From the NCBI GenBank assembly GCA_902559305.1, contig CACEHK010000007.1:1-41611 (forward strand): a DNA stretch of 41,611 bases, in the 5' to 3' direction. Source of the stretch: an uncultured Pelagibacteraceae bacterium (GTDB lineage Bacteria > Pseudomonadota > Alphaproteobacteria > Pelagibacterales > Pelagibacteraceae). A program made the translations under genes and the position numbers. The first letter of the stretch is position 1; each line of letters opens with the position of its first letter. This document shows, piece by piece, positions 1 through 41,611 of the stretch. The notes below the pieces were generated by a model. That model had not been told where the DNA came from and ran no database searches. It worked only from the letters and a program-made list of their open reading frames with translations.

Positions 1-469
1 AATAAAAATAAATGTTAATAAAAAGCAAATTGGTTCTGATAGACTTTGCAATGCTATTGCAGTAAATGATAATAAAAATAATTATATAATTGTAGATTTT
101 GGAACTGCTACAACTTTTGATATTGTTATAAAAAATAAATATTTAGGTGGAATAATTGCTCCAGGTCTTTCTCTATCGCTAAATACTTTAATTTCTAAAG
201 CTTCTTTAATACCCCCTTTAAAATTAAAAAAAGTTAATAATATTTTAGCTAAAAATACTATATCCGCTGTTAGATCAGGCTTTTACTGGGGTTATATTGG
301 TCTGGTTCAAAATATGATTGATAAAATTTGTAAACAAACTAAAAAAAAATATAAAGTTATTTTGACAGGTGGATTTTCTCACTTGTTTGTAAAATCAATT
401 AAACAAAAAGTTATTATTGATAAGGACATAACTATAAAGGGACTTATAAGAATAGTTAAATTATTATGA
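1..469 (+). CDS. coaX: Type III pantothenate kinase (CoaX), 3' part
   Basis: This is the C-terminal part of a CoaX-type pantothenate kinase, which phosphorylates pantothenate in the first step of coenzyme A synthesis; the 5' end lies before the window. The open frame (codons from base 2) shows the family's blocks: a nucleotide/pantothenate-binding segment with DFGTATTFD, then GGIIAPGL, then SGFYWGY, and a late LTGGF motif. The frame stops with TGA at 467-469, overlapping the next ATG by four bases (ATGA). In Alphaproteobacteria coaX commonly sits between birA and the RNase J gene, and the neighbour here agrees. Identification is confident; the size cannot be judged because the gene is cut by the window edge. 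Confidence 0.9.
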   Translation, partial: IKINVNKKQIGSDRLCNAIAVNDNKNNYIIVDFGTATTFDIVIKNKYLGGIIAPGLSLSLNTLISKASLIPPLKLKKVNNILAKNTISAVRSGFYWGYIGLVQNMIDKICKQTKKKYKVILTGGFSHLFVKSIKQKVIIDKDITIKGLIRIVKLL

Positions 470-2124
470 CAAATGAAATATTGTTTTGTCCATTAGGAGG
501 ATCAGGAGAAATTGGCATGAATATGAATTTATATGCCTATGGTAAACCTGGATCACAAAAATGGATAATTGTTGATGTTGGTGTCACATTTGCTGATGAT
601 ATTCTTCCAGGTATTGATTTAATTTATCCTGATCCAGGTTTTATTGTTGATAAAAAAAATGATTTACTAGGCATAGTCTTAACACATGCTCATGAAGATC
701 ATATTGGTGCCATTACTTATGTTTGGAAAAAATTAAAATGTAAAATATACGCAACACCTTTTACTGCAGCACTTATAACAGAAAAATTTAAAGAAAAAAA
801 AATTGATATAATTCCTTATTTGAAAATTGTTGAACTTAATGGAACAATCGATCTAGATCCATTCAAAATTGATTTTGTTACTTTAACCCATTCTATTCTT
901 GAACCAAATGGCCTCAAAATTGAAACACCATCTGGTACTATTTTTCATACAGGTGATTGGAAAGTTGACCCAAACCCTTTAGTAGGCAAAAAAGTTAATG
1001 AAGAAAAATTAAAAAAAATTGGAGATGATGGAGTATTAGCAATGGTGTGTGACTCAACAAATGTATTCAGTATTGGTAGGGCTGGATCAGAGCTAGATGT
1101 AAGAAAAAACATACTTGAAGTTATGAAGAGACAAAAAAAAAGAATTTTAGTTACTTCATTTGCATCAAATGTTGCCAGAATGGAAACTGTTTTTGATTGT
1201 GCAAAAAAAATAGATCGACATATATCTTTAGTTGGGAGATCAATGCATAGAATATTTAATGCTGCTAAGCAATGCGGATACTTACAAGATGTATTAGATC
1301 CTCTTGACCCTAGAGATGCAAAAAATTTACCAAGAGATAAAATTGTTTATTTATGCACAGGAAGCCAAGGAGAGCCAATGGGTGCATTAAACCGTATTTC
1401 TAATTTTACTCATCCAGATGTATTTATAGAAAAAGACGATACAGTAATTTTTTCATCTAAAATTATACCAGGAAATGTCAGAAAACATTACAATGTTCAT
1501 AATAAGTTATTAAGGGATGGTATTAATGTAATTTCTGAAGAAACTGAGTTTGTACATGTATCTGGTCACCCTAACAGAGAGGATTTAAAAGATATGTATA
1601 AATGGATAAGACCAAATTGTTTAATACCGGTTCATGGAGAGCATAGACATATGAAAGAACAAATCAATTTTGCTAATGAAATGAAAATTCCATTCCCCGT
1701 TCAAGTAGAAAATGGGGATATAGTAAAAGTTTATCCAGGTAATAAACCATATGTATATGATAAAGCTCCAAGTGGTAGATTGTGTGTTGATGGAGAAATT
1801 TCAATAGAAGAAGATTCATTTTTTATTAAAGAAAGAAAAAACTTAGCTAATAATGGATTTATAGATTTAACTTTAATTATTTCAAATAAAGGAACCTTAA
1901 GTAGCAAACCTCTTCTTAACATTCGAGGCTTACCAATTTTTGAAAAAGAAGAATTTTTTGATGGGTTAGAAGAAGAGGTATTAAAGGTTACAAAAACGTT
2001 TTCATTAAAAAATATCAAACAAAATCAAAGTTTAATTGATGGGTTAAAAAAAACATGCAGAAAATATGCAAAAGAAAAAACTGGAAAAAAGCCTATAACT
2101 AATATTAATGTGGTAAGAATATAA
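466..2124 (+). CDS. rnj: Ribonuclease J
   Basis: This is a 552-residue metallo-beta-lactamase/beta-CASP ribonuclease of the RNase J family, which acts in RNA processing and decay as endonuclease and 5'-3' exonuclease. The zinc-binding HAHEDH motif is at residues 74-79, followed by HTGDW near 161 and the beta-CASP motifs SGHPNRED and PVHGEHRH in the 365-395 region; the C-terminal domain is present. The length matches the family. It starts four bases inside coaX (ATGA), which implies translational coupling, and proS begins three bases after its stop. Nothing in the active-site motifs looks degraded. Confidence 0.97.
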   Translation: MTNEILFCPLGGSGEIGMNMNLYAYGKPGSQKWIIVDVGVTFADDILPGIDLIYPDPGFIVDKKNDLLGIVLTHAHEDHIGAITYVWKKLKCKIYATPFTAALITEKFKEKKIDIIPYLKIVELNGTIDLDPFKIDFVTLTHSILEPNGLKIETPSGTIFHTGDWKVDPNPLVGKKVNEEKLKKIGDDGVLAMVCDSTNVFSIGRAGSELDVRKNILEVMKRQKKRILVTSFASNVARMETVFDCAKKIDRHISLVGRSMHRIFNAAKQCGYLQDVLDPLDPRDAKNLPRDKIVYLCTGSQGEPMGALNRISNFTHPDVFIEKDDTVIFSSKIIPGNVRKHYNVHNKLLRDGINVISEETEFVHVSGHPNREDLKDMYKWIRPNCLIPVHGEHRHMKEQINFANEMKIPFPVQVENGDIVKVYPGNKPYVYDKAPSGRLCVDGEISIEEDSFFIKERKNLANNGFIDLTLIISNKGTLSSKPLLNIRGLPIFEKEEFFDGLEEEVLKVTKTFSLKNIKQNQSLIDGLKKTCRKYAKEKTGKKPITNINVVRI

Positions 2125-2127
2125 TAA

Positions 2128-3453
2128 ATGCTATTTTCAAAATCTTTCATACCAATTTTAAAAAATAATCCTTCTGAAGCTGTAATTAAATCACATCAAT
2201 TAATGCTTAGAACTGGAATGATAAAACAGTCTTCAGCAGGTATATATTCATGGTTGCCACTTGGATTTAAGGTAATGAAAAAAATAGAACAAATTGTTCG
2301 TGAAGAGCAGGATAGAATTGGTGTTCAAGAAATTTTAATGCCAACCATACAATCTAGTGAAATCTGGAAGGAAAGTGGAAGATACGAAGACTACGGTGAA
2401 GAAATGTTAAGAATTAAAGACAGACAAGATAGAGAAATGCTTTATGGACCAACTAATGAGGAATTAATAACCGATATATTTAGATCAAGTATAAAATCTT
2501 ATAAATCACTACCACAAATGCTTTATCATATTCAGTGGAAATTTAGAGATGAACTAAGACCAAGATTTGGGATAATGAGATGTAGGGAGTTTTACATGAA
2601 AGATGCATATTCTTTTGATTTAAATGATGATGAAGCAAATTTTTCATATAATAAATTTTTCCTCTCTTATTTGCGCACTTTTAAAAGATTAAATTTGTCA
2701 GCAATACCAATGGCAGCTGATACAGGACCAATAGGAGGAAATTTATCACATGAATTTATTATTCTTGCAGAGACTGGTGAAAGTAAAATTTATACTGATA
2801 AAAGAATATTTGATGTTAGTAGTGATAATACAAAATTAGAAAAAAAATCATTAAATGAACTAAGAGAAAAATTCGAAAAATTTTATGCTGTTACTGACGA
2901 AAAATTTAACAAAACTGAATTTGAAAATAATGTTCCTGAAGAATTTAGGCTACATACAAAAGGAATTGAAGTTGGACATATTTTTTACTTTGGAGATAAA
3001 TATTCAAAACCAATGAATGCATCTGTTGATTTTCAGGGCAAAAAAGAATTTGTTAAAATGGGATCGTATGGTGTAGGTGTTTCCAGATTAGTAGGAGCAA
3101 TTATTGAAGCAAAATATGATGAAAAAAATGAAATTATGAATTGGCCAATTTCAGTGTCACCTTACGAATGTGCAATTATCCCACTTGTAAGTAAAAATGA
3201 TAATTCCAATTTAGAAAAGGCAAACAATATCTGTAAATATTTAAATACAAACAAAATTGACACTATAATAGATGATACCGATGAAAATATTTCTTCAAAA
3301 ATAAAAAAGTTTAATTTAATAGGAATACCATTTCAAATTATAATTGGTAAAAAAAATGATGGTCATTTATTTGAATTTAATGAAATTGGAAAAGAAACAA
3401 AAAATTTATCTATTGAAGATATATCAAAAATTATAATAAAAAAAAAAAAATAA
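2128..3453 (+). CDS. proS: Prolyl-tRNA synthetase, short alphaproteobacterial type
   Basis: Charges tRNA-Pro with proline. This class II synthetase has 441 residues; motif 2 is visible as FRDELRPRFGIMRCREF, and motif 3 contains GSYGVGVSRL close to residue 315. The length shows it lacks the long editing insertion between motifs 2 and 3 that makes the E. coli enzyme about 570 residues; the short form is usual in Alphaproteobacteria and mitochondria. A C-terminal anticodon-binding domain follows. The last codons are four lysines encoded in a 13-base A run (3438-3450) just before the TAA. It lies between rnj and lolC in one plus-strand transcription unit. Confidence 0.96.
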   Translation: MLFSKSFIPILKNNPSEAVIKSHQLMLRTGMIKQSSAGIYSWLPLGFKVMKKIEQIVREEQDRIGVQEILMPTIQSSEIWKESGRYEDYGEEMLRIKDRQDREMLYGPTNEELITDIFRSSIKSYKSLPQMLYHIQWKFRDELRPRFGIMRCREFYMKDAYSFDLNDDEANFSYNKFFLSYLRTFKRLNLSAIPMAADTGPIGGNLSHEFIILAETGESKIYTDKRIFDVSSDNTKLEKKSLNELREKFEKFYAVTDEKFNKTEFENNVPEEFRLHTKGIEVGHIFYFGDKYSKPMNASVDFQGKKEFVKMGSYGVGVSRLVGAIIEAKYDEKNEIMNWPISVSPYECAIIPLVSKNDNSNLEKANNICKYLNTNKIDTIIDDTDENISSKIKKFNLIGIPFQIIIGKKNDGHLFEFNEIGKETKNLSIEDISKIIIKKKK

Positions 3454-3454
3454 A

Positions 3455-4684
3455 TTGATTTCGCAATTAGAAAAAGAAGTAACTCTAAGATATCTTAAAA
3501 CTAGAAAAAAAGATGGTTTTTTGAATGTAATTTCAATTTTTTCTTTTATTGGTATTAGTTTGGGTGTTGCTGTTTTAATTATAGTCATGTCTGTAATGAA
3601 TGGTTTCAGAACCGAATTGATTGAAAAAATTGTAGGATTTAATCCACACGCAGTAATAAAACCCTATGATAATCCTATTGATGAAAATTTATTTACTAAT
3701 AAAGAACTAAACAAATTATCTAAAGTTTTTCTTTATAGTAATAGTGGTGAAGGAGTTCTTATAAATAAAGAATATACAAAAGGTCTTTTATTAAGAGGAT
3801 ATTTGCCTGATGATTATAAGAAACTGGCTATTGTTGAAAGTAACAGTTTTAATGGCAATAAAAAGTTAAATCCTAGTCATATATCAATTGGAAAAGAATT
3901 AAGTTTTACTTACGATATAAAGTTAGGTGATAAAGTATTATTAATGTCACCAACAGGAATTAAAACTATTGTTGGAAATTTACCAAAGCAAAAGTCTTAT
4001 ATAGTCGACTCAATTTTTGATAGCGAAATATCAGATTTTGATCAAAATGTTGCTTTTATTAATTTAAATGATTTAGAAAATTTCTTTGATTTAAAAAGTT
4101 CAAGTAGGAATTTGGAAATTTATTTAAAAAATCCTAAAAATATTGAAATTACTAAAAAAAATCTAGAAAACATATTTCAAGATTACTACGTTTATACTTG
4201 GTCTGATTTAAATAAATCTTTGTTTTCTGCACTAAAAGTTGAAAGGAATGTAATGTTTATAATACTTTCATTAATAATTATCGTAGCTGCTTTTAATATA
4301 ATTTCTGGTTTAACAATATTGGTTAAAAATAAAACAAGGGAAATTGCCATACTTAAATCAATTGGTGTATTGAATAAATCAATTTCAAAAATATTTTTTA
4401 TGGTTGGTTTTATAATTGGTTCTTTAGCAACTATATTTGGAATTATATTGGGCGTTTTGTTCTCTATATATATAGAAAATATCAGAGAATTTCTGAGTAA
4501 TATTTTCAATATTAGTCTTTTTCCTGAAGAAATATATTTTTTAAGTAAAATGCCATCAGAAATCAATCCAGGTTCAATTTTTTTAATAGCTATTTGCTCT
4601 GTAATAATAACAATTATTGTTTCTATTTATCCTGCAATAAAAGCTTCTCAAATGAATACTTCAAAGGCTCTTAAATATGACTAA
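3455..4684 (+). CDS. lolC: Lipoprotein-releasing ABC transporter permease (LolC/LolE family)
   Basis: Inner-membrane permease of the Lol system, which extracts outer-membrane lipoproteins and passes them to LolA. It has 409 residues with the expected plan: a short cytoplasmic start ending in RYLKTRKKDGF, a first membrane helix at about 21-46, a large periplasmic MacB-like domain, and an FtsX-type domain with three helices from about 265 to 400. Only one permease gene is present, as in other Alphaproteobacteria where a single protein replaces the LolC/LolE pair. The start is a TTG one base after the proS stop; it is chosen because the residues right after it match the normal N-terminus of the family. 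lolD overlaps its end by eight bases. Confidence 0.92.
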   Translation: MISQLEKEVTLRYLKTRKKDGFLNVISIFSFIGISLGVAVLIIVMSVMNGFRTELIEKIVGFNPHAVIKPYDNPIDENLFTNKELNKLSKVFLYSNSGEGVLINKEYTKGLLLRGYLPDDYKKLAIVESNSFNGNKKLNPSHISIGKELSFTYDIKLGDKVLLMSPTGIKTIVGNLPKQKSYIVDSIFDSEISDFDQNVAFINLNDLENFFDLKSSSRNLEIYLKNPKNIEITKKNLENIFQDYYVYTWSDLNKSLFSALKVERNVMFIILSLIIIVAAFNIISGLTILVKNKTREIAILKSIGVLNKSISKIFFMVGFIIGSLATIFGIILGVLFSIYIENIREFLSNIFNISLFPEEIYFLSKMPSEINPGSIFLIAICSVIITIIVSIYPAIKASQMNTSKALKYD

Positions 4685-5378
4685 TATTATTGAATTAAAA
4701 AATATTGTTAAAAATTATAATACAAAAAAAAAAATTAAAGTATTAAATAAAATTAATTTTTCTTTTAAGGCGGGTAAAATTTATTCTTTAATGGGACCCT
4801 CAGGTTCTGGTAAATCGACACTATTGAATTTACTTTCCTTAATCGACACACCAAATTCTGGTACTTTAAAAATACTAAATCAAGTAATTAATCACAAATT
4901 TCAATCTAAAAATGATAAATTAAGAGCAAAAAAGATTGGCATTATTTATCAAGATAATAATTTACTCTCTGACTTTACAAGCATAGAAAATATATACTTA
5001 TCAAGATTATCAATTGATGAAAATAAAAATAAGGCTCTTGAGGATTCAAAAAAATTAATTAAAAAACTTGGATTAACTAATAGAGAAAACCATCTAGCTT
5101 CAGAACTTTCCGGTGGTGAAATGCAAAGAGTAGCTATTGCAAGAGCATTAATTAATTCACCTGATATTATTCTAGCCGATGAACCAACAGGAAGTTTAGA
5201 TATAAAAAACGCTAAAGAAGTTTTTAAAATTTTACTTAAGCTTAAAAATAAAAATAGATTAATAATATTTGCAACTCATAATAGATTTTTTGCTAATATG
5301 GCAGATTGCAAAATTGAGTTAATTAGTGGTAAGATTAAAAAATCCACTAATGCAAGAATCAGAAATAAAAACATTTAA
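4677..5378 (+). CDS. lolD: Lipoprotein-releasing ABC transporter ATPase LolD
   Basis: ATPase partner of the permease just upstream, powering lipoprotein release. It has 233 residues with a complete ABC set: Walker [10 protein letters not shown] at 40-48, the signature [15 protein letters not shown] near 144, Walker B with [11 protein letters not shown] near 165-172, and the H-loop in FATHN. The pairing with a LolC-type permease, overlapping it by eight bases, separates it from other MacB-like ATPases. Its 3' end overlaps the start of dnaE by 29 bases, so the two are very probably cotranscribed. Confidence 0.95.
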
Positions 5379-8300
5379 TCATCTCAAAATTCATACCCAG
5401 TATTCAATATGTGAAGGAGCAGTAAAAATTGAAGATTTAAAAATTTATTGCAAAGATAATAAAGTAAAATCCATTGGTTTATCTGATACATCAAACTTAT
5501 GTGGAGCTTTAGAGTTTTCAGAAAAAATTTCTAAATCAGGTAGCCAACCCATTATAGGAACTCAAATTAGATTTAAATTAGATGAAACCATTGGTTTATT
5601 ACCTTTGTTTGCTTTAAACGAAATAGGTTATAAAAATATAATTAAGCTTTCATCAGCTTCTTATTTAAAAAATGATGATCTATCTGAACCACATGTAGAA
5701 TTCAATAATTTATTATCTAGTTCTGAAGGCGTTGCTGTATTTTCTGGAACAGTTTTTGGATTGTTTGGCCAATTATTTAATAAAGGAAAATTTAACGAAA
5801 TCCACAATTTATATTCTGAAATTAAAAAAAAATTAGGTGATAGATTTTATATTGAAATCCAACGCCACAATGATCAAAACGAAATAAATTTTGAAAAATA
5901 TAATTTAGGTAAATCATTAGATTTAGATATTCCAATTATTGCAACAAATGAAGTTTTTTATTTGAACAAAAATATGCATGAGGCCCATGATGCATTAATT
6001 TGTATTGGAAATAAAACTTATGTTAATGAAAAAAATAGAGTTAGACTTAGTGACCAACATTATTTTAAAAAAAATTCTGAAATGTCAGAATTATTTGCTG
6101 ATCTTCCTGAAGCATTAGAAAATAATTATAATTTCCCTTTACGTTGCAGTTTTAGACCTATTTTTTCTAATCCAATTTTGCCAAACATTAGTAGTGAAAA
6201 AGAAGGTAATGCTGATTCTATTTTAAAAAAAGATTCTTTAGACGGATTAAAAAATAAATTTAACAAATTTTTTGGAATAAAAGATGAAAAATTAGAAACT
6301 AATCCTACCTATTTAAAATATAAATCAAGACTTAATCATGAACTTTCTATTATTAATGAAATGAAATATTCTAGCTATTTTCTTATAGTATCTGATTATA
6401 TTAAATGGGCTAAAAGCAAAGACATTCCTGTTGGTCCAGGTAGAGGATCTGGTGCCGGATCTCTTGTAGCTTGGTGTCTCTCAATTACAGATGTAGACCC
6501 AATTAAATTTAATTTAATATTTGAAAGGTTTTTAAATCCTGACAGAATTTCAATGCCAGATTTTGATATAGATTTCTGTGAAGATAAAAGAGATCTTGTT
6601 TTTGAATATTTGACAAAGAAATACAAAGATAGTGTGGCTCACATAATAACTTTCGGTAAATTAAAAGCAAGAATGGTGATCAGAGATGTTGGTAGAGTTC
6701 TAGGATTGCCATATGGATTTGTTGATAGTATTTCAAAAATGATTCCTTTTGATCCATCAAGGCCACAAAATTTAACACAATGTATTTCTAGTGAGCCAAG
6801 ATTACAAAAACTTATTAAAGAAGATCCAAGAGTTAAAAAATTAACTGACCTGTCATTAAAATTAGAGGATCTTAATAGAAATGTCGCAACACATGCAGCT
6901 GGAGTTGTTATAGCAGATAAAAAACTAACTGAAATAGTACCTTTATATAAAGATGCTTCTACAGATTTATTATTACCATCAACTCAATTTGATATGTACT
7001 CAGCTGAAAATGCTGGATTAGTCAAATTTGATTTTTTGGGTCTAAAAACTCTAACTGTAATCAACAATACTGAAAAATTAATTAGAAAAAAAAAAAAGGA
7101 ATTTAAAATAGAAAACATTAACTTTGAGGATCAAAAGGTCTTTGAATTATTATCTACTGGAAATACTGTTGGATTATTTCAAATTGAGAGTGCTGGTATG
7201 AGAGAAGCTTTAACTCAAATGAAACCGAACCATATTGAAGATATAATTGCACTTGTAGCATTATATAGACCTGGTCCTATGAGCAACATTCCTACATACA
7301 ACGATTGTAAACACGGAAGGCAAACACCAGATTATTTACATCCACTCTTAGAGGAAATTTTAAAACCAACCTACGGTGTAATTATTTACCAAGAACAAGT
7401 AATGGAAATTGCACAAAAGTTATCAGGGTTTACCGCTGGACAAGCAGATTTGCTAAGAAGAGCGATGGGTAAAAAAAAAAGAGCAGAGCTTGAAAAACAA
7501 AAACAAGGATTTATTGATGGAGCAATTAAAAATGGTATAGCCAAAGATGTAGCTGCAGGAATTTTTTTAAAAATCGAACCTTTCGCTGAATATGGATTTA
7601 ACAAAAGTCATGCCGCTGCATATGGAATAATTTCTTATCAAACAGCATTTTTAAAAACTTATTATCCTAATGAATTTATAGCTTCATCTATGACAATGGA
7701 TATTTCAAATCAGGATAAATTAAGTGAATTTTATGAAGAATTAAAAAGATTAAATGTTGAAGTTATAAGACCGGATATTAATGAATGTTATGCCGATTTT
7801 AGAACAATTGATAATAAGTTTTATTATGCCTTAGGGGGCATCAAAGCCGTTGGCTACGAGTCGATTACAAACATTGTTAAAGAGAGAGATAAAAATGGAA
7901 AATTTAAATCTATTAATGATTTTATAAATAGAGTAAATCCCAAAGATATTAATAAACTTCAATTAGAAGGACTAACAAAAGCTGGCGCTTTTGACAGTTT
8001 AATTTCAAATAGGCAAGCTTTATTCAATTCAATACCAAATATTATATCTAAAAGTAAAAATATTTTTGATAATAAAAATGCTAATCAAATTGATCTATTT
8101 AAAGAAGATGAAAATACTCAAAATGATATTATTGGCAATAGTGAAGATTGGAAATTTGAGGAAAGATTATCAAAAGAATTTGAATCAGTTGGATTTTTTA
8201 TTTCTGATCATCCACTAAATCAATTTACTGAAATTTTTGATGATTATAAAATTATAGAATATTCTAAATTTATTTTAAAAAATGAAATAAAAAACGCTAA

Positions 8301-8766
8301 TATTGCTGCTACATTATTGAAATTACAAGAAAGAAAAACAGCAAAAGGAAACTCTTATGCAGTTCTAAAACTTACAGATTTAAATAGTGTCTTTGAGCTT
8401 TTTATTTTTTCTGATATTTTGGAACTCAATAGAGAAATTTTAAAAGAAGGTAGTTCTCTTTTGTTAACTCTAGTAAAAAATATATCTAGTGACGAAAATA
8501 GATTTAAAAGAATTAATGTTCAAAAAGTTGCTTCTTTAAAAAATTTGTTTAATAGTTCTATTAACGAGATATCTTTTGATATTAATTCAAATGAAGAATT
8601 AGAAGAAATTTGTAAAATGTTAAATAAAGAAGGAAAAACTATTGTAAATATTAATTTTTTAACAAAAGACAATGTTCTCAAATTTAAACTTAAAAATTCA
8701 CGCCATTTAGATAGAAAATCCTTAAGTCTTCTAAGAAAACATCAAATTCAAGCTATAATTAGTTAA
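5350..8766 (+). CDS. dnaE: DNA polymerase III alpha subunit
   Basis: Catalytic subunit of the replicative polymerase. I place the start at the ATG at 5350, giving 1138 residues, because the next residues lead straight into the PHP domain motif HLKIHTQYS; a GTG at 5326 would add eight residues with no family support. The order is the PHP domain (first ~270 residues), the C-family polymerase core with GPGRGSGAGS and the catalytic PDFDIDF motif (Asp404, Asp406), then the finger, helix-hairpin-helix and OB-fold regions towards the C-terminus. Length and order fit DnaE rather than PolC or DnaE2. The start lies inside lolD. It ends the first block; the 131-base spacer after it is the longest in the window. 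Confidence 0.97.
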   Translation: MQESEIKTFNHLKIHTQYSICEGAVKIEDLKIYCKDNKVKSIGLSDTSNLCGALEFSEKISKSGSQPIIGTQIRFKLDETIGLLPLFALNEIGYKNIIKLSSASYLKNDDLSEPHVEFNNLLSSSEGVAVFSGTVFGLFGQLFNKGKFNEIHNLYSEIKKKLGDRFYIEIQRHNDQNEINFEKYNLGKSLDLDIPIIATNEVFYLNKNMHEAHDALICIGNKTYVNEKNRVRLSDQHYFKKNSEMSELFADLPEALENNYNFPLRCSFRPIFSNPILPNISSEKEGNADSILKKDSLDGLKNKFNKFFGIKDEKLETNPTYLKYKSRLNHELSIINEMKYSSYFLIVSDYIKWAKSKDIPVGPGRGSGAGSLVAWCLSITDVDPIKFNLIFERFLNPDRISMPDFDIDFCEDKRDLVFEYLTKKYKDSVAHIITFGKLKARMVIRDVGRVLGLPYGFVDSISKMIPFDPSRPQNLTQCISSEPRLQKLIKEDPRVKKLTDLSLKLEDLNRNVATHAAGVVIADKKLTEIVPLYKDASTDLLLPSTQFDMYSAENAGLVKFDFLGLKTLTVINNTEKLIRKKKKEFKIENINFEDQKVFELLSTGNTVGLFQIESAGMREALTQMKPNHIEDIIALVALYRPGPMSNIPTYNDCKHGRQTPDYLHPLLEEILKPTYGVIIYQEQVMEIAQKLSGFTAGQADLLRRAMGKKKRAELEKQKQGFIDGAIKNGIAKDVAAGIFLKIEPFAEYGFNKSHAAAYGIISYQTAFLKTYYPNEFIASSMTMDISNQDKLSEFYEELKRLNVEVIRPDINECYADFRTIDNKFYYALGGIKAVGYESITNIVKERDKNGKFKSINDFINRVNPKDINKLQLEGLTKAGAFDSLISNRQALFNSIPNIISKSKNIFDNKNANQIDLFKEDENTQNDIIGNSEDWKFEERLSKEFESVGFFISDHPLNQFTEIFDDYKIIEYSKFILKNEIKNANIAATLLKLQERKTAKGNSYAVLKLTDLNSVFELFIFSDILELNREILKEGSSLLLTLVKNISSDENRFKRINVQKVASLKNLFNSSINEISFDINSNEELEEICKMLNKEGKTIVNINFLTKDNVLKFKLKNSRHLDRKSLSLLRKHQIQAIIS

Positions 8767-8773
8767 ATAAAAC

Positions 8774-8802
8774 TTGTTAATTTCTAAAAATATTTGTAAA
8801 TA
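8774..8802 (+). promoter_or_regulatory. Possible promoter upstream of rpsB
   Basis: The dnaE-rpsB spacer is the only sizeable plus-strand gap, so a promoter for the rpsB block is expected in it. A TTGTTA at 8774-8779 is followed, after 17 bases, by TAAATA at 8797-8802, a weak pair compared with the sigma-70 consensus. Another pair shifted about 20 bases downstream is equally possible. In DNA this rich in A and T such matches are common by chance, so the exact site is not established. Confidence 0.22.
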
Positions 8803-8826
8803 CTGCTTAAATTAAATTAATACGCA

Positions 8827-8890
8827 CACAATTTTTGGTTTAACAACCCTCCGGTCCTTAATTGGAAATAATTGTGGTGGCATAACCGGG
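8827..8890 (+). promoter_or_regulatory. Structured 5' leader of rpsB (candidate S2 autoregulatory RNA)
   Basis: The last 70 bases before rpsB are clearly richer in G and C than the surroundings and can fold. CACAATT at 8827-8833 pairs perfectly with AATTGTG at 8870-8876. Inside this stem, GGTT at 8837-8840 pairs with AACC at 8845-8848, and CCGGT at 8851-8855 pairs with ACCGG at 8885-8889 beyond the stem (extended by a U-G pair 8850/8890), which makes a pseudoknot. The downstream arm covers the only G-rich stretch that could serve as ribosome binding site, seven bases before the ATG. A structured leader before the S2 gene has been reported in Pelagibacter by comparative genomics; that this is the same element, and that S2 binds it, is inference. 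Confidence 0.75.
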
Positions 8891-8897
8891 AAAAAAA

Positions 8898-9695
8898 ATG
8901 AAGATACCGCAAATAACTATACAACAACTATTAGAAGCAGGCGTCCATCTTGGTCATAAGACATTAAGATGGAATCCGAAAATGAAAAATTATATTTTTG
9001 GAAAGAGAGACTCAATTCATATAATTGATTTAACCCAGACATTAGAATTAATAAATATCGCACTTGAAAAAATATATAAAGTTATATCTGAAAATGGTAA
9101 AATACTTTTTATATCGACAAAAAAACAAGCTTCAGAGGCTATAGCAGACTTGTCCAAAGAAACTGACCAATACTATGTGAATCATAGATGGTTAGGTGGT
9201 ATGTTGACTAATTGGGATACAATCTCAAACTCTATTAAAAAATTAGAAAAATTAAATATAGATTTAGTTTCTGAAAATAGAGGATTTACCAAGAAAGAAC
9301 TTTTAAAAATGAGTGTTCAGAGAGATAAGCTTGAAAAGTCATTAGGTGGAATATCAAAAATGAAAAAAGTTCCAGACCTAGTTTTTGTAATAGATACAAA
9401 TTATGAATCATTAGCAATTAAAGAATCAATTAAATTAGGAATACCTATTATTGCAATATTAGATACTAATTCTGATCCCGAAGGAATAAATTTTCCAATA
9501 CCAGGAAATGATGATGCGAGAAGATCGATAGATCTTTATTGCAATCTAATTAAAGAAACAATTATCAATGCAAAAAAAGAAACCCCCGTTTCAGAAGAAA
9601 AAATTTCTAAAGTTGAAGAAAAAAAAGATTTGAAAGATATTTCTTCTGAAAAAAAAAAGGATGATAAAAAATCACAAATTAATCCTTTAAATTAA
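8898..9695 (+). CDS. rpsB: 30S ribosomal protein S2
   Basis: Small-subunit ribosomal protein S2, 265 residues. The N-terminus ([19 protein letters not shown]), the central [11 protein letters not shown] motif and the later PDLVFVIDT and [14 protein letters not shown] segments are diagnostic. The last ~40 residues form a lysine/glutamate-rich, low-complexity tail, a type of extension common in alphaproteobacterial S2. The start at 8898 follows the structured leader and gives the canonical N-terminus. tsf starts four bases after its stop, the usual rpsB-tsf pair. Confidence 0.98.
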
Positions 9696-9699
9696 AAAA

Positions 9700-10551
9700 A
9701 TGGGTGATTTAGATAAAATTAAACAATTAAGAAAATCTACTGGAGCAGGTTTTAAAGACTGCAGTGCAGCACTTTCAGAATCAAATAATGACATTGAAAA
9801 GGCAATAGAAATACTAAGAGTCAAAGGAATTTCTAAAGCATCAAAAAAAATGTCTAGAGATGCGAAAGAAGGTTTAATTGCTTTAAGTGGAAACGAAAAT
9901 AAAACTTCAGTTTTAGAAGTAAATTGTGAAACTGACTTTGTTGCTAAAAATGAAGATTTTATCAATTTTGTAAAAGAGTTAAGTGATTTAAATAATCATG
10001 TCAATTCAGATCTGGAAAGTCTAAATAAATCAATTATGAAAAATAAAAAATCAGTTTCAGAAAACCTTGTTTCAATGATTGCAAAAATAGGTGAAAAAAT
10101 CACATTAGGAAGAGCTAAAACTTTAAAATATGAAAATTCAAAAAATTATTATTATTTACATTCTGTAGTTAAAGATAATTTATCAAAATTAGCTGTTATT
10201 TCTACAATTGGCACTAATGAAAAAGTAGAAAAAGTTGATATTTTTGGAAAGCAATTAACTATGCATATAGCCGCTTCAAATCCTATATCTGTAGAGCCTG
10301 AGGGAATTAAAAAAGAAATACTTGATAAAGAGCAAGAATTAATTACTGAGGAACTTAAGGTTAGTGGAAAACCAGAAGATATAGCAAAAAAAATTAGTTC
10401 TGGTAAAATAAACAAGTTTAAAGAGGAAAATAGCTTGATGACACAACAGTGGGTTATGGAGCCTAAGAAAAAAGTAAAAGAAATTATAAATGAACTTGGA
10501 ATTAAAGATTTAAAAATTATTGATTTTTATAGAATCAAGATTGGTGACTGA
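9700..10551 (+). CDS. tsf: Elongation factor Ts
   Basis: Nucleotide exchange factor for EF-Tu, 283 residues. The N-terminal UBA-like domain has [18 protein letters not shown], followed by the core with [14 protein letters not shown], where the TDFV motif contacts EF-Tu. Length is normal. There is no obvious Shine-Dalgarno sequence in the A-rich gap after rpsB. Its TGA stop shares one base with the frr ATG (TGATG). In most bacteria with this gene order pyrH lies between tsf and frr; here the two are directly fused in the transcript with no room for it. Confidence 0.98.
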
Positions 10552-11102
10552 TGTTCAACGAAAATAATTATATCCAAAAAATGGCAAAAACTTTTGAAGT
10601 TTTTACTAAAGAATTATCATCATTAAGAACTGGCAGGGCTAATTCAAGTATGCTTGATATAATTAAAGTTGATGTTTACGGGCAAAAAATGCCAATAAAT
10701 CAGTTAGCAAGTATTACAACGCCCGAACCAAGAATGATAAACATTCAGGTCTGGGATACAAATAATGTTTCCCTAATAGATTCTTCAATTAGAAAATCTG
10801 AACTAGGACTCAATCCTCAGATTGAAGGACAACTTATAAGACTTCCAATACCTGATTTAAGTGAAGAAAGAAGAACAGAAATAAAAAAACTAATCAAATC
10901 TATGGGAGAGAAATGTAAAATCTCAATCAGAAATATCAGAAGAGAAGCAAACGATGAACTTAAAAAATTGTTAAAATCTAAGGATATAAGCGAAGATGAT
11001 GAAAAAAAAAGTGAAAAAAAAATTCAAAATCTAACTGATGACCAAATAAAAAAAATTGATGATAAAGTTATTTCAAAAGAAACTGAAATAATGAAAATAT
11101 GA
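10551..11102 (+). CDS. frr: Ribosome recycling factor
   Basis: Releases ribosomes from mRNA after termination together with EF-G. It has 183 residues, with LSSLRTGRANSSML near the start, then VDVYGQKMPINQLASI, and in the second half the long helical region with RRTEIKKLIK and the IRNIRREANDELKK motif. This length and order are standard. It overlaps tsf by one base and uppS by four (ATGA), so translational coupling on both sides is likely. Confidence 0.98.
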   Translation: MFNENNYIQKMAKTFEVFTKELSSLRTGRANSSMLDIIKVDVYGQKMPINQLASITTPEPRMINIQVWDTNNVSLIDSSIRKSELGLNPQIEGQLIRLPIPDLSEERRTEIKKLIKSMGEKCKISIRNIRREANDELKKLLKSKDISEDDEKKSEKKIQNLTDDQIKKIDDKVISKETEIMKI

Positions 11103-11773
11103 ATTCAATAAAACATGTCGCCATTATTATGGATGGTAATGGACGTTGGGGTTTAAAACATAGAAAATCTAGAAATTTAGGACACAAAGAAGGTCTCAAA
11201 ACGGTTGAAAGAATTATTAAGGCTACAATTAAAAATAAAATTAAGCATTTAACTTTATATGCTTTTTCAACCGAAAACTGGCGAAGACCCAAAAAGGAAA
11301 TAGATTTTTTATTTAATTTATTAGAGGATTTTTTACTAAATAAAATTAATGAATTTAATCAACAAAATATTAAGTTAAAAATTATTGGCAAAAAAAGATT
11401 TTCAAAAAAAATAAATAATCTTCTAAATAATTCAGAAAAAAAAACCTATAATAATAAAAAACTTCAAATTAATTTAGCTCTAAACTATGGGTCTAAAAGT
11501 GAGCTTGTTCATTCATTTTTAGCAATAATAAAAAATAAAAAATATATTAATGAAAGAAATATTTCAAAGTATTTATTTACAAAAAATATCCCTGATCCTG
11601 ATTTATTAATAAGAACTGGAAATACTCAAAGACTAAGCAACTTTTTACTATGGCAATTAGCTTACTCTGAAATATTTTTTGAAAAAAAATTATGGCCAGA
11701 TTTTTCAGAAAAAGATTACAATATCATATTAAAAAAATTTAAAAAAATAAAAAGGAATTACGGTAATATTTAA
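11099..11773 (+). CDS. uppS: Undecaprenyl diphosphate synthase
   Basis: Cis-prenyltransferase making the C55 lipid carrier precursor for peptidoglycan and LPS. It has 224 residues: the catalytic MDGNGRWG block (Asp12), GHKEG, YAFSTENWRRP, and the C-terminal RLSNFLLWQLAYSEI segment ending in LWPDF. It uses isopentenyl units from the MEP pathway, to which dxr two genes downstream and ispDF in this window contribute. It overlaps frr by four bases and touches cdsA. Confidence 0.96.
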   Translation: MNSIKHVAIIMDGNGRWGLKHRKSRNLGHKEGLKTVERIIKATIKNKIKHLTLYAFSTENWRRPKKEIDFLFNLLEDFLLNKINEFNQQNIKLKIIGKKRFSKKINNLLNNSEKKTYNNKKLQINLALNYGSKSELVHSFLAIIKNKKYINERNISKYLFTKNIPDPDLLIRTGNTQRLSNFLLWQLAYSEIFFEKKLWPDFSEKDYNIILKKFKKIKRNYGNI

Positions 11774-12453
11774 TGAGCACATTAACAAAAAGAGTATTAA
11801 CTTCATTATTTTTATTATCATTTGTTATACTAAGTTTTTTTTATTCATTTATTTTGATTATTTTACTTATACTAATTTCATTTATTTCTTGGGTTGAATT
11901 TAATGGACTAATTATCAAAATATTTAAAGATGATGATTTCAAAAATAAAATTTATAGATTACTTTTAAGAATAGTAACTTTGATATATTTACTCATCTTT
12001 TCTGGAATTATTTTTGATGTAATGATTCAAGAGCAGCCAAATATCAAATTGAATTTGTTATATTTGTTATTTATTTGTATTTGTTCTGATATTGGAGGGT
12101 ATATTTTTGGCAAAGTATTTAAAGGTAAAAAATTAACAAAAATCAGTCCAAACAAAACTATTAACGGTTCAATAGGATCATTTATTTTACCATTAATTTT
12201 GATTCCTATATTTTTTTATATTTTATCAGAAGAATTTAATAGTATTTTTGATTTATTATTTCTTGCAATTGTAGTTTCGTTTATATGTCAACTAGGTGAT
12301 TTATTTATTTCATTTTTAAAGCGAAAAGCAAATGTAAAAGATACTGGAGATTTATTACCTGGACACGGCGGAATCCTTGATAGAATTGATGGAATTATTT
12401 TTGCACTTCCATCTGGTATCATGATTTGGGAACTATTAATAGTAATTGTATGA
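11773..12453 (+). CDS. cdsA: Phosphatidate cytidylyltransferase
   Basis: Integral membrane enzyme forming CDP-diacylglycerol from phosphatidate and CTP, the branch point of phospholipid synthesis. Its 226 residues contain several hydrophobic helices and the C-terminal family signature KDTGDLLPGHGGILDRIDG, with KISPNKTINGSIG upstream. It is at the short end of the family, which ranges to about 285 residues, probably through loss of N-terminal helices. It starts at the last base of uppS and overlaps dxr by four bases. Confidence 0.95.
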   Translation: MSTLTKRVLTSLFLLSFVILSFFYSFILIILLILISFISWVEFNGLIIKIFKDDDFKNKIYRLLLRIVTLIYLLIFSGIIFDVMIQEQPNIKLNLLYLLFICICSDIGGYIFGKVFKGKKLTKISPNKTINGSIGSFILPLILIPIFFYILSEEFNSIFDLLFLAIVVSFICQLGDLFISFLKRKANVKDTGDLLPGHGGILDRIDGIIFALPSGIMIWELLIVIV

Positions 12454-13616
12454 AAAAAAAAATTGGAATTCTAGGATCTACTGGATCAATAGGTAAAAAC
12501 ACTGTTAGCATTATTAATGAAAACAAAAATGATTTTGATGTTATTTTCTTATCAACAAATAACAACGTTAATATTTTATACAAACAATGTAAATCATTAA
12601 AACCTAAAGCTGTAATAATATTTAATAAAAAAAAATATTTTAAATATAAGTATAAATTTTTAATAAAAAAAATTAAAGTTTTTTATTCTTTTGAAAAATT
12701 AAAACTATCATTATTAAAAAAAAAAATTGATTATATAATGTGTTCTATATCTGGTTTATCAGGTTTAAGTTCGACAATTGATTCAATTAGCTCAACCAAA
12801 TTTGTTGCAATTGCTAATAAAGAATCAATTATATGTGCTTGGGATTTGATAAAAAAAAATATAATTAAATACAAAACAAGTTTTATACCAATTGACTCAG
12901 AACATTTTTCAATTTGGTCTCTTTTAAAAAATCATTCATCTGATGAAGTTCAAAAAGCAATAATTACTGCATCAGGAGGTCCTTTTTTAAGTTATAAAAT
13001 AAAAAAAATAAAAAATGTTAATCCACAAAAAGCAGTTAAACACCCTAATTGGAAAATGGGTAAAAAAATTTCTATTGATTCTGCGACACTCATGAATAAA
13101 GTCTTTGAAGTTATAGAAGCTCAAAGAATCTTTAATATTGATATAAAAAAATTTGAAGTCTTAATACACCCGAAATCTTATGTACATTCTATTCTTAAAT
13201 TTAAAAATGGTCAGATCAAAATATTAGCTCACGATCCTGATATGAAAATTCCAATATTCAATTCTTTAAATTTAGATAAGAAAAAAAAAATTAAATCCAA
13301 AAACATAGATATTTCAATTTTAAATAATTTGAATTTTAAAAAAGTAAACTTATCAAGATATCCAAGTCTTAAAGTACTTAAAAAAATTAATAATAATAAT
13401 ACTTTATTCGAAACAGTTTTAATTGCAGCAAACGATGAATTGGTTGATCTTTACTTGCAGAATAAAATTTATTTTTTTGAAATAAATAAAAACTTGAACA
13501 AAATTATTAATTTAAAAATATATTCGGATCTTATAAGGAAAAAACCCAAAAAAATATCCGATATAATGAATCTATCTGAAGAAGTTAGATTGAAAACAAG
13601 AGAACTATGTGTATAG
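12450..13616 (+). CDS. dxr: 1-deoxy-D-xylulose 5-phosphate reductoisomerase
   Basis: Converts DXP to 2-C-methyl-D-erythritol 4-phosphate in the MEP isoprenoid pathway, using NADPH and a divalent metal. I start it at the ATG at 12450, overlapping cdsA by ATGA, giving 388 residues that begin directly with the nucleotide-binding GILGSTGSIGKNT; an upstream start would only add residues from inside cdsA. Later motifs are ANKES, DSEHFS, ASGGPF and HPNWKMGKKISIDSATLMNK, covering metal and substrate sites. The frame is very rich in Lys, Asn and Ile, as AT pressure predicts. bamA follows after only 15 bases, with no rseP between. Confidence 0.96.
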   Translation: MKKKIGILGSTGSIGKNTVSIINENKNDFDVIFLSTNNNVNILYKQCKSLKPKAVIIFNKKKYFKYKYKFLIKKIKVFYSFEKLKLSLLKKKIDYIMCSISGLSGLSSTIDSISSTKFVAIANKESIICAWDLIKKNIIKYKTSFIPIDSEHFSIWSLLKNHSSDEVQKAIITASGGPFLSYKIKKIKNVNPQKAVKHPNWKMGKKISIDSATLMNKVFEVIEAQRIFNIDIKKFEVLIHPKSYVHSILKFKNGQIKILAHDPDMKIPIFNSLNLDKKKKIKSKNIDISILNNLNFKKVNLSRYPSLKVLKKINNNNTLFETVLIAANDELVDLYLQNKIYFFEINKNLNKIINLKIYSDLIRKKPKKISDIMNLSEEVRLKTRELCV

Positions 13617-13631
13617 AATAATATTATTAAA

Positions 13632-15863
13632 ATGAAATTATTAATTAAAATATTTTTTATATATCAATTACTTACAGTATTAGCTTATTCTGATTCTGTT
13701 AAAAGTTTTGATATAAGTGGCAATGAAAGAATTTCCAAAGCATCAATAATCTTATTTTCTAAGGTTAATATAGATGATGATATTAATAGTGAAGATTTAA
13801 ATAAAATCGTTAAGAATTTATATTCAACAAATTTTTTTAAAGATGTTAGTGTTTCTTTTAAAGATAAAACTTTAAAAATTGTTGTTTTAGAAAATCCCAT
13901 AATACAAAAATTAATTTTTGAAGGAATTAAAAAACAAAATATAATATCTATTTTAAAAGATAATGTTGTTTTAAAAGAAAAAAATCCTTTTTTAATTAGC
14001 TCTGTAAAGAAAGATGAAACAAAAATTATTAATATTCTTAAATCAAATGGGTATTATTTTACTAAAGTTAGTTCCAAAATATCAAATAATGAAAATAATA
14101 CAGTTGATCTTATTTATGAAGTTGACCTTGGTAAAAAGGCATATATTAAAAAAATTAAATTTATTGGAGATAAAAAAATTAAAGATAGAAAATTAAGATC
14201 TATAATTATTTCTGAAGAGTCAAGATTTTGGAAATTTATTTCAAATAAAAAATTTTTGGACATAAATAGAATTAAACTTGATGAAAAATTAATTACTAGT
14301 TATTATAAAAATAATGGATATTATAATGTTAAAGTCCAAAGTTCATCTGCACAAGTAATAGATAATAAAAATTTTGAATTAATATTTAATATCGACTCTG
14401 GAAAAAAATATTATTTTAATACTCTTAAGTTAAATTTTCCATCTACATTTTCTGACACTGAGTTTTCTGATATATTTGAAGTTCTTGAGAATCTTAAGGG
14501 TAAAGTTTATTCTTTAAAAAGAATTAAGACCATTTTAAATGAGATTGATAAAATTCTTCTAAATAGTGATTACGCATTTTTCAATGCCACTTATGATGAA
14601 GAGTTATTTGATGATAAAATAAATCTTACAATAAATTTAAAAGAGTCAGAAAAGTTTTATGTTGAAAAAATAAATCTTTTTGGAAATTATATAACAAACG
14701 AAAGAGTTATTAGAAATCAATTATACGTTGATGAGGGCGATCCATTTAATGAAATTTTGTTAAATAATTCAATCAATGAAATAAAATCTTTAGGAATATT
14801 TGGAAATGTTTCTAAAGAAATCAAGGATGGATCAAGTGAAATTTATAAAGTTGTTGATATAACCGTTGAAGAACAGCCAACTGGTGAAGTAATGGCTGGA
14901 GCAGGAACTGGTACAAGCGGAACTTCATTAACAGTTGGAATTAAAGAAAAAAATTATCTTGGTGAAGGTACTAAACTTGATGCCACAGCCACATTATCAG
15001 AGGTTGGTTTGCAGGGAATATTTTCAATTGATTTAAAAAATTATAAAAATTCTGATAAAGATTTAAATTTATCATTTGAAAATTCATCAATAGATCAACT
15101 ATCAAAATATGGTTATAAAAGCACCAAAACTGGCTTAACTTTAGGTACATCTTATGAGCAGTATAAAGATGTTTATTTTTCACCTTCATTGTCAAATTAT
15201 TATGAAACTATGAAAACATCTTCTTCAGCTAATGAAACAAGAAAAAAACAAGAGGGTGATTATTTCGACACTAGTTTTAACTATCGATTTACATTAAATA
15301 AACTTAATAGAAATTATCAACCAACAGATGGTTTTAAAACAAGCTTTTTTCAATCACTTCCTGTTTATTCTGATGATTTAACATTAGTAAATGCTTTTGA
15401 ATTTGGTAAATATTACACGATTTTTGATGAACAAGTATTTAGTTTTAATTTTATTATTAAATCTGCAAACTCACTAAGTGGTGACGATGTAAGGGTGTCT
15501 AAAAGACTGTTTATACCATCAAGAAGACTAAAAGGTTTCGTCTCAGGTAAGGTTGGACCATATGATTCAGGAGATTATATTGGAGGAAATTATTTATCTA
15601 TTTTAAATTTATCAACAAATTTACCTAAACTGTTTACAGAAGTTCAAAATTTAGATTTTTCTATATTCCTCGATGCTGGTAATCTTTGGGGAGTTGATTA
15701 CGACAGTTCACTTGATAATAGTAAATTGAGATCTTCAACAGGTTTAGCTATTGACTGGTTCACACCAGTTGGCCCATTAAGCTTTTCATTTTCTGCACCT
15801 ATAAGCAAGGCTGACACGGATAAAACTGAAACCTTCAGATTTGATATTGGTACTACTTTTTAA
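13632..15863 (+). CDS. bamA: Outer membrane protein assembly factor BamA
   Basis: Omp85-family core of the BAM complex that inserts beta-barrel proteins into the outer membrane. It has 743 residues: an N-terminal signal peptide (hydrophobic stretch about 3-18, cleavage probably near AYS), repeated POTRA domains covering roughly residues 23-410, and a C-terminal barrel. The barrel contains RRLKGF, the family's lid motif, and the chain ends with a phenylalanine (FDIGTTF), the expected beta-signal. The start at 13632 gives a good signal peptide. Its stop overlaps the skp start by one base. Confidence 0.96.
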   Translation: MKLLIKIFFIYQLLTVLAYSDSVKSFDISGNERISKASIILFSKVNIDDDINSEDLNKIVKNLYSTNFFKDVSVSFKDKTLKIVVLENPIIQKLIFEGIKKQNIISILKDNVVLKEKNPFLISSVKKDETKIINILKSNGYYFTKVSSKISNNENNTVDLIYEVDLGKKAYIKKIKFIGDKKIKDRKLRSIIISEESRFWKFISNKKFLDINRIKLDEKLITSYYKNNGYYNVKVQSSSAQVIDNKNFELIFNIDSGKKYYFNTLKLNFPSTFSDTEFSDIFEVLENLKGKVYSLKRIKTILNEIDKILLNSDYAFFNATYDEELFDDKINLTINLKESEKFYVEKINLFGNYITNERVIRNQLYVDEGDPFNEILLNNSINEIKSLGIFGNVSKEIKDGSSEIYKVVDITVEEQPTGEVMAGAGTGTSGTSLTVGIKEKNYLGEGTKLDATATLSEVGLQGIFSIDLKNYKNSDKDLNLSFENSSIDQLSKYGYKSTKTGLTLGTSYEQYKDVYFSPSLSNYYETMKTSSSANETRKKQEGDYFDTSFNYRFTLNKLNRNYQPTDGFKTSFFQSLPVYSDDLTLVNAFEFGKYYTIFDEQVFSFNFIIKSANSLSGDDVRVSKRLFIPSRRLKGFVSGKVGPYDSGDYIGGNYLSILNLSTNLPKLFTEVQNLDFSIFLDAGNLWGVDYDSSLDNSKLRSSTGLAIDWFTPVGPLSFSFSAPISKADTDKTETFRFDIGTTF

Positions 15864-16372
15864 TGAAAAAATTACTATTAATTTTTTTGTTAATTGCAAA
15901 TTTTGCTTATGCTGAAGATAAAATTGTATATCTAGATATGAATATTTTATTAAATGAATCCAAGGTAGGGAAGTTTATTAATAACGAACTAAAAAAAATT
16001 AACGATAAAAATAATGAGGAGTTTAAAAAAATTGAAGATAAAATTAAAAGTGAAGATCAAAACTTAGCAAAACAAAAAAATATTTTAAAAGAGGAGGAGT
16101 ATATATTAAAAGCTTCTCAACTGAGGTCCCAATATAATGATTTTCAAGATTTAGTTAAAAATAAAAATTTAGAATTAAATAAAATAAAAGCCAATGCAGG
16201 AAATAAAATTTTAGTTTCTATAAATGAAGTTTTATCTGATTACTCAAAAAATAATTCTATTGCGATAATTTTAGATAAAAATAAAATTGTTATCGGAAAA
16301 AATAATTTAGATATTACATCTGATATTTTAAGCTTGTTAAATAAAAAAGTTTCTAAGATTGAATTAAAGTAA
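15863..16372 (+). CDS. skp: Periplasmic chaperone Skp/OmpH family
   Basis: Small periplasmic chaperone thought to hold unfolded outer-membrane proteins for BamA. It has 169 residues with a clear signal peptide (MKKLLLIFLLIANFAYAED, likely cut after AYA), a short beta strand with VYLDMN, a long lysine-rich coiled-coil region around residues 40-115, and a C-terminal strand, the OmpH architecture. The identification rests on architecture, size and its place right after bamA, since sequence conservation in this family is low. It abuts both neighbours. Confidence 0.88.
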   Translation: MKKLLLIFLLIANFAYAEDKIVYLDMNILLNESKVGKFINNELKKINDKNNEEFKKIEDKIKSEDQNLAKQKNILKEEEYILKASQLRSQYNDFQDLVKNKNLELNKIKANAGNKILVSINEVLSDYSKNNSIAIILDKNKIVIGKNNLDITSDILSLLNKKVSKIELK

Positions 16373-16821
16373 TGACTGAAAAACTTACAAAAAAACAAAT
16401 TATTGATTTGCTCCCTCATAGAGAGCCAATGCTATTAATAGATGAATTAACAAATATCAAAAAATTATTTTCTGCAACAGCTATAGTTAATGTTAAAAAA
16501 GATAGTTTTTTTGTTCAAGGACATTTTCCTGGACAGCCAGTTATGCCCGGTGTTCTTATTGTAGAAGCATTTGGACAGGCTGCTGCAGCTCTTACAGCTG
16601 CTGGAATTGATAAAGCTGAATATGAGAATAAATTAGTTTACTTAATGAGTGTTGAAAAAGCTAGATTTAGAAATCCTGTATTACCAGACTGTAAATTAGA
16701 ATTAAATATTGAAGCCATTAGATCCCACGGAAGAGTCTGGAAATATAAAGGAGAGGCTTTCGTCGAGGGAAAAAAAATGGCTGATGCTCAGTGGTCTGCA
16801 ACAATCGTAGATAGGAAATAA
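16372..16821 (+). CDS. fabZ: 3-hydroxyacyl-ACP dehydratase FabZ
   Basis: Hotdog-fold dehydratase of type II fatty acid synthesis, acting on 3-hydroxyacyl-ACP and thus competing with LpxA and LpxD for the same acyl donors. It has 149 residues, with LLPHREPMLLID at the start and the catalytic GHFPGQPVMPGVLIVEAF block (His51, Glu65). It lies before lpxD here; in many relatives it lies between lpxD and lpxA. A 54-base gap with a hairpin separates it from lpxD. Confidence 0.97.
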   Translation: MTEKLTKKQIIDLLPHREPMLLIDELTNIKKLFSATAIVNVKKDSFFVQGHFPGQPVMPGVLIVEAFGQAAAALTAAGIDKAEYENKLVYLMSVEKARFRNPVLPDCKLELNIEAIRSHGRVWKYKGEAFVEGKKMADAQWSATIVDRK

Positions 16822-16849
16822 TTAGCAATAAATCTTGATAAGCAATTAA

Positions 16850-16874
16850 AATAAGTTTTGATATTAAACTTATT
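16850..16874 (+). repeat. AU-rich hairpin directly before lpxD
   Basis: AATAAGTTT at 16850-16858 and AAACTTATT at 16866-16874 are perfect inverted repeats around a seven-base loop, and the lpxD ATG follows at 16876. The stem is nine base pairs with only one G-C pair on each arm position, so it is weak. There is no U-run after it, which argues against a terminator. It could affect lpxD initiation or mark a processing site, but no function is established. Confidence 0.45.
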
Positions 16875-16875
16875 A

Positions 16876-17856
16876 ATGAATAATCCTTTTTTTAAAAATA
16901 AAGGTCCGTTTAATATAGATAAACTATTAAAGATTTCAGGTATAAAAAATATTAATAATTATAAGTCTACTAGAATTAATGATATTAAAGATTTATCTAC
17001 CTCGTCTTCTAGAGATATAACTTTTTTTCATTCAAAAAAATATTCTGATCTTTCTTACAAAACCAAAGCAGGCTTTTGTATTACTACTGAAAATCTTAAA
17101 AATTTTTTACCTAATGATTGTAAAAAAGTAATAGTAGATAATGTTTTAGTTGCAACAGCAAAAATTACAAAATTATTTTACCCAGACTCTGTAACTGACG
17201 ATTTTGATATATCTTCCAAAGACATAAAAAACACTTTATTTAAGAACAAAGTAAAATTTGGAAAAAATGTATTAGTTGGTAAAAATGTTAAAATAGGAAA
17301 AAATTGTTTTATTGGGCACAACACTATAATTGAAAAAAATGTAATTATTGGAAATAATTGTTCAATAGGGTCTAATGTAATTATTAGAAATACAATTGTT
17401 AATAATAATGTTCATATTTTGGATGGATGCATAATTGGTAAAAAGGGTTTTGGATTTTTTCCAGATGAAAAAAAAAATTTTCGATATCCACAAATTGGTT
17501 TAGTTATAATAGATGATAACGCTGAAATTGGATGTGGCTCCACTATTGATCGTGGTTCAATGTCCAATACTATTATTGGAAAAAATACTTATTTAGATAA
17601 TCAAATACATATTGCTCATAATGTTAAAATTGGTGACAACTGCATAATAGCTGGACAAGTAGGCTTTGCTGGTAGTTCTACATTAGGTAATCATGTAATG
17701 ATAGGTGGGCAAGCAGGAGTTTCAGGTCATCTAAAAATTGGTAATAACGTTCAAATAGGTGGAGGAAGTGGTGTTATAAATGATGTACCCGACAATTCAA
17801 AAGTTATGGGTTACCCAGCTAAAAATCTAAAAAATTTTATAAGAGAAAACAAATGA
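16876..17856 (+). CDS. lpxD: UDP-3-O-acylglucosamine N-acyltransferase
   Basis: Adds the N-linked 3-hydroxyacyl chain in lipid A synthesis. Starting at the ATG at 16876 it has 326 residues; alternative upstream non-ATG starts fall in the hairpin and add nothing recognisable. It has an N-terminal uridine-binding domain (about 1-110) and a long left-handed beta-helix of hexapeptide repeats (about 125-320). The IAHNV motif carries the catalytic histidine (about 248), and GFGFFPDE belongs to the substrate-binding region. Its end overlaps lpxA by four bases. Confidence 0.96.
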   Translation: MNNPFFKNKGPFNIDKLLKISGIKNINNYKSTRINDIKDLSTSSSRDITFFHSKKYSDLSYKTKAGFCITTENLKNFLPNDCKKVIVDNVLVATAKITKLFYPDSVTDDFDISSKDIKNTLFKNKVKFGKNVLVGKNVKIGKNCFIGHNTIIEKNVIIGNNCSIGSNVIIRNTIVNNNVHILDGCIIGKKGFGFFPDEKKNFRYPQIGLVIIDDNAEIGCGSTIDRGSMSNTIIGKNTYLDNQIHIAHNVKIGDNCIIAGQVGFAGSSTLGNHVMIGGQAGVSGHLKIGNNVQIGGGSGVINDVPDNSKVMGYPAKNLKNFIRENK

Positions 17857-18638
17857 TACACAAAACTGCAATAGTAGATAGTAAAGCTAAAATCTCAAGT
17901 TCTGCAAAAATAGGAGCATATTCTATAATTGGTCCTAATGTTGAGATTGGAGATGATACAATAATTCATTCACAGGTAAACATTTCAGGAAATACAAAGA
18001 TTGGAAATGGAAACAAAATTTATCCATTTGCAGCTCTGGGCAATGATCCTCAGGATTTAAAATTTACTGGCGAAGAAACTAAACTTGTGATCGGAGATAA
18101 TAACAAAATTAGAGAATATGTTACAATACACCCCGGGACAATTGGAGGTGGTGGCTTAACTAAAATTGGAAACAATTGCTTATTTATGATCTCTTCTCAT
18201 GTTGCTCACGATTGCAACGTAGGAAACAATGTAATTATAGCAAACAATGTTCCTTTAGGTGGGCATGTAACTATTGAGAATAATGTAGTTATAGGTGGAA
18301 ATTCAGCTGTACAACAATTTACAAGGATAGGACAAATGGCAATGATTGGCGGTATGACCGGTGTTTTACACGATGTAATTCCATATGGTTTATCAATTGG
18401 AAATAGAAATTATTTACAAGGACTTAATCTAATTGGATTGAGAAGAGCTAATTTTGAGAATAAGGATATTTTAGGTCTTACAGAAGCTTACAAAGAAATA
18501 TTTGCTACAAAAAATCTTACAGAAAATTTAAATAAACTTAACGGAGAGTTTAATGAAAACCCATTAGTGAAAAAGGTCATTGAATTTATAACAAAGGATA
18601 AAAAAAGATCTATTTGCACACCTTTTTCAAAGGAATAA
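17853..18638 (+). CDS. lpxA: UDP-N-acetylglucosamine acyltransferase LpxA
   Basis: First enzyme of lipid A synthesis, moving a 3-hydroxyacyl chain from ACP to UDP-GlcNAc. It has 261 residues made mainly of hexapeptide repeats, with HPGTIGGGG and SSHVAHDCNVG, in which His119 matches the E. coli catalytic His125, then a C-terminal helical region beginning near the GLNLIGLRRANF segment. Length is typical. It overlaps lpxD (ATGA-type) and is followed by lpxI after one base. Confidence 0.97.
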   Translation: MIHKTAIVDSKAKISSSAKIGAYSIIGPNVEIGDDTIIHSQVNISGNTKIGNGNKIYPFAALGNDPQDLKFTGEETKLVIGDNNKIREYVTIHPGTIGGGGLTKIGNNCLFMISSHVAHDCNVGNNVIIANNVPLGGHVTIENNVVIGGNSAVQQFTRIGQMAMIGGMTGVLHDVIPYGLSIGNRNYLQGLNLIGLRRANFENKDILGLTEAYKEIFATKNLTENLNKLNGEFNENPLVKKVIEFITKDKKRSICTPFSKE

Positions 18639-18639
18639 G

Positions 18640-19434
18640 ATGATTGGTTTAATTTTTGGTGAGACAAGTTTTCCAAATGAAATTCTAAAAAAAGTTAAGA
18701 AAAAAAAATTAAATTATTTAATAATTGATTTAACTAAATTAAAAAAATTTAAAAAAGATAAAAAATCTTTTTCAGTATCAATTGGACAATTTGGTAAAAT
18801 TATTAATATTTTAAAAGAAAATAAATGTAAAAAAGTACTTTTTGCGGGTAAAGTTTCAAAACCAAACTTTTCAAAACTTAAATTAGATTTAAAAGGTTTT
18901 TATTATATACCAAGAATAATAAAAGCATCAAAAGTTGGTGATGCTGCTATATTAAAGGAAATTATTAATATACTTAAACAACAATCGATTAATACGATAA
19001 GCTCAATATCATTTAATCCAGAACTATCACTTAAGAAAGGAAACTATTCTAAAACAAAACCTAACAAAAAAGATAATAAAAATATAAAAAAAGCTATAAC
19101 TACACTTAATAGATTAGGAAAATATAACTTTAGCCAAGGGACTGTAGTTAGAAACAATAAAGTTATAGCCATTGAAGGTAGAGATGGAACTGAAAAAATG
19201 CTTAAAAAATGTAAAAGCAAAAAATATAGTGGTGAAGGTGTTTTAGTTAAGTTTCCAAAAAAAAAACAAGATCTTAGAGTTGATTTACCTACAGTAGGAT
19301 TAAAAACACTAAAACAGTGTCAAATTGCAGGTCTTAAAGGAATAGTTTTAAAGGATAGGCAGAATGTATTTTTAGATAAAAAAAAATGTTTTAATTTTGC
19401 CAACAAAAATAAAATTTTTATTACCGTTAAATGA
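18640..19434 (+). CDS. lpxI: UDP-2,3-diacylglucosamine pyrophosphatase LpxI
   Basis: Hydrolyses UDP-2,3-diacylglucosamine to lipid X; in Alphaproteobacteria LpxI (formerly DUF1009) replaces LpxH. It has 264 residues. The C-terminal half carries the family's conserved parts: GTVVRNNKVIAIEGRDGTEKML, GVLVKFPKKKQDLRVDLPTVG, then GLKGIVLKDRQNV. The N-terminal half is lysine-rich and diverged but retains IGQFGKII and LFAGKVSKP. Its position between lpxA and lpxB is the standard one for this enzyme. It overlaps lpxB by four bases. Confidence 0.95.
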   Translation: MIGLIFGETSFPNEILKKVKKKKLNYLIIDLTKLKKFKKDKKSFSVSIGQFGKIINILKENKCKKVLFAGKVSKPNFSKLKLDLKGFYYIPRIIKASKVGDAAILKEIINILKQQSINTISSISFNPELSLKKGNYSKTKPNKKDNKNIKKAITTLNRLGKYNFSQGTVVRNNKVIAIEGRDGTEKMLKKCKSKKYSGEGVLVKFPKKKQDLRVDLPTVGLKTLKQCQIAGLKGIVLKDRQNVFLDKKKCFNFANKNKIFITVK

Positions 19435-20567
19435 AAAAAATATTTATACTTACTGGAGAACCATCAGGTGACAAGTTAGCCTCAACTGTTATTTCTAAAT
19501 TAATGCAAAATAATTCAGATATAGAATATTCTTGCGTTGGTGGGACACATTTAAATTCATTAGGTATAAAATCGATATATAATTTAGAAGAAATTACATA
19601 CATAGGTTTTACAAGTGTTTTAGTTAATATATTCAAAATAAAAAAAAAAATTGACGAAACTGTAAATAAAATAATTGATTTTAAACCTGATATTTTATTT
19701 AGTGTTGATAGTCCCGATTTCACCCTAAGAGTTGCTGAAAAAGTTAAGAAAATCAACCCTAATATAAAAACAATACATTATGTTGCTCCCCAAGTATGGG
19801 TATGGAGAGAGGGCAGAGTAAAGAAATTTAAAAAATTTTTAGATCACATTCTTTTATTATTTAATTTTGAAAAGAAATATTTTGATAAAGAAAATATTAA
19901 TAACACATTTGTCGGACATCCGTTACTTGAAAAAAGTGTTAAATCAAAAACTGATTTATCAAATTTAATTCCAAATGACAAAAAAATTATATCTTTATTT
20001 GCAGGTAGTAGATCATCTGAAACTTCTATACTTTTACCAATATTAATAGACTTTATAAAACTCATGAATGAAAGATTTAATAATTATTTATTTGTATTTC
20101 ATGCAACAGAAGAAAATAAAAATTATATCAAAGATATTACTAAAAAAACTTACCTAAATAATATTCAGGTAATTTCTGATGAAAATATTAAGTCACAAAT
20201 ATTATCAAATTCTGTATTTGCAATTTCCAAATCTGGAACTGTATCACTAGAAATTTGTAATGCAAAAGTTCCATCAATTATTGTTTATAAAATGAATTTT
20301 TTAAACTTTATGATTGTTAAATCCTTGGTAAAAATTAAATACGCTAATATTATTAATATAATTAACAATAAAGAAGTTATACCAGAGCTTATTCAAAATG
20401 AATGTAACTCTAAAGAAATTTTTAAATCAGTTGTTTATTTTCTAAAAAATCCAGCACTTATGGATAAGCAAATTAATGATTTTAGTAATACCTTAGATGA
20501 AATTAGATCTAAAACTTCATCAGCTGATGAGGCTTCGTCAGTTTTACTAAGCTATGTTATTTCCTAA
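19431..20567 (+). CDS. lpxB: Lipid-A-disaccharide synthase
   Basis: GT19 glycosyltransferase joining UDP-2,3-diacylglucosamine and lipid X into the lipid A disaccharide at the inner membrane. It has 378 residues with TGEPSGDKLA at the start, YVAPQVWVWREGRVKK, FVGHPLLE, and the donor-binding SKSGTVSLEICNAKVPSIIVYKMN. It is the last gene of the plus-strand envelope block. Its end overlaps the 3' end of the opposing gltX by 21 bases, so there is no room for an intergenic terminator. Confidence 0.96.
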   Translation: MKKIFILTGEPSGDKLASTVISKLMQNNSDIEYSCVGGTHLNSLGIKSIYNLEEITYIGFTSVLVNIFKIKKKIDETVNKIIDFKPDILFSVDSPDFTLRVAEKVKKINPNIKTIHYVAPQVWVWREGRVKKFKKFLDHILLLFNFEKKYFDKENINNTFVGHPLLEKSVKSKTDLSNLIPNDKKIISLFAGSRSSETSILLPILIDFIKLMNERFNNYLFVFHATEENKNYIKDITKKTYLNNIQVISDENIKSQILSNSVFAISKSGTVSLEICNAKVPSIIVYKMNFLNFMIVKSLVKIKYANIINIINNKEVIPELIQNECNSKEIFKSVVYFLKNPALMDKQINDFSNTLDEIRSKTSSADEASSVLLSYVIS

Positions 20568-21944
20568 TCTTTTTAAGACTTCGTCTTTACCAAGAGAACT
20601 AATTATATCATAAATTCCAGGACCAAACCTTGATCCTGTTAAAAATATTCTTAGTGGCTGCCCAACGCCTTTAAAGTTTGTTTCATTTGTTTTAATGAGA
20701 TCATTAATAATTGGCTCTAAGTTTTCTTTGTTTAAATTTTCTATTTTTGAAATACTATTTGAAAATTCTGACACTATTTTTTTTGCTTTATTATCTATTA
20801 GTTTAATATCTTCTTGGTTAATAGTAACTTTATCCTGAATTATGTATTTAGAATTTTTATATATATCCTCTAAAGTTTTAGCTTTGTTCTTAAGAAAAGC
20901 TAATGATGATTTAATTTTATCTCCTTTTTTATTAGGTATTTTTTCCTTATAAATTTCGGAGTATTTTATTAATCGATTGAAAAGCTTATTTTCATCAATA
21001 TTTTTAATGTAATGTTCATTCATGGATAAAATTCGGCTCATATCAAGTTTTGATGGAGATTTACCTATTCCTTCTAAATTAAAATATTTAATACTTTCTT
21101 CTTCGGTAAATATTTCTTTATCTTTAAAAGACCATCCTAATCTTAGAAGATAGTTTCTCAGTGCCTCTGGCATTACCCCAATTTTTGAATAATCGTCTAA
21201 TGTTGAAGCTTTATCTCTCTTAGAAAGCTTTTTGCCTTCAGTTGTATGTATTAAAGGTATATGAGCAAAAGAGGGGATTTCCCATTTCATAGCTAAATAA
21301 ATCTGCATTTGTTTAAAGGTATTAATTTTATGATCATCTCCTCTTATTATATGTGTTATATTCATTTGATGATCATCAACCGACGCAGATAAATTATAAG
21401 TTGGAGACCCATCATTTCTCAATATTATGAAATCTTCTATAGTGTTGTTTTCTATTTGAATATTACCTTGAACTAAATCTTTTAATATAGTGGATCCATC
21501 AATTTTACTTTTAAATCTTATTGTAGGTTTTATATCTTTTGGAGCATCAGCTTCACTTTTGTCTCTCCATTTTCTATCATAAATGTAAGGGATTTTTTTT
21601 TGTTTTGCTCTATTTTTCTGTTCTTCTATTTCTTCATTTGAACAATAACATTTATAAGCATGACCATTTTTTAGTAATTCGTTAGCAACTTTAACATGAT
21701 CATCTATTTTTTTTGATTGTATGTATTCATTCCCGTCTTGTTCAATACCTATCCATTTAAGAGATTGTATTATTTGATTTTTATACTCATCTTTTGATCT
21801 TTCTTTATCTGTATCCTCAATTCTTAAGTGAAAAGTTCCATTTTGATTTTTAGAAAATAACCAATTAAATAAAGCAGTTCTTACGCCTCCTATATGAAGA
21901 GGACCTGTTGGTGATGGAGCAAATCTTGTTGCTACTTTAGACAT
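20547..21944 (-). CDS. gltX: Glutamyl-tRNA synthetase
   Basis: Charges tRNA with glutamate. This class I synthetase has 465 residues, with FAPSPTGPLHIGG (HIGH-type signature 17-20) and KLSKR (KMSKS-type signature 239-243), followed by a helical anticodon-binding domain. Many Alphaproteobacteria have two GltX proteins, one partly charging tRNA-Gln; from this sequence alone I cannot say which type this is. It lies 19 bases after lexA on the same strand, so it may be transcribed at least partly from the lexA promoter. Confidence 0.96.
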   Translation of the reverse strand: MSKVATRFAPSPTGPLHIGGVRTALFNWLFSKNQNGTFHLRIEDTDKERSKDEYKNQIIQSLKWIGIEQDGNEYIQSKKIDDHVKVANELLKNGHAYKCYCSNEEIEEQKNRAKQKKIPYIYDRKWRDKSEADAPKDIKPTIRFKSKIDGSTILKDLVQGNIQIENNTIEDFIILRNDGSPTYNLSASVDDHQMNITHIIRGDDHKINTFKQMQIYLAMKWEIPSFAHIPLIHTTEGKKLSKRDKASTLDDYSKIGVMPEALRNYLLRLGWSFKDKEIFTEEESIKYFNLEGIGKSPSKLDMSRILSMNEHYIKNIDENKLFNRLIKYSEIYKEKIPNKKGDKIKSSLAFLKNKAKTLEDIYKNSKYIIQDKVTINQEDIKLIDNKAKKIVSEFSNSISKIENLNKENLEPIINDLIKTNETNFKGVGQPLRIFLTGSRFGPGIYDIISSLGKDEVLKRLGNNIA

Positions 21945-21963
21945 TAATGATGTTTAGACTATT

Positions 21964-22644
21964 TTAATGGAAGTTTCTATATAAAGATACTAGAACACCT
22001 TGAACTTTTACTCTATCAGGTCCAAAGATTTTAGTTTCATAATTTCTATTTGCACTTTCAAGGGCAACCGTTTTACCTTTTCTTCTCAATCTTTTTAACA
22101 TTGCTTCATGATCATCAATTAAAGCAACCACAATTTTTCCATTTTCTGCAGTGTTTGTTTTTTTGATTATAACAGTATCACCGTCATTTATACCAGCTTC
22201 TACCATAGAGTCTCCACTAACCTTTAAACCAAAAAATTCACCATTTTTTTCAATATTTTCAGGTAACGGAATTCTAGTAACTTCATTTTGAATTGCTTCT
22301 ATAGGTGTACCTGCAGCAATACTTCCAAGTACTGGTATATCAGCATTATCTGAAGTCGAATTATCTTCATCCAAACCACCTTTGATTACGCTAGGGGAAA
22401 ATGAATTGTAAATATCATTAGCTGATGCGGTTTCTGGAAGTTTAATTACTTCTAAAGCTCTTGCTTTATGAGCCAATCTTTTAATAAATCCTCTTTCTTC
22501 TAAAGCACTGATTAATCTGTGTATTCCAGATTTTGATTTAAGATTTAATGAATGTTTCATTTCTTCATACGAAGGTGATACACCAGAAGATCTCAACTTC
22601 TTGTTGATAAATAAAAGCAAGTTTTTTTGTTTTTTAGTTAGCAT
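21964..22644 (-). CDS. lexA: LexA SOS repressor
   Basis: Repressor of the SOS DNA-damage response that cleaves itself when RecA is activated. Starting at the ATG at 22644 (MLTKKQ, the usual alphaproteobacterial N-terminus) it has 226 residues; a start six codons further upstream is rejected. It has a winged helix-turn-helix with [18 protein letters not shown] (about 37-54), the Ala111-Gly112 cleavage site in GSIAAGTP, and the Ser146/Lys184 dyad in SGDSM and EAMLKRL. All parts needed for autocleavage are intact. A LexA-type operator lies 23 bases upstream, consistent with self-repression. Confidence 0.97.
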
Positions 22645-22645
22645 A

Positions 22646-22660
22646 GAACAAATTATGTAC
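22646..22660 (-). promoter_or_regulatory. Possible second, imperfect LexA half-site pair
   Basis: Read on the lexA strand this is GTAC, seven bases, GTTC, one mismatch from the GTTC-N7-GTTC operator. It lies between the perfect operator and the lexA start codon, six bases after the end of the first. It could allow a second LexA dimer to bind, but one mismatch in a four-base half-site may also be chance. Confidence 0.35.
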
Positions 22661-22666
22661 ATCCAT

Positions 22667-22681
22667 GTTCTATAAAAGTTC
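22667..22681 (-). promoter_or_regulatory. LexA operator (GTTC-N7-GTTC)
   Basis: On the plus strand the sequence is GTTC, seven bases, GTTC, exactly the direct-repeat SOS box known from Alphaproteobacteria. Read on the lexA strand it is GAAC-N7-GAAC. It overlaps a TATAGA that could be the lexA -10 element, so bound LexA would block its own transcription. The spacing to the lexA start codon is 22 bases. Confidence 0.85.
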
Positions 22682-22730
22682 TTTTAAATTAACAACAGCT
22701 TAAAAATGAGTAAAATCAACAATAATTTAA

Positions 22731-23522
22731 CTATAATACTGAAAAAATAGAATTTTTATTAAGATTTTTTAAAAGTGATTCACCAATTAAAAAAGTTTTA
22801 ATATTTGTCTTATTTTTAATTTCCAGCAACTCATCCTTGTTTTTAATTCCACTCTCAGAAATTAATGGTCCGGGGTGATTTTCTAATACACCATAAATAT
22901 CATAAGTTGTGTTTATTTCAGTTTTTAAAGTTTTAAGGTTTCTATTATTAATGCCAATTAAAGCATCCTTAAATTGTAAAGCTCTATTTGCTTCCTCAAC
23001 ATTATGAACTTCTACAATTACTGACATATTTATCTTTAGAGCTTCATTATACAATATGTTTGCAATTTTATCAGATACACCAGCTAAAATAATTAGTATA
23101 GCATCGGCACCATAACTTTTTGCAAGATAAACTTGAAATTTATCTATAAAAAAATCTTTACATAGTATTGGCAGCTTAATTTTATCTTTTATTTTGCTTA
23201 TATGCAAAAAATTTCCTAGAAAGAAGTCTTCCTCTGTTAAAACAGATAAACATGTAGCTTTATTTTTATTATATATATCTGCTATATTAACTGGATCATA
23301 GTTTTTAATTATTAAGCCTGCTGATGGACTGGCTTTTTTTATTTCTGCAATAATTGAAATTTTATTATTTTTTTCATTTATTTCAATTTTTCTTTTAAAA
23401 TTTATAAAAGATTCATTTTCATTAATTTTTTCTTTTAAACTTTCGATAGATACAGATTTTTTTAATAAATCTAATTTTTTTTTTTTATTTTCAATTATTT
23501 TTTCTAATATATTTTTAGTCAC
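22731..23522 (-). CDS. trpC: Indole-3-glycerol phosphate synthase
   Basis: Ring-closing step of tryptophan synthesis, forming indole-3-glycerol phosphate. It has 263 residues of a TIM barrel, with IIAEIKKASPSAGLI, LSVLTEEDFFLG, LPILCKDFFID, the VEVHN strand, IGINNRNLKTL and SESGIK. Catalytic lysines and glutamate of these blocks are present. It overlaps trpD by eight bases and is the last trp gene of the operon; trpF, trpB and trpA are not in this window. Confidence 0.96.
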   Translation of the reverse strand: MTKNILEKIIENKKKKLDLLKKSVSIESLKEKINENESFINFKRKIEINEKNNKISIIAEIKKASPSAGLIIKNYDPVNIADIYNKNKATCLSVLTEEDFFLGNFLHISKIKDKIKLPILCKDFFIDKFQVYLAKSYGADAILIILAGVSDKIANILYNEALKINMSVIVEVHNVEEANRALQFKDALIGINNRNLKTLKTEINTTYDIYGVLENHPGPLISESGIKNKDELLEIKNKTNIKTFLIGESLLKNLNKNSIFSVL

Positions 23523-24507
23523 TTTGAATATTTTTTAAATGTTTAAATGTTTTTCCAGATCTTATAAAGTCTCTTGCATAATTATAAGCTAAATTAAAAT
23601 CTTTATATTTTTCAGCAACAATTAATCCAGCTGCAGCGTTTAGACAAACAGCCTTAGAAAAATCATTATCTTTACCTTTAAATATCTCAACCATTTTATT
23701 TGCATTAAATACCGCATCATCACCAACTAAATCTTCAAACTTGTTTGCATCTATATTTAATTCTTTTGGATCAATTGTAATTTCAGAAATATTATTATCT
23801 TTTAATTGTACCACATTAGTTTTTGCATAAGGAGAAATCTCATCTAGACCGTCTTCACTATTAACAATCCAAGCAAACTTAATATTCAGATTACTTAATG
23901 CCATTGCAAAAATCTTTAATAATTTTTTATCAAACACGCCAATAACTTGTCTTTGAACTAAGGCGGGACTACTTAATGGACCAATCATATTAAATATTGT
24001 TCTTTTTCCAATTTTTTTCCTAGTAGGGCCAACAAACCTCATAGCGCTATGGTAATTAGGTGCAAACATAAAACCAAAATTATTTTTATTTATCTGATCT
24101 TCTATTTCTTTTGGTTCTAGATTAATATTAATATTTAATGCTTCCAAAACATCACCCGAGCCACATTTTGATGAGACTGCCTTATTACCATGTTTAGCCA
24201 CCTTGATTTTCATGCTAGACAATAAAAGAGCTGAAGCTGTTGAAATATTCAATGTATTCATTCCATCTCCACCTGTACCACATGTATCAATACAATTTTG
24301 AATATTTACTCTCGTTGATTTTTCTCTTAACACATATACACCACCTGCGATTTCATCGGCAACCTCACCCTTGCTGGATAAAAGGGTAAGAAAATCATAT
24401 ATTTCAACTTCACTAGCTTCACCATTCATCAATACATTGAAAGCTGTCTTGCTTTCTTTAAAAGATAAATCTTGCTTTTTTTTAAGCTTTTCTAAAAATT
24501 TTTTCAT
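23515..24507 (-). CDS. trpD: Anthranilate phosphoribosyltransferase
   Basis: Transfers the phosphoribosyl group of PRPP to anthranilate. Its 330 residues include the PRPP-binding GTGGDGMNTLNISTAS, the KHGNKAVSSKCGSGDVLEAL block, the FMFAPNYHSAMRFVGPTRK segment and FNMIGPLSSP. Length and motifs are standard. The start lies 26 bases inside trpG, so translation is probably coupled. Confidence 0.97.
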   Translation of the reverse strand: MKKFLEKLKKKQDLSFKESKTAFNVLMNGEASEVEIYDFLTLLSSKGEVADEIAGGVYVLREKSTRVNIQNCIDTCGTGGDGMNTLNISTASALLLSSMKIKVAKHGNKAVSSKCGSGDVLEALNININLEPKEIEDQINKNNFGFMFAPNYHSAMRFVGPTRKKIGKRTIFNMIGPLSSPALVQRQVIGVFDKKLLKIFAMALSNLNIKFAWIVNSEDGLDEISPYAKTNVVQLKDNNISEITIDPKELNIDANKFEDLVGDDAVFNANKMVEIFKGKDNDFSKAVCLNAAAGLIVAEKYKDFNLAYNYARDFIRSGKTFKHLKNIQSD

Positions 24508-25078
24508 TAGTTTTATAATTTAAAAAGTTCCTTAGAATTTTTATTCCAATAGGAGTTTTTATACTTTCTGGATGAAATTGTACTCCATGTATATTATATT
24601 TTTTATGCATAATTCCCATTATTATACCATCATTTGTTTGGGCAGTTATTTGAAGATTTTTAGATAAAGTTTTCTTCTCAATTATTAAACTATGATATCT
24701 AGTAGCTTCAAAATTTTCTGGTAAATTTTTTAAAATTCCAATATTTGCAGATCTAATTTTACTTGTTTTTCCATGCATTAACTTTTTAGTTTGTATAATT
24801 TTTGATCCAAAAACTTGACCAATAATTTGATGACCCAAGCAAACTCCCAATATAGGTATTTTTTTATATAAATTTCTTACAATTTTTAAACAATTTCCTG
24901 ATTGGTTAGGATTTCCTGGACCTGGTGATATTACTATTTTATTAAACTTTTTTTTAATAATTTCTTTGTCAGTAATTTGGTCATTACGATATACTTCAAC
25001 TTTAGCATTTAATGATGATAGATAGTGATAAAGATTAAATGTAAAACTATCATAATTATCAATTAATAATATTTTCAT
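24482..25078 (-). CDS. trpG: Anthranilate synthase glutamine amidotransferase subunit
   Basis: Supplies ammonia from glutamine to TrpE. This class I amidotransferase has 198 residues, with IDNYDSFTFNL, SPGPGNP, the nucleophile in GVCLGHQ (Cys80) and the His-Glu pair in HGVQFHPES. It may also serve aminodeoxychorismate synthase, as single-copy TrpG proteins often do; nothing here decides that. It starts one base after the trpE stop and overlaps trpD. Confidence 0.95.
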   Translation of the reverse strand: MKILLIDNYDSFTFNLYHYLSSLNAKVEVYRNDQITDKEIIKKKFNKIVISPGPGNPNQSGNCLKIVRNLYKKIPILGVCLGHQIIGQVFGSKIIQTKKLMHGKTSKIRSANIGILKNLPENFEATRYHSLIIEKKTLSKNLQITAQTNDGIIMGIMHKKYNIHGVQFHPESIKTPIGIKILRNFLNYKTNEKIFRKA

Positions 25079-25079
25079 T

Positions 25080-26534
25080 TTATTCTAAAGACTTTAATAA
25101 AGCTTTAGCTTTATTTATAGTCTCCTTGTACTCATTCAATGGTTTACTGTCGGCAACAATTCCTGCTCCTGCTTGTACATAAAACTTATTATTTTTTGAT
25201 ACAGCCGTTCTTAAAGCTATACAAGTATCAAAATCACCATTAGCAGAAAAATATCCAATACCACCAGCATAAACTTTTCTTTTCGTGCTCTCCAACTCAT
25301 CAATTATTTGCATTGCTCTTATTTTTGGTGCTCCTGATACTGTTCCTGCTGGAAAACCAGATAGAAGTGTATCAAATTTTGAGAATTTTTTGTTAAATTT
25401 GCCAACAACATTAGAAACAATATGCATTACATGTGAATATCTTTCTATTACAAATTTTTCAGTAACTTTTACTGTGTTAATCTTTGATACTTTTCCTGTA
25501 TCGTTTCTCCCTAGATCTAATAGCATTAAATGTTCAGAAAGCTCTTTTTTATCTTTCAGTAAATCTTTTTCAAAATAAATATCTTCCTTTTTATTTTTCC
25601 CTCTTGGTCTTGTCCCAGCAATAGGCCTTATAGTAATATTGTTACTTCTTAATCTAACGAGAATTTCAGGACTAGCCCCAATTATCTGAAAGTCATCAAA
25701 ATTAAAAAAATACATAAATGGAGATGGATTATTAATTCTTAGTTTTTTGTATATTTCTATTGGGTTTTTAGTTAGTTTTGCTTCAAAACGCTGGCTCAGT
25801 ACGACTTGAAAAATATCACCAATTTTAATGTATTTTTTGGCTTTTTTAACATTTTGAATAAATTTTTTCTTTGAAATATTTGATTTAATTTTTACTTTTT
25901 TTTTAGAACTATCATCAATTAAACTTGAATTAAAATTTGATATAAAAATTAAATTATTAATTTGATTTTTAATTAGAGTAAATTTTGAATTATAATTTTT
26001 TATTTTTTCATCAGAAAAACAATTAATTATATAGTAGATTTTATGTTTATGATTGTCATGAATTATTAAAGTTTTTGGTCTTAATATTCTTGCATCTGGT
26101 ATTTTAAGATCATCTTTACAAGTGTTTTTTATACTCTCAATATATCTTATTATATCGTATGAAAAATACCCCGCAAGTAAAGAGCTTATAGGAGGAAGAT
26201 CCTTTGGTATTTTAAAATTAAATTCCTCAATGATCCTTTCTATATTTTTTTTGGGAGTACCATCAATTTTAACTTTATTATTTTTTTTATATATAAAACA
26301 ATTATTATTATTAAATTCCCATATTTTATCTGGATTACCTCCAAATATTGTGTATCTACCTTTAATTACACCTTTTTCAACAGACTCAAAAACAAAACTA
26401 TTTTTTTCATTAAGGAAATTATTTATTAGATTATTAATTTCATTCAATCCATTAGTTTTTGCACTATAATAAATAATCTGATTTTCATTATTTTGATGTT
26501 TTTTTTTAAATTTTTTAAAATCAACATTTAGCAT
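25080..26534 (-). CDS. trpE: Anthranilate synthase component I
   Basis: Makes anthranilate from chorismate with ammonia from TrpG. It has 484 residues; the C-terminal chorismate-binding domain shows GDIFQVVLSQRF, PSPFMYF, GASPEILVRL, RPIAGTRPRG, LDLGRNDTGKV, HIVSNVVG and GTVSGAPKIRAM. The N-terminal half is diverged and rich in Asn and Lys but keeps the FESVEKG segment, the position of the tryptophan feedback site in relatives. The four-base gap to ppiD leaves no space for a leader-peptide attenuator directly in front. Confidence 0.96.
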   Translation of the reverse strand: MLNVDFKKFKKKHQNNENQIIYYSAKTNGLNEINNLINNFLNEKNSFVFESVEKGVIKGRYTIFGGNPDKIWEFNNNNCFIYKKNNKVKIDGTPKKNIERIIEEFNFKIPKDLPPISSLLAGYFSYDIIRYIESIKNTCKDDLKIPDARILRPKTLIIHDNHKHKIYYIINCFSDEKIKNYNSKFTLIKNQINNLIFISNFNSSLIDDSSKKKVKIKSNISKKKFIQNVKKAKKYIKIGDIFQVVLSQRFEAKLTKNPIEIYKKLRINNPSPFMYFFNFDDFQIIGASPEILVRLRSNNITIRPIAGTRPRGKNKKEDIYFEKDLLKDKKELSEHLMLLDLGRNDTGKVSKINTVKVTEKFVIERYSHVMHIVSNVVGKFNKKFSKFDTLLSGFPAGTVSGAPKIRAMQIIDELESTKRKVYAGGIGYFSANGDFDTCIALRTAVSKNNKFYVQAGAGIVADSKPLNEYKETINKAKALLKSLE

Positions 26535-26537
26535 TAT

Positions 26538-27959
26538 TTATCTAAAATAATTCTTTATTCTATCAAGTGTATTTTGATTAATTTCGATTGAATATTTATC
26601 ATTTAATAGAAAATCATATGAATTATATATATTATCTCTTATTTTAATATTAGTTTTTTTTTCAAATTCCTTTAAATTTTTACTGTTTTTGTCTAAATTT
26701 ATTTTATTAATATTTTTTATCCTAGTAAGATAAACATTGTTTTCATCATCAGAAATTAGTGAAAAATCATTTACACCCAAAGCATATAATAATTGAGTTG
26801 ATTCTAAAGAAAATTTAGTTACATCATTTATTGAATCTATACTTAAATTATTAATTTTACCTCTTGATAATTTTTCAAAATCACTAATTGTAAATTTATT
26901 TTCTTGAATTTTTTCTAATAAATTTTTATGGACTTTATATTTTTCTTTTTCATATAGGTCATTTTTGATTTTTTTAAAAAAACTTTGTTCTTTTAAGCTA
27001 GGCAATGTTTTATTCAAATTTTTAATTTCATATAATACAAAGAAATCATTTCTATCAATTAAATCAATATTTTTACCTTTTCTTTTAGCGTAAATATCAT
27101 TTAATATTTGATTATCTCCTTCTCCTATAAAATATTCATTAACTTTATTAATTTTAAGATTAAATAATGTAGCGATTTGATTAATATTTGAATTATTAGA
27201 TATTAAATCTTCTATTTCATCTATTTTTGAAAAAAAATCCTCATTAAATTCATTTACTCCTGCTAAATTTTCAGGAGTTATTTTAATGTACGATATATCA
27301 ATTTTTTCAACTAAAAAATTTTCCTTGTTTTCATTAAGATGTTTTTCTATGTTTTCTTTACTTATTGTATCTTTATTTAAGTACACTGTATTTAAATCTA
27401 TATAATCTAAATTAATTTTTTTTAACTCATGCTTGTAAGTTTTATTTGTTAAAAAAAAAGGAGATTTAATACCACCACTTATATATATAAATAATTTCTT
27501 CTTTAATTCATTCTCTCTTATTCCTTGTTCAAATTGTACAGATGATAAGTTACTTTCCAATAAAAATTTTTCATATTTTGTTCTAGAGAAAATACCATTT
27601 TCATCATAAAAAGTTTTTTCTTTTTTAATTTGATTTGCAAGTACTTCGTCTGAAATTGAAATTTTTAATTCACCAATTTCAAGATCAATAAGTGATGCTG
27701 AAATAAACTGTGTTAAAAGTTGTTCAAGAACATTACTATTAATATTTTCTTTAATTAACTCAGGACTAATTTTTGAATCATTGATAAAGTCAGTAAAATC
27801 CTGCGTTGATATATTATAATTATTTATTTTAGCAATGCTATTTGTGTTGCCACCGCTAAATACGCTTCCCATACCCCAAAACACAAAAGGAATAATTATT
27901 ATTCCCACAAGAACACCTGCGAGCCTACCTTTTGAAAAATTTCTAAGTTTATTCAACAT
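26538..27959 (-). CDS. ppiD: PpiD/SurA_N-type periplasmic folding factor, apparently without a parvulin domain
   Basis: Membrane-anchored periplasmic chaperone family located, as in many Alphaproteobacteria, upstream of the trp genes. It has 473 residues: a cytoplasmic start, a membrane anchor at about 13-34 (VLVGIIIIPFVFWGMGSVF), then a SurA_N-like chaperone domain (about 38-180), and a long Lys/Asn/Ile-rich remainder. Relatives are often around 600 residues and carry a PPIase domain with a GGDLG-type motif; I find none here. The chain runs from KITPENLAGVNE (about 226-237) straight into a segment resembling the part after that domain. A chaperone role without isomerase activity is therefore likely, but inferred. 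Confidence 0.85.
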   Translation of the reverse strand: MLNKLRNFSKGRLAGVLVGIIIIPFVFWGMGSVFSGGNTNSIAKINNYNISTQDFTDFINDSKISPELIKENINSNVLEQLLTQFISASLIDLEIGELKISISDEVLANQIKKEKTFYDENGIFSRTKYEKFLLESNLSSVQFEQGIRENELKKKLFIYISGGIKSPFFLTNKTYKHELKKINLDYIDLNTVYLNKDTISKENIEKHLNENKENFLVEKIDISYIKITPENLAGVNEFNEDFFSKIDEIEDLISNNSNINQIATLFNLKINKVNEYFIGEGDNQILNDIYAKRKGKNIDLIDRNDFFVLYEIKNLNKTLPSLKEQSFFKKIKNDLYEKEKYKVHKNLLEKIQENKFTISDFEKLSRGKINNLSIDSINDVTKFSLESTQLLYALGVNDFSLISDDENNVYLTRIKNINKINLDKNSKNLKEFEKKTNIKIRDNIYNSYDFLLNDKYSIEINQNTLDRIKNYFR

Positions 27960-28016
27960 TTAGTTTTAATTTTTATTGATCTATAAAAAACAAACCTATA
28001 AATTAAATTTAAGTTA
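27960..28016. promoter_or_regulatory. Divergent promoter region between ppiD and tpiA
   Basis: These 57 bases separate two divergent operons and must hold promoters for both. CTATAAA occurs twice, at 27981-27987 and 27996-28002. The second copy (TATAAA at 27997) could be the -10 of tpiA, with TTGATC at 27976-27981 as a poor -35. On the other strand TATAGAT (27979-27985) could be the -10 for ppiD and the trp genes. The elements are guesses in AT-rich DNA; the location of the region is secure. Confidence 0.4.
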
Positions 28017-28766
28017 ATGACAAATAATATGTTTTTTATTGCAAATTGGAAAATGTTTGGTGATTTAAAGTCAATAAACTCTACCAAAAAAGTGATCAAA
28101 TTTTCTAAGATTAAAAAATATAGAAAAGCCCAAATTGTATATTGTCCACCTTTCACATTAATTAATCAATTTTCGAAAATTACAAAAAATAGCAATATAA
28201 AAATTGGTGGCCAGAACTGCCATCAAAACCTTAAACCAGGTCCATTTACAGGAAATGTAAATTCTAATTTATTAAAATTAGCTGGAGCCAAATTTGTAAT
28301 TCTAGGACATTCTGAAAGTAGAGCCTCTGGCGATACAAATCATTTGATTAATTTAAAAATTAAATCTGCTTTAAAAAATAATTTAAAAGTAATCCTTTGC
28401 ATTGGGGAAACTTTAAGTGAGAAAAAAAGAAAGAAAACAAATAAAATTATTAAATCTCAATTAGTGAACTGCTTGAAAAATGTAAAAAAAAATAAAAATA
28501 TAATTTTTGCATATGAACCAGTCTGGTCAATAGGAACTGGTATTATTCCTGAAGTAGAAAATCTTAAAAAACAAATTTTAACTATTAAAAATATGATACT
28601 TCAACTTTGGAAATTAAAGAATCCAAAAGTTCTTTATGGTGGATCGGTAAGTTCAAAAAATATTGATGAATTGAAAAAAATCACTTTTATAAACGGATTT
28701 TTAATAGGTGGAGCCTCTCAAAAAGCTAATAATTTTATTGATATCATAAAAAAAACTATTATTTAG
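28017..28766 (+). CDS. tpiA: Triosephosphate isomerase
   Basis: Interconverts dihydroxyacetone phosphate and glyceraldehyde 3-phosphate. It has 249 residues and the full catalytic set: Lys12 in IANWKM, His98 in ILGHSES and Glu167 in AYEPVWSIGTG; the LYGGSV phosphate-binding motif is near the C-terminus. A second ATG four codons later is a possible alternative start. It opens a plus-strand block and is followed by secG after five bases. Confidence 0.97.
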   Translation: MTNNMFFIANWKMFGDLKSINSTKKVIKFSKIKKYRKAQIVYCPPFTLINQFSKITKNSNIKIGGQNCHQNLKPGPFTGNVNSNLLKLAGAKFVILGHSESRASGDTNHLINLKIKSALKNNLKVILCIGETLSEKKRKKTNKIIKSQLVNCLKNVKKNKNIIFAYEPVWSIGTGIIPEVENLKKQILTIKNMILQLWKLKNPKVLYGGSVSSKNIDELKKITFINGFLIGGASQKANNFIDIIKKTII

Positions 28767-28771
28767 TTTCC

Positions 28772-29074
28772 ATGGAAAATATATTATTAGTTATAAATAT
28801 AATTCTAGCAATATTGTTAGTGGTATTTGTTTTGTTCCAAAAATCAGAAGGTGGTGCATTAGGAATTGGCGTATCACAGGACAATTTTATGTTTTCAAGA
28901 TCAGCTGGAAATTTTTTTACTAAGGCAACAGCAATAATCGCTACTTTATTTATAATATGTAGTCTTGCTTTAACAATAATATCTAGAGGAGATTTAACAC
29001 CAACTTCATCTGTATTAGATAAAATAGATGAAAATCTAGATGAAGCACCTAAAATTCCAGAAAATAATAATTAA
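28772..29074 (+). CDS. secG: Protein translocase subunit SecG
   Basis: Small membrane subunit of the SecYEG translocon. It has 100 residues with two hydrophobic segments (about 3-20 and 48-68) flanking a conserved loop with FQKSEGGALGIG and the FFTKATAIIA stretch that begins the second helix, followed by an acidic tail. Position between tpiA and pyrG is the usual one in Alphaproteobacteria. The start codon lies within a 12-base palindrome (28767-28778). Confidence 0.93.
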   Translation: MENILLVINIILAILLVVFVLFQKSEGGALGIGVSQDNFMFSRSAGNFFTKATAIIATLFIICSLALTIISRGDLTPTSSVLDKIDENLDEAPKIPENNN

Positions 29075-29116
29075 TACTTCCATTTTTCAAAAACTATAGT
29101 TATAAAATACTTCCAT
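29073..29116 (+). repeat. Direct repeats flanking a palindrome before pyrG
   Basis: AATACTTCCAT occurs at 29073-29083 and again at 29106-29116, the second copy running into the pyrG start codon. Between them, at 29092-29101, is the perfect ten-base palindrome AACTATAGTT, followed by TATAAA at 29101-29106. The arrangement could be an operator or promoter for pyrG; a -10 at TATAAA would leave almost no leader. No known regulator is recognised. Confidence 0.4.
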
Positions 29117-30728
29117 GGCGCGATATATATTTGTCACTGGCGGCGTGGTTTCATCTTTAGGTAAAGGTTTATCTTCAGCTTCATTAGCTTATTTGCTTAA
29201 ATCCCAGGGCTATAAAGTAAGACTAAGAAAAATGGATCCATATTTAAATGTAGATCCAGGAACAATGAGCCCATTTCAGCATGGAGAAGTTTTTGTTACT
29301 GACGATGGAGCCGAAACTGATTTAGACTTAGGTCATTACGAGAGATTTACAAATATTTCATCAAAAAAATCTGACAACATTACTACAGGAAAAATTTATA
29401 GCGATATAATTAAAAAAGAAAGAAAAGGAGAATATTTAGGAAAAACTGTTCAGGTTATTCCACATGTTACCGACAGAATAAAAGAATTTATAAAAGGAGA
29501 TATATCAAATGAGGATTTTGTCATTTGTGAAATAGGAGGTACTGTTGGTGATATTGAAAGTCTTCCTTTTGTAGAAGCAATAAGACAATTTTCAAATGAA
29601 TTTGGTAAAGATAAAAGTTTATTTATACATTTAACTTTTGTACCTTTTTTAAAATCATCAGATGAAATTAAAACTAAACCCACTCAGCATTCAGTTAAAG
29701 AATTAAGAAGCCTTGGTATTCAACCAGATATAATTATTTGTAGATCCCAAAAATCCATACCATTAGACCAAAGAAGAAAAATATCTTTATTTTGTAATGT
29801 TTCAATTGAAAATGTAATTGAAACAGTAGATGTTAGAACAATTTATGAAGCTCCAATAAGTTTTTTTAATGAAAAATTAGACAAACGAGTTTTAAAATAT
29901 TTTAAATTAAAGCCAAAAAAAAAGATAAATTTATTACCTTGGAAAAAAATCACTAAAACAGTTTTAAATACAAAGAAAACTATAAATATTGCTATTATTG
30001 GAAAATACGTAAACTTAAAAGATGCTTATAAATCTTTAGACGAAGCTTTGATTCATGGAGGCATCAATAATAATGTAAAAGTTAATTTAGTTAGAATTGA
30101 ATCTGACAAACTAAAACCTTTTCAAATTAAAAAAATTTTAAAAAATGTATCGGGAATTTTAATACCAGGAGGATTTGGCAAAAGAGGAACGGAAGGCAAG
30201 ATATCAGCTATTAACTACGCAAGGAAAAATAAAATTCCTTTTCTAGGAATTTGTTTTGGTATGCAGATGGCAGTTATTGAATTTGCTAGAAATATATTAA
30301 AAATTAATAATGCTGGATCTACTGAGCTAGATAAAAAATGCTATCCTGTAATTGGATTATTAAATGAATGGAATAAAAATGGAAAATTGATTAAAGGAAC
30401 AAATAAAGATTTGGGTGGTACTATGAGATTGGGTCTATATGAAGCAAAATTAAGACATAATTCATTGATAGAAAAAATATATAAATCAAAATCTATATTT
30501 GAAAGGCATAGACACAGATACGAAGTTAATAATACGTTAAAAGATAAATTTGAGAAAAAAGGTTTAATTTTTTCAGGAATGTCACCAGATAATAAATTAC
30601 CAGAAATAATAGAGTTAAAAAATCACCCTTGGTTTATTGGTGTTCAATATCATCCAGAATTTAAATCTAGACCTTTGGCGCCACATCCTTTATTCTCCTC
30701 ATTTATCAAAGCAGCAAAATTCTATTAA
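29115..30728 (+). CDS. pyrG: CTP synthase
   Basis: Makes CTP from UTP with ATP and glutamine. It has 537 residues: an N-terminal synthase domain with GGVVSSLGKGLSSASLA, KMDPYLNVDPGTMSP and DDGAETDLDLGHYERF, then a class I glutaminase domain with the nucleophile in LGICFGMQ (Cys380) and the His-Glu pair in VQYHPEFKSRP. All catalytic parts are intact. Its stop shares a base with the kdsA start. CTP made here is used by cdsA, ispD and KDO activation. Confidence 0.98.
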   Translation: MARYIFVTGGVVSSLGKGLSSASLAYLLKSQGYKVRLRKMDPYLNVDPGTMSPFQHGEVFVTDDGAETDLDLGHYERFTNISSKKSDNITTGKIYSDIIKKERKGEYLGKTVQVIPHVTDRIKEFIKGDISNEDFVICEIGGTVGDIESLPFVEAIRQFSNEFGKDKSLFIHLTFVPFLKSSDEIKTKPTQHSVKELRSLGIQPDIIICRSQKSIPLDQRRKISLFCNVSIENVIETVDVRTIYEAPISFFNEKLDKRVLKYFKLKPKKKINLLPWKKITKTVLNTKKTINIAIIGKYVNLKDAYKSLDEALIHGGINNNVKVNLVRIESDKLKPFQIKKILKNVSGILIPGGFGKRGTEGKISAINYARKNKIPFLGICFGMQMAVIEFARNILKINNAGSTELDKKCYPVIGLLNEWNKNGKLIKGTNKDLGGTMRLGLYEAKLRHNSLIEKIYKSKSIFERHRHRYEVNNTLKDKFEKKGLIFSGMSPDNKLPEIIELKNHPWFIGVQYHPEFKSRPLAPHPLFSSFIKAAKFY

Positions 30729-31552
30729 TGGAAAATAAAATAGTAAATTGTAATGGTATAGAGATATCAAATAATAATAAGATATCACTTATTTCTGGCC
30801 CTTGTCAGCTAGAAAGTGAACAGCATGCTATGGATATGGCTGGAAAAATAAAAGAAATTGCATCAAAATTCGATATTGGTTTTATATACAAAACATCTTT
30901 TGACAAAGCAAACAGAACTAGTTTGAAAGGAAAACGTGGTGCTGGTTTAGAAAATTCACTACCAGTTTTTGATAAAATTAGAAAGGATTTAAAAATTCCT
31001 GTTTTAACTGATATTCATAATATTGAACAATGTTCTTTGGTATCAAATCACGTAGATATAATTCAAATCCCGGCTTTCCTTTGTCGTCAAACCGATTTAT
31101 TAGTTGCAGCAGCTAAAACAAAAAAAATTATTAATGTAAAAAAAGGTCAGTTTTTAGCACCATGGGATATGATTAATGTAACAAAAAAAATATCTGAATC
31201 AGGAAATGAAAATATTCTTGTAACCGAAAGAGGTGCTAGCTTTGGATATAACACATTAGTTTCAGATATGAGATCTATACCGATAATGGCTAAAAATGGT
31301 TATCCTATTGTTTTTGATGGAACACATTCTGTTCAACAACCAGGTGGACTTGGCGAAAAAAGTGGTGGTCAAAGGGAATTTGTTGAATATTTATCAAGAG
31401 CCGCAACAGCCGTTGGTATAGCGGCAATTTTTTTAGAAACTCACCAAGATCCAGATAATGCACCGTCAGATGGACCTAACATGGTTCCACTTAACAAGTT
31501 AGAAAATTTAATTTCAAAATTAGTTGAAATAGATAATCTTATAAAAAATTAA
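30728..31552 (+). CDS. kdsA: 3-deoxy-D-manno-octulosonate 8-phosphate synthase
   Basis: Condenses arabinose 5-phosphate and phosphoenolpyruvate into KDO 8-phosphate for the LPS inner core. It has 274 residues, with LISGPCQLES at the start, YKTSFDKANRTS, DIIQIPAFLCRQTDLL, the KKGQFLAPWDM segment, and GTHSVQQPGG. PEP is the product of enolase, encoded next. It starts at the last base of pyrG. Confidence 0.97.
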   Translation: MENKIVNCNGIEISNNNKISLISGPCQLESEQHAMDMAGKIKEIASKFDIGFIYKTSFDKANRTSLKGKRGAGLENSLPVFDKIRKDLKIPVLTDIHNIEQCSLVSNHVDIIQIPAFLCRQTDLLVAAAKTKKIINVKKGQFLAPWDMINVTKKISESGNENILVTERGASFGYNTLVSDMRSIPIMAKNGYPIVFDGTHSVQQPGGLGEKSGGQREFVEYLSRAATAVGIAAIFLETHQDPDNAPSDGPNMVPLNKLENLISKLVEIDNLIKN

Positions 31553-31555
31553 TTG

Positions 31556-32815
31556 ATGAGTAAAATAACAAAAGTCATAGCTCGACAAGTTTATGACAGT
31601 AGAGGAAATCCTACAATTGAGGCCGAAGTTTTTGCTAACAATATGAAAGCAAGAGCAATTTGTCCATCAGGTGCTTCTACAGGGTCGTATGAAGCTTATG
31701 AAAAAAGGGATACAAAAAATAAAAAGTATCTTGGTAAAAGTGTTTTAAAGCCAGTAATGTTAATTAACAAAATAATTTCAAAAAAATTAAAAAATCAAAA
31801 TATACATAATCAAGAAAAAATTGATTATATTTTAATTAAAACTGATGGTTCTAAACAAAAAAAAAACTTTGGAGCAAACTCTTTACTAGCAGTATCAATG
31901 GCTGTTAAAAAATTATCTGCAAGAATTAGAAAGATCCCTCTATATAAAACCTTTTTGGTCAAAAATAATTTTAAATTACCCTACCCATTAATGAATGTAA
32001 TTAATGGTGGTGTTCATGCAAATAATGGTCTCAGAATTCAAGAGTTTATGATTAGACCAGATAAAGCTAAATCAATTACAGAAGCCATAAGAATGTGTTT
32101 TTTAGTAATTAATAACCTAAGAAATATAATTAAACAAAGGGGAGAATCTACTTCTGTTGGTGATGAAGGAGGTTTTGCTCCAATGATAAATGACAGTGAA
32201 AATGCCTTAAAATTAATAGTAAAAGCTATTGAAAAAGCAGGTTTTAAAAATGGAAAAGATGTATCAATATGTTTGGATGTAGCTGCTAATGAGCTATTTA
32301 AAAATAATAAATACTCTATTCATTCAAAAAAGTTTATATCTACAACCAAAACTATAGATAAATATTTAAAATTAATAAAAAAGTATAAAATAAAATCAAT
32401 TGAAGATCCTTTTTCTGAAGATGATTGGACATCATGGAATAAACTTATGAAAAAGATATCAAAAAAAACTCAAATTGTGGGTGATGATTTATATGTTACA
32501 AATTTAGAAAGATTAAAGATTGGATTTTTAAATAAATCTTCTAACTCAATATTAATTAAACTAAATCAAATAGGGACAGTTTCTGAAACTTTAGAAGTAA
32601 TCAAGTTTGCTCAATTAATTGGTTTCAGTACAATAATATCACATAGATCTGGGGAAAGTGAAGATACTTTTATTTCAGACTTAGCAGTGGGTACCAATTC
32701 TAATCAAATAAAAACTGGATCATTAGCTCGTTCAGAAAGAGTAGCTAAATACAATCAATTAATTAGAATTGAAGAGAAACTTGGAAAAGCCGCTAAAATG
32801 AATAAAATTAATTAA
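31556..32815 (+). CDS. eno: Enolase
   Basis: Forms phosphoenolpyruvate from 2-phosphoglycerate. I start it at the ATG at 31556 (MSKITKVIARQVYDSRGNPT), giving 419 residues; a TTG one codon upstream is unnecessary. Motifs include DSRGNPT, PSGASTGSYEA, VGDEGGFAP, the metal-binding LDVAANE and IEDPFSEDD, GDDLYVTN and SHRSGESEDTFI. The gene lies between kdsA and an ftsB-like gene, whose start overlaps its last base. Confidence 0.97.
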   Translation: MSKITKVIARQVYDSRGNPTIEAEVFANNMKARAICPSGASTGSYEAYEKRDTKNKKYLGKSVLKPVMLINKIISKKLKNQNIHNQEKIDYILIKTDGSKQKKNFGANSLLAVSMAVKKLSARIRKIPLYKTFLVKNNFKLPYPLMNVINGGVHANNGLRIQEFMIRPDKAKSITEAIRMCFLVINNLRNIIKQRGESTSVGDEGGFAPMINDSENALKLIVKAIEKAGFKNGKDVSICLDVAANELFKNNKYSIHSKKFISTTKTIDKYLKLIKKYKIKSIEDPFSEDDWTSWNKLMKKISKKTQIVGDDLYVTNLERLKIGFLNKSSNSILIKLNQIGTVSETLEVIKFAQLIGFSTIISHRSGESEDTFISDLAVGTNSNQIKTGSLARSERVAKYNQLIRIEEKLGKAAKMNKIN

Positions 32816-33117
32816 TGCTAAAAAATATAAAAAAAAACTATTTTGTCTTAATTTTTACCAGCTTATTTATTTACTTTTTTTTTAATCTTCTTGACGGAGA
32901 AAGAGGTTTAATTTCATATTTTGAAAAAAAAAATATTTTAGATGAATTAAAAAATAATAAAGTTAAAATATCTAATAAAATTAGTGATCTTGAAATTAAA
33001 AATTCTCTTCTTACTGAGAATTTAGACTTAGATTTTATTGAATTATTAATAAGAGAAAAATTTTTATTTGGTAAGAAGGACGAGAAACATTATATAATCA
33101 AAACTAATGACAATTAG
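32815..33117 (+). CDS. ftsB: FtsB/DivIC-like septum formation initiator
   Basis: Small bitopic cell-division protein family, part of the FtsQBL complex in other bacteria. It has 100 residues: one membrane helix at about 9-27 ([17 protein letters not shown]), a GERGLISY segment, a charged coiled coil at about 35-70, then the [13 protein letters not shown] region that resembles the conserved ARERLGM-type end of the family. Identity rests on this architecture and on the standard position after eno. In most Alphaproteobacteria pdhA follows; here lipA does, overlapping by 11 bases. Confidence 0.83.
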
Positions 33118-34045
33118 ACACCCTGAAAAAATAAATAAGCCTATTAATCCTATTAAAAAAAAACCATCTTGGATAAAATCTAAGTTAACAAATAGCCAAG
33201 AATTTTTTTTAACCAAAAGTATTGTTAATCAGCATAAGCTGAAAACTGTTTGCCAAGAAGCTAATTGCCCTAATATTACTGAATGCTGGAGCAAAAGACA
33301 TGCAACATTTTTAATTATGGGAGATATATGTACCAGAGCGTGCGCTTTTTGTGATGTTATTACTGGAAAACCAAAATCTCTTGATCCATTAGAACCATTA
33401 AAAATTTCTTTAGCTATAAAAAAATTAAATTTAAAACATGCAGTTATAACATCAGTCGATAGAGATGATTTATCTGATGGAGGAGCCAATCATTTTTATG
33501 AAGTTATTCTTGAAACAAGAAAAAATAATCCAAAAACAACAATAGAAGTTTTAACTCCTGATTTTCTGAGAAAAGGTGAATCATATAAAAAAGTTGTAGA
33601 TGCAGCCCCAGATGTATTCAATCATAACATTGAAACTGTACCAGGTCTTTACAGAAAAGTTCGACCAGGATCTAGATATTTTGCTTCAGTCGAACTTTTA
33701 AAGAATGTAAAAAAAATAAATAAAAATATATTTACTAAATCGGGAATAATGGTTGGTTTAGGTGAAAACAAAGATGAAATATTGCAAGTTATGGATGATC
33801 TACGTTCAGCTGATGTTGATTTTTTAACAATTGGTCAATACTTACAACCATCTACAAAACATCATCCTTTAAGTAGATATTATAAACCAGAAGAATTTGA
33901 TGAATTAAAATCTATAGCTGAGTCAAAAGGATTTTTATTAGTTTCATCATCACCACTCACTAGATCCTCATATCATGCTGATGAAGATTTTGCAGTACTT
34001 CAGAAAAATCGAATAAGTCAAACTAATGCCAAAAGCATCAGTTAA
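33107..34045 (+). CDS. lipA: Lipoyl synthase
   Basis: Radical-SAM enzyme inserting sulfur into octanoyl groups of lipoyl domains. It has 312 residues. The auxiliary cluster cysteines are in [12 protein letters not shown] (C-x4-C-x5-C), the radical-SAM cysteines in CTRACAFC (C-x3-C-x2-C), and the C-terminal RSSYHA supplies the serine ligand. Everything needed for activity is present. It overlaps the ftsB-like gene by 11 bases and the next gene by 20. Confidence 0.97.
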
Positions 34046-34475
34046 AAGATTAATCAAATGTAAAAAAGAACAATTAATCGATCTTGTTCTTGATATAGAA
34101 AAATACCCGCAATTTGTCCCATTTTGCCTAGATTCAAAAATTTATGAAAAAAAAGAAAAGGGAGATTTTTTATTAATTATTGCAGATTTAACAATTGGTA
34201 AAGGTCCTTTTAAAGATACTTATAAGAGCGATGTTAAATTTAATAAAAAAAAAGATTCGATCTATGTAACTAATCTTGATGGTCCATTAAAACATTTGGA
34301 AAATAAATGGTATTTTAAAGAAGAAAATAACTTTACCGAAGTTTCATTTGATGTTGATTTTGAATTAAAAAATGATTTTTTAAATATTATTATGACAAAA
34401 TCATTTAAATTTGGACTAGATAAAATAGCAGACGCTTTTCAAAAAAGAGCCAAAGATCTATTCAGTGAAACTTAA
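34026..34475 (+). CDS. RatA/COQ10-like START-domain protein
   Basis: A 149-residue protein of the SRPBCC/START fold close to COQ10 and RatA. Visible parts are the [15 protein letters not shown] motif near residues 20-34, a [13 protein letters not shown] stretch, and a C-terminal amphipathic helix ending in FQKRAKDLF. Relatives bind ubiquinone in mitochondria (COQ10) or have been described as inhibiting ribosome subunit joining (RatA). In Alphaproteobacteria this gene regularly follows lipA, and a quinone-related role is the more likely one, though unproven. No toxin-antitoxin partner is next to it. Its 3' end overlaps the opposing pncC by 18 bases. Confidence 0.85.
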
Positions 34476-34931
34476 AATTAAATTTAAAGCTCTATTTACT
34501 GTTGATTTTTGAATTGAGTTTCTTTTCTTGCTTTTAAATAAGAATTTTTTGACTAAAGTTTTGTTCCCCTTTTTAATACCTATAAAGACCAGTCCTACTG
34601 GCTTTTTTTTAGTTCCACCGTTAGGTCCCGCTACACCAGTTATTGATACAGAAATATTTGTTTTGCTAATTCTATTAAGTTTTTTAACCATAGATAAGCA
34701 AGTTTCATAACTCACAGCCCCATATTTCATTATTATACTTTTAGGAACCTTAAGAGTATTAATTTTAGCTTGATTTGAATAAGTAATTAATCCAAGTGTA
34801 AATACTTTAGAAGACCCACTTATTGAAGTAATTGCACTTGAAAGCAAACCACCCGTACAAGATTCAGCAAAAGAAATTTTCAATCTCTTTTTAATTAATA
34901 ATTTTACTACTTTTTGAGAATGCTTATTCAT
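34458..34931 (-). CDS. pncC: CinA C-terminal domain protein (nicotinamide-nucleotide amidase)
   Basis: Stand-alone CinA C-terminal domain, the family of PncC, which deamidates nicotinamide mononucleotide in NAD recycling. From the ATG at 34931 it has 157 residues; the 18 residues possible upstream overlap pgpA and are hydrophobic noise. The active-site region is FAESCTGGLLSSAIT, followed by ISGSSKVFTLGLITYSN, GAVSYET and the GVAGPNGGTKKKPVG motif. It lacks the N-terminal molybdopterin-like domain of full CinA. Start overlaps the pgpA stop by four bases. Confidence 0.93.
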   Translation of the reverse strand: MNKHSQKVVKLLIKKRLKISFAESCTGGLLSSAITSISGSSKVFTLGLITYSNQAKINTLKVPKSIIMKYGAVSYETCLSMVKKLNRISKTNISVSITGVAGPNGGTKKKPVGLVFIGIKKGNKTLVKKFLFKSKKRNSIQKSTVNRALNLILSFTE

Positions 34932-35419
34932 GAGGTGATAACCATATATAAAACTAGAACAGCAACTACGTACAATCCAGCACAAACATCATCCATGATT
35001 ACACCAAAACTGTTCTTAAAATTTTTATCGTAATAGCTGACAGGGTAGGGTTTAGCTATATCAAAAATTCTGAATAGAATAAACATTATGAAATAAAATG
35101 TTAATACTTGGCTATTTTCATTTCTTGCGATATGTGCAACTTCATAAAGACATATAGGAATTGATTGACCAATAAATTCATCTATTACCACTTCTTTTGG
35201 ATCTTTGTTATCCAAGTCTTTTATGAAAATGTTAACTGCATAAAGAGAAATAAAAAAAACAATTATAAGTCCAATTAAAACAATATTTACCGAAATATTT
35301 AGAACATGGAATAAAAAAAATAAAAATACTGTTGTAACTAAAGATGCGTAACTGCCAGGTATTTTTTTTAATTTTCCAATGCCAAATAAAGTAACAAATA
35401 AAAAATTTAATTTATTCAT
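34928..35419 (-). CDS. pgpA: Phosphatidylglycerophosphatase A
   Basis: Membrane phosphatase forming phosphatidylglycerol from its phosphate. It has 163 residues, with FGIGKLKKIPGSYASL, DPKEVVIDEFIGQ, FRIFDIAKPYPVSYYDK and GVIMDDVCAGLY, the last three holding the acidic metal-binding residues, and several membrane helices. It lies between ispDF and pncC on the minus strand, overlapping both. It acts downstream of cdsA in the phospholipid pathway. Confidence 0.94.
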   Translation of the reverse strand: MNKLNFLFVTLFGIGKLKKIPGSYASLVTTVFLFFLFHVLNISVNIVLIGLIIVFFISLYAVNIFIKDLDNKDPKEVVIDEFIGQSIPICLYEVAHIARNENSQVLTFYFIMFILFRIFDIAKPYPVSYYDKNFKNSFGVIMDDVCAGLYVVAVLVLYMVITS

Positions 35420-36518
35420 ATTTAATTACCGAAACTATTGCTTCACATGCAATAGCATTTTCTTTTCCTATTAGTCCTAATTTTTCAACAGTTTTACCTT
35501 TAAGATTTATAATATTTTTATCTATACCAATTAAATTTGATAAAGAATTTAATATTTTATTTCTATATTTAGATACCTTAGGTTTTTCACAAATTAAATT
35601 AATATCCAAGTTATTGATATAAAAATTATTATTTTTAAGCATTGAAATTATAGGACTTAACATTTTTGGTGATCTAATATTTTTAAATCTAGCTTTGTTA
35701 CTTGGATACAAGGATCCTATATCTTTTTTTCTTATTGCACCAAGTAATGCATCAATTATACAATGAATAACCACATCTCCATCGGAATGACCTTTTAATC
35801 CTGAATGATAAGGTATTTTAATTCCTCCTAAATAAAGTTTTTTATTTCTTACTAACCTATGTATATCAAATCCAATTCCATAAAATGTTTTATTTTTGAA
35901 TGTATATAAATCTGATTTTTTTGTTATTTTAATATTTTCATAATCACCTTTAATAAATTTAATTTTTTTATTATTTTTTAAAAAAAGAGTTGCTTCGTCG
36001 GTTACAATATTTTTATTTTTTTTAGATAAGGTTAACAAAGTTTTAAAATCAAAACATTGTGGTGTTTGTGTTAATAAAATTTTTTCTCTTGCTAAACTAA
36101 TTATCGTATTTTTATATTTATATTTAGTAGAACTGACACTATTAATATATGGAACTACAGCTTTACTAGATTTTAATTTTTTATTTAGTTTTTTTAGTAA
36201 ATTTACTGATATATTAGGTCTTGCAGCGTCATGTATAAAAACATTTTTAATATTTCTCTTTTTAATATGATCAAGAGCTTTTTTTGATGATAGATATCTT
36301 TCTTTACCACCAATTATAGTTTCTACATTTTTTATTTTTATTGATTTATCAATTTTATCTAATACTAAAATGATTTTTTTAAAAATTTTAGATTTTATAG
36401 CAATATCAATTGAGTGCATAAATAAGGGTTTATTTTTATATTTAACGTATTGTTTTCTAATCTTTGACCCGAATCTTTTGCCTTTACCAGCTGCTAATAT
36501 AATAAAATAATTATTCAT
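35412..36518 (-). CDS. ispDF: Bifunctional IspD/IspF (MEP cytidylyltransferase / MECDP synthase)
   Basis: Fused enzyme for two non-consecutive steps of the MEP pathway. It has 368 residues. The IspD half (about 1-210) has LAAGKGKRFGS, a short VHDAARPNIS-type motif and TQTPQCFDF; the IspF half (about 213-368) starts with GIGFDIHRL and continues with LGGIKIPYHSGLKGHSDGDV and the ALLGA segment. The fusion is common in Alphaproteobacteria. Its start is only 22 bases from the opposing ntrY start, so promoter elements of both genes must overlap coding sequence. Confidence 0.96.
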   Translation of the reverse strand: MNNYFIILAAGKGKRFGSKIRKQYVKYKNKPLFMHSIDIAIKSKIFKKIILVLDKIDKSIKIKNVETIIGGKERYLSSKKALDHIKKRNIKNVFIHDAARPNISVNLLKKLNKKLKSSKAVVPYINSVSSTKYKYKNTIISLAREKILLTQTPQCFDFKTLLTLSKKNKNIVTDEATLFLKNNKKIKFIKGDYENIKITKKSDLYTFKNKTFYGIGFDIHRLVRNKKLYLGGIKIPYHSGLKGHSDGDVVIHCIIDALLGAIRKKDIGSLYPSNKARFKNIRSPKMLSPIISMLKNNNFYINNLDINLICEKPKVSKYRNKILNSLSNLIGIDKNIINLKGKTVEKLGLIGKENAIACEAIVSVIKYE

Positions 36519-36540
36519 ATGTTTATTTTAATTATTTTTC

Positions 36541-38340
36541 ATGTATTTTTATCCAATGTTATCTTTCCTAAAGAGAAATTTATTTATTACAATACTTTTT
36601 TTTTCAACTCTTTCATTGGCGTTTTTAACTTTTTTAACATTTATTGATAAAAGTTTTATAGTTCTAAATGACAAAAATTTGCAGTTACTTTTAATTGTTA
36701 ATATTTTATTGTTAATTACGTTTTTTATTTTAATCTTTATTGAAATTAAAAACTCATTTAAAAATAATATCAATGTAAGAGGTTCGGTAGCTAATAAAAA
36801 ATATATTATCTTTTTTTCTTTATTTACATTAATTCCATCTTTGCTCATATCTATATTTTCATTATTTTTGTTTTCATTTGGTTTAAATAAATATTTTGAT
36901 AAAAAAATTACAACAGCAGTAAATAATTCGTATGAAATTGTTAATAAATATGTAGATGAAAAAAGAAACAAAATTGAATCGGATATAGTTCTGATCGCAT
37001 ACGATTTAAATAGATCTCACAATATTTATAAAAAAAATCAAGATCAATTTAAAAAATATTTAAATACTCAAACATTAATCAGAAATATAGATAATTTATA
37101 TCTGCTGGATAATTTTGGAAATTTAATAATATCTTCTTTTGATAAGGAATATATAAAAGTTGACCAAAATGCTCTTTCACTTGTTTTAAATGATGAAAGA
37201 CCAATAAAAATGATTAATCCAATTGAAAATAAATCTGCTGCAATTATAAAATTAACAAATTTTGATAATACATACTTATATATAATTAAATATCTAGAAC
37301 AGGATATATCTAAATTTTTATCTGAGTCTAAAGAAGCTATTGATTTTTATTATACAGTTGAAAATCAAAATTTAGGAATAAAGATTTCTTTTGTAATAAT
37401 TTATATAATTATAGTCACCCTGCTTTTATTTTTGTCAATTTCAATAGCAATTAAATTTTCCTCAAGATTTTTTATATCTATTAACAATTTAATAACAGCT
37501 TCACAACAAATTGGTAAAGGTAATTTAAATACTAAAGTACCAGAAATCAAAGCTGATAGAGAAATTGAAATTTTAAGTAAAAATTTTAATTTAATGATCG
37601 ATAAACTTAAAACACAACAACAAAAACTTATTATATCTGAAAGACATGAAGCATGGGAACACGTAGCAAGAAAACTAGCACATGAGATTAAAAACCCTTT
37701 AACACCAATACAGTTAATTGTTGATAATTTAAAATCCAAATATCAAAAATTTATAGATGGTAATGATAAACAAAAATATGAAGAAAGTTTAAAAACTATA
37801 AATAAACAAATTGATCAAATTGAAAATTTAGTTAATGAATTTTCAGATTTTGCAAGAATGCCAAAACCACTTTTAAGAAAAAATAATTTAATCGAACTAA
37901 TTAAATCAAACATACTATTAATAAAAAAATTTGATGAAAAAATAAATATAAAATTTAATTTTAATAAATCTGAAAATTTAAGTTTTAATTTTGATTACGA
38001 GCAAATAAGCAGATGCTTTTTTAATCTATTAAAAAATTCTGTTGAAAGTATTAATGAAAAAGCATTAAAAGATAAGGATTTTATTAAGAAAATTGATATA
38101 GAAATTAATAAAATTAATGATTATATAAAACTTTTAATAACAGATAATGGAATAGGATTTTCCAGTCAAAAAGAAGAAGAAATTATTAAACCATATTATA
38201 CAACAAAAGAAAAAGGATCTGGCTTGGGCTTATCTATAGTTAATAAAATAATTAATGATCACAATGGCACAATTAGTTTTAAGAATAGTAAATCAGGGGC
38301 AAAAATAGAAATATTATTACCAATAAATAATGAAAGCTGA
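36541..38340 (+). CDS. ntrY: NtrY-like sensor histidine kinase
   Basis: Membrane sensor kinase of the NtrY family, partner of NtrX next door. It has 599 residues: three N-terminal membrane helices (about 14-35, 47-68, 86-112), a periplasmic sensor region, a fourth helix at about 282-305, a HAMP linker, then the dimerisation domain with phosphorylated His381 in LAHEIKNPLTP and an ATPase domain with LLKNSVESI, DNGIGF and GSGLGLS. Classical NtrY proteins are longer (about 700-770 residues) and often include a PAS domain, not evident here. A second ATG at 36556 is a possible start. It overlaps ntrX by 11 bases. Confidence 0.92.
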   Translation: MYFYPMLSFLKRNLFITILFFSTLSLAFLTFLTFIDKSFIVLNDKNLQLLLIVNILLLITFFILIFIEIKNSFKNNINVRGSVANKKYIIFFSLFTLIPSLLISIFSLFLFSFGLNKYFDKKITTAVNNSYEIVNKYVDEKRNKIESDIVLIAYDLNRSHNIYKKNQDQFKKYLNTQTLIRNIDNLYLLDNFGNLIISSFDKEYIKVDQNALSLVLNDERPIKMINPIENKSAAIIKLTNFDNTYLYIIKYLEQDISKFLSESKEAIDFYYTVENQNLGIKISFVIIYIIIVTLLLFLSISIAIKFSSRFFISINNLITASQQIGKGNLNTKVPEIKADREIEILSKNFNLMIDKLKTQQQKLIISERHEAWEHVARKLAHEIKNPLTPIQLIVDNLKSKYQKFIDGNDKQKYEESLKTINKQIDQIENLVNEFSDFARMPKPLLRKNNLIELIKSNILLIKKFDEKINIKFNFNKSENLSFNFDYEQISRCFFNLLKNSVESINEKALKDKDFIKKIDIEINKINDYIKLLITDNGIGFSSQKEEEIIKPYYTTKEKGSGLGLSIVNKIINDHNGTISFKNSKSGAKIEILLPINNES

Positions 38341-39685
38341 AATACTTATAATTGACGATAACTCCGATATAAGATTAATCTTAGATGAGTTGATTAAAGA
38401 TGCTGGCTACAAAACTAGGTTAGCAGCAAATTATAATCAAGCACTTTTAGAGATAGATAAAAAAATTCCTGACGTTGCTATAATTGATGTTAAATTAGAT
38501 AAAGGTGATAATGATGGAATTGAACTTTTGAACCATATCAAAAGTAAAGATAAAGATATTCCTGTAATAATTATTTCTGGTCATGCAAATATAGATATGG
38601 CGGTAAATTCTTTAAAATCTGGAGCCTTTGAATTTATACAAAAACCTTTCGATAAAGAAAGATTGCTAAATTTTGTCAAAAGAGCTGTAGAAACTTTTAA
38701 TTTAAAACACGAAAATAAAACGCTTCAAAATAAATTATTCCATACTTTTGAGTTAATAGGGACAAGCAATAATATATCATCAATTAAAGAACAAATTAAT
38801 AAACTTTCAGATTCAGAAAGCAGAGTTTTTATCTCTGGACCAACAGGATCTGGTAAAGAACTAATAGCTAGAAAAATTTATAAAAAATCAAAAAGATCAA
38901 AAAATCCATTTATAATTTTGAATGGTGCATTACTAGATGCAAAATCTTATGAAAAAGAACTTTTAGGTGAAGAAAAAAATGATGGATCAATTTCTTATGG
39001 TGCATTAGAAAAAGCTTCAGGAGGTATTCTTCTTATTGATGAAATAACTGAAATCCCATTAGAAACTCAATCTAAAATTTTAAGAATTTTAATTGATCAA
39101 AAATTTAAGCGTATAAATGGTAATCACGATATAAATGTTGATGTTAGAATCTTTTCTTCAACTAGCAAGGATATTAATGAGCAAATTAAACAAGGAAATT
39201 TTAGAGAAGATTTATTTCATAGATTAAATGTTTTTAATATAAATGTTTTGCCATTAAGCAAAAGAACAGAAGATATTCCACTGCTAGTTGATTATTTTAT
39301 AGAAAATATTTGTAATAATTATAATATTAAACCTTTCTCTATAAATAATAATAATTATTTATTAAATTATATCTGGCCAGGTAATGTAAGAGAACTTAGA
39401 AATTTAATTGAAAGAATAACTATTCTTACTCAAGGTAAAAATGAAGAAAAAATAATTAATATTATTAAAGAGTCTGTTAACCAATATAATGAAAAACAAT
39501 TTAGTATTAATGAAACTTTATCTTTTCCCTTAAGAGAAGCTAGAGAAAACTTTGAAAAAGAATATTTACTTACACAATTAAGAAAATTTGGAGGAAATAT
39601 TTCAAAAACTGCGAAATTTGTTGGTATGGAAAGAACTGCATTACATAGAAAATTAAAGCTACTAGGCGTAAAAGACCTAAATTAA
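38330..39685 (+). CDS. ntrX: NtrX-like response regulator lacking the GAFTGA loop
   Basis: Three-domain response regulator, 451 residues: a receiver with Asp9, Asp10, phosphoacceptor Asp53 and Lys105; an AAA+ domain with Walker A GPTGSGKE (170-177) and Walker B LLIDEI (about 234-239), plus FREDLFHRLNVF and WPGNVRELRNLIER; and a Fis-type helix-turn-helix at the C-terminus (GGNISKTAKFVGMERTALHRKL). The segment that normally reads EKGAFTGA is replaced by EEKNDGSISYGAL, so the sigma-54 contact loop is absent. It probably regulates sigma-70 promoters by DNA binding. It abuts trkA. Confidence 0.92.
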   Translation: MKAEILIIDDNSDIRLILDELIKDAGYKTRLAANYNQALLEIDKKIPDVAIIDVKLDKGDNDGIELLNHIKSKDKDIPVIIISGHANIDMAVNSLKSGAFEFIQKPFDKERLLNFVKRAVETFNLKHENKTLQNKLFHTFELIGTSNNISSIKEQINKLSDSESRVFISGPTGSGKELIARKIYKKSKRSKNPFIILNGALLDAKSYEKELLGEEKNDGSISYGALEKASGGILLIDEITEIPLETQSKILRILIDQKFKRINGNHDINVDVRIFSSTSKDINEQIKQGNFREDLFHRLNVFNINVLPLSKRTEDIPLLVDYFIENICNNYNIKPFSINNNNYLLNYIWPGNVRELRNLIERITILTQGKNEEKIINIIKESVNQYNEKQFSINETLSFPLREARENFEKEYLLTQLRKFGGNISKTAKFVGMERTALHRKLKLLGVKDLN

Positions 39686-41059
39686 ATGAATATAATTATT
39701 TGTGGCGCTGGAAGAGTTGGTTTTACTATTGCAAAACTTCTTACAGATCAGAATCATTTTGTTACTGTTATTGATCAATCTAGTGATGATATTCAGAAAA
39801 TTAATGATTCTCTCGATGTAAAAGCAATTGTTGGCAAAGCTACTTCTCCGATAATTCTAGAAAACGCTAATTCTAAAGAGGCGGATATGATTATAGCCGT
39901 TACCAGAAACGATGAAACAAATATGATGATTTGCCAAATTGCTTATTCGTTATTTAAAATACCTAAAAAAATAGCAAGAATTAGATCCCAAGATTATCTC
40001 GATCCCAAGTTTTATAGATTATATAATAAAGAAAATTTACCTATTGATGTTATAATTTCACCTGAATTAGAAATAGCTAAATCGATACAAAGAAAATTAG
40101 AGTCACCAGGTGCTTTAGACAATGTTCCGTTTGCTGAAAATAAAATTAAACTTTTGGAAATATTAATAGATGAAAATTGCCCAATAGCTGAAATTAAGCT
40201 AAATGATCTTACAAAAAAGTTTCCAAAATTAAATGCAAATATACTTGGAGTAATAAGAGAAGAAAAATTTATTTTTCTAAAAAAAAATGATTTAATGAAA
40301 AAGAATGACAAAGCATATGTCGTAATAAATTCTTCTCAAATAAAAGAAGCACTCAATGCTTTTGGTCATAATGAAAAAATTTCTAATAAAATATTAATCA
40401 TTGGTGGTGGAAATATTGGTTTTAACTTAGCAAAAAATATTGAACAAAGTTTTGATGATGCAAGGCTTAAAATTATTGAAAAAGATAAAGAAAGAGCAGA
40501 ATTTCTTGCAAATGAACTTAATAATACAATTGTTATAAATGGAAATGGTTTAGACGAAGATATACTGGCTGAAGTTAATTTGCAAGATGTTGAAACAGTA
40601 ATAGCTTTAACTAATGATGATGAGGATAATCTAATGGTTAGTGTTCTTGTTGAAAAATTTTCAAAAGATAAAAAAACGATGGCTTTAATTAATAAACCTA
40701 ACTATTCTTTGTTACAATCTTCTTTAAAGATAGATGATCTAATTGATCCAAGAATGACTACTGTATCAAGTATTCTTAAACACGTTCATAAAGGAACAAT
40801 TGAAACTGCGTATACAATTTTGAATGGTGAATATGAAGTTATTGAGGCTGAAATAATTGAAACATCTGAATTGATTAATAAAGAACTTAAAAATAGTAAT
40901 TTACCCGATGAGATAAGAATTGGGGCTGTTTTAAGAAATAATGAAATAATAATACCAAGGTCAAATTTTGTGTTTCAAAAAAAAGATATTGTTGTATTTT
41001 TAACCAAAAGGGAGCACCTCCCTTTAGTTGAGGGCATGTTTAGATTAAGCTCAGTTTAA
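39686..41059 (+). CDS. trkA: Trk system potassium uptake protein TrkA
   Basis: Cytoplasmic NAD-binding regulator of the TrkH/TrkG potassium channel. It has 457 residues in two RCK units, each with a Rossmann motif (IICGAGRVGFTIAK at about 3-16; ILIIGGGNIGFNLAK at about 233-247) and a TrkA_C region. In Alphaproteobacteria trkA typically follows ntrX, as here. It begins directly after the ntrX stop and is followed after three bases by trkH, its channel partner. Confidence 0.96.
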   Translation: MNIIICGAGRVGFTIAKLLTDQNHFVTVIDQSSDDIQKINDSLDVKAIVGKATSPIILENANSKEADMIIAVTRNDETNMMICQIAYSLFKIPKKIARIRSQDYLDPKFYRLYNKENLPIDVIISPELEIAKSIQRKLESPGALDNVPFAENKIKLLEILIDENCPIAEIKLNDLTKKFPKLNANILGVIREEKFIFLKKNDLMKKNDKAYVVINSSQIKEALNAFGHNEKISNKILIIGGGNIGFNLAKNIEQSFDDARLKIIEKDKERAEFLANELNNTIVINGNGLDEDILAEVNLQDVETVIALTNDDEDNLMVSVLVEKFSKDKKTMALINKPNYSLLQSSLKIDDLIDPRMTTVSSILKHVHKGTIETAYTILNGEYEVIEAEIIETSELINKELKNSNLPDEIRIGAVLRNNEIIIPRSNFVFQKKDIVVFLTKREHLPLVEGMFRLSSV

Positions 41060-41062
41060 ATT

Positions 41063-41545
41063 ATGAATAGATTTATCCTAAATTATTTAGGAATTTTTTT
41101 TATTTTTCTATCAATTTTATCTTTTTTTAATATTGTATATTCTTATTATTTTAATCTGTATTTAAATATAGACACTTACTTCTATACATTAGTTATTTCT
41201 TTAATCATTGGTATTTCATCAGTAATTAAAAATAAAATTGAAATAAAAGTTAATATATACACAAAAATATTTGCTGTGATCATTGGTTACTTCCTAATTC
41301 CACTGATAATCGCTATTCCCTTTTATTTTGGTTATTATAATTTATCATTTATAGACAGTTACTTTGAATCTATTTCAGGATTTACATCAACAGGTTTTAC
41401 TATTTTTGAAAACATTAAACATTTAGATCAAAGCTTAATTCTATGGAGATCTACATCCCAATGGATCGGTGGTATTTATTTTTTATTTTCTATATTGCTA
41501 TTAATTGATATTTTTGATGATAGTTCTAAAAAAATCATTAACTAA
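41063..41545 (+). CDS. trkH: TrkH-type potassium channel, N-terminal part up to a frame break
   Basis: N-terminal 160 residues of a TrkH/KtrB-family potassium-transport channel. Membrane helices lie at about 7-30, 38-57 and 66-90. The pore signature is visible in YFESISGFTSTGFT, and SLILWRSTSQWIGG matches the following helix. Full TrkH has about 480 residues, so this frame ends far too early: TAA at 41543, after a run of seven A at 41528-41534. The next frame continues the family sequence to the window edge, so the gene is frameshifted here either by a base-call error, a real mutation or slippage. Confidence 0.85.
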   Translation: MNRFILNYLGIFFIFLSILSFFNIVYSYYFNLYLNIDTYFYTLVISLIIGISSVIKNKIEIKVNIYTKIFAVIIGYFLIPLIIAIPFYFGYYNLSFIDSYFESISGFTSTGFTIFENIKHLDQSLILWRSTSQWIGGIYFLFSILLLIDIFDDSSKKIIN

Positions 41546-41611
41546 TTTTATTTCATTTAATTATTCTGAAACTTTTAAGCAATCATTCAAAATTTTAATT
41601 TTATATATATC
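41528..41611 (+). other. trkH: Continuation of trkH in the +1 frame after the A7 run
   Basis: Skipping one A in the seven-A run gives an open frame from 41535 to the window end, reading SLTNFISFNYSETFKQSFKI and on. This has the character of the TrkH segment after the first pore unit (hydrophilic linker, then the start of a helix with LILYI), and it has no stop. It is therefore the lost part of the same gene and not a separate one. Confidence 0.7.

Follow-up and report, generated by a model that had tools for sequence, protein, structure and literature searches.

A structured RNA in front of rpsB, the rpsB motif (RF01815), was described by Meyer (2009) in 'Candidatus Pelagibacter ubique' and Alphaproteobacteria (PMC2704228). 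As given in that paper, the motif of 'Cand. P. ubique' consists of a stem P1, a 3-bp P2 and a 2-bp P3, together with a pseudoknot between the junction J2-3 and the 3' extension of P1, which comprises five pairs outside the Firmicutes. In strain HTCC1062 it occupies the gap between dnaE and rpsB (873155-873283), and an unannotated rpsB RNA was re-found later in the SAR11 strain HIMB5 (PMC6429828). In E. coli, surplus S2 represses rpsB-tsf and needs bS1 to do so, according to PMC10931766, and S2 autorepression in this organism is also treated in section 6 of PMC2704228. The E. coli ribosome binding site (RBS) is stated not to form part of the operator, and the mode of repression is called unclear (PMC10931766). 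Thus, taking into account this position of the RBS and the need for bS1, the idea that free S2 hides the Shine-Dalgarno (SD) sequence is not simply transferable from E. coli. The E. coli rpsO leader, in which an autoregulatory pseudoknot embraces both the SD and the initiator codon (PMC10931766), responds to another protein, S15, and has another architecture, so that it serves as a mechanistic analogy and not as a relative.

The window considered here, the whole 41,611-nt stretch of DNA that was analysed, from an uncultured Pelagibacteraceae bacterium, carries an rpsB leader element at 8823-8890 of the forward strand, directly upstream of rpsB. This element is the orthologue of the published motif and, therefore, a rediscovery of something already known, as the initial annotation had anticipated in mentioning an rpsB leader reported for Pelagibacter. 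It precedes the same gene and follows dnaE, as in HTCC1062 (PMC2704228): the 1146-aa open reading frame upstream, which ends at 8766, is assigned to DNA polymerase III alpha with 1288 bits. It also shares the long P1 capped by a P2/P3 junction, which is borne out by covariation in the relatives of the window, and the pseudoknot between J2-3 and the 3' extension of P1, whose arms CCGGU/ACCGG are found in 89 of 89 family leaders. The published P2 has 3 bp, in contrast to that of the window, which is able to form 4 bp and has two extra bases near its 3' strand.

The 5' strand of P1, CACAATT (8827-8833), pairs with AATTGTG (8870-8876). Inside it, GGTT (8837-8840) and AACC (8845-8848) form P2, and CC (8856-8857) and GG (8864-8865) the two pairs of P3. 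J2-3, UCCGGU at 8850-8855, is the 5' arm of the pseudoknot and pairs with the 3' arm ACCGGG at 8885-8890 through five Watson-Crick pairs plus U8850-G8890. These pairings had been listed in the initial annotation, except for P3 and for three outer positions of P1: in the alignment of RF01815 and in that of the family, P1 runs outward beyond a bulged A8826, CGC (8823-8825) facing GTG (8877-8879), the latter belonging to a conserved GGNGG. Two other details noted at the outset were also confirmed. The GGG at 8888-8890 is followed by seven bases and then by the rpsB ATG at 8898, and the region is GC-richer than its surroundings, with 44.1% GC in 8823-8890 (99.3rd percentile among 68-nt windows) vs 12.5% in 8767-8822, 27.3% in rpsB and 25.6% in the whole window.

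When the published leader is used in a covariance-model search, as had been suggested, the RF01815 model is matched over its full length (1-132) at 8823-8907 with an E-value of 9.1e-5, but the score of 32.4 bits lies below the 40-bit gathering score; at that threshold Rfam returns nothing. It is the single RF01815 match in its own genome up to E 10. Among 117 genomes sampled from the order, none passes the cut-off, with matches up to E 1 in 56 of them; in the family genome G352 the match reaches 33.3 bits (873211-873292). Fourteen of the 61 order genomes without a match were inspected, and in the 11 with a findable rpsB a leader with both pseudoknot arms was seen by eye at every locus. In the class sample the cut-off is passed by 73 of 289 genomes, with matches up to E 0.1 in 183. 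We think that in this order it is the cut-off, and not the element, that fails; the gathering threshold was therefore not used as a test. Since the 40-bit score is missed so often, standard annotation at the default cut-off will overlook this leader widely, also in the order of a very abundant group of marine bacteria.

Folding energy was dropped as support: the nested minimum free energy is not unusual (z-score 0.27; 116 of 200 shuffles equal or exceed it in stability), and it says nothing in favour of the element. Likewise, the 7-bp stem alone appears in 876 of 3000 shuffles of 8767-8897; the stem together with a GC-rich 5-bp pseudoknot appears in ten. What places the element beyond chance is its conservation and covariation. 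Within the family, 89 distinct Pelagibacteraceae leaders were aligned with MAFFT (alignment A2), many of them from close relatives, so that cells are not independent events. In this alignment 97.3% of the cells are paired (shuffled mean 94.5), both sides have changed in 8 of 20 pairs (shuffled 3.3), and the cells changed on both sides number 54, vs a shuffled mean of 13.9 and 0-6 in slid controls. Counting P1 as ten pairs (inner and outer) and P2 as three, here and in the wider alignment, these changes fall in six of ten pairs of P1, one of three of P2, one of two of P3 and none of the five of the pseudoknot. The innermost P1 pair (8833/8870) is unpaired in 35 of the 89 leaders, and two outer C-G pairs are invariant in all rows. 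The remaining outer pair, 8824/8878, unpaired in 10 of the 89 family leaders and in 38 of 58 wider ones, is probably a mismatch and was rejected. RNAalifold applied to A2 pairs the GG of the arm with two C of the coding sequence; this pairing was not used, as the program predicts nested pairs only.

A wider alignment (A4) was obtained by searching 99 sources with a model, R1, whose structure comprises P1, P2 and P3 only; the 58 matches with E up to 0.1, from the order and the class, were aligned by the same model. R1 derives from A2, which biases A4 in favour of the nested stems of that model, and the pseudoknot enters R1 as letters and not as structure. Cells changed on both sides number 217 in A4, vs 66.3 after shuffling and 13-60 in slid controls, and the covariation score is 0.436 vs 0.158 in shuffled alignments; cell counts and score exceed all 500 shuffles and all slid controls. 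The number of pairs with both-side changes, 15 vs a shuffled mean of 12.9 and reached by 31 of 500 shuffles, is the weak one among five measures taken on these 58 leaders. By stem, such changes are found in eight of ten pairs of P1, all three of P2 and both of P3. P1 covaries strongly. The initial annotation had made its reading depend on covariation in the paired positions, and in cell counts both alignments contain it above their shuffled means; the compensatory changes it proposed to look for in three stems were found in P1 and P2, and also in P3, but for the pseudoknot only outside the family.

Within the family, none of the five pseudoknot pairs varies in any of the 89 leaders, an invariance that, taken alone, would fit recognition of the sequence by a protein or the ribosome as well as pairing. 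Outside it, one of the five core pairs goes from C-G to U-A in 4 of the 58 wider leaders, and three show U-G or G-U variants, with five unpaired cells in total. A class set of 130 leaders, from 127 of the 183 matched genomes plus three order relatives and selected with a model biased towards CCGG arms, gave 126 with arms, five of them from Pelagibacterales, after setting aside three without an S2 start and one (L153) without arms because of a wrong start. The arms read CCGGU/ACCGG in 118 of the 126, CCGGU/ACUGG in two and CUGGU/ACCAG in four, from the families f112 and f23; these four are two pairs of genomes of the same genus and, thus, two events at most. One further leader (L179) was misread by the script, since its row visibly contains CCGGT and AACCGG, and in another (L241) the pseudoknot seems truly broken at one pair. 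With RF00127, 31 loci were taken, one from E. coli and the others from the best 30 of the 37 genomes that matched, presumably gammaproteobacteria. Eleven of them could not be parsed, and in the 20 that could the arms are GGGGU/ACCCC in nine, CGGGU/ACCCG in four, UGGGU/ACCCA in two and UGGGU/ACCCG in five, the 5' arm being ambiguous in L304, L307, L323 and L326. Judging from these sequences, the pseudoknot is backed by compensatory change across the phylum, though not inside the window's own family.

Two additional pairings were considered and set aside. The sixth pseudoknot pair, 8850/8890, is U-G or U-A in 86 of the 89 family leaders, is broken in the three rows where 8850 changes, and is unpaired in 17 of the 50 wider rows with letters at these positions, so that it lacks covariation support. 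An alternative pairing of CUCC in J2-3 with the GGNGG behind P1, which could have provided a switch, was rejected on inspection because the middle base of GGNGG (U in 79, A in 6 and C in 4 of the 89 family leaders; A, C or U in class rows) varies with no obvious matching change in J2-3.

The E. coli rpsB-tsf leader (the S2 operator; ncRNA tff/T44; RF00127, t44) resembles that of the window in having P1 and the pseudoknot ahead of the same two genes, and its GUGGAGGCAUAACC can be compared with GUGGUGGCAUAACC in the window. GUGG-N-GG is also present in E. coli and in other RF00127 leaders, and the longer stretch GUGG-N-GG...AACC is common to SAR11 and E. coli. Indeed, GUGGNGGC-N-UAACC behind P1, at 8874-8887 in the window, differs by a single base from its E. 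coli counterpart and has similar versions in the parsed RF00127 leaders, which makes this stretch a candidate S2 contact site. The E. coli leader differs in its arms, GGGGU/ACCCC, and in the distance of 24 nt that separates the end of the 3' arm from the start and contains an SD core of its own, GAGGT. Model R1, built from SAR11 leaders, fails to find it.

In the window, rpsB (8898-9695, forward strand; ribosomal protein S2; NCBIfam TIGR01011, 312.9 bits against a cut-off of 76.3) is presumably the controlled gene, and tsf (elongation factor Ts; 9700-10551, forward strand; TIGR00116, 242.5 bits against 104.05) follows after 4 nt and is probably co-regulated. Among 567 relatives of the window S2, the best 80 bear titles with Pelagibacteraceae, Pelagibacterales or Candidatus Pelagibacter, and identity is 85% for the first of them. 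From rpsB onwards, a block of 11,670 bases runs in the same direction, containing rpsB, tsf, frr, uppS, a cdsA-like gene, dxr and bamA, followed by a skp-like gene, fabZ, lpxD, lpxA, an lpxI-like gene and lpxB. Since the gaps between these genes are at most 36 nt, polarity could reach the whole block, and control of all of its roughly 12 kb by the leader is possible.

Upstream of the leader, a promoter-like block, CTTGTT-N15-TTGTAAAT, is found at 8773-8801 of the forward strand, where a sigma-70 consensus scan reports nothing. Of 94 distinct Pelagibacteraceae upstream regions, which are related to one another, 79 contain the pattern CTTGNN-N14/15-T(T/A)GTA, vs 8 of 4700 mononucleotide shuffles, and in eight matching rows the block ends 16-22 nt before P1. 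This suggests a promoter of its own for rpsB and a leader about 90 nt long; the block is possibly a housekeeping promoter type of SAR11.

Another difference from E. coli concerns the place of the pseudoknot relative to the landing site of the ribosome. The S2 operator of the E. coli type keeps the RBS outside (PMC10931766), unlike the window, where the arm overlaps the one SD-like sequence that rpsB has. Here the five-pair 3' arm lies at -13 to -9 relative to the start and rpsB begins 8 nt after it. The only SD-like bases of the gene are GGGA at 8888-8891, and the two G of the longest exact core, GGA at 8889-8891, belong to the arm as well; in this respect, the suggestion that the leader can hide the RBS agrees with the position of the arm. 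Calculated as bare duplexes, with loops uncounted, the pseudoknot helix amounts to -8.1 kcal/mol vs -4.3 kcal/mol for the pairing of SD and anti-SD.

The spacers between the 3' arm (ACCGG) and the start codon were compared among relatives, together with the SD cores in them, defined as at least 4 nt of AAAGGAGGTG. In 88 distinct leaders of near relatives the spacer has a median of 8 nt (7-10) and only two contain an SD core; this group comprises 26 leaders of the window's genus, the window included, and 62 named contigs with S2 74-87% identical, drawn from the best 80 of the 567 S2 relatives. In 121 leaders of other class members the median is 17 nt (9-28), and 111 contain a core. The RF00127 leaders have spacers of 11-25 nt, with a core after the arm in all 20 parsed. 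A second family of the order (f2) has spacers of 9-10 nt with no core inside, and in six of six cases a GGAG is made with the arm's own GG. Fourteen leaders from other genera of the window's family are more varied: those of g228, g229 and g230 read ACCGGAAA, with no clear SD and in one case a spacer of 4 nt; those of g227 read ACCGGAGA; and g5 retains AAAGGA after the arm. As g228, g229 and g230 have no clear SD, the arm cannot be said to double as the SD throughout the family. SD cores (at least 4 nt with GG) stand before four of 34 ORF starts in the window, which are a selection and not annotated genes, despite an intact anti-SD tail (ACCTCCTTTCT) in the 16S rRNA of the same genome.

The placement of the arm in the landing site is apparently new, as a modest refinement of a known element. 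In the main text of PMC2704228 the terms 'Shine-Dalgarno' and 'sequester' are absent and 'ribosome binding' appears once, about S1, so that the overlap is not discussed there in those words; nor was a mention of it met in a limited search of other literature. In most of the Pelagibacteraceae genera seen, the leader may have been shortened until its 3' arm came to lie in the landing site, giving a direct switch between knot and ribosome, a proposal for which we would put the chances at about even. If it holds, SAR11 would provide a natural test of how S2 represses translation, the mechanism called unclear for E. coli; and if the overlap is functional, comparing SAR11 with g5 or with other class members, which have a separate SD, would test the block of ribosome entry.

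Taken as a whole, we consider it quite probable that this is a cis-acting rpsB leader of the known family, placed before rpsB-tsf, in which surplus S2 would hold the fold and the arm would bar the loading of the 30S subunit. The fold, its covariation, its orthology and the overlap of arm and RBS can all be read from the sequences. The 5' untranslated region, transcribed from a promoter probably near 8773-8801, would fold into P1 with the small P2 and P3, and CCGGU in the P2-P3 junction would pair with the ACCGG that closely follows P1 on its 3' side. Surplus S2, probably together with bS1, would then bind and stabilise the folded form; the ligand, the repression and the role of bS1 are those suggested by the biology of S2 in E. 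coli. With the 3' arm at -13 to -9 overlapping the one sequence that resembles an SD, the 30S subunit would be unable to load until the knot opens, occlusion being what the position of the arm points to. Repression of rpsB would lower tsf too and, via coupling, perhaps the genes behind it. The leader would, by analogy, probably let surplus S2 shut off its own production, and the element probably belongs to the control of ribosome supply in very abundant marine bacteria.

A different use of the same leader and ligand is possible, which we regard as distinctly less probable: S2 and bS1 could dock on P1 and GGNGG and block or trap the 30S subunit with no occlusion of the RBS, the pseudoknot being architectural only. 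This would agree with the RBS of E. coli lying outside the operator and with the indication, also in PMC10931766, that control there may be lost when a conserved upstream bulge carries a small deletion, as well as with the GUGG-N-GG...AACC that SAR11 and E. coli have in common and the separate SD kept in 111 of 121 other class leaders; yet, with the arm of the window at -13 to -9, the 30S subunit and the knot should compete physically. It has to be considered, too, that the pseudoknot might be a positive element, a docking site for bS1 or the 30S subunit by which a gene poorly provided with an SD would be translated more strongly, with no S2 feedback involved. Pseudoknots are described as high-affinity bS1 targets (PMC10931766), and the SD of rpsB is weak (-4.3 kcal/mol); nevertheless, in the E. 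coli relative S2 brings about repression (PMC10931766, PMC2704228) and the arm covers the start region instead of freeing it, which makes this proposal improbable. Transcription attenuation, which a compact structured leader ahead of a long gene block could suggest, is very unlikely, given that a consensus scan of 8700-8960 shows no terminator-like site. Finally, conservation only as DNA or primary sequence (promoter, RBS), with incidental pairings, would suit the invariant pseudoknot arms of the 89 family leaders, but is already contradicted by covariation, with both-side changes in P1, P2 and P3 and, outside the family, in the pseudoknot, and can be given practically no weight next to the occlusion by an S2-stabilised fold that we favour.

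Two genes absent from the block deserve separate mention. In the sister family f2, pyrH (UMP kinase) is found 0.9 kb after rpsB (G037:C2:119599-120288, 308 bits; rpsB at 117949-118710). It is missing from the window at 10551, where tsf ends and frr starts, and PyrH has no match in the window's own genome, which is 83% complete. Nine family genomes that are 99-100% complete (G352, G012, G349, G267, G353, G354, G356, G158 and G351) all have only weak partial matches, of at most 46 bits against a cut-off of 243.9, inside frames of 282-425 aa that are presumably other amino-acid kinases. Cytidylate kinase Cmk has matches in all six of the nine genomes examined for it, above the cut-off in four. 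The essential UMP kinase step is apparently carried out by another enzyme, and a limited literature search met no account of the absence of PyrH. The gene rseP usually lies between dxr and bamA in Proteobacteria. It is not found between them in the window (13616-13632), and a TIGR00054 match is present on another contig of the genome (G000:C18:6641-7738).
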